Positions 1 through 64,000 of a stretch of DNA of 64,000 nucleotides are shown here, one piece after another (position 1 is the stretch's first letter; every line of letters starts with the position of its first letter). Location of the stretch: NCBI GenBank assembly GCA_031119555.1, contig JAVHXQ010000004.1:33168-97167 (forward strand), given 5' to 3'. Origin of the DNA: Candidatus Dactylopiibacterium sp. (GTDB lineage: Bacteria; Pseudomonadota; Gammaproteobacteria; Burkholderiales; Rhodocyclaceae). Position numbers and translations under genes: made by a program. The notes under the pieces are model-generated. The model saw only the letters and a program-made list of their open reading frames with translations, was not told the origin of the DNA and ran no database searches.

Positions 1-1053
1 GTAGAAGCCGCCGATGCCGCCGGCCATGCCGACCAGACCGGTCATGACGCCGATTTCACGCCGGAAGCGCTGCGGCACGAGCTGGAACACCGCGCCGTTG
101 CCCATGCCGAAGGCCAGCATGGCGCCCGTGAAGCCGGCGGCCGCGAGCCACACCGTGGGCAGGCCCAGGCTTACGATGAAGAGGAAGGCGGCGGCGAGCA
201 CGTACATCAGGCTCAGCATGCGGATGCCGCCCAGGCGGTCGGCGAGGTTGCCGCCGATCGGGCGCACGAGGCTGCCCGCGAACACGCAGCCTGCCGTGAA
301 GAAGGCGGCGCTGCGCGCATCGAGGCCGTATTCGGCGTTGAAGTAGATCGTCAGCGAAGAGGCGAGCCCCGAGAAGCCGCCGAAGGTCACCGCGTAGAAG
401 AACATGAACCACCATGCGTCCCCGTCGCGCAGGAGGCCTGCGTAGTCGGCGAAGGATTTCGGCGGCGGGCAGTCGGGCGCGTCGCGGGCGATCAGCAGAT
501 AGATCGCGAACACCACGGCCAGCGGGATCAGCACGATGCCGAACACGTTGTTCCAGCCGCCGTAGGCGATGGCGAGGCTGGGGGCGAAGAGCGCGGCGAG
601 CACGGTGCCCGAGTTGCCCGCGCCGGCGATGCCCATCGCGGTGCCCTGGTGTTCGGGCGGATACCAGCGCGAGGCCAGCGGCAGCGCGACCGCGAAGGAG
701 GCGCCGGCCACGCCGAGGAAGGCGGCGAGGATCATGACCTGGGTATAGGTGTGGATGCCGAAGTGCCAGGCCGTGAAGAGGGCGCCGATCACGATGATCT
801 GGCCGACGATGCCGGCCGCGCGCGGCCGGATCTGATCGACCAGGACGCCCATGACGATGCGCAGGAAAGCGCCGGAGAGCAGCGGCGTGGCCACCATGAG
901 CCCCTTCTGGGCGGGCGTGAGCTGGAGGTCGGCGGCGATCTGCACGCCCAGCGGGCCGAGCAGGACCCACACCATGAAGGCGAGGTCGAAATACAGGAAC
1001 GCGGCCAGCAGCGTGGGCCAGTGTCCGGCTTTGAGGAAGGATTGCTTGTCCAT
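1..1053 (-). CDS. narK: Nitrate/nitrite MFS transporter (NarK/NasA-like), 3' end truncated by window edge
   Basis: Translating from ATG at 1053 (minus) gives MDKQSFLKAGHWPTLLAAFLYFDLAFMVWVLLGPLGVQIAADLQLTPAQKGLMVATPLLSGAFLR..., typical of NarK-type MFS. The ORF runs off the left edge, so it is missing from the ORF track. It lies next to nasST. Confidence 0.8.
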   Translation of the reverse strand, partial: MDKQSFLKAGHWPTLLAAFLYFDLAFMVWVLLGPLGVQIAADLQLTPAQKGLMVATPLLSGAFLRIVMGVLVDQIRPRAAGIVGQIIVIGALFTAWHFGIHTYTQVMILAAFLGVAGASFAVALPLASRWYPPEHQGTAMGIAGAGNSGTVLAALFAPSLAIAYGGWNNVFGIVLIPLAVVFAIYLLIARDAPDCPPPKSFADYAGLLRDGDAWWFMFFYAVTFGGFSGLASSLTIYFNAEYGLDARSAAFFTAGCVFAGSLVRPIGGNLADRLGGIRMLSLMYVLAAAFLFIVSLGLPTVWLAAAGFTGAMLAFGMGNGAVFQLVPQRFRREIGVMTGLVGMAGGIGGFY

Positions 1054-1206
1054 GGTGGCTCCGTCAGGGTTGTGCGCTCGGCAAACCGTGAAGCGGCGAG
1101 GACGGAAGCATCGACCGGGGCGGCGACGAGCTTCACGGCCTTGCATGAGCGGCCGGGGCCGCCTGCATGACGCGTTTGCGCGAAGATCGCCTTTGATCCG
1201 GTCGGG

Positions 1207-1224
1207 GCCGACGACGCTGTCGGC
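1207..1224 (-). promoter_or_regulatory. Candidate ANTAR-target RNA hairpin (hexaloop) in the narK leader
   Basis: Minus-strand RNA GCCGAC-AGCGUC-GUCGGC: 6-bp perfect stem and 6-nt loop with A1 and G4, as in described ANTAR targets. It sits between a sigma54-like promoter and narK. Confidence 0.5.
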
Positions 1225-1265
1225 TCCGTGGGGCTGCCTTGTGGGGCGGCTCCCGCAGAGCTTCT

Positions 1266-1282
1266 AGCAGAAGCCGTGCCAG
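1266..1282 (-). promoter_or_regulatory. Candidate sigma54 (-24/-12) promoter for the narK operon
   Basis: Minus strand CTGGCACGGCTTCTGCT versus consensus YTGGCACGrNNNTTGCW: one mismatch, with GG/GC spacing correct. Confidence 0.55.
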
Positions 1283-1402
1283 GTGTCTTGAATGGCTGAA
1301 AGCCTTATGGAAAGGGCTTTTGCGGCGAAGGCGCGGTTGCCGCGCGATGCGTGCGCCGCACCGCGAATGTGCGGCGCGGGCCGATCTGGTGCGGGCGCGG
1401 CG

Positions 1403-2575
1403 TCAGCGCGCGCGGGGGTCCGCGTGCGGGGGCAGGTAGCGGTCGGGGCGGGAACCATCCCAGACTTCGCCGTCCATGAGCACGCTGCTGCGCAGGGGGC
1501 GCGCCGGCAGGCTCACGCCCAGCGCGCGGGCGGCCTCGGCATACAGATCGGTGCGGTGGATGCTGCGTGCGATCTGCTCATGCTCGACGCGTCCGAGCAT
1601 GCCCCAGCGCTGATGCTGGGCGAGGAACCACATGCCGTCGGAGAGCCAGGGGAAGCTGGCCTCGCCGTCGGCGAAGAACTGCATCGGATGCGCATCCTGC
1701 CACTGGCGGCCGAGGCCGTCTTCGTACTCGCCCAGCATGCGTCCCTGGATCGTGGCGGGCGCGATATCCAGGTGATGCGGCGCGGCGATCAGCCCGGCGG
1801 CCCGCACGCGGTTGGCCGGGCTGGCGTCGAGCCAGCGCGCCGCCTCCAGGACGGCGCAGATCAGGGCGCGCGCGGTGGCGGGGTACTCGCGCGTGAAGCG
1901 GGCGGTCGTGGCGAGCACCTTCTCGGGGTGGTCGGGCCAGATCTGCTGGGACGTGGCCACCGTGAAGCCGACGCCTTCGAGGATCGCATGCTGGTTCCAC
2001 GGCTCGCCCGCGCAGAAGCCGTCCATGTTGCCGCGACGCAGGTTGATGCTCATGTCGGGCGGCGGCACGACGATGCGGTGGATGTCGTGCATCGGATCAA
2101 TGCCATGCGCCGCGAGCCAGTAGTACAGCCACATGGCGTGCGTGCCGGTGGGAAAGGTCTGTGCGAAGGTCGCGCGCTGCGTGGCCTGCGCGAGGTGGCG
2201 GGCAAGGCTCTCACCGTCGCGCACGCCGTGCGCGAGCAGCGTGCGCGACAGCGTGATGGCCTGCCCGTTGCGCGACAGCGCGATGAGGATGTTCATGGCT
2301 TCCTGCACGCCGCCCAGGCCGGTGTGGATGCCATAGACCTGCCCGTACAGCGCCTGCGAGGCGTGCAGCTCGCCCGCGACCAGGCGGTCGCGCACCGCGG
2401 CCCACGAGGCCTGGCGCTCGGGCACGATGCGCAGCCCGTAGCGGCGGTCGAAGCCGAGTTCCGCCGCCATGATGAGCGACGCGCAGTCGGTGAGCGGAAT
2501 GTAGCCGACGCGGACTTCCTCCAGCTCGGGGCGGTCGGAACCTTCGACGCGGGCGGACGGGGGCTGGGTACTCAT
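1403..2575 (-). CDS. nasS: NasS-like nitrate sensor (CmpA/NrtA-family periplasmic-binding-like protein without obvious signal peptide)
   Basis: 390-aa ORF (VRVGYIPLTDCASLIMAAELGFDRRYGLRIV..., NLRRGNMDGFCAGEPWNQ). Adjacent to an ANTAR regulator. Confidence 0.8.
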   Translation of the reverse strand: MSTQPPSARVEGSDRPELEEVRVGYIPLTDCASLIMAAELGFDRRYGLRIVPERQASWAAVRDRLVAGELHASQALYGQVYGIHTGLGGVQEAMNILIALSRNGQAITLSRTLLAHGVRDGESLARHLAQATQRATFAQTFPTGTHAMWLYYWLAAHGIDPMHDIHRIVVPPPDMSINLRRGNMDGFCAGEPWNQHAILEGVGFTVATSQQIWPDHPEKVLATTARFTREYPATARALICAVLEAARWLDASPANRVRAAGLIAAPHHLDIAPATIQGRMLGEYEDGLGRQWQDAHPMQFFADGEASFPWLSDGMWFLAQHQRWGMLGRVEHEQIARSIHRTDLYAEAARALGVSLPARPLRSSVLMDGEVWDGSRPDRYLPPHADPRAR

Positions 2576-2699
2576 GCGGTGTTCTTTCGCGACCGCCCGG
2601 GGGCGGAGGGTGACAGGGCGTCATCATGACGGCTGCGCGCGCTCCGTGACGGCGGAGCCGCCGGGAGGGCGTCCGCGCGGGTCCGATGTGATGCTTTTG

Positions 2700-3287
2700 T
2701 CATGAATTTTCCCCCAGCAGCAGATCGGCCGCCGCGATGAGCTGCTCCGCCACGTCGTGGATGCGACGGCCGCGCTCCATCGCCATCTTGCGCAGGGCGT
2801 GATAGGCCTCGTCCTCGCTCATGTGGCGGGATTTCATGAGCAGACCCTTGGCACGCTCGACGAGGACGCGCTCGGAGAGCTTGCGCTGCGCTTCGTCGCG
2901 CTCGCGACGCACGGTCTGGAAAGCCTCGAAGCTCGCGGTGGCGGTCTTCAGCAGCGGCGCGAGGCGTTCCGGGCTCAGGCCGTCGACCACGTACGAGGAC
3001 ACGCCCGCGCGCAGGGCGCGGCGGATCACGTCGTCGTCGTCGTCGCCCGCGAACATCAGGACGGGGCGCGGCAGGTTGCGGTCGAGCGCGGCGAGGTTCT
3101 CCAGCGTGTCGCGGCTGGGCGAATCGGTGTGGATCAGCAGCACGTCGGGCTGCAGCTGCTGCACGCGTTCGTGCAGGGCCAGCGCGTCGGGCAGCACCGC
3201 GGCCACCATGTGACCGGCGCGCGTGAGGGCTTCACAGATCTCCAGCGCGCGTTCGCGGATTTCGTCGATGACCAGAACCTTGAGCAT
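2700..3287 (-). CDS. nasT: NasT-like ANTAR-domain response regulator/antiterminator
   Basis: MLKVLVIDEIRERALEICEAL... receiver-like N-terminus and ERAKGLLMKSRHMSEDEAYHALRKMAMERGRRIHDVAEQLI ANTAR signature. Start taken at 3287 rather than the longer ORF start. Confidence 0.85.
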   Translation of the reverse strand: MLKVLVIDEIRERALEICEALTRAGHMVAAVLPDALALHERVQQLQPDVLLIHTDSPSRDTLENLAALDRNLPRPVLMFAGDDDDDVIRRALRAGVSSYVVDGLSPERLAPLLKTATASFEAFQTVRRERDEAQRKLSERVLVERAKGLLMKSRHMSEDEAYHALRKMAMERGRRIHDVAEQLIAAADLLLGENS

Positions 3288-3366
3288 GGGGGCGGAAGGT
3301 GGGGCAGGCGTGGAAAGGAAAAGCCGGCGCCAAGAGTATGCCGTCCGCGGCGTTCTTGTCATGGTC

Positions 3367-3396
3367 TTGCGGTGCGAGGCGCGTCTGGGCTAGAAT
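3367..3396 (+). promoter_or_regulatory. Candidate sigma70 promoter for rpsF operon
   Basis: TTGCGG - 18 nt - TAGAAT, about 65 nt upstream of rpsF. Confidence 0.45.
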
Positions 3397-3461
3397 CCGC
3401 GGTTCCCTTGCTCCACCGGTACGCATGCCGGGGAGCTGTTTTCAACCCGTAAGGAGTCCGC

Positions 3462-3851
3462 ATGCGACATTACGAAATCGTTTTCATCGTCCATCCGGAT
3501 CAGAGCGAGCAGGTGCCCGCGATGATCGAGCGCTACAAGTCCCTCGTGGCTTCGCGCAATGGCCAGATCCATCGTCTGGAAGACTGGGGCCGCCGTCAGC
3601 TGGCTTACCCGATCCAGAAGATCCACAAGGCTCACTACGTTCTGATGAACATCGAAGTCGATCAGCCGACCATCGATGAAATCGAACACGCCTTCAAGTT
3701 CAACGACGCCGTGCTGCGCCACCTCACCATCAAGACGAAGAAGGCCGTGACCGCTCCGTCGCCGATGATGAAGGAAGAAAAGTCGCGCTCGCTGACCCCC
3801 GCCGCCGCTGAAGAAGCCAAGCCCGCCGAAGGCGCCGCTTCGCAGGCCTGA
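3462..3851 (+). CDS. rpsF: 30S ribosomal protein S6
   Basis: [25 protein letters not shown]...; operon context. Confidence 0.97.
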
Positions 3852-4165
3852 TGGGCGTTGCGGAAGACAACACGGTCCGCCTTTGCGGCGTGATCGTCGC
3901 ACGGGAAGCCCTGCGATGGACACCCGCCCGGGTGCCGGTGCTGGAAATGCGCATCGAGCACCAGTCCCGGCAGATGGAAGCCGGAGCGGAACGCGAGGTC
4001 TTCTGCGAACTCAAGGTCAGGGCCATCGGCCCCGCAGCACAGCAGATCGAGGTCGTGGCACTGGGCAGCCGCCTGGCGATGGAAGGATTCCTCGCCGCGC
4101 GCAGCGCCCGCAACCGGGCACCGGTGCTGCACATCAGAACATTTGAATTGTTGGAAGGAAATTGA
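3851..4165 (+). CDS. priB: Primosomal replication protein N
   Basis: Position between rpsF and rpsR; OB-fold-like sequence [39 protein letters not shown]. Confidence 0.9.
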
Positions 4166-4167
4166 TC

Positions 4168-4443
4168 ATGGCATTCAGGCCTGCAAAGAAGGACGACAAG
4201 AAGGGCGGCAACCGTGGTGGTGGTCTGTTCAAGCGTCGCAAGTTCTGCCGTTTCTCGGCGGAAAAGATCGAAGAGATCGATTACAAGGACATCGAGATCC
4301 TGAAGGATTTCGTGACCGAACACGGCAAGATCATGCCGGCCCGCATCACCGGCACCAAGGCCGGCTATCAGCGTCAACTGTCGACCGCCATCAAGCGCGC
4401 CCGTTTCCTGGCGCTGATGCCGTACACCGACCTGCACCAGTAA
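4168..4443 (+). CDS. rpsR: 30S ribosomal protein S18
   Basis: [41 protein letters not shown]. Confidence 0.96.
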
Positions 4444-4458
4444 TCCGGGGGATACACG

Positions 4459-4908
4459 ATGCAAATCATTCTGCTTGAAAAAGTTGTGAACCTCGGCAAC
4501 CTGGGCGACGTGGTCAACGTGAAGGAAGGCTACGCCCGTAACTTCCTGATCCCGACCGGCCGTGCCAAGCGCGCCACCTCGGCCAACCTGGCCGAATTCG
4601 AAGCCCGCCGCGTCGAGCTCGAGAAGGTTGCCGCCGAGAAGCTGGCCGCTGCTCAGCAAGCCGCGACCAAGGTCGAAGGCCTGACCGTTCAGCTGGTCCG
4701 CAAGGCCGGCGTGGATGGCCGCCTGTTCGGCTCCGTGACCAACGGCGACATCGCCGAAGCGCTGGTGGCCCTGGGCCATCCGGTCGAGAAGGCCGGCGTG
4801 CGTCTGCCCAACGGCCCGATCAAGCTCGTTGGCGACAACGCGATCGAAATCGCGCTGCACACCGACGTGCTCGCCAACATCACGGTTTCCGTGCTGGGCG
4901 AACACTGA
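4459..4908 (+). CDS. rplI: 50S ribosomal protein L9
   Basis: [32 protein letters not shown]. Confidence 0.98.
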
Positions 4909-4943
4909 TCCACGACGCCTGCGGGCGTCTGCGGGTCAAACAG

Positions 4944-4974
4944 AAGGCCGCGTCGTGAGACGCGGCCTTTTTGT
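4944..4974 (+). terminator. Rho-independent terminator after rplI
   Basis: GGCCGCGTC-GTGA-GACGCGGCC followed by TTTTTGTT. Confidence 0.85.
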
Positions 4975-5002
4975 TGCCCGCGAGCTGCGGCGGGCTTCGC
5001 GC

Positions 5003-5737
5003 TCAGGGGGTGGCGGGGCCTTCGAAGAGGCGGCGGCGGGCGTTGCCGAGGTGAAAGCGCATGGCCTCGGCGGCGTCGACCGACGAGCCTTTCTCGATGG
5101 CCATGAGGATCTCGCGGTGTTCGATCTGCACGCGCTCGCGCCAGATGCGTTCGCGTTCGAGCGAGAGGTTCAGCGCAAGACGCATGCCGACCTTGACCTG
5201 TTCGAAGATGAGTTCCAGCGCGGTCACGAAGAACATGTTCTGCGAGGCGCGGGCGATCGCAAGGTGAAAGTGCAGGTCCTGCTCGACGTACTCAGCGTTG
5301 TCGTCGCGCAGGCGTGCCCGTTCCATGGCTTCGAAGCAGCGGCGGATTTCCTCGATGTCGCGCGGTGTGCGCAGATCGGCCGCCAGCGCCGCGCCCGGCG
5401 CTTCGATGGCGAGGCGGAAAGCGAAGCAGCGCTGCACGTCGGCGATGCTTTCGATGGGGGCGAAGCGCTTGATGTTGCGGTCGGGCCGGCGCAGCACGTA
5501 GCTGCCGGAACCGCGCCGCGACGTGATCAGCCCGTCCAGCCGCAGGCGCGAGAGGGCCTCGCGCACCGTGGGACGGGAGACGCCATACAGCGTGGCAAGC
5601 TCGGTTTCCGTGGGCAGGCGGGCGTTCTCGCCGAACTCGCCGCTGGACATGGCCTCGATGATGCCGGTGTAGACCGCATCGACGCGGTTGTTGGTGACGA
5701 GGCGGGAAGATCTCTTGGCCGGGCTAGGGTTTTCCAT
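5003..5737 (-). CDS. GntR-family (FadR/FCD subfamily) transcriptional regulator
   Basis: wHTH LPTETELATLYGVSRPTVREALSRLRLDGLITSRRGSGSYV plus FCD-like C-terminus (HFHLAIARASQN). Confidence 0.9.
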   Translation of the reverse strand: MENPSPAKRSSRLVTNNRVDAVYTGIIEAMSSGEFGENARLPTETELATLYGVSRPTVREALSRLRLDGLITSRRGSGSYVLRRPDRNIKRFAPIESIADVQRCFAFRLAIEAPGAALAADLRTPRDIEEIRRCFEAMERARLRDDNAEYVEQDLHFHLAIARASQNMFFVTALELIFEQVKVGMRLALNLSLERERIWRERVQIEHREILMAIEKGSSVDAAEAMRFHLGNARRRLFEGPATP

Positions 5738-5809
5738 CTGGCGTGGCTTCCTTGATATGCCTGACTGCTGCAGGGGCGGCAGGGTGGCCGCCGCCCCGGG
5801 GCCGGTCCA

Positions 5810-6511
5810 TCAGGTGGCCGTGCGGCTGCGGTGCAGCATCAGCTTGCCGATGGCCAGCACGAGCAGCGCACCCGCGATGCCGAAGCCCAGGCGTGCCGTT
5901 TCCGTGTTGGGAATGACGTTCGCCAGACCCGGATCGGTCTGCACCATGTGGCCCGCGATCCAGCCCAGCAGCATGGCGCCCAGCGTGATCACGATGGGGA
6001 GCCTGTCCATGAGCTTGATGACGAGCTGGCTGCCGTACACGATGATGGGAATGCTCACGATCAGGCCGAACACGACGAGGATGATCTGGTGCTGCTCACC
6101 CGCGCCCTGGGCCGCGCCCGCGATGGCGATCACGTTGTCCAGGCTCATCACGAAGTCGGCGACGATGATGGTCTTGATCGCGGCGAGGAGGCGGTCGCTG
6201 GCGGCGACTTCATGGCCTTCGTCGCTCTCGGGCTTGAGGAGCTTCACGCCGATCCAGAGCAGCAGCACGCCGCCGGCGAGCTTGAGGAAGGGGATCGCGA
6301 GCAGCTGCAGCGCGAAGAAGATCAGCAGCACGCGCAGCACGATGGCGCCCACGGTGCCCCAGATGATGCCCTTGAAACGCTGGTTGGCCGGCAGCTTGCG
6401 ACAGGCCATGGCGATGACGACCGCATTGTCGCCGCCCAGCAGGATGTCGATCATGATGATCTGGGCGACGGCCGTCCAGAAATGCGGGGTGAGAAGTTCG
6501 CTGAATTCCAT
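5810..6511 (-). CDS. TerC family integral membrane protein
   Basis: IIMIDILLGGDNAVVIAMACRKLP ... VMSLDNVIAIAGAAQG TerC signatures. Confidence 0.88.
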   Translation of the reverse strand: MEFSELLTPHFWTAVAQIIMIDILLGGDNAVVIAMACRKLPANQRFKGIIWGTVGAIVLRVLLIFFALQLLAIPFLKLAGGVLLLWIGVKLLKPESDEGHEVAASDRLLAAIKTIIVADFVMSLDNVIAIAGAAQGAGEQHQIILVVFGLIVSIPIIVYGSQLVIKLMDRLPIVITLGAMLLGWIAGHMVQTDPGLANVIPNTETARLGFGIAGALLVLAIGKLMLHRSRTAT

Positions 6512-6579
6512 GGGAAGAGATTCCGAAAAGCGGGGAGGCGCCGCGGGCGCGCCTCAAGGGCGCAGCCCCGCAGCGACAC

Positions 6580-6607
6580 GGCCGGCAACCGCGCTGCGGT
6601 GCCGGCC
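6580..6607 (-). repeat. Strong inverted repeat between dctM and terC
   Basis: GGCCGGCA-A-CCGC-GCT-GCGG-TGCCGGCC: 12 bp with a single bulged base, no T tract. Confidence 0.6.
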
Positions 6608-6619
6608 GATGAGGCTGGA

Positions 6620-7900
6620 TCAGTGGAAGAGGTTGGGCAGGGTCATCGACACGGCCGGGATGAAGGTCACGGCAAACATTGTCAGGGCGAGGGCCAGATA
6701 GAATGGCCAGATCGTCCGCATGACCTTCTCGACCGAGATCTCCGCGATCGCGCATCCGATGAACTGCGTAGTGCCCACCGGCGGAGTGTTCAGGCCGAGT
6801 GCGCAGTTGAGCAGGATCATGATGCCGAACTGGGTCGGGTCCATGCCGTACTTCATCGCGATCGGCAGGAAGATCGGCGTGCACACGAGGATCGTCGGTG
6901 CCATGTCGAGGAAGGTGCCGAGCAGGAAGAGGATGACGTTGATCATCAGGAAGATGATCCACGGATTCTCCGAGATGCTCGCCAGCGCCTGGCCGGTCAG
7001 TTCAGCGATCTGGTAGTAGGCGATGAAGTAGCCGAAGGTCGCCGAAATACCGATCAGCGCGAGCACCACGCCCGTCTTCTTCACGGCGTGCGCCAGGGCT
7101 GCCACGAATTGCGGGAAGGTCAGGCTGCGATAGACCAGCACCGTCAGGCACAAGGCATACAGCACGGCGATGGAGGCCGACTCGGTGGCGGTGAAGACAC
7201 CCGACAGGATGCCGGAGACGATGATCACCACCACGAAGAGCCCCGGGAACGCCGCTGCCGCGGTGCGGCCGACAGCGGGCCAGCCGGGGAACACGCCGCG
7301 GCCATAACCGCGCTTGACGGCCATGTAATAGGCTGCGCCCAGGTTGCAGACCATCAGGATCGCCGCCGGCACGATGCCCGCGAGGATCAGCGAGGTCACG
7401 GAAGCCATGCCGCCGCACGCCAGCGTGTAGATGATGATGTTGTGCGAGGTGGGCATCAGCGCGCCGACCAGCGAGGCGTGCGTGGTGACGTTCACCGCGT
7501 AGTCCGCGTCGTAGCCTTCACGCTTCATCGCGGGGATCAGCACGCCGCCCATCGCGGACACGTCCGCCACCGGGGAGCCCGACACGCCGCCGAACAGCGT
7601 GCAGGCCACGACGTTGCTCATGCCCAGACCGCCGCGCCAGTGGCCGACCATTGCCTTGGCGAAATTCACGATGCGGTCGGCGATGCCGCCCAGCAGCATC
7701 AGCTCGCCGGCGAAGATGAAGAAGGGGATCGCCAGGAAAGTGAAGACCTGCATGCCGCCCGTCATCTTCTGGAAGACGACTGCCATCGGCAGGCCTTCAT
7801 AGAGGATGGTGGCGACGGCCGACAGACCGATGGCGAACATGACCGGCACGCCGATGATCAGCGCGCCCATGAATACTGCGGAAAGAATGATCAGTGCCAT
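6620..7900 (-). CDS. dctM: TRAP transporter large permease (DctM)
   Basis: 426 aa, MALIILSAVFMGALIIGVPVMFAIGLSAVATILYEGLPMAVV; DctM-type. Confidence 0.92.
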   Translation of the reverse strand: MALIILSAVFMGALIIGVPVMFAIGLSAVATILYEGLPMAVVFQKMTGGMQVFTFLAIPFFIFAGELMLLGGIADRIVNFAKAMVGHWRGGLGMSNVVACTLFGGVSGSPVADVSAMGGVLIPAMKREGYDADYAVNVTTHASLVGALMPTSHNIIIYTLACGGMASVTSLILAGIVPAAILMVCNLGAAYYMAVKRGYGRGVFPGWPAVGRTAAAAFPGLFVVVIIVSGILSGVFTATESASIAVLYALCLTVLVYRSLTFPQFVAALAHAVKKTGVVLALIGISATFGYFIAYYQIAELTGQALASISENPWIIFLMINVILFLLGTFLDMAPTILVCTPIFLPIAMKYGMDPTQFGIMILLNCALGLNTPPVGTTQFIGCAIAEISVEKVMRTIWPFYLALALTMFAVTFIPAVSMTLPNLFH

Positions 7901-8379
7901 GCTTGTTCAACCTCGGTGCCCTTGACCAGCGCGATGATGTGTTCGATCGAGAAAAGAAAGATGAGCGCGCCAGCGATCGTGATCGGGACGTTGTAGAGGC
8001 CCTCGGGAAGGCCCAGGGTGGGGATCTTGTAGTCCATGGCGTTGCGGGCCAGGACCGAGCCGTTGTACGACATGCAGGCGCCAAAGCCCGCCACCACGGC
8101 ATGAATGAAGATTTCCAGCCACTTCTTGTACGGCTGCGGGCAGATCGCCAGCAGGGATTCCATGCCGATGTGGCCGGCGTCACGCACGCCGACGGCGGTA
8201 CCGAGCATGGTCACGAACAGCACCAGCAGCAGCGCGAGCGCTTCCGCCCAGGTGGGGGTGTCGTTGAGCACGTAGCGACCGAATACCTGATAGAGCACGC
8301 ACAGGATCACCAGGCCCAGGCCGGCGGTCGCGATCATCAGACAAAACTTAGAGAGTGCTGCGCAGATTCTTGTGTACAT
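7891..8379 (-). CDS. dctQ: TRAP transporter small permease (DctQ)
   Basis: 162-aa membrane protein overlapping dctM by 10 nt; YQVFGRYVLNDTPTWAEALALLLVLFVTMLG. Confidence 0.9.
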   Translation of the reverse strand: MYTRICAALSKFCLMIATAGLGLVILCVLYQVFGRYVLNDTPTWAEALALLLVLFVTMLGTAVGVRDAGHIGMESLLAICPQPYKKWLEIFIHAVVAGFGACMSYNGSVLARNAMDYKIPTLGLPEGLYNVPITIAGALIFLFSIEHIIALVKGTEVEQAWH

Positions 8380-8457
8380 ATCTGCGGGGTCCTTCCTGCG
8401 AGATGAGACAGAAACCCGGCCGAAGCCATCTCCGGCCGGGCTGTGAGGCTGACGGAC

Positions 8458-9435
8458 TTACTTGACGTCCTGGATGCGCTTGACCAGATCCTTCATGTGC
8501 GGCGTGGTGATGAACTTGGCATACACCGGCACCATCGCGTCCTGGAAGGGCTTCTTGTCGACTTCGACGATCGTCGAGCCGGCCTTGCGCACGATGCCTT
8601 CCGACACCTTCTCGCGTTCAGCCCAGAGCTTGCGCTGCACGGTCGTCGATTCCTTGGCGGCATCGGCGATCAGCTTCTGGTCGGCGGGCGAGAGCTTGTC
8701 CCAGATGACCTTCGAGAAGATCACGATTTCCGGGTTCATGAGGTGCTCGGTGCGGCTGTAGAACTTGGCCGATTCAAAGTGCTTGGAGCTTTCGTACGAC
8801 GGCCAGTTGTTTTCGGCCGCGTCGATCAGGCCGGTACGCAGGCCGACATACACTTCACCCATGGGCATCGGCGACGGGTTGGCACCCATGGCCTGGGCCA
8901 TCGCCACCATCAGGTCGGACTGCTGCACGCGCAGCTTCAGGCCCTTGGTGTCGGCCAGCGTCTTGATGGCCTTCTTGGCGTAGATCGAGCGGGTGCCCGA
9001 ATCGTAATAGGCCAGGCCGATGTAGCCCTTGGCGTTGCAGGAGGAGAGGATTTCCTGGCCGGCCGCGCTGTCCAGGGCCTTGTGCAGGTGGTCGGTGGAG
9101 CGGAACAGGAAGGGCAGGCTGGGGACCAGCGTTTCCTCACAGATGTTGTTCATGAGGTTCAGCGGCACGCGCGCCATGGCCAGCGCGCCGAGCTTGACCT
9201 GCTCGATGACTTCCTTTTCCGTACCCAGGGTGCCGTTCGGGTATACCTTCAGGTCGATGCGACCGTTGCTGCGCTTGGCGAGGTTCTCGCTCATGGAACG
9301 CAGGGCCTTGGTGTTCGGATAGTCCTCACCCCAGATTTCCGAAACCTTGAGTTCGACCTTTTGCTGCGCGATGGCGCCGGACATGAAGCCGGCTGCCAGC
9401 AGCGAAAGCACAATCTTCGAGATAGATGACCGCAT
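8458..9435 (-). CDS. dctP: TRAP transporter substrate-binding protein (DctP)
   Basis: Signal peptide and GEVYVGLRTGLIDAAENNWPSYESSKHFE, typical DctP. Confidence 0.93.
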   Translation of the reverse strand: MRSSISKIVLSLLAAGFMSGAIAQQKVELKVSEIWGEDYPNTKALRSMSENLAKRSNGRIDLKVYPNGTLGTEKEVIEQVKLGALAMARVPLNLMNNICEETLVPSLPFLFRSTDHLHKALDSAAGQEILSSCNAKGYIGLAYYDSGTRSIYAKKAIKTLADTKGLKLRVQQSDLMVAMAQAMGANPSPMPMGEVYVGLRTGLIDAAENNWPSYESSKHFESAKFYSRTEHLMNPEIVIFSKVIWDKLSPADQKLIADAAKESTTVQRKLWAEREKVSEGIVRKAGSTIVEVDKKPFQDAMVPVYAKFITTPHMKDLVKRIQDVK

Positions 9436-9516
9436 CGTATGTGTCTCCTGTTACTACCTGTCTGTGATGGGACAGCGTGGCTGTCGCGAGGCCGCTGCCA
9501 TACAGGACTCGTCTCG

Positions 9517-9527
9517 TTGTATGACAA
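9517..9527. promoter_or_regulatory. Candidate GntR/FadR-type operator TTGTATGACAA
   Basis: Palindrome TTGT-ATG-ACAA 82 bp upstream of dctP. Confidence 0.4.
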
Positions 9528-9743
9528 ATCAGCGGGACGGAAAGTAACATCCGCTCTAGCCTTTTTAAAGTACGTGATAACGCCGTCAGGGTTTACCCAA
9601 AAGTTTAGGTGTATACCGGTAACATCCTGTTGTTTAAGGGAAAATTCCATTGTGTCAAGTGCATGTTTGAGCCGCTTTTAGATTACGCGAATCCCATTTT
9701 CCAGTAGTGCGTTCTGATCCCGGACAAAAAGGCAGACATTATT

Positions 9744-9758
9744 CTTGTCAGACACAAG
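9744..9758. promoter_or_regulatory. Second operator-like inverted repeat CTTGT-CAGAC-ACAAG
   Basis: 5-bp inverted repeat in the same AT-richer intergenic region; also one mismatch from TTGTnnnACAA. Confidence 0.25.
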
Positions 9759-9861
9759 CAGGGGTTGTGCAAAAGGTGTCATGACGAAAAATGGACGTAA
9801 AAACCATTTCAAAATAATGGCTTATACGTCCACTCGGGCAGGTGCATGGGCGATGAAACGC

Positions 9862-9896
9862 AAACGGGCCGCCCGCAGGCGACCCGTCGCTTTTCG
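9862..9896 (-). terminator. Probable terminator downstream of thrC
   Basis: Minus-strand CGGGTCGCC-TGCG-GGCGGCCCG followed by TTTGCGTTT. Confidence 0.6.
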
Positions 9897-9906
9897 TGCC
9901 GTGAAA

Positions 9907-11337
9907 TCAGTGCGTGTGGGCGACGACGAAGGCCTTGACGGCCTCGGTGCTCACCTCCATGACTTCCACGCGCTGGGGCAGGCTTTCGATTTCCTGCATC
10001 GCGGCGGGGCGCCAGGGCTTTTCGCCGAGGGCTTCGACCAGGGTCTCTTCGAACTTCGCGGGCAGGGCGGTTTCCAGCACGATGGTCGGAATGCCCGTCT
10101 CCCGGTGTTCGTATGCCACCTTGAGGCCGTCCGCGGTGTGCGGGTCGATCATGAGTCCGCTGGCGCGGTAGATCTGGCGGATGGTGTCGAGGCGGTTCGC
10201 ATGCGACGACGAGCCCGAGACGAATCCGAACTCCGCCAGACGGCCCCAGTGGGGCGTGGCGGTGAGGTCGAAATGCCCGCCCGCGTCCACGGCCCGCCAG
10301 AGATCCCGCACCACGGCGGGATCGCGCCCGACGAGGTCGAACACGAAACGCTCGAAATTCGACGCCTTCGAGATGTCCATCGACGGACTGGACGTGACAT
10401 GCACGTCGGCGGTCTTGCGCGGGCGGTAGAGGCCGGTGCGGAAGAACTCGTCGAGCACGTCGTTTTCGTTGGTGGCGAGAATCAGCTTGTGGATGGGCAG
10501 GCCCATCATGCGCGCGATGTGGCCCGCGCAGATGTTGCCGAAGTTGCCCGAGGGCACCGCGAAGCTCACCTTCTGGTCGTTCGTGGTGGTGGCCGCGAGC
10601 CAGCCCTTGAAGTAGTAGATGACCTGGGCGGCCACGCGGCCCCAGTTGATGGAATTCACCGCGCCGATGCGGTGCCGGGTCTTGAATTCAAGATCGTTGG
10701 ACACGGCTTTCACGATGTCCTGCGCATCGTCGAACATGCCGCGCACGGCGATGTTGAAGATGTTCGCATCCTGCAGCGAATACATCTGCGCGCGCTGGAA
10801 GACACTCATGTTCTCGCGCGGCGAGAGCATGAAGACGCGCACGCCGCGCTTGCCCCGCATTGCGTACTCGGCGGCCGAACCGGTGTCGCCCGAGGTGGCA
10901 CCGAGGATGTTGATCTCTTCGCCGCGACGCGCGAGGACGTACTCGAAAAGGTTGCCGAGCAACTGCATCGCCATGTCCTTGAAGGCGAGCGTGGGCCCGT
11001 TCGAGAGCTCCTGCAGGTAGAGGCCTTCTTCGAGCCGGCGCAGCGGCGTGATCTGGCTGGCGTCGGAGTCGGCGCGACCGTTGCAATACACGCCTGCGGT
11101 ATAGGTCTTCGCGCAGATGGCGCGCAGGTCGTCAGCGGGGATGTCGGTGGCGAACTTCGAGAGGATCGCGAAGGCCAGCTCGGCGTAGCTCATCGCCCGC
11201 ATGGCGGTCAGCTCGGCGTCGCCGATGCGGGGATAGGCGACCGGCAGCGACAGTCCGCCGTCGACCATCAGGCCGCCGAGCAGGATGTCGGAAAAGCCCA
11301 GTTGCGGCGACTGGCCGCGAGTCGAGAGATATTTCAT
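9907..11337 (-). CDS. thrC: Threonine synthase
   Basis: MKYLSTRGQSPQLGFSDILLGGLMVDGGLSLP; GATSGDTGSAAEYAMRG PLP motif. Confidence 0.96.
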   Translation of the reverse strand: MKYLSTRGQSPQLGFSDILLGGLMVDGGLSLPVAYPRIGDAELTAMRAMSYAELAFAILSKFATDIPADDLRAICAKTYTAGVYCNGRADSDASQITPLRRLEEGLYLQELSNGPTLAFKDMAMQLLGNLFEYVLARRGEEINILGATSGDTGSAAEYAMRGKRGVRVFMLSPRENMSVFQRAQMYSLQDANIFNIAVRGMFDDAQDIVKAVSNDLEFKTRHRIGAVNSINWGRVAAQVIYYFKGWLAATTTNDQKVSFAVPSGNFGNICAGHIARMMGLPIHKLILATNENDVLDEFFRTGLYRPRKTADVHVTSSPSMDISKASNFERFVFDLVGRDPAVVRDLWRAVDAGGHFDLTATPHWGRLAEFGFVSGSSSHANRLDTIRQIYRASGLMIDPHTADGLKVAYEHRETGIPTIVLETALPAKFEETLVEALGEKPWRPAAMQEIESLPQRVEVMEVSTEAVKAFVVAHTH

Positions 11338-11440
11338 GTATGCGCCGGGGAGGCCGCGGAGCCGGATGGGCGGGCGTCGCGACCGGCTGGGCGCTCCGCC
11401 TGGCTTCCGAATCGCGCTGCCTGCGCCCTTCTCCTTTGTG

Positions 11441-12751
11441 TCAGTTCAGCTCTTCAAGGCGGATCTTCGTGACCGCGCCGACGATGGTATCCAGAGCCTC
11501 GATCTTGGTGATCGCGGCGTTGACCTGACCTTCGATGGCCACGTGCGTGAGCAGGATCAGATCGGTCTGGTGTTCGCCCGCCGCCGGCTCCTTCTGCAGG
11601 ATCGCATCGATGGAGATGCTGCTCTCGGCGAGGATGCGCGTGATGGCGGCGAGCACGCCCGTGCGATCCTCGACCCGCATGCGCAGGTAGTAGGCGGTTT
11701 CGGTGGCTTCGATCGGCAGGATGGGCAGGTCGACGATGCGGTCGGCCTGGAACGCCAGGTGCGGGACGCGATGCTCCGCCTCCGCCGTCGCGAGGCGGGT
11801 GATGTCGACGAGGTCGGCGATCACCGCCGAGGCCGTGGGTTCGGCGCCGGCGCCCTTGCCGTAGTAGAGCGTGGTGCCGACCGCATCGGCCTGCACCTGG
11901 ACGGCGTTCATGGCCCCTTCGACATTTGCGATCAGGCGGCTGGCGGGAATCAGCGTGGGGTGCACGCGCAGCTCGACCCCTTGCTCGCGGCGGCGCGCGA
12001 TGCCGAGCAGCTTGATGCGATAACCCAGTTGCTCGGCATATTTGATGTCCACGGCCTCGAGCCGGGTGATGCCTTCGACGTAAGCCTTGTCAAACTGCAC
12101 GGGAATGCCGAAGGCGAGCGCGCTCATGAGCGTGGCCTTGTGCGCGGCGTCGATGCCCTCGATGTCGAAGGTCGGATCGGCTTCGGCGTAGCCCAGTGCC
12201 TGGGCTTCCTTGAGCACTTCGGCGAACGGCAGTCCCTTGTCGCGCATCTCGGAGAGGATGAAGTTCGTCGTGCCGTTGATGATGCCCGCCACCCACTGGA
12301 TGCGGTTGGCCGAGAGGCCTTCGCGCAGCGCCTTGATGATGGGAATGCCGCCCGCCACGGCCGCCTCGAAGGCGACCGTGACGCCGCGCGCCTGGGCCGC
12401 GGCGAAGATTTCCTTGCCATGCACGGCGAGCAGGGCCTTGTTGGCCGTGACCACGTGCTTGCCATTTTCGATGGCGGCGAGCACCAGATCCTTCGCGATG
12501 GTGTAGCCGCCGATGAGCTCGATGATGACGTCGATGTCCGGGTCGCGCACGAGCTCGAAGGCGTCGGCGGTGATGCGGGCCGCGCCGCCGGTGACCTGAT
12601 GGGCGAGTTCGGTATTGCGGTCCGCCACCGCGGTGATGCGGATCGGACGCCCCGCGCGGCGCGTGATCTCTTCGGCGTTGCGCGAGAGAACGGTCCAGGT
12701 GCCACCGCCAACGGTGCCAATGCCCAGCAGGCCTGCATTGATTGGTTTCAT
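11441..12751 (-). CDS. hom: Homoserine dehydrogenase (with C-terminal ACT domain)
   Basis: MKPINAGLLGIGTVGGGTWTVLSRNAEEI; C-terminal DRTGVLAAITRILAESSISIDAILQKE ACT. Confidence 0.96.
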   Translation of the reverse strand: MKPINAGLLGIGTVGGGTWTVLSRNAEEITRRAGRPIRITAVADRNTELAHQVTGGAARITADAFELVRDPDIDVIIELIGGYTIAKDLVLAAIENGKHVVTANKALLAVHGKEIFAAAQARGVTVAFEAAVAGGIPIIKALREGLSANRIQWVAGIINGTTNFILSEMRDKGLPFAEVLKEAQALGYAEADPTFDIEGIDAAHKATLMSALAFGIPVQFDKAYVEGITRLEAVDIKYAEQLGYRIKLLGIARRREQGVELRVHPTLIPASRLIANVEGAMNAVQVQADAVGTTLYYGKGAGAEPTASAVIADLVDITRLATAEAEHRVPHLAFQADRIVDLPILPIEATETAYYLRMRVEDRTGVLAAITRILAESSISIDAILQKEPAAGEHQTDLILLTHVAIEGQVNAAITKIEALDTIVGAVTKIRLEELN

Positions 12752-13203
12752 ACGAGCTGTTTCTTGAAGTTGTGAGCCGTGATGAAAAAGCCTTCACGGA
12801 AATAGAAAGCGTGCGCGCGGAAGCGCTGCACGCCCGAATCGAGGGTGAGGCCGCCCGCCCCGAGGGCCCGGGCGCGCGCGCCCAGCGCCTCGATGAGCGC
12901 ATGGCCCGCGCCTTGCGATCGCTGCGACTCATCGGTCACGAGGTCGTCGACGTAGAACTTGATGCCCCGTTCGCTGTAAGTGTCTTCATGGCAGCGCCAG
13001 AGCGCGAGCCCGGCCACCGCCTCGTCGTGAAGTGCCAGCGTCACGCGGCCGCCGCCGGCGCAGACGCGCGACATCTTGGCAACATAATCGGCCGGCAGGT
13101 CAGGGCGCAGCTGACGATGAACGGTTTCGGCGCGCGCGAGCCAGAGCGGCTCGCGGATCGCGCCGGCCGCGTCGCACAGATCGAGGATGCGGAACTCAGG
13201 CAT
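12748..13203 (-). CDS. GNAT family N-acetyltransferase
   Basis: YVDDLVTDESQRSQGAGHALIEALGARARALGAGGLTLDSG acetyl-CoA loop. ATGA overlap with hom. Confidence 0.85.
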   Translation of the reverse strand: MPEFRILDLCDAAGAIREPLWLARAETVHRQLRPDLPADYVAKMSRVCAGGGRVTLALHDEAVAGLALWRCHEDTYSERGIKFYVDDLVTDESQRSQGAGHALIEALGARARALGAGGLTLDSGVQRFRAHAFYFREGFFITAHNFKKQLV

Positions 13204-14485
13204 GACGCTTGCGATAACCATCGAGGAAGCGGGCCAGGCGGTTGATCGCTTCACGCAGCGTTTCTTCGTGCGGCAGGAACACGATGCGGAAGTGGTCGGG
13301 CGTTTTCCAGTTGAAACCGGTGCCCTGCACGAGCAGCACGCGTTCGGCCTCGAGCAGCTCGAGGATGAACTGCTGGTCGTCCTTGATCGGGTACATCTTG
13401 GGGTCGAGCCTGGGGAACGCGTAGAGCGCGGCGCGCGGCTTGACGCTGCTCACGCCCGGGATCGCATTGAGCAGTTCGTGGGCGATGTCGCGCTGGCGCG
13501 CGAGGCGCCCGCCGCTGCGCACGAGATCGTTGATGCTCTGGTATCCGCCCAGCGCGGTCTGGATCGCGAGCTGTCCCGGCGTGTTGGCGCACAGGCGCAT
13601 CGAGGCCAGCATGTTCAGCCCCTCGATGTAGTCGCGCGCATGGCGCTTCTCACCCGACACCACCATCCAGCCTGCGCGGTAGCCGCAGGACCGGTAGTTC
13701 TTCGACAGGCCGTTGAAGGTCAGGAACAGGATGTCGTCGGCGAGCGAGGCGATGCTGGTGTGCACGGCATCGTCGTAGAGGGTCTTGTCGTAGATCTCGT
13801 CGGCGAACACGATGAGCTGGTGTTCGCGGGCCACCTGCACGATCTCTTCGAGCACTTCGCGCGGGTAGAGGGCGCCCGTCGGATTGTTCGGATTGATGAT
13901 GACGATGGCGCGCGTGTTCGGCGTGACCTTGCGGCGGATGTCGGCCACATCGGGCATCCAGTCGGACTGTTCGTCGCACATGTAATGCACCGGCGTGCCA
14001 CCGGAAAGGGCCACCGCGCCGGTGTACAGGGGGTAGTCGGGGGCGGGCAGCAGGACTTCGTCGCCCGTGTTGAGCAGCGCGTTCATGCTCATCACGATGA
14101 GTTCGGAAGCACCGTTGCCCAGGTAGACATCGTCCACCGTCACACCGGCGATCTTCTTTTCCTGACAATAATGGACGATGGCCTTGCGCGGCGCGAAGAG
14201 CCCCTTGGAATCGGTGTAGCCCGCCGCGTCGGGCAGGTTGCGGATCATGTCCTGGATGATCTCGTCCGGGGGCAGAAGACCGAAGTGCGCGACGTTGCCG
14301 ATGTTCAGCTTCATGATGCGCTGGCCTTCTTCTTCCATCTGGCGCGCGCGTTCGAGCACCGGCCCGCGGATGTCATAACAGACGTTCGCGAGCTTGGCCG
14401 ACTTCACCACGGCACGCGCCGCGGCGGCCGAAGCGTTCTTCGTGCTGTCCGGGGTTGCGAGGTGAAGTGCATGGCCTTGTTTCAT
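13196..14485 (-). CDS. alaA: Alanine transaminase (AlaA-like pyridoxal-phosphate aminotransferase)
   Basis: IMKLNIGNVAHFGLLPPDEIIQDMIRNLPDAAGYTDSKGLFAPRKAIVHY; FNGLSKNYRSCGYRAGWMV. Confidence 0.9.
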   Translation of the reverse strand: MKQGHALHLATPDSTKNASAAAARAVVKSAKLANVCYDIRGPVLERARQMEEEGQRIMKLNIGNVAHFGLLPPDEIIQDMIRNLPDAAGYTDSKGLFAPRKAIVHYCQEKKIAGVTVDDVYLGNGASELIVMSMNALLNTGDEVLLPAPDYPLYTGAVALSGGTPVHYMCDEQSDWMPDVADIRRKVTPNTRAIVIINPNNPTGALYPREVLEEIVQVAREHQLIVFADEIYDKTLYDDAVHTSIASLADDILFLTFNGLSKNYRSCGYRAGWMVVSGEKRHARDYIEGLNMLASMRLCANTPGQLAIQTALGGYQSINDLVRSGGRLARQRDIAHELLNAIPGVSSVKPRAALYAFPRLDPKMYPIKDDQQFILELLEAERVLLVQGTGFNWKTPDHFRIVFLPHEETLREAINRLARFLDGYRKRHA

Positions 14486-14612
14486 GATGGAAGCTCCGGT
14501 TGCGGGCGGATTTGCCCATGGACCCACTATGATAGCGAAAGCCCGGCCTTCACTGGCGTCTTCGCTGCAAGGTCGCGCGCCGGCCAGAATTCCTGCATGC
14601 ATGGAGGATGCG

Positions 14613-14993
14613 ATGAAGCTCAGCAAGGAACACACCGAGGGCGTCGTCCTCATCGACGCCTACGATGCCTCCAGCGTGACGGTGGCCGGCGAGGCGCATG
14701 CCGCGAGCCTGCTCGTGAGCCCTGACGCGGGGGCCCGCAGCTGGGCCGTGACGGGCATCGACGCCCTGACGCCGCAGCGCCTGCAGGACGTCGTGTCCGC
14801 GCGGCCGGCCGTGGTGCTGATCGGCACCGGGCGGCGCCAGCGCTTTCCGCCTTCCACGGTGCTGCGTCCGCTCATCGAGGCGCGGATCGGTTTCGAGATC
14901 ATGGATACGGGCTCGGCCTGCCGCACCTACAACCTGCTCGCGGCGGAGGGGCGCAAGGTGCTGGCGGCGCTCATCGTCGACGAGGCCCCCTAG
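14613..14993 (+). CDS. Mth938/DUF498-domain protein
   Basis: PVVLIGTGRRQRFPPSTVLRPLIEARIGFEIMDTGSACRTYNLLAAEGRKVLAALIV, characteristic of Mth938-like proteins. Confidence 0.85.
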   Translation: MKLSKEHTEGVVLIDAYDASSVTVAGEAHAASLLVSPDAGARSWAVTGIDALTPQRLQDVVSARPAVVLIGTGRRQRFPPSTVLRPLIEARIGFEIMDTGSACRTYNLLAAEGRKVLAALIVDEAP

Positions 14994-15100
14994 CCGAATC
15001 AAGGGCTTGGAAAAGCCCTTCTGGCGGCGTGTTGCGGGGCGTCGCGAATGCCGATACGCTGGCACGCAATGGGCCGTTGCCCATGCGAGGAGCCACCAGA

Positions 15101-15559
15101 ATGTCATCGGTACGCGTTCCTGATCTCACGCTGCCCGCCACGGGCTTCCCTCAGGAAATATCGCTCGCCGCTCAAGCGGGCAAAAAACTCGTTCTCTACT
15201 TCTATCCGAAGGACAACACGCCCGGCTGTACCACCGAGGGCATCGACTTCGCGCGCCTGCACGACGCGTTCGTCGCCGCGGGGGCCGTGGTGTTCGGCGT
15301 CTCGCGCGACAGCGTGAAATCGCACGACGGATTCAAGTGCAGGCACGCCTTCCCCTTCGAGCTGCTCTCCGATGCCGACGAGGCCCTGTGTCAGGCGCTG
15401 GACGTGATCCGTCTGAAGAACCTGTACGGCAAGCAGGTGCGCGGCATCGAACGCAGCACCTTCGTCTTCGATGCCGCCGGACGGCTCGTGCGCGAGTGGC
15501 GCGGGGTGAAGGTGCCAGGCCATGCGCAGGACGTGCTCGATTTCGTGAAAGGACTCTGA
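15101..15559 (+). CDS. bcp: Peroxiredoxin (Bcp-like)
   Basis: LVLYFYPKDNTPGCTTEGIDFARLHDAF. Confidence 0.92.
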   Translation: MSSVRVPDLTLPATGFPQEISLAAQAGKKLVLYFYPKDNTPGCTTEGIDFARLHDAFVAAGAVVFGVSRDSVKSHDGFKCRHAFPFELLSDADEALCQALDVIRLKNLYGKQVRGIERSTFVFDAAGRLVREWRGVKVPGHAQDVLDFVKGL

Positions 15560-15616
15560 CGCCGCAAGCCTGGGTTCGTCGCCCGCCCTCCCGTGTTCCT
15601 TACTGGTTCAGACGAC

Positions 15617-17041
15617 ATGGCTACCCGCAAAAAAGCAATCGCGCCCCTCCCCACCAAGCTTTTCGTGCTCGATACCAACGTGCTCATGCACGACCCGACA
15701 AGCCTTTACCGCTTCGAGGAGCACGACATCTTCGTGCCCATCATGACGCTGGAGGAGCTCGACGGACACAAGAAGGGCATGTCGGAAGTCGCCCGCAATG
15801 CGCGCCAGGCGAGCCGCACGCTGGATGAGGTCGTGACCGCCTGCGGGGCCGACATCGGCGCGGGGATCGCGCTGGAAGGCCCTTCGCGCGGGCTCGCGTC
15901 GGGCCGGCTCTACCTGCAGACCGAAGCCATCGATCCGCGCCTGCCCATGTCGGTGCCTACCGCCAAGGCCGACAACCAGATCCTCGCGGTCGTGATGTTC
16001 CTGCGCGAACGCTTCCCGGGGCGCCCGGTGATCCTGGTGTCCAAGGACATCAACATGCGCATCAAGGCCCGCGCGTTGGGTCTGCTGGCGCAGGATTACT
16101 TCAACGACAAGGTGCTGGAAGACTCCGACCTGCTCTATACCGGCATGCGCGAGCTGCCGCCCGATTTCTGGGAAACGCATGGTCGCGAAATGCAGTCCTG
16201 GAAGGAAGCGGGGCGCAACTACTACCGTGTGCGCGGACCGCTGTGCGCCGACATGTTCGTCAACGAACTCGTGTTCCAGGAGGGTGAGAAGCCGCTGCAC
16301 GCCATCGTGAAGCAGAAGGAGGGGCCCAGCGTGGTGCTCGAGTCCCTGATCGACTTCACGCACCAGAAGAACAACGTGTGGGGGATCGTGGCGCGCAACC
16401 GCGAGCAGAATTTCGCGCTCAACCTGCTCATGAATCCCGACATCGACTTCGTCTCCCTGCTCGGGCAGGCCGGGACGGGCAAAACGCTCATGACGCTCGC
16501 CGCAGGGCTCACCCAGGTGCTCGAGACGAAGCGCTACGTGGAGATCATCATGACGCGCGTGACCGTGCCGGTGGGCGAGGACATCGGTTTCCTGCCCGGC
16601 ACCGAGGAAGAAAAGATGGCGCCGTGGATGGGCGCGCTCGAAGACAATCTCGACGTGCTCAATGGCAGCCCCGAGGACGGCGGAGGCTACGGCGGCGAGT
16701 GGGGCAGGGCCGCCACGCGCGACCTGATCCGCACGCGGATCAAGGTCAAGAGCCTCAACTTCATGCGCGGGCGGACCTTCATCAACAAGTTCCTCATCAT
16801 CGACGAAGCCCAGAACCTGACCTCCAAGCAGATGAAGACGCTGATCACGCGCGCGGGTCCCGGCACCAAGGTGGTCTGCCTGGGCAACATCGCCCAGATC
16901 GACACGCCTTACCTCACGGAGGGGAGTTCGGGCCTGACCTACGTGGTCGACCGCTTCAAGGGCTGGAGCCATTCCGGCCACATCACGCTGCAGCGAGGGG
17001 AGCGCTCCCGGCTCGCCGACTACGCGGCCGAGGCCCTTTAG
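15617..17041 (+). CDS. PhoH family protein with N-terminal PIN domain
   Basis: KLFVLDTNVLMHDPTSLYRFEEHDI PIN; GQAGTGKTLMTLAAGL Walker A; IIDEAQNLTSKQMKTLITRAGPGTKVVCLGNIAQIDTPYL. Confidence 0.94.
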   Translation: MATRKKAIAPLPTKLFVLDTNVLMHDPTSLYRFEEHDIFVPIMTLEELDGHKKGMSEVARNARQASRTLDEVVTACGADIGAGIALEGPSRGLASGRLYLQTEAIDPRLPMSVPTAKADNQILAVVMFLRERFPGRPVILVSKDINMRIKARALGLLAQDYFNDKVLEDSDLLYTGMRELPPDFWETHGREMQSWKEAGRNYYRVRGPLCADMFVNELVFQEGEKPLHAIVKQKEGPSVVLESLIDFTHQKNNVWGIVARNREQNFALNLLMNPDIDFVSLLGQAGTGKTLMTLAAGLTQVLETKRYVEIIMTRVTVPVGEDIGFLPGTEEEKMAPWMGALEDNLDVLNGSPEDGGGYGGEWGRAATRDLIRTRIKVKSLNFMRGRTFINKFLIIDEAQNLTSKQMKTLITRAGPGTKVVCLGNIAQIDTPYLTEGSSGLTYVVDRFKGWSHSGHITLQRGERSRLADYAAEAL

Positions 17042-17239
17042 GCCGGCAAGACAGAACGCGGCGACTGCCCTGGGCGGTCGCCGCCCTGCCGTGGCGGAGC
17101 CGTGCTGCCTGCAGGGAGAATGCCTCCTTGGTACGGGTTTTCCCTTGTTCGGCCGGGATCTACGTGCGGCAGCCTGACCCCGATAGGTGGTCAAACTTTG
17201 GGTTTACAGCAGGAGGAAGCGAAGGTTATATTTCGGCGC

Positions 17240-17788
17240 ATGCGATTCCTGCCCTTCTGTCTCTCCCTCGCTTTTCTGCTGTCCGCCGCCAAGGCGTCCG
17301 CACAGGAAGCCGCCTCGGCCGATGCCGCCGGGCAGGAGAGCGCCGTGTCCACGCTCATCGACAAGGGCTTCGGTTTCCTGGGGATCAAGTACCGCTTCGG
17401 CGGCACGGGCCCCGAAATGGGTGGCTTCGACTGCAGCGGCCTCGTGCGCAAGGTCTTTGGCGACGCGCTGGGCCTGAATCTGCCGCGCACCGCTGCCGAA
17501 ATGGCGCGCCTGGGCGACAAGATCGGCTCGCAGGATCTGAAGCCCGGCGATCTGGTGTTCTTCAACACCATGCGCCGCGCTTTCTCCCATGTCGGCATCT
17601 ACGTAGGGGACAACAAGTTCCTGCATTCGCCCTCCAAGGGCGGGGTGGTGCGTGTAGAGGAGCTCGACAGTTCCTACTGGATGAAGCGTTTCAATGGTGC
17701 GCGCCGCCTCATCTCCGATGCGCAGGCCGCTCCCTACGCCCCTCCGCGACTGCTCGCGAAACCCTCCGAAGAAGCCGAGATGCGCTGA
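17240..17788 (+). CDS. NlpC/P60 (C40) peptidase
   Basis: Signal peptide, FGGTGPEMGGFDCSGLVRKVFGDALGLNLPRTAAEMA...FSHVGIYVGDNKFLHSPSKGG. Confidence 0.92.
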   Translation: MRFLPFCLSLAFLLSAAKASAQEAASADAAGQESAVSTLIDKGFGFLGIKYRFGGTGPEMGGFDCSGLVRKVFGDALGLNLPRTAAEMARLGDKIGSQDLKPGDLVFFNTMRRAFSHVGIYVGDNKFLHSPSKGGVVRVEELDSSYWMKRFNGARRLISDAQAAPYAPPRLLAKPSEEAEMR

Positions 17789-17813
17789 AACTGGCGCAGG
17801 CGGCAGGCAGATG

Positions 17814-17845
17814 AAACCGGCTCGCGCCGGTTTTTTATTTTGTCT
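17814..17845 (+). terminator. Rho-independent terminator
   Basis: AAACCGGC-TCGC-GCCGGTTTTTTATTTT. Confidence 0.8.
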
Positions 17846-17960
17846 TTGCCTCGTTTTACGTCCGGCCCGTGGCCAGGCCGGCGCGAGCGTCATGCTTGAG
17901 CCATGGACGGCGCCGGGGGCATGTTAGAATCGTGCGCTTCCGGTCGAATCCAACATTGTC

Positions 17961-18788
17961 TTGAAAAACGCCCCCAACGATTCTTCCTCTCCCCTGGTCG
18001 AGGTCCGCGACCTGCGCTTCGGATACGGTGATCGCGACGTCCTGCACGGCGTGAATCTTGTCGTGCCGCGCGGCAAGGTGGTGGCGATCATGGGGGGCTC
18101 CGGCTGTGGCAAGACCACGCTGATGCGCATGATCGGCGGGCAGTTGCGTCCGCGTGGCGGCTCGGTGACGGTATGCGGCGCGGAGGTCTCTTCGCTCGAC
18201 CGCGACGCGCTGTACGCGCTGCGTCGGCGCATGGGCATGCTGTTCCAGTTCGGCGCGCTCTTCACCGACATGTCGGTGTTCGACAACGTCGCATTCCTCA
18301 TGCGTGAGCACACCGATCTGCCCGAGACCATGGTGCGCGACCTCGTCCTCATGAAGCTGCATGCGGTGGGGCTGCGCGGTGCGGCGGACCTCATGCCGAG
18401 CGAGCTCTCCGGCGGGATGGCGCGGCGCGTGGCGCTGGCGCGCGCGGTGGCGCTCGATCCGCAGCTCATGATGTACGACGAGCCCTTCGCGGGCCTGGAC
18501 CCGATCTCGCTCGGCGTGATCGGCCAGCTCATCCGCAAGCTCAACGACGCGCTGGGGGCGAGTTCCATCGTGGTGACGCACGACGTGCAGGAGTCCCTGC
18601 AGATCGTCGATTACATCTATTTCCTGTCGGGCGGCAAGGTCGTGGCGGAAGGCACGCCCGATGAGATCCGGCATTCGACCGATCCGTGGGTGCACCAGTT
18701 CGTCTGGGGCGAGACCGATGGTCCGGTGCCGTTCCAGGTGCCGGCGCAGGATTACGCCGAAACCTTGCTGGGGGAACGCCGTGCTTGA
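17961..18788 (+). CDS. mlaF: Phospholipid ABC transporter ATP-binding protein MlaF (probable TTG start)
   Basis: [49 protein letters not shown]; followed by mlaE. Confidence 0.92.
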
Positions 18789-19572
18789 TTCCGTGGGTGA
18801 ATTCTTCCGTCGCATCGGAGCGGCGGTGGGCAACGGCGTCTGGCGCCTCGGTTACGCGGCGCGGTTTCTGGCCGCCGTGCTGCTGGGGTCCGGCACGAGC
18901 TTTCGCCGCATCAACCTCACGATCCGCGAGATTTACTTCGCCGGGGTGCTCTCGCTGCTCATCATCATGGTCTCGGGGCTGTTCGTGGGCATGGTGCTGG
19001 GCCTGCAGGGGCATGACACCCTGGCCCGCTATGGCTCCGAGGAAGCGCTCGGGGTGCTCGTGGCGCTCTCCCTCGTGCGCGAGCTGGGGCCGGTCGTGGC
19101 GGGGCTGCTGTTCGCCAGCCGCGCGGGGTCTGCCATCACGGCCGAGATCGGCCTCATGAAGGCCACCGAGCAACTCGATGCGATGGACATGATGGCCGTC
19201 GACCCGGTGGCGCGCATCGTCGCGCCGCGCTTCTGGGGGGGCGTGATCTCGATGCCGCTGCTCGCCGCGCTGTTCTCCGCGATGGGCGTGCTGGGGGGCT
19301 ATCTCGTGGGCGTGGTGATGATAGGGGCCGACTCCGGCAGCTTCTGGGGCCAGATGCAGGCGGCCGTCGATTTCCAGCGCGACATCCTCAACGGCGTCAT
19401 CAAGAGCATCGTGTTCGGTGTGGCCGTCTCGTGGGTCGCGGTGTTCGAGGGTTACGATTCCGATGCCACGGCCGAAGGCGTTTCGCGCGCCACCACGCGC
19501 ACCGTCGTGACTTCTTCGCTGGCCATCCTGGGCCTGGATTTTATTTTGACCTCGTTGATGTTCAGGGGCTGA
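18781..19572 (+). CDS. mlaE: Phospholipid ABC transporter permease MlaE (probable GTG start)
   Basis: [69 protein letters not shown]. Confidence 0.93.
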
Positions 19573-19574
19573 CA

Positions 19575-20051
19575 ATGAAACGTACAACCATCGATATCTG
19601 GGTGGGCATCTTCGTCGTGATCGGCCTGGGTGCCCTGCTGTTCCTTGCGCTTCGCGTGGGTAACCTGGGCAGCGCGAAGGTGCGCGACCCCTATGAGCTG
19701 CAGGCGCGCTTCGACAACATCGGCGGCCTCAAGGCGCGCGCGCCGGTCAAGAGCGCGGGGGTGGTCGTGGGCCGCATCGAGCGCATCGTTCTCGACCTCG
19801 AAACCTACCAGGCCCTCGTGACCCTGCAGATGGACGGCCGCTACCATTTCCCCAAGGATACGTTCGCAACCATCAACACCTCCGGCCTGCTCGGCGAGCA
19901 GTACATCGGCCTGGAGCCTGGTGGCGACCCCGAGGAAATCCCCGCGGGCGGCGTCATCAAGAAGACGCAGTCCGCCGTCGTGCTCGAAAAGCTCATCAGC
20001 CAGTTCATGTTCAACACCGCCGAGGGCAATGCGCCTTCGGGTGGCAAGTGA
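19575..20051 (+). CDS. mlaD: Outer membrane lipid asymmetry protein MlaD
   Basis: MKRTTIDIWVGIFVVIGLGALLFLALRVGNL; MCE domain. Confidence 0.95.
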   Translation: MKRTTIDIWVGIFVVIGLGALLFLALRVGNLGSAKVRDPYELQARFDNIGGLKARAPVKSAGVVVGRIERIVLDLETYQALVTLQMDGRYHFPKDTFATINTSGLLGEQYIGLEPGGDPEEIPAGGVIKKTQSAVVLEKLISQFMFNTAEGNAPSGGK

Positions 20052-20065
20052 CGCAGGAGGTCCTC

Positions 20066-20776
20066 ATGGTCGTCCGCAACACAGCAAGAGCCATTCTGCC
20101 CGCGCTGCTGGCGGTGCTGGCCGGATGCGCCACGACGGGCAATCCGGCCGATCCGTTCGAGCCGGTCAACCGCAAGATCTACGCCGTCAACGACACGCTG
20201 GACCGCTACGCCCTGAAGCCGGCGGCGGAAGGCTACCGCGACGTGGTGCCGCTGCCGGCGCGGACCAACGTGAGCAACTTCTTCGGCAACATCGAGGATG
20301 TCTGGACGGGCTTCAACAACCTCCTGCAAGGCAAGCCGCGCGAGGGGTTCAGCGATTTCGGCCGGTTCGCCGTGAATTCCACGGTGGGCATCCTGGGCTT
20401 CTTCGACGTGGCGAGCGACATCGGGCTCGACAAGCACGACGAGGATCTGGGGCAGACGCTGGGCCGCTGGGGCATGGGTCCGGGGCCCTACCTGATGCTG
20501 CCCCTGTTCGGGCCGAGCACGGTGCGCGATACCGCCGGCGCGATTCCGCGCCAGCTCGTCGATCCGGTTGCTTCGGTCGAGCGTATTCCGGTGCGCAATG
20601 CCGTGCGCGGCCTGAGGGTCGTGAATGGGCGCGCGCAGTTGCTGGGCGCCGACAGCGCGCTCGACGACGCAGCGCTCGACCGCTATTCCTATCTGCGCGA
20701 CTTCTACCTGAAATCCCGTCTGAATCAGGTCCATGACGGGAACCCGCCGCGCGAGAAGGATGACTATTATGAGTAG
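20066..20776 (+). CDS. mlaA: MlaA (VacJ) lipoprotein
   Basis: Lipobox LAGC; NPADPFEPVNRKIYAVNDTLDRYALKPAAEGYRDVVP. Confidence 0.95.
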   Translation: MVVRNTARAILPALLAVLAGCATTGNPADPFEPVNRKIYAVNDTLDRYALKPAAEGYRDVVPLPARTNVSNFFGNIEDVWTGFNNLLQGKPREGFSDFGRFAVNSTVGILGFFDVASDIGLDKHDEDLGQTLGRWGMGPGPYLMLPLFGPSTVRDTAGAIPRQLVDPVASVERIPVRNAVRGLRVVNGRAQLLGADSALDDAALDRYSYLRDFYLKSRLNQVHDGNPPREKDDYYE

Positions 20777-20797
20777 GCCCCGCCACGGAGACGCATC

Positions 20798-21412
20798 ATG
20801 AAGATTCTGAAGACCCTGCTTGCCCTGTGCATGACTGTGCTGGCCGCCCAGGCCCTGGCCCAGGAAACCCCCGACGCGCTCGCGCGCCGCGTGATGAACG
20901 AAGTGATCGCGGTCGTGAAGAGCGACCCGGCGATCCAGGCCGGCGACTCGCGGCGCATCAACGAGCTTGTCGATGCCAAGGTGCTGCCGTACTTCGATTT
21001 CCGCCACATGACCGCGCTCGCGATGGGGCGGGAGTGGCGCGCCGCCACGCCGGCGCAACGCGATGCGCTGACGGCCGAATTCCGTTCGCTGCTGGTGCGC
21101 ACCTATTCGAATGCGCTCTCGCAATACAAGAACCAGACCATTGACTTCAAGCCGCTGCGCATGCAGGCCGCCGATACCGATGTCATCGTGCGCACCGAAG
21201 TCCGTCAGCCCGGCGCCAAGCCCGTTTCCATCGACTACCAGATGGACAGGCAGGCCGACGGCTGGAAGGTCTATGACGTCATGGTGGCCGGCGTGAGCCT
21301 CGTGACCAATTACCGCGAGACCTTCTCGCAGGAAATCAAGGCCGGCGGCGTGGACGGGCTCATCAAGAGTCTCCAGGCCAAGAACGCGCAGACCGGAGCG
21401 AATCACAAGTGA
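20798..21412 (+). CDS. mlaC: MlaC phospholipid-binding protein
   Basis: Signal peptide; VLPYFDFRHMTALAMGREWRAATPAQRDALTAEFRSLLVRTYSNAL. Confidence 0.94.
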   Translation: MKILKTLLALCMTVLAAQALAQETPDALARRVMNEVIAVVKSDPAIQAGDSRRINELVDAKVLPYFDFRHMTALAMGREWRAATPAQRDALTAEFRSLLVRTYSNALSQYKNQTIDFKPLRMQAADTDVIVRTEVRQPGAKPVSIDYQMDRQADGWKVYDVMVAGVSLVTNYRETFSQEIKAGGVDGLIKSLQAKNAQTGANHK

Positions 21413-21717
21413 TAGCCCAGCGCGACGGGCGCTTCATCGTGGAGGCGCCCCTCCATCTGCAGACCGCCACCGCCTTGCTCGCGCAGGGCGAGGCACTGTT
21501 CGGCGCGCAGGATGCGCAGCTCGATCTTTCCGCCGTGGAGTCGGTCGACTCCTGCGCCATTGCGGTGGTGCTGGGCTGGCTGCGCGCGGCGCGCGCGGGC
21601 GGGCACCGGCTCCGCGTCGTGGCCGCCACGCCCGCTTTCATGAGCCTGGCGAGCCTGTATGGCGTAAGCGAGATCCTTTTCGACGGAACGGAACGCCCCG
21701 CCAGTGAGCCCGTCTGA
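21409..21717 (+). CDS. mlaB: STAS-domain protein MlaB
   Basis: LDLSAVESVDSCAIAVVLGWLRAARAGGHRLRVV; position after mlaC. Confidence 0.88.
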   Translation: MIAQRDGRFIVEAPLHLQTATALLAQGEALFGAQDAQLDLSAVESVDSCAIAVVLGWLRAARAGGHRLRVVAATPAFMSLASLYGVSEILFDGTERPASEPV

Positions 21718-22624
21718 CGTTCCCGCGATCGAAGTCCGCCAGGCCACCAAGCGCTTCGGTTCGCTGCAGGCGCTGGGTGGCGTCGACCTGGAGATCCGCC
21801 AGGGCGAGTTCTTTGCCTTGCTCGGCCCCAACGGCGCGGGCAAGACCACGCTGATTTCGGCGCTGGCCGGTTTGCAGCGCCTGAGTTCGGGCAGCATCCG
21901 CGTGATGGGGCATGACGTGGTGTCCGATTACCGCGCCGCGCGTCGCGCGCTCGGCGTGGTGCCGCAGGAACTCGTGTTCGATCCCTTCTTCTCGGTGCGC
22001 GAACTGCTGCGCATCCAGTCTGGCTATTTCGGCCTGCGCCGCAACGACGACTGGGTGGACGAACTGCTCGTGAGTCTCGATCTGGCCTCCAAAGCCGATA
22101 CCAACATGCGCGCGCTGTCGGGCGGCATGAAGCGCCGGGTGCTCGTGGCGCAGGCGCTGGTGCACCGGCCGCCGGTGATCGTGCTCGACGAGCCGACCGC
22201 GGGCGTTGACGTGGAATTGCGTCAGACGCTGTGGCAGTTCATCCGCCGCCTCAACGCCGACGGGCACACCATCGTGCTGACCACCCACTATCTCGAAGAG
22301 GCCGAGGAGCTCTGCACGCGCATCGCCATGCTCAAGGCCGGGCGCATCGTGGCGCTCGACTCCACGGCCGGCATCCTGCGCCGCGTGAGCCAGCGCGTGC
22401 TGCGCGTGCGCGTCGAGGCCGCCGCCGCGCTGCCGCTGGCGCTGGCCGGCCTGGGCGCGGAGCTGGAGGCGGACCTGATCCGCGTACCCTTCGAGACGCA
22501 CGACCAGATCGAGGGGCTGCTCGGACGCGTGCGCGAAGCGGGCCTGCGCGTGCAGGAGGTGGAGATCTCGCGGCCCGATCTCGAGCAGGCCTTCATCGAG
22601 ATCATGCAGGGGGCGGGCGCATGA
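21704..22624 (+). CDS. ABC transporter ATP-binding protein (YadG-like)
   Basis: LLGPNGAGKTTLISALAGL, LSGGMKRRVLVAQALVHRPPVIVLDEPTAGVDVELRQ. Confidence 0.92.
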   Translation: MSPSDVPAIEVRQATKRFGSLQALGGVDLEIRQGEFFALLGPNGAGKTTLISALAGLQRLSSGSIRVMGHDVVSDYRAARRALGVVPQELVFDPFFSVRELLRIQSGYFGLRRNDDWVDELLVSLDLASKADTNMRALSGGMKRRVLVAQALVHRPPVIVLDEPTAGVDVELRQTLWQFIRRLNADGHTIVLTTHYLEEAEELCTRIAMLKAGRIVALDSTAGILRRVSQRVLRVRVEAAAALPLALAGLGAELEADLIRVPFETHDQIEGLLGRVREAGLRVQEVEISRPDLEQAFIEIMQGAGA

Positions 22625-23376
22625 GCGGGTTCCGCACGCTGCTGTACAAGGAAACGCTGAGGTTCTGGAAGGTTTCGTTCCAGACCGTCGGCGCGCCCGT
22701 GCTGACTTCCGTGCTCTATCTCATGATCTTCGGCCACGTGCTCGAAGGCCGTCTGCAGCCCTTCGATGGCGTGAGCTACACGGGCTTCCTGATTCCCGGC
22801 CTGGTGATGATGAGCGTGCTGCAGAACGCCTTCGCCAACAGTTCGTCCTCGCTGATCCAGAGCAAGATCACGGGCAACATCGTGTTCGTGCTGCTGCCGC
22901 CGATCTCGTGGTTCGAATTTTTCTCGGCCTACGTGGTGGCCTCGGTGCTGCGCGGCGTGGTCGTGGGCACGGGCGTGTGGCTGGTGTCGCTGGGTTTCGC
23001 GAGCACGGGCGTCGCGCATCCGTTGTGGGCGCTGGCCTTCGTGGTGCTGGGTGCGGGCCTGCTCGCCACGCTGGGTGTGATCGCGGGGATCTGGGCCGAC
23101 AAGTTCGACCAGCTCGCGGCGTTCCAGAATTTCCTGATCATGCCCCTGACGATGCTGTCGGGGGTGTTCTATTCCATCCATTCGCTGCCGCCGGTCTGGC
23201 AGAAGGTGTCGCACCTGAATCCGTTCTTCTTCATGATCGACGGTTTCCGCTTCGGCATCTTCGGCCAGTCCGACGCCTCCCCCTGGCTGAGTCTCGCGAT
23301 CGTCGCCAGCGCCCTGCTGGCGCTCGTCGCGATCAGCCTGGCGATGCTGCGCAGCGGCTACAAGCTGAGAGGTTGA
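22621..23376 (+). CDS. ABC-2 type transporter permease (YadH-like)
   Basis: SGFRTLLYKETLRFWKVSFQTVGAPVLTSVLYLMIFGHVLEGR; overlaps the upstream stop (ATGA). Confidence 0.9.
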   Translation: MSGFRTLLYKETLRFWKVSFQTVGAPVLTSVLYLMIFGHVLEGRLQPFDGVSYTGFLIPGLVMMSVLQNAFANSSSSLIQSKITGNIVFVLLPPISWFEFFSAYVVASVLRGVVVGTGVWLVSLGFASTGVAHPLWALAFVVLGAGLLATLGVIAGIWADKFDQLAAFQNFLIMPLTMLSGVFYSIHSLPPVWQKVSHLNPFFFMIDGFRFGIFGQSDASPWLSLAIVASALLALVAISLAMLRSGYKLRG

Positions 23377-23378
23377 CG

Positions 23379-24969
<1,591 letters not shown>

Positions 24970-24971
24970 GG

Positions 24972-25634
24972 ATGGCCACCGTGAGCACCTTCACCGGCAT
25001 CACGCTTGCGCTCTCCAAGGGGCGGATCTTCGAAGACACGCTGCCGCTGCTGGCCGCGGCGGGCATCGAGCCCGCCGAGCGGCCCGAGGATTCCCGCAAG
25101 CTCATCATCGAAACCAACCGCCCCGACGTGCGCCTGCTGATCGTGCGCGCGTCCGACACGCCGACCTACGTGCAGTACGGCGCCGCCGACCTCGGCATCG
25201 CCGGCAAGGACGTGCTCATCGAGCATGGCGGCGCGGGGCTCTACCAGCCCGTCGATCTGGGCATCGCCCGGTGCCGCATGAGCGTGGCCGTGCCCGAGGG
25301 CTTCGATTACGAGGCCGCGGTGCAGCGCGGCGGGCGCATCCGCGTGGCATCGAAGTACGTGCGCATCGCGCGCGAGCACTTCGCCGCCAAGGGCATGCAC
25401 GTCGATCTCATCAAGCTCTACGGCTCGATGGAACTCGCCCCGCTCGTGGGGCTGGCCGACGTCATCGTCGACCTCGTGTCGACGGGCGGCACCCTGCGCG
25501 CCAATCACCTGCGTGAAGTCGAGGAAATCATGCAGATCAGCTCCCGCCTGGTCGTGAATCAGGCCGCGCTGAAGGTCAAGCGCGAGCTGCTGCAACCCGT
25601 CATCGAAGCTTTCTCCGGAGCCGTCAAAGCATGA
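24972..25634 (+). CDS. hisG: ATP phosphoribosyltransferase (short form)
   Basis: [25 protein letters not shown]...[36 protein letters not shown]. Confidence 0.96.
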
Positions 25635-26923
25635 ACGTGCGACGCCTGAACGCGGCCGCCCCCGGCTTCGCCGCCGCCCTGGATGCCCTGCTGGCATTCG
25701 ACAACTCCACCGACGCGCGCGTCGACGCCGCCGTCAGCGAGGTGCTCGCCGCCGTGCGCGCGCGCGGCGACGAAGCCGTGCTCGAATACACGCGCCGCTT
25801 CGATCAGCTCGATGCCGCCGATGCCGCCGCGCTGGAACTGCCCCGCGCGGTGCTCGACGAAGCCCTCGCGACCCTGCCGGCCGCCCAGCGCGACGCGCTC
25901 GAGACCGCCGCCGCCCGCGTGCGCGCCTATCACGAAAAGCAGCGCCTCGAATCCTGGCAGTACGCCGAAGCGGACGGCACGCGCCTGGGCCAGAAAGTCA
26001 CGCCGCTCGACCGCGCCGGCCTCTACGTGCCCGGCGGCAAGGCCAGCTATCCCAGCTCGGTGCTCATGAACGCCATTCCCGCCAAGGTGGCCGGCGTGGG
26101 CGAACTCATCATGGTCACGCCCACCCCGCGCGGCGAACGCAATCCGCTCGTTCTGGCGGCTGCCGCCATCGCGGGCGTCGATCGTGTCTTCACGATCGGC
26201 GGCGCGCAGGCCGTGGCCGCGCTGGCCTACGGCACGCGCACGATTCCCCAGGTCGACAAGATCGTCGGCCCCGGCAATGCCTACGTGGCCGAAGCCAAGC
26301 GGCGCGTGTTCGGCACGGTCGGCATCGACATGGTGGCGGGCCCCTCCGAGGTGCTCGTGATTTCCGACGGCTCTGGCAACGCCGACTGGGTGGCGATGGA
26401 CCTCTTCGCCCAGGCCGAGCACGACGAAGTGGCGCAATCCATCCTGCTGTGCCCGGACGCGGCCTTTCTCGACGCGGTGGCCGAAGCCATCGCGCGTCTG
26501 CTGCCGCAGATGCCGCGCCACGAGATCATCGCCGCCTCGCTCGCCAACCGTGGCGCGCTGGTGCAGGTGGCCGACCTCGACGAAGCCTGCGCGATCGCCA
26601 ACCGCATCGCGCCGGAGCACCTGGAACTCGCCATCGAGGAGGCCGAGCCCTGGGTGGAGAAGATCCGCCACGCGGGCGCGATCTTCGTCGGCCACGCCTC
26701 GGTCGAGTCGCTCGGCGATTACTGCGCCGGCCCCAACCACGTGTTGCCGACGATGCGCAGCGCGCGCTTCTCGTCGCCGCTGGGCGTCTACGATTTCCAG
26801 AAGCGCAGCAGCATCATCCACATGTCGCGCGCCGGTGCCGCGGCACTCGCCCCGGTGGCGGCCACGCTCGCCTATGGCGAGGGCCTGCAGGCCCACGCCC
26901 GCTCGGCCGAGTACCGTCAGTGA
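25631..26923 (+). CDS. hisD: Histidinol dehydrogenase
   Basis: [57 protein letters not shown]. Confidence 0.96.
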
Positions 26924-27666
26924 GCGGCACCGCCGCGCCGACCCCGATCACGCCCGACTGGCCCGCGCCGGCACGGGTGCGCGCGTATTCCACGACGCGC
27001 GCGGGGGGCGTGAGCACGGGCGCCCATGCCGGCCTCAACCTGGCCACTCACGTCGGCGACGATCCGGCCGCGGTGGCGGCCAACCGGCAACGCCTCGCGC
27101 GGCATGCCGGCGTGACGCCGTGCTGGCTCGAGCAGGTGCACGGCGTGGACGTGGCCGCCGCGATGCCGGGCGACGCCGAGCCCTGTGCGGACGCGAGCTT
27201 CACGCGCACGCCGGGGCGCGCCTGCGTGGTGATGACCGCCGACTGCCTGCCCGTGCTGCTGTGCGATGTCGCCGGCCGCGTGGTGGCCGCCGCCCATGCC
27301 GGCTGGCGGGGGCTGGCGGGCGGCGTGCTGGAGAACACCCTGGACGCCATGGGCGAGGCGCCTGAAAACCTGCTGGCCTGGCTGGGACCGGCCATCTCGC
27401 AGCCGGCTTTCGAAGTGGGGGAAGAAGTCCGCACGGCATTCGTGCGGCATCTTGCCGAGGCCGAAGCGGCTTTCGCACCCGGCCGCGCGGCCGGCAAGTG
27501 GCAGGCCGATCTCTATCTGCTGGCGCGCCAGCGCCTGGCCGCGCGAGGCGTGCGGCACATTTCCGGTGGCGGCCGCTGCACCTTCTCCGAAGCGGAGCAT
27601 TTCTTTTCGGCGCGTCGCGATGGCACGCGCAGCGGGCGCCAGGCGTCGCTGATCTGGCTGGCCTGA
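26920..27666 (+). CDS. YfiH/laccase-domain (purine nucleoside phosphorylase-type) protein
   Basis: [64 protein letters not shown]; probable GTG start overlapping the hisD stop. Confidence 0.9.
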
Positions 27667-27739
27667 TGCCTCCCGGCCACTTGCCTGGCCACGCTCGCCC
27701 GCCAGGGTGGCGCGCGGCGTGATCCACGCTCGCGGCTTT

Positions 27740-28140
27740 CAGAACGGCCAGCGCGAAGCGGTGCGGATGCGGCACGCGCAGCCTGTCGCGCACCAGCCCC
27801 GGGTAGCCGGCGGCCGGCGCCGATCTGCAGCACCAGCAGGGGCGTGCTCACGCTGAGCAGGCGGCGCGGCAGCGCCGGGTCGCCCGCGGGGATGCCCGCG
27901 CGCCCCTCCGGATGAGGCCCACCTGCGCGGCCTTGCGTGGGATCTCCGTTTCGAACGACACATCCAGATGTTCCGAAGAGCCCGGGCGCTGCGCCGCCTG
28001 CACGACGGAATGCCATCCTTGGTGTTCGCTCCGCGCTTTCTGCCCCCTGTGCTCGATGAGGCGCAGCAGCTTCTCGCGCGGTGGCGGGCTGCCCGTGCGC
28101 CAGGGTCTCGAGCCCGGCGCTGTCGCTGCCCCTGCGGCAG
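27740..28140 (-). pseudogene. Degenerate coding remnant, family uncertain
   Basis: Coding-like stretches change frame: REKLLRLIEHRGQKARSEHQGWHSVVQAAQRPGSSEHLDVSFETEIPRKAAQVGLI, then GIPAGDPALPRRLLSVSTPLLVLQIGAG, then GYPGLVRDRLRVPHPHRFALAVLKAASV. Confidence 0.4.
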
Positions 28141-28333
28141 ACCATGCTGCAGACCTTCCTGCGGGTCATGCCGCTGGCCGGGCCTGCTCACGCCCGTGCG
28201 CAACATGCCGGCGGCGCTGCAGGTGGCGACCTGGGCCAGCCCCCTGCGCTTCGGCGTCGGCATCGTGCGGCGCGTCTATCTGGAAGGCGCGGGGCTGGCC
28301 CACGTGTGGCCGGAGTTCCTGCCCTGCCGGTGA
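28120..28333 (+). pseudogene. C-terminal remnant of ABC-2 type transporter permease (YhhJ-like), frameshifted
   Basis: SLPLRQTMLQTFLRVMPLAG in one frame, then LLTPVRNMPAALQVATWASPLRFGVGIVRRVYLEGAGLAHVWPEFLPCR* in another. The second resembles the conserved C-terminus of ABC2 permeases (P-V-x-x-M-P ... P-L-R-F ... I-V-R). Confidence 0.55.
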
Positions 28334-28417
28334 TTGCCGCCGCGAAGCTGCCGCGCGGGGCGTGGCTGTTCCGCAAGCGCCTGTCATGGGCCCGGCGCGC
28401 GGGCCGGGCCGCGCGCG

Positions 28418-29479
28418 TCAGGCGAGGATCTCGTCGAGCGCGTTCAGCAGGGCGTCGCATTGCGCGTCGGTGCCGATCGTGATGCGCAGGAACGCGTCGA
28501 TGCGCGGCTGGCGGAAGTGCCGCACGATGATGCCGCGTTCGCGCAGCGCCTGGGCAAGGGCCGCGCCTTCGTGGCCGGAGTGGCGCGCGAAGATGAAGTT
28601 CGCGGCCGACGGCAGCACCTCGAATCCGCGTGCCGTCATCGCCGCCACGAGACGCTCGCGGCTCGCGATCACCTTGTGGCGCGTGGTGTCGAACCAGGCC
28701 ACGTCCTCGATGGCGGCGGCGGCGCCGGCGATGGCCATGCGGTCGAGCGGATAGGAGTTGAAGCTGTTCTTGACGCGTTCGAGCGCTTCGATGAGCGCCG
28801 GGTGGCCGATCGCGAAACCCGCGCGCAGACCGGCCAGCGAGCGGCTCTTGGAAAGCGTCTGCACGACGAGCAGGTTGGGGTAGCGCTGCGTGAGCGCCAC
28901 CGCGCTCTGGCCGCCGAAGTCGATGTAGGCCTCGTCGATCACGACGACGGCCTCGGGCTTGCCGGCCACGAGGCGTTCGATCTCGGCGAGCGGCAGCAGG
29001 CGGCCGGTGGGTGCGTTGGGGTTGGGCAGGATCACGGCGCCGGCGGCGCGCGCGAGGTAGTCGTCGATGCGGATCGCGAACGCGTCGTCGAGCGCGATGG
29101 CTTCCGCCCGGATGTCGTAGAGCCCGCAATAGACGGGATAGAAGCTGTAGCTGATGTCGGGGTGGAGCAGGGGGGCGTCGTGCCGCAGCAGGCCCATGAA
29201 CGCATGCGCGAGCACTTCGTCGGAGCCATTGCCCACGAACACGCAGGCCGGCGGCACCTGGAAATGCTGCGCCACGGCCTGACGGAAACGGTCGGAATTG
29301 GGGTCCGGGTACAGCTTCAGCGTGTCGCCCGCTTCGGCCGCGATCGCGGCGAGTGCCCGGGGAGACGGGCCGTAGGGATTTTCGTTGGTGTTGAGTTTGA
29401 CGAGATTGGCGATTCGGGGTTGCTCGCCAGGGACGTAAGGCGTCAAGCGATGAACGATATCGCTCCAGTAAACACTCAT
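28418..29479 (-). CDS. hisC: Histidinol-phosphate aminotransferase
   Basis: [58 protein letters not shown]. Opposite strand to the other his genes. Confidence 0.95.
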
Positions 29480-29609
29480 CGGAATTCTTCCCGGAATGGA
29501 GGGGGATGCCGCGCCGCGCATGGTGCGGCACGCGCCCAATGCTATCATAGGCACTGCCCGCGAAGCCTTGCGCAGCGGGCCTTCGACACGTTCACTACAG
29601 GGTCATGCC

Positions 29610-30197
29610 ATGAGGCAAGCCGAAGTCAGCCGCAACACCCTCGAAACCCGCATTTCCGTCCGCATCGATCTCGACGGCAGTGGCCGCGCCGAGCTCGCCA
29701 CGGGCGTTCCCTTCTTCGATCACATGCTTGAGCAGATCGCCCGTCACGGCCTGATCGACCTGTCGATCAAGGCGCAGGGCGATCTCCACATCGATGCCCA
29801 CCATACCGTGGAAGACGTCGGCATCACGCTGGGGCAGGCCTTTGCCCAGGCCGTGGGCGACAAGAAAGGCCTGCGCCGCTACGGTCACGCCTACGTGCCG
29901 CTCGACGAGGCGCTTTCGCGCGTGGTGGTCGATCTGTCCGGCCGCCCCGGGCTCGAGTACCACGTGACCTACACGCGCGCGCGCATCGGCGAGTTCGACG
30001 TGGACCTCGCGCGCGAATTCTTCCAGGGCTTCGTGAATCACGCCGGCGTCACGCTGCACATCGACAACCTGCGCGGCATCAATGCGCACCATCAGTGCGA
30101 AACCGTGTTCAAGGCCTTCGGTCGCGCCCTGCGCGCGGCCGCCGAGGTCGACGAGCGTGCGGCGGGCGCGATGCCCTCGACCAAGGGCACGCTCTGA
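29610..30197 (+). CDS. hisB: Imidazoleglycerol-phosphate dehydratase
   Basis: [49 protein letters not shown]. Confidence 0.97.
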
Positions 30198-30252
30198 TTC
30201 CCCGAAGGCGCGGCGCGCCTTCCCGTCTCTCCGTTCCGGTGCAACAGCAAAA

Positions 30253-30888
30253 ATGAAGATCGTCGTCGTGGATTACGGCATGGGTAACCTGCGTTCGGTT
30301 GCCAAAGCCATCGAGAAGGTCGCGCCCGCGGGCGCGAGCGTGGGCATTACCAGCGAGGCGGCGGCGATCCGCGCGGCCGACCGCGTGGTGGTGCCGGGGC
30401 AGGGGGCGATGCACGACTGCATGCGCGAATTTCTCTCGCGGGGCCTGCGCGAGGCCGTGCAGGACGCCGCGCGCAACAAGCCTTTCCTGGGCATCTGCGT
30501 GGGCATGCAGATGCTCTTCGACCATAGCGAGGAAGGCGACACGCCGGGGCTGGGATTCGTGGCCGGACGCGTGCGTCGTTTCGCTGACGGCATGCTGGCG
30601 CCCGATGGTGCGCGCCTCAAGGTGCCGCACATGGGCTGGAATGCCATCGAGCCGGTGGCTCCCCACCCGGTGTGGCAGGGAATCCCGGCCGGCGAGCGCT
30701 TCTACTTCGTGCATAGCTACTACTGCGAGCCCGCGCAGGCGGCGATGAGCGCAGCCACGACCGACTATGGTCTGCGCTTTACGTCGGCCGCGGCCCACGC
30801 TAACATTTTTTCGGTACAGTTCCACCCGGAGAAGAGCGCTGCGGCAGGCCTGCGGCTGCTGTCGAACTTCCTTCAATGGCAGCCCTGA
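30253..30888 (+). CDS. hisH: Imidazole glycerol phosphate synthase subunit HisH
   Basis: MKIVVVDYGMGNLRSVAKAIE; FLGICVGMQMLFDHSEEGD. Confidence 0.97.
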   Translation: MKIVVVDYGMGNLRSVAKAIEKVAPAGASVGITSEAAAIRAADRVVVPGQGAMHDCMREFLSRGLREAVQDAARNKPFLGICVGMQMLFDHSEEGDTPGLGFVAGRVRRFADGMLAPDGARLKVPHMGWNAIEPVAPHPVWQGIPAGERFYFVHSYYCEPAQAAMSAATTDYGLRFTSAAAHANIFSVQFHPEKSAAAGLRLLSNFLQWQP

Positions 30889-31007
30889 TTCCGGCGCAGC
30901 ATTCCTCTGCGACATTCTTCCGCGCGTGAGGCGGCGAAACCCGGCACCCGGAACGTTTCCGCCGCGCATCCTTTCCCGCTACCCCGAGCATCCGACCCTC
31001 ACACATC

Positions 31008-31757
31008 ATGCTGCTGATCCCCGCGATTGATCTCAAAGACGGCCACTGTGTCCGCCTGCGCCAGGGCGACATGGACGACGCCACCGTATTCTCCGAAGAT
31101 CCGGCGGCCATGGCCCGCCACTGGCTCGACCAGGGCGCGCGCCGCCTCCATCTGGTCGACCTGAACGGCGCCTTCGCCGGCAAGCCCCGGAACGAGGCCG
31201 TGATCAAGGCGATCTGCGGTGAAGTGGGCGACGAGATCCCCGTCCAGCTCGGCGGTGGCATCCGCGATCTGGACACCATCGAGCGCTATCTCGATCACGG
31301 CATTTCCTACGTCATCATCGGGACGGCGGCCGTCAAGAACCCCGGCTTCCTGCACGACGCGTGCAGTGCCTTCCCGGGCCACATCATCGTGGGCATAGAC
31401 GCCAAGGACGGCAAGGTGGCGGTGGATGGCTGGTCCAAGCTCACGGGCCATGACGTGATCGATCTGGCGAAGAAGTTCGAGGATTACGGCGTGGAGTCGG
31501 TGATCTACACCGACATCGGCCGCGACGGCATGCTCAACGGCGTGAATATCGAAGCCACCGTGAAGCTCGCGCAGGCCTTGCGCATTCCGGTGATCGCCAG
31601 CGGCGGCCTCGCCAACCTGGCGGACGTCGACGCGCTTTGCGCCGTCGAGGCCGAAGGCGTGGTCGGCGCCATCACGGGTCGCGCCATCTACGAGGGCACG
31701 CTCGATTTCGCGGCGGCCCAGGCACGTGCCGACGAACTCAGCGGCGAGGCAGACTGA
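31008..31757 (+). CDS. hisA: Phosphoribosylformimino-5-aminoimidazole carboxamide ribotide isomerase
   Basis: [32 protein letters not shown]. Confidence 0.97.
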
Positions 31758-31761
31758 AGCC

Positions 31762-32520
31762 ATGCTCGCCAAACGCATCATCCCGTGCCTCGACGTGACC
31801 GCCGGGCGCGTCGTCAAGGGCGTGAATTTCCTCGAGCTGCGCGACGCGGGAGACCCCGTCGAGATCGCCCGTCGCTACGACGAGCAGGGCGCCGACGAAC
31901 TCACCTTCCTCGACATCACCGCCAGCTCCGACGAGCGCGACATCATCCTGCACATCGTCGAGCAGGTGGCCGATCAGGTATTCATTCCCCTCACGGTGGG
32001 CGGCGGCGTGCGCAGCGTGGCCGACGTGCGCCGCCTGCTCAATGCCGGTGCCGACAAGGTCAGCATCAACAGCGCCGCGGTGAGCAACCCCGACCTCGTC
32101 GCCGAAGCGTCGGGCAAGGTCGGCAATCAGTGCATCGTGGTCGCCATCGATGCCAAGCAGACCGCGCCCGGGCAGTGGGGCGTCTTCACGCATGGCGGAC
32201 GCAAGCCCACGGGGCTGGACGCCATCGAATGGGCGAAGAAGGCCGAGTCGCTCGGCGCCGGTGAAATCCTGCTCACGAGCATGGACCGCGACGGCACGCG
32301 CGTGGGCTTCGATCTCGCGCTCACGCGCGCGATCTCGGACGCGGTGAACATCCCCGTGATCGCCAGCGGCGGCGTGGGCAACCTCGACCATCTGGCCGAC
32401 GGCGTGATCGAGGGGCGCGCGGACGCGGTGCTGGCGGCAAGCATCTTCCATTACGGTGAATTCACCGTGAGGCAGGCCAAGGAACTGATGCGCGCGCGCG
32501 GCGTGGAGGTGCGGCTGTGA
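31762..32520 (+). CDS. hisF: Imidazole glycerol phosphate synthase subunit HisF
   Basis: [52 protein letters not shown]. Confidence 0.97.
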
Positions 32521-32918
32521 GCGGCGGGCGCTGGCTGAACGACGTCGCCTGGGACGAGCAGGGCCTCGTGCCGGCGATCGCCCAGGATCACGCGACCGGC
32601 GAGGTGCTGATGTTCGCCTGGATGAACCGCGAGGCGCTCGCGCTGACCATCGAGCGCAAGGAGGCCGTCTACTGGTCGCGCTCGCGGCGCAAGCTGTGGC
32701 ACAAGGGCGAGGAGTCCGGCCACGTGCAGCGCGTGCTGGAGGTTCGTCTCGATTGCGACGGCGACGTGGTCCTGCTCAAAATCGAACAAGTCGGCGGGAT
32801 TGCGTGTCATACCGGCCGGCGCAGCTGTTTTTTCAATCGCCACGCCGGCGAGGCGGGCTGGGAAGCGGTCGACCCCGTGCTCAAGGACCCCGCCGAGATC
32901 TATGGCAAGACTCCCTGA
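32517..32918 (+). CDS. hisI: Phosphoribosyl-AMP cyclohydrolase
   Basis: [40 protein letters not shown]. Confidence 0.96.
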
Positions 32919-32933
32919 GAAAGCGCGTTCATC

Positions 32934-33257
32934 ATGATCGATCCCGAAGTCCTGCAGCGGCTCTCCGCCACCCTGGAACAGCGCAAGGCCGCGCCGCCCG
33001 AATCGTCCTACGTGTCGAGCCTCTACGCCAAGGGCACCGACGCGATCTGCAAGAAGGTGGCCGAGGAAGCCGCCGAAACCATCATGGCCGCCAAGGATGG
33101 CGACCTGCGGCACATCGTGTATGAAGTGACCGACCTGTGGTTCCATTCGCTGATCCTGCTGTCCCAGTTCGGCCTGTCGGCCGACGACGTGCTCGGCGAG
33201 CTGCGTCGCCGCGAGGGGATCTCCGGCATCGAAGAAAAGAATGCGCGCCCATCATGA
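32934..33257 (+). CDS. hisE: Phosphoribosyl-ATP pyrophosphatase
   Basis: [34 protein letters not shown]. Confidence 0.95.
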
Positions 33258-33598
33258 CCGACTGCCTGTTCTGTCGCATCGTCCGCGGCGAGATTCCCGC
33301 CACCCGGGTCTATGAGGACGACGAGATGCTCGCCTTCAAGGACATCCATCCCAAGGCCGCCGTGCATCTGCTGCTGATTCCCAAGAAGCACATCGCCACG
33401 CTGGCCGACGCGGGCGCCGACGATGCGCCCCTGCTTGGCCGCCTGCTGGCCAGGGCGCCGCAGCTTGCGCGTGAACACGGCGCGGGCGAGGGGTTCCGCA
33501 CCATCATCAACACCGGTCGGGATGGCGGACAGGAGGTGTATCATCTGCACCTGCACATTCTGGGCGGTCAGGCGATGCCCGCCCTGATCAAATACTGA
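33254..33598 (+). CDS. HIT domain (HinT-like) protein
   Basis: [45 protein letters not shown]. Confidence 0.94.
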
Positions 33599-33609
33599 GG
33601 AGAGTGACG

Positions 33610-33810
33610 ATGGGTTCTTTGAGTATCTGGCATTGGCTGATCGTTCTGGTCATCGTGATGCTGGTGTTCGGTACCAAGAAGCTGCGTAACATCGGCGAGG
33701 ATCTCGGTGGTGCGGTCAAGGGCTTCAAGCAAGGCATGAAGGAAGGCGGCGAAGACAAGCCCGCGACGCCGGCCCAGACCCTCGAAGGCCAGGCGCGCGA
33801 GAAGGACTGA
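33610..33810 (+). CDS. tatA: Sec-independent translocase TatA
   Basis: [40 protein letters not shown]. Confidence 0.96.
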
Positions 33811-33838
33811 GCCAGCCGGCTTGCTTGCACGAATGGCG

Positions 33839-33865
33839 GGGGCGCGCGAAGGCGCCCCTTTTTGT
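33839..33865 (+). terminator. Rho-independent terminator/attenuator between tatA and tatB
   Basis: GGGGCGC-GCGAAG-GCGCCCC followed by TTTTTGTTTG. Confidence 0.8.
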
Positions 33866-33896
33866 TTGCCTGTCCGCTTGAATTCACGGGTATCCC

Positions 33897-34496
33897 ATGT
33901 TTGACATCGGTTTTTCCGAACTCCTCCTGATCGGCATCGTGGCGCTGGTCGTGTTCGGCCCCGAGGAGCTTCCGCGCGTGGCGCGCACGGCAGGGCTTTT
34001 GCTGGGGCGTCTGCGCCGTTACGTGGCCGACGTGAAGTCCGACATCTCGCGCGAGATCGAGGCTTCCGAAATGAAGAGCCTGGTCGCGGAGGTGCAGGAT
34101 TCCGCCCGCAGCCTGCAGCAGACCCTGAATACCCAGGCCGCCGCGCTGCAGGCCGATTTCGACGCGCTGGCAAAGCCTCTCGAGGACGTTCGTTCGGGGC
34201 TGGAGGCCGAGGCGGCCTCCGTGCGCCAATCGGCGCTGGAACCCGAGCTGCCGGCGGTGCCGGGCGACGCCGGGCCCGCGCTGGCGGAACCGCCCGCAAC
34301 CACCGCCGACGCTCCACCGGTGCTGGATGCGCCCGAACCCGCTCCCGCGCTGCCCCAGGCACTGCCCGCGGATTTCTTCGCACCGCCCGCCCCCGCGCGC
34401 ACCCCCCCGGAAGAGGCTGGAACGCCTGCCGCGGATGACGGCCAGCTCGACCTCTTCGGGCGGCCGGTCGAACCCTCACACGCCAGGAAGGAATGA
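33897..34496 (+). CDS. tatB: Sec-independent translocase TatB
   Basis: MFDIGFSELLLIGIVALVVFGPEELPRVARTAG; long Pro/Ala-rich tail. Confidence 0.94.
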   Translation: MFDIGFSELLLIGIVALVVFGPEELPRVARTAGLLLGRLRRYVADVKSDISREIEASEMKSLVAEVQDSARSLQQTLNTQAAALQADFDALAKPLEDVRSGLEAEAASVRQSALEPELPAVPGDAGPALAEPPATTADAPPVLDAPEPAPALPQALPADFFAPPAPARTPPEEAGTPAADDGQLDLFGRPVEPSHARKE

Positions 34497-35224
34497 ATCC
34501 GGTGGACCAGCAAGAGAGTTTCATCTCCCACCTCGTGGAGCTGCGCAACCGCCTCATCAAGTCGCTGCTCGCCGTGCTGGTGGTTTTCCTGTGTCTCGTC
34601 TGGTGGGCCCAGGACCTCTACGCCATGCTCGCCGCCCCGCTGCTTGCCGTGCTGCCGCAGGGCGGGCAGATGATCGCGACCGACGTGGTGGGCGTGTTCC
34701 TCGTGCCCATCAAGGTCGTGGCCTGGGTGTCGCTGCTGGTGGCGATGCCCGTGGTGCTCTACCAGGCCTGGGCGTTCGTGGCGCCGGGCCTGTATGCCCA
34801 CGAGAAGCGCCTGGCGCTGCCCGTGATGCTCGCGAGCTGCGTGCTCTTCGTGCTGGGCATGGGCTTTGCCTACTTCGTGTTCTTCCCGGGCATGTTCAAG
34901 GTCATGGCGAGCTTCACGCCGCACGGCGTGGCGTGGATGACCGACATCGACAAGTACCTGAGTTTCGTGATGGGGATGTTTCTCGCCTTCGGCGCGGCCT
35001 TCGAGGTTCCGGTGGTCGTCGTGCTGCTCGTGATCATGGGCGTGGTGAACAGCCAGAAGCTCGTCGAGGCGCGCCGCTACGTGATCGTCGGCGCCTTCGT
35101 GGTCGCCGCGGTGGTGACGCCGCCGGATGTGACGTCGCAGTTCATGCTGGCCGTGCCGATGTGCCTGCTCTATGAAGTCGGGATCATCGTCGGGCGCATG
35201 CTCGAACGCCGTCGCGACGCCTGA
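34493..35224 (+). CDS. tatC: Sec-independent translocase TatC
   Basis: FISHLVELRNRLIKSLLAVLVVFLCLVWWAQDLYAMLAAPLLAVLP. Confidence 0.96.
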   Translation: MNPVDQQESFISHLVELRNRLIKSLLAVLVVFLCLVWWAQDLYAMLAAPLLAVLPQGGQMIATDVVGVFLVPIKVVAWVSLLVAMPVVLYQAWAFVAPGLYAHEKRLALPVMLASCVLFVLGMGFAYFVFFPGMFKVMASFTPHGVAWMTDIDKYLSFVMGMFLAFGAAFEVPVVVVLLVIMGVVNSQKLVEARRYVIVGAFVVAAVVTPPDVTSQFMLAVPMCLLYEVGIIVGRMLERRRDA

Positions 35225-35236
35225 GCGGCGGGCGCC

Positions 35237-36415
35237 TCAGTCGGTGCCGCGCAGCCCCGCGAGCGGCCGCTGCGCCACCTGCACGACGGCTTCCATGCGC
35301 TTGCCGTTGCGCAGGATCGCCATGCGCGCGAGCTGACCGGGCGGAAGCGCGGCCACGTCGGCGAGCACGCCGCGCGAATCCTCCACGCGCTTGCCGTCTA
35401 TGGTCACCAGCATGTCGCCCGGCTGCAGGCCCGCGCGCGCGGCGGGGCTGTTGCGCGCGATGCCCGCGATGAGCACGCCCTTGGGGGGCAGGTTGAGAGC
35501 CTGCGCGAGCTCGGCCGTGACCTCCTGAACCTGCACGCCGATCCAGCCCCGCGTGACCTGTCCGTTGCGGATGATCTGATCCATGATGGCGCGCGCCGAA
35601 GGCGCCGGGATCGCGAACCCGATGCCCTGCGAGCCGCCCGAGCGCGAGTAGATCGCCGTGTTGATGCCGACCAGCCGGCCCTGGGTGTCCACCAGCGCGC
35701 CGCCCGAATTGCCGGGGTTGATCGGCGCGTCGGTCTGGATGAAATTCTCGAACGTATTGATGCCCAGGTCATTGCGGCCCAGCGCGCTGACGATGCCCAT
35801 CGTCACGGTCTGGCCCACGCCGAAGGGGTTGCCGATCGCGAGCACGACGTCACCCACGCGCACGCTGTTGTCGGTGGCGAAGTGGATCGCCGTGAGCGCT
35901 TCGCGTGCGTCGATGCGCAGCACGGCCAGGTCGGACTCGGGATCGCGGCCGACGAGGCGGGCCGGGAACTTGCGCCCGTCGTTGAGCGCGACTTCTATGG
36001 AATCGGCTGCGTCGATGACGTGGTTGTTGGTCAGGATGTAGCCATCGTTGCTCACCAGCACGCCCGAGCCCAGGCCGGACCTGCGCTGCGGCAGCTCGCT
36101 GTCGGGCACGCCGAAGAAGCGGCGGAAGAACGGGTCGTTGAGCAAGGGGTTGTTCGAGGCCGGGACTTCCTTCGTCGTGAAGACATGCACCACGGTAGGC
36201 AGGGCCGTCTGGGCGGCGTTGGCGTAGCTGTCGGGGCGCGGCTCGGGGGGCTGCGCCAGCGCGCCGGACAGGGGCAGGGTGCCGGGCTGGGCGGCGGGGG
36301 GCGTGCCGGGCCACGCGGGATGGCTGATCCATTCGGGCTTGAGCGTGCTCACGACGAACAGGGCCGCCAACACGATGGTGACCGTCTGGGCGAAGATCAG
36401 CCAGAGCCGTTGCAT
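35237..36415 (-). CDS. HtrA/DegQ-type periplasmic serine protease with PDZ domain
   Basis: GSGVLVSNDGYILTNNHVIDAADSIEV; TDAPINPGNSGGALVDTQGRLVGIN; C-terminal PDZ. Confidence 0.94.
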   Translation of the reverse strand: MQRLWLIFAQTVTIVLAALFVVSTLKPEWISHPAWPGTPPAAQPGTLPLSGALAQPPEPRPDSYANAAQTALPTVVHVFTTKEVPASNNPLLNDPFFRRFFGVPDSELPQRRSGLGSGVLVSNDGYILTNNHVIDAADSIEVALNDGRKFPARLVGRDPESDLAVLRIDAREALTAIHFATDNSVRVGDVVLAIGNPFGVGQTVTMGIVSALGRNDLGINTFENFIQTDAPINPGNSGGALVDTQGRLVGINTAIYSRSGGSQGIGFAIPAPSARAIMDQIIRNGQVTRGWIGVQVQEVTAELAQALNLPPKGVLIAGIARNSPAARAGLQPGDMLVTIDGKRVEDSRGVLADVAALPPGQLARMAILRNGKRMEAVVQVAQRPLAGLRGTD

Positions 36416-36488
36416 AATTTCCCGTCTGCGGACTTCGGGGCCGCTATTGCTTTGATGCGCGGATGGCGCGAATGGAAGGAGTGGAGTC

Positions 36489-37235
36489 GTGAAACGCAGC
36501 GAATTGCAGGCATCCCTTGAAACCCTGCTGGAGTGCGGTCGCTTCAATGATTATTGCCCAAACGGTTTGCAGGTGGAAGGCCGCGAGAGCGTGCATCGGG
36601 TGGTCTGCGGCGTCACCGCGAGCCGGGCGCTGCTCGAGCACGCGGTGCATGTCGGGGCCGACGCGATCATCGTGCATCACGGCTGGTTCTGGCGCGGCGA
36701 AGATGCCCGCGTGACCGGCATCAAGCGGCAGCGGCTGGGGCTGTTGATGGCGCATGACATCAACCTCTTCGGTTATCACCTGCCACTGGATGGCCACGCC
36801 GAACTCGGCAACAACGCCCAGCTTGGCCGCCTTCTGGGGTGGCAGGCGGAGGGCCTGGCGGCCGTGCAGCCGCTCGTCCATCTGGGGCGCCTGCCGCGTC
36901 CCATGCCGGCCGGTGAAGTCGCCCGCCTGGTGGCCGCCCGGCTTGCGCGCGAGCCCTTGCTGATCGCCGACCCCCAGCGCCCGGTGAGTCGCGTGGCGTG
37001 GTGCACGGGCGGCGCCCAGGGCTACTTCGAACATGCGATTGCCGAAGGCGTCGATCTTTACCTGTCGGGCGAGGTGTCCGAGCAGACCACGCACCTCGCG
37101 CGCGAGAGCGGCGTGGCCTACCTCGCCGCGGGGCATCACGCCACCGAGCGTTACGGCGTCCAGGCGCTCGCGCAATGGCTGCGCGACGTGCATGCGCTGG
37201 AGGCGAATTTCGTGGATATCGACAATCCCGTCTGA
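36489..37235 (+). CDS. NIF3-like (YbgI) dinuclear metal-binding protein
   Basis: CGRFNDYCPNGLQVEGRESVHRVVCGVTASRALLEHAVHVGADAIIVHHGWFWRGE. Confidence 0.92.
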   Translation: MKRSELQASLETLLECGRFNDYCPNGLQVEGRESVHRVVCGVTASRALLEHAVHVGADAIIVHHGWFWRGEDARVTGIKRQRLGLLMAHDINLFGYHLPLDGHAELGNNAQLGRLLGWQAEGLAAVQPLVHLGRLPRPMPAGEVARLVAARLAREPLLIADPQRPVSRVAWCTGGAQGYFEHAIAEGVDLYLSGEVSEQTTHLARESGVAYLAAGHHATERYGVQALAQWLRDVHALEANFVDIDNPV

Positions 37236-37481
37236 GCTTGCGCGATCCTGCCCGGATTGGAGAATTCCCCCATGGGAGCGCGGGCGTCAGCCCAAATGAT
37301 TCGGGGTAGAATCCCCGCACCCTGCAGAGATCCACGCCCGTTGCCGGCCCTTTCCGGGCGCACCCAGCGGCGACGTGGCGTGAGCCCGGGGTTCCGTCGT
37401 GCGTTTTCCGTTCATTGACGACTCAAATCGCCGGTTTTCCGCGCCCCATGGCGGAGTGCCGCGCGCAACAAGGGCAAATAA

Positions 37482-38642
<1,161 letters not shown>

Positions 38643-38665
38643 GCCACGGACCAGGAGCTCACTAC

Positions 38666-39559
38666 ATGTCCATCTACATCAACAAAGACACCAAGGTCAT
38701 CACCCAGGGCATCACCGGCAAGACCGGGCAGTTCCATACCGAGAAGTGCCAGGAGTATGCCAACGGGAAGAACTGCTTCGTCGCCGGCGTGAATCCCAAG
38801 AAGGCCGGCGAGGCCATCTTCGGCATTCCCATCTACGGCACCGTGAAGGAGGCCGCCGCCCAGACCGGCGCCACCGTGTCGGTGATCTACGTGCCGCCGG
38901 CGGGGGCTGCCGCCGCGATCTGGGAAGCCGTCGAGGCCGATCTGGATCTGGCCATCTGCATCACTGAGGGCATCCCCGTGCGCGACATGCTGGAAGTGCG
39001 CAACCGCATGAAGGCCAAGGAAGCCGCCGGGGGCAAGAAGACGCTGCTGCTGGGGCCCAACTGCCCCGGCCTCATCACGCCCGACGAGATCAAGATCGGC
39101 ATCATGCCGGGCCACATCCACCGCAAGGGCCGCATCGGCGTCGTGTCGCGCTCGGGCACCCTGACCTACGAGGCCGTCGCGCAGCTCACCGAAATCGGGC
39201 TGGGTCAGTCCAGCGCGGTGGGGATCGGTGGCGACCCGATCAACGGACTCAAGCACATCGACGTCATGCAGGCCTTCAATGACGACCCCGAGACCGATGC
39301 CGTCATCATGATCGGCGAGATCGGCGGGCCCGATGAGGCCGAGGCCGCGCAGTGGTGCAAGACCCACATGAAGAAGCCCGTGGTCGGCTTCATCGCGGGC
39401 GTGACGGCACCGGCCGGCAAGCGCATGGGACACGCCGGCGCATTGATTTCGGGCGGTGCCGATACCGCCGACGCAAAGCTTGCGATCATGGAAGAGTGTG
39501 GCTTCAAGGTCACGCGCGATCCGTCGGAAATGGGCAAGCTGCTCAAGAGCCTGCTCTGA
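38666..39559 (+). CDS. sucD: Succinyl-CoA ligase alpha subunit
   Basis: [48 protein letters not shown]. Confidence 0.97.
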
Positions 39560-39577
39560 GCGGACTCCGCACATGAA

Positions 39578-39604
39578 AAGGGCCGCGTGAGCGGCCCTTT
39601 TTTT
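39578..39604 (+). terminator. Rho-independent terminator after sucD
   Basis: AAAGGGCCGC-GTGA-GCGGCCCTTTTTTT. Confidence 0.85.
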
Positions 39605-39726
39605 CATGCCGCGCCCTGGCGTGAGCAGCGGGCCTTGCGGCGTGCGTTTGCGCCAGGTCGCCCGTGGCGACCGGACGGGGGAGTACACTTTGCAACCCGT
39701 TGTTTCTCCCCCGGATCGTTTTGACC

Positions 39727-40452
39727 ATGGAAGCGTTGATGCAGCACGAATTCTGGCTCGCAGTGGGCCAGATCATCATGATTGATATCCTCCTTGGCGG
39801 CGATAACGCCGTCGTGATCGCCCTGGCCTGCCGCCAGCTCCCTCCCGCGCAGCGCACGCGCGGTGTCCTGCTGGGCACCCTGGGTGCGATCCTGCTGCGC
39901 GTGATCCTGATCTTCTTCGCGCTGAGTCTGTTGCGGCTGCCTTTTCTCAAGCTCGCGGGAGCCTTGCTGCTGCTGTGGATTGGCGTGAAGCTGCTGCTGC
40001 CCGAGGATGATGCCGGGCACGGTGAAATCCAGGGCAGCGAGCGTCTGTGGTCGGCGGTGAAGACCGTGATCGTGGCCGATTTCGTGATGAGCCTCGACAA
40101 TGTGATCGCGGTCGCCGGCGCGGCCGAAGGGGCGGGCGGCGACCACAAGATGGCGCTCGTGGTATTCGGTCTTCTCGTGAGCATCCCCATCATCGTGTGG
40201 GGTAGCCAGCTCGTCATCCGGCTCATGGAGCGCTTTCCGTCCGTCGTGGTGTTCGGGGGCATGCTGCTTGGCTGGATCGCCGGGCACATGGCGGTGACCG
40301 ACCCGGTGCTGGTTCGCTGGACGACCGACGCGGCGGGCCATGTGGCGGCCTCCGTGAGTTACGGGGCGAGCATCGCGGGAGCGCTTCTGGTCTACGTGCT
40401 GGGGCGCTATTTCGGGGCGCGTCGCGAGGGGGCGGGACAAAACGACAGCTGA
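39727..40452 (+). CDS. TerC family integral membrane protein (second copy)
   Basis: IIMIDILLGGDNAVVIALACRQLPPAQR; closely similar to the 5810..6511 product. Confidence 0.9.
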   Translation: MEALMQHEFWLAVGQIIMIDILLGGDNAVVIALACRQLPPAQRTRGVLLGTLGAILLRVILIFFALSLLRLPFLKLAGALLLLWIGVKLLLPEDDAGHGEIQGSERLWSAVKTVIVADFVMSLDNVIAVAGAAEGAGGDHKMALVVFGLLVSIPIIVWGSQLVIRLMERFPSVVVFGGMLLGWIAGHMAVTDPVLVRWTTDAAGHVAASVSYGASIAGALLVYVLGRYFGARREGAGQNDS

Positions 40453-40587
40453 TGTGACGCAGTTCGCTCCACGCGTCAGCTGGTTGGCCGTCGCGCCGCT
40501 CGGGGTGTCATACTGCACCGTACGCGCCATGAAGGGTTTCGGTGGTGCCCGGTGCAGTACGGCCCGGACAGTTTGCACGAGGAATGA

Positions 40588-41346
40588 ATGGCGAAGCTGA
40601 TTCTGAGCATGGATGGCCTGGTCCTGAAGGAAATTCCTTTGAAGAAGGAAAGGACCACGATTGGCCGCAAGCCGCATAACGACATCCAGATCGACAACCT
40701 CGCGATCAGCGGCGAGCACGCGGTCATCGTCGTGATCCTCAACGACGCTTTCCTCGAGGATCTCAACAGCACCAACGGCAGCTACGTCAACGGGCAGTCG
40801 GTCAAGAAACACGTCCTCAAGGACAACGACGTGGTCGAGCTGGGCAAGTACCGCCTCAAGTTCCTCAAGGACGCGCCCGACGCGAACCTCGCCGCTTCCT
40901 TCGAAAAAGCATTCGTGAGTTCGGCCGAGGCGGCTCGCCTGGGCAGCGGTCCGCGCGGTCATACCGAGACCATGGTGGGTTTCGGCGGCGAAGGCTCGGT
41001 CACGCAGACCGAGCGCTGGGCGGGCGAGTCGTCGTCGGAGCCGGCCGCGAGCGCGGTGTCCGCGGCGGGCGATGCGCTCGGCGTGGTTCAGGTCATCAGC
41101 GGGCGCAATGCTGGGCGGGAGCTTGAGCTTTCCAAGTCGCTCACCACGCTGGGCAAGCCCGGCGTGCAGGTCGCGGTGATCACGCGCCGGCCGCATGGCT
41201 ACTTCATCACGCACGTGGAGGGCGACACCTTCCCCATCCTCAACGGCCGTCAGCTCGACGCGCAGGCCCACCTGCTCGGCGACCATGACGTCATCGAGAT
41301 CGCGGGGGTGAAGATGGAGTTCTACCTGCGCAGTCACGCGAGCTGA
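40588..41346 (+). CDS. FHA-domain protein with a second, diverged FHA-like C-terminal half
   Basis: N-terminal RTTIGRKPHNDIQIDNLAISGEHAVIVVILNDAFLEDLNSTNGSYVNGQ; C-terminal LTTLGKPGVQVAVITRRPHGYFITHVEGDTFPILNGRQL. Confidence 0.9.
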   Translation: MAKLILSMDGLVLKEIPLKKERTTIGRKPHNDIQIDNLAISGEHAVIVVILNDAFLEDLNSTNGSYVNGQSVKKHVLKDNDVVELGKYRLKFLKDAPDANLAASFEKAFVSSAEAARLGSGPRGHTETMVGFGGEGSVTQTERWAGESSSEPAASAVSAAGDALGVVQVISGRNAGRELELSKSLTTLGKPGVQVAVITRRPHGYFITHVEGDTFPILNGRQLDAQAHLLGDHDVIEIAGVKMEFYLRSHAS

Positions 41347-41350
41347 GCCC

Positions 41351-42130
41351 ATGAAGCTCGAGGTCCTCGGTTGCAGTGGCGGCATCGGGGGGCGGGAGTT
41401 CCTGACGACGTCGCTGCGCATCGATGACGACATCCTGATCGATTGCGGGACGGGCGTGGGGGTGCTCGATGTGGACGCGCTCGCGCGCATCGACCACGTG
41501 TTCCTGACCCATTCCCACCTCGACCACATCGCGCTTCTGCCGATGCTGATAGACAGTGCGAGCGAGCGGCGTGACCGCCCGCTGCACGTGCATGGTGCGC
41601 CCGAGACCCTCGCGGCCCTGCGTGCGCACGTATTCAACTGGACGATCTGGCCCGACTTCACGGTCCTGCCCGGCAGCGGCGCGGGCGCCGGGGCGCCGCT
41701 CCTCACGCTGGAATCGCTGGCGGTGGGGGACAGCCTCGTGCTGGGCGACCGGCGCATCACGCCGATTCCGGCGGAGCACGCGGTGCCCACGCAGGGCTAC
41801 GTGGTGGGATATCCGGGGGGCAGCCTCGCGTTCTCGGGTGATACCACGCTGTGCCCGGCGCAGATCGCGGCACTCAACGCGGTGTCCGACCTGCACATGC
41901 TCATCATCGAGACGGCGTTGCCCGACGCGCGCAGCGAAATGGCGCTCGTGGCGCGCCACCTTTCGCCGCATACCCTGCACGATGCGCTGAGCCTGCTCAC
42001 GGGACGGCCGGAGGTGTACGTCACGCACCTCAAACCCGGTCATTCGCGCACGCTGCAACACGAAGTGCTCGATTACACGGGGCCCCTGCGGCTGGAGCTG
42101 CTGCGGCAGGGGCAGGTCTTTGACCTTTGA
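41351..42130 (+). CDS. MBL-fold hydrolase (cyclic-nucleotide phosphodiesterase-like)
   Basis: IDCGTGVGVLDVDALARIDHVFLTHSHLDHIALLPMLIDSA; LAFSGDTTLCPAQI. Confidence 0.85.
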   Translation: MKLEVLGCSGGIGGREFLTTSLRIDDDILIDCGTGVGVLDVDALARIDHVFLTHSHLDHIALLPMLIDSASERRDRPLHVHGAPETLAALRAHVFNWTIWPDFTVLPGSGAGAGAPLLTLESLAVGDSLVLGDRRITPIPAEHAVPTQGYVVGYPGGSLAFSGDTTLCPAQIAALNAVSDLHMLIIETALPDARSEMALVARHLSPHTLHDALSLLTGRPEVYVTHLKPGHSRTLQHEVLDYTGPLRLELLRQGQVFDL

Positions 42131-42201
42131 GGGCTGATGCGCCGCTGCGCGCGGCGCCGGGGGGGCTGGCGGCCGGGTACGGCGCGCCAGCGCGGCGGAG
42201 C

Positions 42202-43371
42202 TTACGGCTGCGCGCCGCCGATGATTTCCTTCACTTCCCACTTGCCCGCGCGGACTTCATAGACCGTGATGCCGCCCTGGGCGAGGTCGCCGCGAGCATC
42301 GTAGGAGATGTCGGGCGCGGTCACGCCGGCGTGATGGATGCCGGCCAGTACGGGCAGATACTTCGCGGGTTCGCTGGAATCTGCCTGCAGCATGGCGGCC
42401 ACCATCACGCGCGCCGCGTCATAGCCATACGGCGAGTAGATCTCGGGTTCGCCGAAACGGTCGCGGAAGCGCTTGAGGAAATCGGCACCGCCGGGCATCT
42501 GCTCCATGGGAACGCCGGCCAGCGAGGCGATGGTGCCGTTGGCGGCATCGCCGGCGAGCTTCAGGAAGGTCTCCGAGCGCGTCATCTCACCCGAAACGAG
42601 CGGAGTCTTCAGGCCGATCTGGCGCAGCTGCTTGGCCAGCGGACCCGACTGCGCGTCGGTGCCGCCGAAGAACACCGCATCGGCGCCACGGCTCTTGATG
42701 CGCGTGAGGATGGCCATGAAGTCGCTGGCCTTGTCGGTCGTGAACTCGCGCGCCACGATCTTGCCGCCGGCGGCCTTGGCCGCCTTCTCGAACTCGTCGG
42801 CCAGCCCCTGACCGTAGGCGGTGCGGTCGTCGATGATGGCGATCTTGCCCGCGCCCAGCTTCTCAACCACGAAGCGGCCCATGACCGAGCCCTGCTGGGT
42901 GTCGGAAGTCATGGAGCGGAAGGTCGTCTTGAAGCCCTGTTCGGTGAAGGCCGGCGCCGTCGCCATGGCGATCTGCGGAATGCCGGCGTCCGAGTAAACC
43001 TTTGAAGCGGGAATCGAGGTGCCGGAGTTGAAGTGGCCGATCACGCCCGCCACGCCGCCGTCGAGCACGCGCTGTGCGACCTGGGTGGCGGTGCGCGGAT
43101 CGGCCATGTCGTCTTCGGCCACGAGCTGGAACTTCACGGGCTGGCCGCCGAGCTTGGGCTGAGCGGCGTTGGCGTCGTCGATCGCGAGCTGCACGCCATT
43201 CTGGTAGCCCTTGCCATAGTGGGCCTGCGGGCCCGTCAGCGGCGCGGCGAAGCCGATCTTGACGACGCGTTCGGTGGCTGCGGGTGTGCCTTCCTGCTTC
43301 TGGCCACAGCCCGCCAGCACGAGGCTCGTGGCGAAGGCTGCGGCTAAGGCGTGCTTGAGAGAGTTGTTCAT
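42202..43371 (-). CDS. Branched-chain amino acid-type ABC transporter substrate-binding protein (LivJ-like lipoprotein)
   Basis: Lipobox LAGC; VKIGFAAPLTGPQAHYGKGYQNGVQLAIDDANA. Confidence 0.92.
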   Translation of the reverse strand: MNNSLKHALAAAFATSLVLAGCGQKQEGTPAATERVVKIGFAAPLTGPQAHYGKGYQNGVQLAIDDANAAQPKLGGQPVKFQLVAEDDMADPRTATQVAQRVLDGGVAGVIGHFNSGTSIPASKVYSDAGIPQIAMATAPAFTEQGFKTTFRSMTSDTQQGSVMGRFVVEKLGAGKIAIIDDRTAYGQGLADEFEKAAKAAGGKIVAREFTTDKASDFMAILTRIKSRGADAVFFGGTDAQSGPLAKQLRQIGLKTPLVSGEMTRSETFLKLAGDAANGTIASLAGVPMEQMPGGADFLKRFRDRFGEPEIYSPYGYDAARVMVAAMLQADSSEPAKYLPVLAGIHHAGVTAPDISYDARGDLAQGGITVYEVRAGKWEVKEIIGGAQP

Positions 43372-43574
43372 ATGGTGTGCTCCAAGTTGAGGGTCAGAGG
43401 CGAAAATCTGGACATGCGCAGATGCGAGCCAGAATCATGCCAGATGGATGGGACTGTGCGGCGCGCGGCGCATGCCCGCAAGCAGGGCAAGCCGCTAAGG
43501 GAAAATCGGGGTACGCTGTCTGGCGCGCGGAGGGGCGCATCACGCCCGGCGCGTCGAAAAACAAGGAGCAGCGC

Positions 43575-44501
43575 ATGAAGGTGTCCGTGATCGGGATGGG
43601 AGCTGTCGGGACGGAAATCGTGGGGTTTCTCGTCAATATGAGCGAGGTGGCGCAGATCGTCGCGGTCGACCGGCTCAAGAGCAAGGCCGAGGCCGAGATC
43701 TGGGATTTCTCCCACACCACGCCTTTCACGCATACCAAGAATCCTTCCCTCGTGGCGGGGGAATATCCCGACACCGCGAACAGCGACATCGTGGTCATCA
43801 CGGCGGGCGCGCAGCTCCAGCAGGGGCAGTCGCGCGACGATCTGGTGCGGGTCAACAGCGCGATCCTGCGGGCGATCATCGCCGACGTGGAGCGTTATTC
43901 GCCCGGTGCGATCGTGATCAATGTGACAAACCCCGTCGACGTGATGACACAGGTGATGCTGCGTGCATCGAGCTACCCGTCGTCGCGGCTCATCTCGGCG
44001 GGCACGCTGATCGACACCGCGCGCTTCCTGCGCATCCTGAGCGACCACGTGGGAATCGATCCGAAGAACATCTACGGCTACATGCTCGGCGACCACGGCG
44101 CGACGGGCTTCATTCCCTGGAGCCTGTGCAAGGTGTGCGGGCTGGACGTGGACAGCTACTGCCGCCTCAATGGCCTGCCGCCGGTCGACCGCGAGGCGAT
44201 CCGCCGTCAGGTGCTGGAGGCGGGGTTCCGCATCTTCGAGCGCAAGGGCAACACCAACCACGGCATCGCGGCCAGCGTGTTCCGGGTGATCCGCGCGATC
44301 ACCGCCAACGAACAGTCCATCCTTCCGCTGGGAGTGCTGCTCGACGGCCAGTTCGGCATCCATGATCTGGTCATGAGCGTGCCCTGCGTGGTCGGGCGCC
44401 CCGGCGTGGAGCGCGTGCTCAACTACGATTTCACGCCCGAGGAGCAGGCCGCGCTGCGCGCCTCCGAAACCCATCTGCGCGAACTGCTGGCGCTGGTCTG
44501 A
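43575..44501 (+). CDS. ldh: L-lactate dehydrogenase family protein
   Basis: MKVSVIGMGAVGTEIVGFLV; VNVTNPVDVMTQVM; GDHGATGFIPWSLCKVCG. Confidence 0.82.
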   Translation: MKVSVIGMGAVGTEIVGFLVNMSEVAQIVAVDRLKSKAEAEIWDFSHTTPFTHTKNPSLVAGEYPDTANSDIVVITAGAQLQQGQSRDDLVRVNSAILRAIIADVERYSPGAIVINVTNPVDVMTQVMLRASSYPSSRLISAGTLIDTARFLRILSDHVGIDPKNIYGYMLGDHGATGFIPWSLCKVCGLDVDSYCRLNGLPPVDREAIRRQVLEAGFRIFERKGNTNHGIAASVFRVIRAITANEQSILPLGVLLDGQFGIHDLVMSVPCVVGRPGVERVLNYDFTPEEQAALRASETHLRELLALV

Positions 44502-44556
44502 CGCGCATGCGCGCCGGCTTCCCGCCCGGCGCGCGAAGCACCGGGCGGGCGCGGCG

Positions 44557-47463
<2,907 letters not shown>

Positions 47464-47501
47464 GTTCGGGGCAGGGGCGGAGGGGAGGGGCGGGCGGCGC
47501 G

Positions 47502-47669
47502 TCAGCGGCCGCGCCGCAGGCGCAGGATGGTGAAGATGAGCCAGATGCCGATCAGCAGGGCCGTCAGCCATTTGCCGCGCGTGAGGATCAGCATGGCGAG
47601 ACTCATGCCCGCCGCCACGAGGGCATGCAGCAGGAGCTCGCCGAACGGATCGCGCGGTGGCCGGGCCAC
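47502..47669 (-). CDS. Small membrane protein (about 55 aa, possible GTG start)
   Basis: [55 protein letters not shown]: two hydrophobic segments between gcvH and gcvP. Confidence 0.45.
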
Positions 47670-47685
47670 GGACGGGCGCTGGCGA

Positions 47686-48069
47686 TCAGGCCGCGTCGAC
47701 GATCTTGCCGTAGGCTGCCGCGTCGAGCAGGCCGGCAAGGTCGGCCGCGTTGGCCGGCCTGAGCTTGAAAAGCCAGGCGCCGTAGGGGTCGGTGTTGATC
47801 GATTCGGGGGCGTCCACGGCGGCGGTGTTGGCTTCCACGATCTCGCCGGCCACGGGGGCGTAGATGTCGGAGGCGGCCTTCACCGACTCGATCACCGCGA
47901 CTTCTTCTTCGGCCTTCACGCTGCGGCCCGCGGCCGGCAGGTCGAGGAAGACGATGTCGCCGAGCGCGCCCTGGGCGTGGTCGGTGATGCCTATCGTCAG
48001 CGTGCCGTCGGCTTCGGTGCGGATCCACTCGTGGGATTCGGTGTAGCGCAGGTCTGCGGGAATGCTCAT
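47686..48069 (-). CDS. gcvH: Glycine cleavage system H protein
   Basis: [45 protein letters not shown]. Confidence 0.97.
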
Positions 48070-48175
48070 GGGGGCTCCTGATAGAACGTGAAAGGGTGAG
48101 GTGAAATGATGAGGGGTGCGCGCGCCGGGGGCAAAGCGAAGTCTGCGCGCTTTCGCGGCGGACTTCCGCCTGCGT

Positions 48176-49261
48176 TCAGACGAGAACCTTGCCGCGTCGC
48201 ACGAAGGGCAGCTTCACGATGCGCGCGGGCAGGCGCTTGCCACGCACGTCCACCTCCACCCGGTCGCCCACCACGACGCCGGCGGGCAGGCGGGCGAAAG
48301 CGATGGAAGCGTTGAGGCTGGGGGCGAAGCTGCCGCTGGTGGTTTCGCCTTCCCCCAGGGCCGTGAAAACGCTCATGTGGCTGCGCAATACGCCGCGCCC
48401 TTCGAGCAGCAGGCCCGCGAGCTGGCGGGTGGGGGGCGTGGCCTCGAGTGCGACGCGGCCGATGAAGGGGCGCGCCCGCGAGAAATCGACGGTCCAGGCG
48501 AGGCCGGATTCGAGCGGACTCACGGTTTCGTCCATGTCCTGGCCGTAGAGGTTCATGCCGGCCTCCAGGCGCAGCGTGTCGCGCGCGCCCAGCCCGACGG
48601 GGGCGACGCCCTGCGCCGCGAGCGCCCGCCAGATCGCTTCGGCCTGCGCAGCCGGAAAGATCAGCTCGTAGCCGGCTTCGCCGGTATAGCCCGTGAAGCC
48701 GATCATGATGTCGCCCATGCGCGCGGCCTGGAAATAGCGCAAGCCGGCGGTGGCGGCTGCGCTGCCGGGCAGGGCGGCGTGCACGGCGGCCTGAGCCTGC
48801 GGACCCTGCACGGCGATCAGGGCGAGGTCGCGGCGCGCGGTGAGGGTCACGTTGCCGCCACCGGGCAGGCCGCGCGCGACTTCGCGCATCCACGCGAGAT
48901 CCTTGTCGGCGGTGCCGGCATTGACGACCACGCGGTAATCGTCCGGGGCGAAGAAATACACGATCAGGTCGTCGATGACGCCGCCGTCCGGCCCGAGCAT
49001 GCAGGAGTACAGCGCGCGCCCCGTCTCGGTGAGCTTGGCCACGTCGTTGGCGAGCAGGTGCTCGAGAAAGGCCTGGGCGCCCGCGCCGGTGATGTCGACG
49101 GCCAGCATGTGGGATACGTCGAACATGCCCGCGCGTTCGCGCACGAGGCGATGTTCCTCGAGCTGGGAACCGTAGTGTATGGGCATGTCCCAGCCGGCGA
49201 AGTCGACGATGCGCGCACCGGCGGCGACATGGATGGGGTAGAGCGGAGTCTGCTTGGCCAT
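48176..49261 (-). CDS. gcvT: Aminomethyltransferase
   Basis: [52 protein letters not shown]. Start taken here, not at the upstream ORF extension. Confidence 0.97.
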
Positions 49262-49293
49262 TCTGGCTCCGTGGCAAATGTGGAGGCGAAAAA

Positions 49294-49330
49294 TGAAAAG
49301 GGCCGTGCCCGCAGCGCGGAACCGGCCCCC
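49294..49330 (-). terminator. Candidate expression-platform terminator of the glycine riboswitch
   Basis: Minus-strand GGGCCG...CGGCCC followed by TTTTCATTTTT, immediately after aptamer 2. Confidence 0.6.
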
Positions 49331-49500
49331 ATCTGTCCTTGGTACCTGAGAGATTGCGCCGGGTGTGGCGCGTGCCCCTTCGGTGGGTGCCCGAACGGCA
49401 CCGCTCTCCAGATTTGCGTTCTCCGTCCGGTCCTTTTGCCTGAGCGTTCCCGGGGGGTTACGCCTTCGGCGGCTGCCGCTTCGCAGCGCTCTCCCGAACG
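49329..49500 (-). ncRNA. Tandem glycine riboswitch upstream of gcvT
   Basis: Minus strand: GGGAGAGCG...CGCCGAAGGCGTAA...GCTCAGGCAAAAGGACCGGACGGAG (aptamer 1), then CTGGAGAGCGG...CACCGAAGGGGCA...CTCTCAGGTACCAAGGACAGA (aptamer 2). Confidence 0.93.
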
Positions 49501-49602
49501 AAGCCGCGAATTTAACCCGGTCGCGTGCCGAACTCAATATGGCACACCGATATTCGCGCCGCTTGCCGCAGCCAGCCGACGCCACGCTGCTAGACTTTGC
49601 GC

Positions 49603-50445
49603 ATGAATGCCATTCTGAACGCGGACCTGCACAGCCACTCCACGATGTCCGACGGCCTGCTCGCGCCGGCCGATCTGGTATGCCGCGCGCATGCCAACGG
49701 CGTGGATCTGCTCGCCCTGACCGATCACGACGAGATCGCCGGGCTGGCCGAGGCACGCGCGGCCGCACAAGGGCTCGGCCTGCGCTTCGTGAATGGCGCC
49801 GAAGTTTCGGTGTCCTGGCAGGACCAGTCCGTGCACATCGTGGCGCTGGGGTTCGATGCCGCCCACGCCGGCCTGCGCGACGGACTCGCGCGCGTGCGCG
49901 GCGGCCGCGATGCGCGCGCCCGGCGCATGAGCGACGCCCTCGCGGCGATAGGCATCCGCGGGGTGTATGAGGGCGCGTTGCGTCACGCCGGCAATCCGGC
50001 GCTGATCTCGCGCGCGCACATTGCGCGCCACCTCGTCGAGATCGGTGTGGCGCGCGACGTGGCGAGCGTGTTCGACCACTACCTCGTGCGGGGCAAACCC
50101 GGTTTTGTCGATCACGAATGGGCCACGCTCGAGGAGGCCGTGGGCTGGATTCACGCTGCGGGCGGGCTGGCGGTGATCGCCCATCCGGGGCGGACCCGTG
50201 TGAGTCGTGCCGGCATGGACCTTCTTTTCGCGCGCTTTCGCGATCTGGGGGGCGATGCGATCGAGGTGGTATCGGGCACGCAATGCGGCCCGCAGGCGCT
50301 GGAGTTCGCGCGCGTGGCGCGCCGCTATGGCTTTCTTGCTTCGCGCGCGTCGGATTTCCACGGCCCCGGCGAGAGCGCGGTGGATGTGGGCCGCGCCGAG
50401 CGCCTGCCCGCCGGGCTTGCGCCGGTCTGGGATCGTTTGGTGTAA
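49603..50445 (+). CDS. PHP-domain phosphoesterase (RNase AM/YciV-like)
   Basis: [46 protein letters not shown]. Confidence 0.92.
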
Positions 50446-50505
50446 GGTGCGGGCTTTCTTTTGAAGGCCCGGCCGCCGTCTGGCGGGGCCTCACCCGGAT
50501 CGACG

Positions 50506-51129
50506 ATGGCCCAGTATTTCGAGATGCATCCCGTTCAACCCCAGGCGCGGCTGATCCGACAGGCCGCGCAGGTCCTGCGTGAAAGAGGCCTGATCGCACT
50601 GCCGACCGAATGCGCTTACGCGCTCGTGGGCCTGACCGGGGACGCGGACGTGCTGGACCGCATCCGGCGCATCCGCGGGGTGGATGATCGCCACCATTTC
50701 ACGCTGATGTGCCGCGATCTTTCCGAGATCGCCACCTATGCGCGCGTCGACAATGCGCAGTACCGTCTGCTCAAGGCCTGCACGCCCGGCCCCTATACCT
50801 TCATTCTGGAAGCCACCAAGGAACTGCCGCGCCGCGTGCTGCACCCGAAACGCAAGACGATAGGCCTGCGCGTGCCCGAGCATCCGGTCGTCAGCGCGCT
50901 GCTGGCCGAAGCAGGCGAGCCCCTGCTGACTTCCACGCTGATGTTGCCGGGTGATGATCTTCCGCTGACCGAGGCAGACACCATACGCGAGCGCCTGGAG
51001 CGCCAGCTCGACCTCATCATCGACGCCGGCGCGTGCGGGCTCGAAGCCACTACAGTGGTCGACCTCACGTCCGGCGCACCCGAGTTGTTGCGGGCGGGCA
51101 AGGGCGCACTGGAGCCGCTGGGCCTGTAG
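50506..51129 (+). CDS. YciO/Sua5/YrdC-family L-threonylcarbamoyladenylate synthase-type protein
   Basis: [48 protein letters not shown]. Confidence 0.9.
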
Positions 51130-51140
51130 AATCGCCCGTC

Positions 51141-51797
51141 ATGTACACGCTGCTTGTCGATATCGCGATCTGGGCCATTCCGGTCGTGCTGGCCATCACC
51201 CTGCACGAGGCCGCGCATGGTTACGTCGCGCGTCTGTTCGGAGACCCGACCGCCCATCTGGCCGGGCGCATCACGCTCAATCCCGTCAAGCACGTCGATC
51301 CGGTGGGAACCCTGCTCGTGCCGGGCGGCATCGTGCTCATGAACGCGCTCACGGGCGTCGGCTTTCCGCCGTTCGGCTGGGCCAGGCCGGTTCCCGTGGA
51401 TTTCGGCCGCCTGCGCAAGCCCAAGGCCGACATGCTGTGGGTCGCCGCCGCCGGGCCGGCGACGAATCTCGTGCAGGCCATCGCATGGGCCGTGATCCTG
51501 GGAGTGGCGCTGCGCGTGCAGGTCTCGGCCGATTCGCTGTGGCTGGAGATGGCCACGCGCGGCATGATCGTCAATATCGGCCTCATGGTGCTCAACCTGA
51601 TTCCGATTCCGCCGCTCGATGGCGGGCGCATCGCTGTCAGCCTGTTGCCCGTGCGCCAGGCGATCAGCTGGTCGCGGCTCGAGCCCTACGGTTTCTTCAT
51701 CCTGATCGCGCTGCTGTACTTCGGCCTGCTGGACCATCTGTTCCGCTGGGTGGTGCAGCCCATCCTGCGCTTCCTGCTGGCTCTCGCGGGCGTCTGA
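51141..51797 (+). CDS. Site-2 protease family (M50) protein
   Basis: ITLHEAAHGYVARLFGD; NLIPIPPLDGGRI. Confidence 0.93.
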   Translation: MYTLLVDIAIWAIPVVLAITLHEAAHGYVARLFGDPTAHLAGRITLNPVKHVDPVGTLLVPGGIVLMNALTGVGFPPFGWARPVPVDFGRLRKPKADMLWVAAAGPATNLVQAIAWAVILGVALRVQVSADSLWLEMATRGMIVNIGLMVLNLIPIPPLDGGRIAVSLLPVRQAISWSRLEPYGFFILIALLYFGLLDHLFRWVVQPILRFLLALAGV

Positions 51798-51828
51798 GCG
51801 TGGGCCGTCTGAGGCGAGGCCGGGGCGC

Positions 51829-52671
51829 ATGAACGAGACCACCCTTTCCATGCCGCAGGCGCAGGGCACGCTGGTGCTCGCGCGCATCCATGGCGAGCCG
51901 CTCACCGCGCTGCCCTCCGATCTTTATATTCCGCCCGACGCGCTGGAGATCTTTCTCGATACCTTCGAAGGGCCGCTCGATCTCTTGCTGTATCTGATCC
52001 GCCGCGCCAATCTGGATATCCTGGATATTCCGATGGCGCCCCTGACCGAGCAGTATCTGCGCTACGTGGAGGCGATGCGCGCCTCCAATCTCGATCTCGC
52101 GTCCGACTATCTGCTCATGGCCGCGACGCTGCTGGACATCAAGTCGCGCATGCTGCTGCCGCGTCCGCCGCGCGAAAATCCGGCTGATGCCGAGGAGGAT
52201 CCGCGCGCCGAACTCGTGCGTCGGCTCGTCGAATACGAGCGCATCAAGCAGGGTGCGCGCCTGCTCGACGGCATTGCCCGCGTGGAGCGCAATTTCGAGT
52301 GGGTGGCCGTGCAGGTGGCGGAGAAGACCGTCGAACGCCTGCCCGACGTGAGCCTCAACGATCTGCAGGAGGCGTGGCTCACGCTCCTGCGGCGCGCGCG
52401 TCTGAACCGCACCCACCATATCCGGCGTGAAACGCTGTCGGTACGCGAGCACATGAGCGCCATCCTGCGTCGCCTGCGGGAGGGGGACGAGCTGCCGTTC
52501 GAGGCGCTGTTCGACGTCACGCACGGCATTTCCAGCCTGATCGTGGGCTTTCTCGCGGTGCTCGAACTCGTCAAGGAACGACTGGTCAGGATCAGCCAGA
52601 ACGCGCCCATGGAAACGCTTTATGTCCGACTTGCCTACGCCTCTCATGAACCCGTCGAATCCGTTGCCTGA
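51829..52671 (+). CDS. scpA: Segregation and condensation protein A
   Basis: FLDTFEGPLDLLLYLIRRANLDILDIPMAPLTEQYLRYVEAM. Confidence 0.95.
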   Translation: MNETTLSMPQAQGTLVLARIHGEPLTALPSDLYIPPDALEIFLDTFEGPLDLLLYLIRRANLDILDIPMAPLTEQYLRYVEAMRASNLDLASDYLLMAATLLDIKSRMLLPRPPRENPADAEEDPRAELVRRLVEYERIKQGARLLDGIARVERNFEWVAVQVAEKTVERLPDVSLNDLQEAWLTLLRRARLNRTHHIRRETLSVREHMSAILRRLREGDELPFEALFDVTHGISSLIVGFLAVLELVKERLVRISQNAPMETLYVRLAYASHEPVESVA

Positions 52672-53356
52672 CGAACTGCCCGACGAGGTGGCCGGCTTGC
52701 CGCAGGACGCCGGAGAGGCGCCCGACGGCGGGCTCGATCTGGCTTTTGCGCGTCAGGTGCTCGAAGCCGCGCTGCTTTCGGCGAGCGAACCGCTGCCGCT
52801 TGCCACGCTGCGGCGCGTTTTCGAGCCGGACCTCGGCACCCCGCTGTTGCTCCGCCTGCTCGCGGAGCTGCAGCGCGAGTGGACCGGACGCAGCGCGGAG
52901 CTCGTCCGGCTCGCCAGCGGATGGCGCTTCCAGACCCGCGCCGACCTGCAGCCCTGGCTCGACCGTCTCAAGGAAACGCGGGCGCCGCGCTATTCGCGCG
53001 CGGTGCTGGAAACATTGGCGATCATCGTGTATCGTCAGCCCGTCACGCGCGGAGATGTCGAAGACATCCGTGGCGTGGCCGTTTCCAGCCAGATCATCAG
53101 ACTGCTGGAAACCCGAGGCTGGATCGACACGATCGGCCATCGCGACACTCCGGGCCGCCCGGCCCTGTATGCCACCACCCGAAAATTCTTGGATGATCTC
53201 GGTCTGCGCAGCCTGACAGAGCTGCCTCCCTTGGCCGAGCTTGAAGGAGTACTCGATCTTGTCGACACCGCAGAAGGCGCGTCGTCCGCGCCCGCGCAAC
53301 AACAAGAAGAACAGCCCCCTGCGTCGCCCCGCCCCGACGGCGTCCTCGGCGCCTGA
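52622..53356 (+). CDS. scpB: Segregation and condensation protein B (start uncertain)
   Basis: [83 protein letters not shown]. Confidence 0.94.
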
Positions 53357-54581
53357 AATCGATTTCGATTCCCCCGACTTCATCGAAGGCGAACACGACG
53401 GCCAGCTTGCCTTCATGGGGCGTCTCGAACAGACGCGCGATCTCGACCTCGGCTTGCCTTCGGGCGCCGGGCGCTGGGGTCGCGGCGGTCCGGGGGCCGG
53501 CGCTTCGAAAGTGGTGGCTCTGCCCGGCGAACGCATTCAGAAAGTGCTCGCCGAAGCGGGCTATGGTTCGCGCCGCGAGATCGAGGAATGGGTGGTTGCC
53601 GGGCGCGTGAGCGTCAACGGCGAGCCGTCCTTCCTGGGGCAGAAGATCGGCCCCGGCGATCGCGTGAAGGTCAATGGCAAGCTCGCGAACCTGCGCTTTG
53701 CCGCCGAGCAGAAAAAGCGCGGGCCGCGCGTGCTGATGTATCACAAGCCCGAGGGCGAGATCGTCTCCAAGGATGATCCCGAGGGCCGGCCCAGCGTGTT
53801 TGATCGTCTGCCCATGATCAACAAGGGCCGCTGGATCGCCATTGGCCGCCTGGACTTCAATACTTCCGGCCTGCTGCTCTTTACCGACAATGGTGAGCTG
53901 GCCAACCGCATGATGCATCCGCGCTACGAGATCGACCGCGAGTACGCCGTGCGTCTGCTCGGCGAACTCACCGACGAGCAGAAGACCGAACTCACGACGG
54001 GCATCACGCTCGATGATGGTCCCGCGAAATTCACGACGCTGTCCGACGAGGGCGGCGAAGGCGCCAATCACTGGTATCGCGTCACGCTTTCCGAAGGGCG
54101 CAACCGCGAAGTGCGGCGCATGTTCGAGGCCATCGGCCTGACGGTCAGCCGCCTGATGCGGGTGCGGTACGGCAAGGTGGATCTGCCGGGGCGTCTCAAG
54201 CGCGGCATGTATGAAGAGATGGCACCCGAGCAGGTGGCCCAGCTGACGGGCAGCCCCGTCGAGCAGCGCCAGCAGCGTCCCGAGGAGAAGCGTCGCGCCC
54301 AGGCCAGCCGCGGTCCGCGCAGCACGCGTCCGCATGCCAAGGAAGCCCCGCCGCGGCCCGAGAAGGCCGATGGAGAGGCCGGCGCGCCGCGTCGCTCCCG
54401 AGGTGCGCGTCGCAAGCCGCGACCGCAGGGCGACGGTGTGGCCGCGCTGGGGGGTGCCGAGCAGAAGCCTTCCGTAAAGCCGGAAAGCGCGACGGGTGAT
54501 AGTCAGCCCGCCGCTCGCAAGCCGCGGCGCCCGCGTGGCCCGCGTCGTGCGAAGCCCGCTGCGGTATCGAACGAGGGGTGA
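53259..54581 (+). CDS. rluB: Ribosomal large subunit pseudouridine synthase B (probable TTG start)
   Basis: [63 protein letters not shown] (53244-53249) 9 nt before TTG 53259. Confidence 0.92.
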
Positions 54582-54590
54582 TTCTGTCGG

Positions 54591-54616
54591 GGCCGCGCGA
54601 GAAGCTTCGCGCGGCC
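54591..54616 (+). repeat. Perfect 10-bp stem hairpin after rluB (weak terminator candidate)
   Basis: GGCCGCGCGA-GAAGCT-TCGCGCGGCC followed by GTCTGTTTG. Confidence 0.6.
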
Positions 54617-54754
54617 GTCTGTTTGCGGGCAGGAATTTACGGACGGCCCCGTCTGTGCTATAATCCATCCGTTTTGTTGATTCAGATCAGGCGCTTCTGG
54701 TCTGGTTGCTTTGTCAGATGGGCGTTCCGCCCATTTTTTATTTGTGGCGCCGAA

Positions 54755-55183
54755 ATGGATCTTTTCAGCCTTGTAGAACGCACTCTGGCCGGTATGGGGT
54801 ATGAACTCGTGGATATCGAGCTCTCCCCCGGCGGCCGTCTGCTGCGCATCTATATCGATATCGAGCGCGGTGTGACGGTGGATGACTGCGCGACCGTGAG
54901 TAATCAGCTCCAGCGCGTATTCGAAGTCGAGAACGTCAGTTATGACCGCCTCGAAATCTCCTCGCCGGGCCTTGACCGCCCACTCAAGCGCGAGCAGGAC
55001 TTCGAGCGTTTTGCCGGGCAGGAAGCCCAGATCCGTATCCGCATCCCGATTGGCAATCAGCGTAATTTTGCAGGCGTGCTGGGGGGCGTGCGCGAAGGCG
55101 CCGTGCTGCTGCAGACCGAGAAGGGGGAGCTTGCCTTGCCGCTCGATCAGATCGAGCGCGCGCGCCTGGTTCCGAAATTTTGA
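54755..55183 (+). CDS. rimP: Ribosome maturation factor RimP
   Basis: MDLFSLVERTLAGMGYELVDIELSPGGRLLRIYIDIERGVTVDDCATVSNQ. Confidence 0.95.
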   Translation: MDLFSLVERTLAGMGYELVDIELSPGGRLLRIYIDIERGVTVDDCATVSNQLQRVFEVENVSYDRLEISSPGLDRPLKREQDFERFAGQEAQIRIRIPIGNQRNFAGVLGGVREGAVLLQTEKGELALPLDQIERARLVPKF

Positions 55184-55210
55184 CGTATTCGCTTTCAGGG
55201 GATTGAAACA

Positions 55211-56683
55211 ATGAGCCGCGAGGTTTTGCTGCTTGTGGACGCTCTGGCACGTGAGAAGAACGTGGCCAAGGATATCGTCTTTACCGCGCTGGAAATGGCG
55301 CTGGCTTCTGCCACCAAGAAGCGGATTCACGACGACGCTGACGTGCGCGTGAGCATTGATCGCGATTCGGGGGACTATGAGTCTTTTCGCCGCTGGGTCG
55401 TGCTGCCCGATGCCGAGGTCGAGAATGACGAGGCCCAGATGGGCATCATCGACGCGCGCGAGCAATTCCCCGACATCGAAGTGGGCGAATATGTCGAGGA
55501 ACCGCTTGAGCCTATCGATTTTGGCCGTATTGGCGCGCAGGCCGCCAAGCAGGTGATCCTGCAGAAGATCCGCGACGCCGAACGCGAGCAGATCCTCAAC
55601 GACTTCCTGAACCGGGGCGAGCACCTGGTCACCGGCAGCATCAAGCGCATCGAGCGTGGCAATGCCATCGTCGAGTGCGGTCGCCTCGAAGCCGTGTTGC
55701 CGCGCGACCAGCAGATTCCGAAGGAAAACCTGCGCGTGGGCGATCGCCTGCGCGCTTTCCTGCTGCGCATCGATCGTGGTCAGCGCGGCCCGCAACTGAT
55801 CCTCTCGCGCGCCGCGCCGGAATTCATCACGCGCCTCTTCGAACTCGAAGTGCCCGAAATGGAAGACGGCCTGCTCGAGATCAAGGCCGCCGCGCGCGAC
55901 CCTGGCCTGCGCGCGAAGATCGCCGTCAAGTCGAACGATCCGCGCATCGATCCCATCGGCACCTGCGTGGGCCTGCGAGGCTCGCGCGTGACCGCCGTGC
56001 GCAACGAACTGGGTGGCGAGAACGTGGACATCGTGCTGTGGTCGGCCGAGCCGGCACAGTTCGTGATCAACGCGCTGGCGCCCGCCGAGGCGAGCTCCAT
56101 CGTCGTCGATGAAGAGACGCACACCATGGAAGTCGTTGTCGATGAGAGCAATCTCGCGATGGCGATCGGCCGCGGTGGCCAGAACGTGAAGCTCGCTTCC
56201 GAGCTCACGGGCTGGAACATCAACCTCATGACCGAGCAGGCCGCAGCCGAGAAAACCGAGGCTGAGCAGGCTCAGGTGCGCAACCTCTTCTGCGACAGGC
56301 TGGACGTCGATGAGGAAGTCGCCGACATCCTGATTGCCGAAGGTTTTTCCTCGCTCGAAGAAGTGGCCTATGTGCCGCTCGCCGAAATGCTCGAGATCGA
56401 AGCCTTCGATGAAGACACGGTCAACGAGCTTCGTCAGCGTGCGCGTAACGTGCTGCTGACCGAGGCGATCGTCAATGAGGAGCATCTCGAAGGTGTGGCG
56501 GAAGACATGCTTTCGCTCGAAGGCATGGACAAGGCGCTCGCGGCGAAACTTGCCCAGGGAGGCGTGAAGAGCCGCGATGAGCTGGCCGATCTCGCCGTCG
56601 ACGAGCTGGTTGAACTGGGTGGGCTGGATGAGACCAGTGCCAAGAATCTGATCACCAGGGCGCGTGCGCACTGGTTCGAGTAA
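55211..56683 (+). CDS. nusA: Transcription termination/antitermination protein NusA
   Basis: [38 protein letters not shown]. Confidence 0.97.
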
Positions 56684-56702
56684 GCGGGGGGAGAAGTACA
56701 CG

Positions 56703-59567
56703 ATGGCGCAAATGAGCGTGGCGGAGTTTGCCACCGAACTGAAAATGCCGGCCCCGGCATTGCTGGAGCAATTCGCACGGGCCGGTGTTAGCAAGACCAA
56801 TGCCGCAGATCCTGTCAGTGAGCAGGACAAGACGCGTCTGCTGGATTACCTGCGTCGCTCGCACGGCAATGACGCGGCGGCCAAGTCGAAAATCACGCTG
56901 ACCCGCAAGCAGACGACGGAGATCAAGGCTGCCGACGCAACCGGCAAGGCGCGCACGATTCAGGTCGAGGTGCGCAAGAAGCGCACCTTCGTCAAGCGCG
57001 ACGATCTCGAATTCGGCTCTGAAGCCGGTGCTGAAGGGGCCGAAGCGGCTGCGTCCGTCGAACCGCTCGAAGCTGCCATGGTGGAAACGCCCCCGGCGCC
57101 TCCTGCTGCGCCCGTGATCGAGGCTGTCGAACCGCCGCCGGTTGCGCCCCAGCCTGCCCCGGAACCCGAACCTGAGCCGGAACCGGAGCCCGAACCTGTC
57201 GTCGAGATCGCACCGGAACCCGAACCCGAGCCGGAACCCGCGCCTGAGCCCGAGCCCGAGCCTCAGGTGGTAGCGCCGGCCGAGCCCGTCGTGGCGCCCG
57301 TGGCCGCCGAGAAGCCCGCGAGTGCGTCGGTTGGCAAGCTGTCCGTTGCGCCGCGTGCCGAAACGTCCCGCGAACGCGAAGAGCGTCGTCATCGTGAGCT
57401 GCTCGAACGCCAGGCCGCCGACAAGCGGACGCGTGAAGCCGAGGCGATTGCCCGCAAGGCCGCCGCCGAAGCACGCATCAAGGCCGAGGCAGAAGCTGCC
57501 GCCGCCGCGGCCACCGCCGCGGCCACCGCCGCCGCGAAGGCGAAGGAAGCCGGCGCCCGCAAGGAAACCGGCAATACGCTGCATCGTCCGAACAAGCCGG
57601 CGACGGCGGACGCTGCCCGCAAGCCGGGCAACGCCCCGCCCGCACGCAGCGGCGCGGGTCGCGACGATGATTCACGCAACAAGCGCAGCGGCCTCAAGAC
57701 CCGGGGTGACTCAGGCGGTGCGGGTGGCTGGCGCAGTGGTCAGAAGGGCGGCCGTGGCGGTCGTCACGGCAACGACCACATGACGGCCTTCCAGGCGCCG
57801 ATCGAACCCGTGGTGCGCGAAGTGCACGTGCCCGAAACCATCTCCGTGGCCGACCTGGCCCACAAGATGTCGGTCAAGGCCAACGAAGTCATCAAGAAGA
57901 TGATGATGATGGGGCAGATGGTCACCATCAACCAGGTGCTGGACCAGGAAACCGCGATGATCATCGTGGAAGAGATGGGCCATACCGCGCTGGCGGCCAA
58001 GCTCGACGATCCGGAAGCCTTCCTGATCGAGGGCGACGAGGCCAAGGACGTGACGCTGGAGCCGCGTGCGCCGGTCGTGACCATCATGGGCCACGTCGAC
58101 CACGGCAAGACCTCGCTGCTGGACTACATCCGTCGCACCAAGGTGGCGGCGGGCGAAGCCGGCGGGATCACGCAGCACATCGGGGCCTACCACGTGAAGA
58201 CGCCGCGCGGCGTGATCTCGTTCCTCGACACCCCGGGTCACGAGGCCTTCACGGCCATGCGTGCCCGTGGCGCGAAGGCCACCGACATCGTGATTCTGGT
58301 GGTTGCCGCCGATGATGGCGTGATGCCGCAGACCAAGGAAGCCATCCACCACGCGAAGGCCGCAGGCGTGCCCATCGTGGTGGCGGTCAACAAGATCGAC
58401 AAGCCCGAAGCCAACCCCGAGCGGGTCAAGCAGGAACTGGTGGCCGAAGGCGTGGTGCCGGAAGAGTACGGCGGCGATTCGCCGTTCTGCCCGGTGTCGG
58501 CCAAGACCGGCGCGGGGATCGACGAGCTGCTCGAGAACGTGCTGCTGCAGGCCGAAGTGCTGGAGCTGACCGCTGCGATCGATGCGCCCGCCAAGGGTCT
58601 CATCATCGAGGCGCGCCTCGACAAGGGCCGTGGCCCGGTGGCCACCATGCTGGTGCAGAGCGGCACGTTGCGACGCGGTGACGTGGTGCTGGCCGGGGCG
58701 ACCTTCGGTCGCGTCCGGGCCATGCTCGACGAGAACGGCAAGCAGATCGCCGAGGCCGGCCCTTCGATTCCGGTCGAGATTCTGGGTCTGTCGGAAGTTC
58801 CCGCCGCGGGCGACGAAGTCATGGCCATCGCCGACGAGCGCCGTGCGCGCGAAATCGCGCTGTTCCGCCAGGGCAAGTTCCGCGACGTGAAGCTCGCCAA
58901 GCAGCAGGCCGCGAAGCTCGAAAACATGATGGAGCAGATGAAGGAAGGCGACATCAAGACGCTGCCCCTCATCGTCAAGGCCGACGTGCAGGGTTCGCAG
59001 GAAGCGCTCGTGCAGTCGCTGCAGAAGCTTTCCAACGAGGAAGTGCGCGTCAACGTCATCCACGCAGCGGTGGGCGGCATCTCGGAGTCCGACGTCAATC
59101 TGGCGCAGGCATCGCAGGCCGTCATCATCGGGTTCAACACGCGTGCCGATGCCGGTGCGCGCAAGGTGGCCGAGACCTTCGGCGTGGATATCCGCTACTA
59201 CAACATCATCTATGACGCCGTGGATGAGGTGAAGCAGGCGCTGTCCGGCATGCTGGCCCCCGAGAAGCGCGAGCAGATCACGGGTACCGTGGAGATCCGC
59301 CAGGTGTTCGTGATTTCCAAGGTGGGCACGATCGCGGGTTGCTATGTGCTCGACGGCTTCGTCAAGCGCAATTCGCGTGTGCGTATCCTGCGCAACCACG
59401 TGGTGGTGCACGACGGGGAACTCGAGTCGCTCAAGCGCTTCAAGGATGACGTCAAGGAAGTGCGGGCGGGCTACGAATGCGGCCTGTCCCTGCGCGGCTA
59501 TAACGACATCCATGAGGGCGATCACCTCGAAATCTACGAAATCCAGGAAGTCGCCCGCACGCTCTGA
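56703..59567 (+). CDS. infB: Translation initiation factor IF-2
   Basis: [48 protein letters not shown]. Confidence 0.97.
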
Positions 59568-59604
59568 GGCTGGCCTTTCCGGAAATCCGGCAAGAGAAGA
59601 AGCA

Positions 59605-59632
59605 AGCGGGCCCTGCGGGGCCCGTTTGTGTT
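59605..59632 (+). terminator. Intra-operon terminator-like hairpin between infB and rbfA
   Basis: CGGGCCC-TGCG-GGGCCCG followed by TTTGTGTT. Confidence 0.6.
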
Positions 59633-59642
59633 GGAGATAACC

Positions 59643-60068
59643 ATGGCAAAAGAATATTCGCGCGCCACGCGCGTGGCTGAGCAGATCCGGCGGGAACTGG
59701 CAGAGCTGATCCGGCTCGAGCTGAAGGACCCGCGCGTCGGTCTCATTTCCCTGACCGATGTCGAGCTCACGCCCGACTACGCGCACGCAAAGATCTTCTT
59801 CACCTCGATGCAGGGCGAAGAAGGCGTGGAGGCGATTCTCGCCGGCCTGCGGCGGGCGGGCGGTTTCCTGCGCCGCGAGCTGGGGCGCCGCGTGCGCATC
59901 CACACCACGCCCGAGCTGCACTTCGTTTATGACCGTTCGGTCGAGCAGGGCAGTTACATGTCCGCGCTCATCGATCGCACGGTGGCCGACGACCGCGCCC
60001 ATCGGGGCGAGGATGCGCCGGAAGAAGAGGCGCGCGACGCCGATGACGCAAACGAGGGGCGTTCATGA
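59643..60068 (+). CDS. rbfA: Ribosome-binding factor A
   Basis: SRATRVAEQIRRELAELIRLELKDPRVGLISLTDVELTPDYAHAKIFF. Confidence 0.96.
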   Translation: MAKEYSRATRVAEQIRRELAELIRLELKDPRVGLISLTDVELTPDYAHAKIFFTSMQGEEGVEAILAGLRRAGGFLRRELGRRVRIHTTPELHFVYDRSVEQGSYMSALIDRTVADDRAHRGEDAPEEEARDADDANEGRS

Positions 60069-60973
60069 GCGAGGCGCCGCCCGTGCGCAAGCGCTGGCAG
60101 ATCGTCGACGGTGTGTTGCTGCTCGACAAGCCCGCCGGCCTGAGCTCAAACGATGCCCTGCAGAAGGCGCGACGCCTTTTCTCGGCAGCGAAAGCCGGGC
60201 ACACCGGCACGCTGGACCCCATGGCCACGGGCTTGCTGCCCCTGTGCTTCGGTGAGGCGACGAAGTTCTCGAACCGTCTGCTCGAAGCCGACAAGACCTA
60301 CGCGGCGACGCTGCTGCTGGGCGTGACGACGCAGACCGGCGACGCCGAGGGCGAAGTCGTGCTGACGCGCCCGGTCGGGTGTGACGAGGCCGCCGTCCAC
60401 GCCGCCTGCGCACGCTTTCTGGGAGAGATCGAGCAGGTGCCGCCGATGTATTCCGCGCTCAAGCATCAGGGCCGGGCGCTGTACGAATATGCCCGGCAGG
60501 GCGTGGAAATCGAGCGCGAAGCGCGCCGCGTGACCATTCACTCGCTCGAGGTCCACCGAATTGCGCTGCCCGAGGTGGAAATCCTTGTGCGATGCTCGAA
60601 AGGGACTTATATTCGCACCCTTGCCGAAGATATCGGCGAGGCCTTGGGCTGCGGTGCGCATCTCACGGCCTTGCGCCGCACCAGCATCGGTTCGCTCGAA
60701 ATTGGGCAGGCCCTGACGCTGGAAGCGATCGCGGAGGTGGATGAAGCAGCGCGTCCCGCGCTGCTTGCAAAGCCCGACGCACTCGTGGCGCATCTCGATG
60801 CAATCCAGCTGGACGCCAGCCAGACTGATCGAATCCTGCACGGGCAGGCGATCCGCTTGGCAGGTGACGCCCGTCAGGTGCGTCTGTATGGCCCTCATTT
60901 TCTCGGTTTGGGAGAATTCAACGGTACTGGCGAGCTGCGGCCGGTCCGGTTGATCGTTTTCAATGCAGCTTGA
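60065..60973 (+). CDS. truB: tRNA pseudouridine(55) synthase
   Basis: GVLLLDKPAGLSSNDALQKARRLFSAAKAGHTGTLDPMATGLLPLCFGEATK. Confidence 0.97.
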   Translation: MSEAPPVRKRWQIVDGVLLLDKPAGLSSNDALQKARRLFSAAKAGHTGTLDPMATGLLPLCFGEATKFSNRLLEADKTYAATLLLGVTTQTGDAEGEVVLTRPVGCDEAAVHAACARFLGEIEQVPPMYSALKHQGRALYEYARQGVEIEREARRVTIHSLEVHRIALPEVEILVRCSKGTYIRTLAEDIGEALGCGAHLTALRRTSIGSLEIGQALTLEAIAEVDEAARPALLAKPDALVAHLDAIQLDASQTDRILHGQAIRLAGDARQVRLYGPHFLGLGEFNGTGELRPVRLIVFNAA

Positions 60974-61036
60974 AGCGTTCTCGTGCGGTCGTTGTGACCG
61001 GGCGGGCGCAATAATCAGTCAGAAAGAGAATCAGAC

Positions 61037-61306
61037 ATGGCAATTTCCATCGAACAAAAGGCCCAGATCGTCGGCGACTTCCAGCGCGCCCAGGGTGACA
61101 CCGGTTCCCCCGAAGTGCAGATCGCGCTGCTGACGGCCCGCATCAACGGTCTGACCGACCACTTCAAGGCCAACGTCAAGGATCACCACTCCCGCCGCGG
61201 CCTGCTCAAGATGGTCAGCCAGCGCCGCAAGCTGCTGGACTACTACAAGAGCAAGAACTTCCAGGGCTACCGTGCCCTGATCGAGCGTCTCGGCCTGCGC
61301 AAGTAA
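61037..61306 (+). CDS. rpsO: 30S ribosomal protein S15
   Basis: [51 protein letters not shown]. Confidence 0.98.
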
Positions 61307-61365
61307 TGCGCGCACCCGGGTGCTTGCGGCGAACGGGTCTGCGGACCCGGCGCTGAAAGACCACG

Positions 61366-61404
61366 AAGCCGGCGGGCCAACAGGGGCTTGGCCGGCTTTG
61401 TTTT
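61366..61404 (+). terminator. Terminator-like hairpin between rpsO and pnp
   Basis: AAGCC-(GGCG)-GGCCAA-CAGGGGC-TTGGCC-GGCTT followed by TGTTTT. Confidence 0.6.
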
Positions 61405-61535
61405 AGGTAATGCCCCTTCCGGGCGGCAATTTCTGCGTCGCCCAACGATTTCTCAGCAGTAAGTCAGCCGTGCCCGCAGGATGTCTGCCGGGCGAACCGC
61501 TTCATGTGAAGCGTGCATCCAGAAAGGATAATTCC

Positions 61536-63638
<2,103 letters not shown>

Positions 63639-63711
63639 CCGCTGCGAAGCCTCCCGCCGCCGGAGGCGCCGAGCAGGCGCCCCCCGGGGGCCGGTGAATT
63701 CCGGCAACAAG

Positions 63712-63746
63712 AACGCCTCGCGAACTCCGCGAGGCGTTTTTGTTTC
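63712..63746 (+). terminator. Rho-independent terminator after pnp
   Basis: AACGCCTCGCG-AACTC-CGCGAGGCGTT-TTTGTTT. Confidence 0.85.
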
Positions 63747-64000
63747 TGCTGCCAGGATGTCCGAACCGAACTATGGACTGCGGCGCCCAACGAACGATCC
63801 CTTCGCAAGGCGCCAGTCTTGTACTGGGCCCGTTGGTCGGCAGGGAAGATATACGCCACTTCCCCCACAGAAGTTGCCCCACTCCCTGTAAGCCTCTTTT
63901 ACCCGCTTGCCCACCAGGGCTATCGAATTTGCGGCGCGGCGGTTTTCTTTTGTTCCCATTCCCGCCGCCGGCCCTCAAACCTTGCTGGTTTGCCTCAACT

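Follow-up and report, generated by a model that had tools for sequence, protein, structure and literature searches.

A putative NasT-responsive leader with paired hexaloop hairpins on a sigma54-type narK transcript in Candidatus Dactylopiibacterium sp.

Organization of the nasT-nasS-narK locus

The stretch of DNA analysed here, referred to as the window, comprises 64,000 nucleotides of a Candidatus Dactylopiibacterium sp. contig. On its minus strand nasT and a nasS-like gene are followed by a leader region, which sits between nasS and the nitrate/nitrite transporter gene narK, so that nasT-nasS lies directly upstream, as the first-pass annotation had placed it (Table 1). The narK gene extends past the left edge of the window, and its truncated product (351 amino acids) scores 267.5 bits against TIGR00886 (cut-off: 311.7) and also matches MFS_1, while the gene is found in full length in locus L061. 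Beyond the window the cluster continues, as judged from the sequences, with genes for a phosphatase/kinase-like protein, nirB, nirD and a nasA-like gene. The phosphatase/kinase-like protein (MPLTVSLGHASLTGPRARNEDF...) is kept between narK and nirB in L061 (minus-strand ORF; 1564-3250 of the reverse complement) and occupies the same position in L062.

A domain search of the whole genome identified NasT, encoded two genes upstream of narK, as the sole ANTAR-domain protein. The listed nasT reading frame is probably 25 codons too long (3287-3362, minus strand), with the true start probably at an internal methionine at 3287, and the NasT protein of a relative begins with MLKILVIDEI, which matches this position. 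An ntrC gene is located elsewhere in the genome, its product scoring above the family cut-off. Two RpoN (sigma54) proteins, also above their family cut-off, are encoded at G000:C37:7941-9416 and G000:C98:10571-12001.

Table 1. Features of the narK leader and the adjacent genes (positions in the window)
Feature	Position	Strand	Remarks
narK, nitrate/nitrite MFS transporter	1..1053	-	Start codon at 1053; extends past the left edge of the window
Putative Shine-Dalgarno sequence of narK, GACGGAG	1059..1065	-	Read from the sequence
Competing helix, 3′ strand, CGTGAAGctcGTCGCC	1122..1137	-	Not followed by a U-tract
Competing helix, 5′ strand, GGCGATCTTCGCG	1179..1191	-	Overlaps the P2 loop and 3′ arm
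P2 hexaloop hairpin, GGATC-AAAGGC-GATCT	1184..1199	-	Four Watson-Crick pairs and one G-U; A1/G4; 7 nt downstream of P1
P1 hexaloop hairpin, GCCGAC-AGCGTC-GTCGGC	1207..1224	-	Perfect 6-bp stem; A1/G4
sigma54 promoter element, TGGCACGGCTTCTGCT	1266..1281	-	One mismatch to TGGCAC-N5-TTGC; predicted transcript start near 1255
NtrC-type palindrome, GCAC-ATTCGCG-GTGC	1358..1372	-	Exact match; 91 nt upstream of the sigma54 element
nasS-like nitrate sensor, NMT1_2 family	1403..2575	-	PF13379, E 1.6e-90
nasT, receiver and ANTAR domains	2700..3362	-	PF03861, E 5.5e-20; PF00072

A sigma54-type promoter with an NtrC-type site

Direct reading of the sequence agrees with the first-pass annotation that a sigma54 element with a single mismatch precedes narK. 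No other site in the 64 kb comes within one mismatch of the consensus, but as approximately two such matches are expected by chance, the match on its own is not significant. The same mismatch is found in related leaders, including L079 (TGGCACGACTTCTGCT) and L104 (TGGCACGAGTTCTGCT). The palindrome upstream of the element conforms to GCAC-N7-GTGC, the core of an NtrC site, and 43 of 83 non-redundant related leaders contain an exact copy no more than 180 nt upstream of their sigma54 element, where shuffled sequences predict 0.4. Read-through from nasTS could furthermore contribute to narK expression.

Two consecutive A1/G4 hexaloop hairpins

ANTAR-target RNAs are dual A1/G4 hexaloop antiterminators (Ramesh et al. 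2012, PMC3369931). The narK leader similarly contains two short consecutive hairpins with stems of at least 3 bp (P1: 6 bp; P2: 5 bp, including the G-U pair), a short linker of 7 nt and six-base loops with A at the first and G at the fourth position in both P1 (AGCGTC) and P2 (AAAGGC). Only the first of these, with its perfect stem, had been recognized in the first-pass annotation, which reported no unambiguous second hexaloop; P2 supplies it. Nearly all relatives have AA at the first two positions of the P1 loop, and the predicted fold loses 7.7 kcal/mol when both hairpins are formed. In shuffled sequences, A1/G4 hexaloop pairs with 5 bp or more per stem and a gap no longer than 15 nt arise 0.55 times per 64 kb and never with an upstream sigma54 match. 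Across the genome, the pattern sigma54-N{62,92}-GATCNRNGNNGATC is confined to two sites, upstream of narK and of nirB, and the reversed control is found in 0 of 349 genomes.

Related leaders were gathered through RF03032 matches in 300 genomes of the order, through nasS relatives and through the nirB and narK starts of 121 genomes of the family. A stem-free scan, anchored only on the sigma54 element and a loop-like hexamer, yielded 57 non-redundant cases, in which P1 stem positions 2 to 7 are paired in 65-88% of cases, compared to 39-51% with shuffled partners, with five to six pair types at each position. An alignment comprised 34 leaders from other genomes, with the window left out. These leaders were chosen for having stems, and as such the controls in which the alignment was slid are of importance. 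Two-sided changes are observed at nine of the ten pairs, amounting to 70 such cells compared to 5-17 in the slid versions, while 94% of the cells are paired (shuffled: 73%; slid: 25-56%). A lack of hairpin covariation among relatives, which the first-pass annotation had named as grounds for abandoning its proposal, was thus not observed, and both stems covary strongly.

With a covariance model built from the 34 leaders, the P1-P2 pair scores 23.0 bits and outranks all other matches, both in the window (E 0.0011) and across the 3.3-Mb genome (E 0.055), where the next match scores 16.4 bits. Both E-values are modest owing to the shortness of the motif. The evidence for P1 and P2 is therefore the model rank taken together with their position, promoter and neighbouring genes.

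Relationship to the RF03032 narK RNA

The consensus of the Rfam family RF03032 ('narK RNA') consists of GGCAC-n-UUGCU, a stem with a six-base loop and CGAC-AAAGAC-GUCG, the second hexaloop not being drawn as a stem. Both hairpins are present in at least 25 of 30 RF03032 loci and a U-tract terminator overlapping P2 in at least 21 of 30, both counts being lower bounds from an automatic test that missed some. On account of these counts, RF03032 appears to represent a sigma54 promoter followed by two ANTAR hexaloops. No mention of RF03032, 'narK RNA' or 'narK motif' was found in the literature searched, although a link between RF03032 and ANTAR proteins may have been drawn elsewhere.

The window itself scores 18.7 bits against RF03032, far below the gathering cut-off of 43.2, and the model aligns P1 of the window to its own second hairpin, a misregistration caused by approximately 25 extra nucleotides preceding P1. 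RF03032 was therefore rejected as an annotation of the window. The stem that Rfam aligns at approximately 1250-1232 was also rejected as P1, since its loop, CCACAA, lacks A1 and G4.

Terminator-bearing and terminator-less leaders

The related leaders could be divided into two classes. Class A, found at nrtA-type genes and some nirB and narK genes, combines the two hairpins with a U-tract terminator, the 5′ strand of which overlaps P2; this is the textbook ANTAR arrangement. Class B comprises narK and nirB of this genome and nirB in approximately eight genera of the family; these leaders have a longer spacer and a P2 stem of GATC...GATC or near this sequence, and lack a U-tract. By its promoter, P2 and missing terminator, the narK leader of the window is assigned to class B on sequence grounds. 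Neither a terminator scan nor direct reading revealed a U-tract terminator in this leader, in keeping with the first-pass annotation, and the intrinsic terminator that overlaps P2 in ANTAR antiterminators is thus absent here. What is predicted instead is a helix of 13 bp with a 3-nt bulge (-19.2 kcal/mol), which forms part of the minimum-energy fold, resembles a terminator stem without its U-tract and, according to the folding model, is mutually exclusive with P2. As 3.6% of shuffled sequences match its strength, this helix exceeds chance expectation only modestly.

In class B nirB leaders, the 3′ half of P2 is complementary to the ribosome-binding region of the same leader, with sequences that differ by lineage (CTCTGT:ACAGAG; TCCCT:AGGGA and CGCGACA:TGTTGCG; ATCCC:GGGAT and ACGAACGC:GCGTTTCGT). 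The corresponding pairing in nirB of this genome is ACGACGATC:GATCGTCGT. When the P2 3′ halves and ribosome-binding regions were swapped between leaders with composition kept, the leaders' own combinations were favored both among 11 nirB representatives (p = 0.004) and among 15 representatives including narK (p = 0.0002). The predicted accessibility of the ribosome-binding site rises on formation of P1 and P2 in 18 of 29 nirB leaders, although the increase in the mean is modest (0.40 to 0.49). Since the competitor of P2 pairs with the ribosome-binding region, these observations suggest that NasT would act as a translational anti-sequestor at class B nirB.

A further, apparently terminator-less subclass of nirB and narK leaders, with the P2 hairpin CATGGC-AACGAC-GTCATG and mixed ribosome-binding-site pairing, was observed in L111, L195, L224, L225 and L238. 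Three consecutive A1/G4 hexaloop hairpins, rather than two, are located downstream of sigma54 elements in L010, L025, L107, L118, L121, L137, L141 and L143. In L010 the three stems are 12, 8 and 4 bp in length and every loop is AACGGC. Such leaders possibly carry more than one NasT binding unit.

Proposed regulation of narK

The best explanation of the locus as a whole, to which we assign a probability of roughly 0.8, is a NasT-responsive leader on an NtrC/sigma54-driven narK transcript, with an off-state imposed by the competing helix. The promoter, the NtrC-type site, the two covarying hairpins, the lack of a terminator and the predicted exclusivity of the two folds can all be read from the DNA. 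When nitrogen is limiting, NtrC occupying a site near 1365 would activate RNA polymerase-sigma54 at 1281-1266, giving a transcript that starts near 1255 and carries the P1 and P2 hexaloops as nascent RNA. We infer that nitrate would then cause NasS to release NasT, which would bind and stabilize both hairpins, and that this would be read out at narK. When NasT is not available, the helix between 1191-1179 and 1137-1122 would capture the 3′ half of P2 and expression would stay low.

The first-pass annotation had proposed that nitrogen limitation and nitrate jointly control narK, the latter through antitermination. Joint control is upheld by the NtrC-type palindrome, the paired and covarying hexaloops, the adjacent nasT-nasS genes, NasT being the only ANTAR protein, and the presence of ntrC and rpoN in the genome, and control of narK by NtrC/sigma54 together with NasT is well supported at the sequence level. 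The antitermination step is unsupported for this leader, as it lacks a U-tract terminator. For the same reason, the off-state at narK would not be a classical intrinsic terminator; a Rho-dependent or translational mechanism would be most likely, with an unusual terminator as a further candidate.

If Rho were responsible, the untranslated leader would be terminated in its C-rich 3′ part unless NasT binding or the folded leader protected it. The stretch from the competing helix to the narK start codon is long, untranslated and C-rich (32 C, 20 G and 9 A in 74 nt), but C/G ratios of 1.2-1.5 are ordinary in this GC-rich genome, and we regard Rho-dependent attenuation as a tentative and rather doubtful proposal. 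Classical antitermination is unlikely. It would require P2 to block an intrinsic terminator that the scan missed owing to the GC-rich genome and the absent U-tract, and while the class A relatives have such a terminator over P2 and the window likewise has a strong helix overlapping P2, no U-run follows this helix, and a terminator is also missing from the sister nirB leader and its relatives, where the pairing partner is the ribosome-binding region.

Equally improbable is that the translational anti-sequestration proposed for nirB also operates at narK of the window. The swap test on class B leaders speaks in its favor, as does the narK leader of Uliginosibacterium aquaticum, in which CUCUG:CAGAG lies at the ribosome-binding site and predicted accessibility rises from 0.30 to 0.49 when P1 and P2 form. 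The narK leader of the window fails the swap test (own: -12.3 kcal/mol; mean swapped: -13.4 kcal/mol), its predicted accessibility stays at 0.51 regardless of P1 and P2, and an anti-ribosome-binding-site pairing is not supported here; the 3′ half of P2 is predicted to pair mid-leader instead. Finally, a decayed leader, with the hairpins as remnants and narK expressed together with nasTS, would account for the weakness of P2, the atypical loop of P1, the diverged spacer and the missing terminator, but is very unlikely given that this leader is the genome's top covariance-model match and that the narK leaders of the window and U. aquaticum, which otherwise differ, share the P2 core GGATCAAnGGCGATCT.

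Comparison with known systems and significance

ANTAR targets upstream of nitrate transporters, Burkholderia matches included, were predicted in 2012 (PMC3369931). As in those RNAs, P2 of the narK leader overlaps a competing structure and the site lies upstream of a nitrate transporter; unlike in them, the U-tract terminator is missing, the P2 stem is of the GATC type and the competitor in the sister nirB leader is the ribosome-binding region. The dissociation of NasS and NasT on nitrate and NasT-dependent antitermination have been established elsewhere (PMC3795266, PMC6759348, PMC5424462). The adjacent nasT-nasS genes, a hairpin leader on a nitrate-assimilation gene and the involvement of NtrC are shared with Paracoccus (PMC5424462, PMC3795266) and Bradyrhizobium (PMC6759348). 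In those organisms antitermination is the stated mechanism, whereas the leader in the window lacks a terminator and is directly preceded by a sigma54 promoter with an NtrC-type site. Actinobacterial ANTAR RNAs contain the ribosome-binding site within their hairpins, and ANTAR binding represses translation (PMC8164766). Class B nirB leaders would resemble these in being linked to translation rather than termination, but the beta-proteobacterial nirB P2 sits 60-90 nt upstream of the ribosome-binding site, and ANTAR binding would therefore activate. Within the literature searched, terminator-less leaders in which a helix at the ribosome-binding site competes with P2 form a subclass that is new as far as we can tell; given the precedents of PMC3369931 and PMC8164766, the narK leader is in most other respects of an already known kind.

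We see an even chance that in Rhodocyclaceae-type bacteria NasT governs translation, not termination, of nirB and possibly narK, with bound P2 preventing a helix that hides the ribosome-binding site. If so, an ANTAR protein would serve as a translational activator in a genus that also uses ordinary antitermination, at nrtA, and this would accord with interpreting the Rfam family RF03032 as a sigma54 promoter and an ANTAR target. The candidate RNA family RF03032 thereby gains a testable protein partner in NasT, and its first part is suggested to be promoter DNA rather than RNA. One nitrate regulator faces terminator-bearing and terminator-less leaders in related genomes, and these two leader types would allow a test of whether a single RNA-binding protein acts through transcription at one gene and through translation at another. 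In relatives of denitrifiers, both nitrate assimilation and nitrite reduction would fall under such control.
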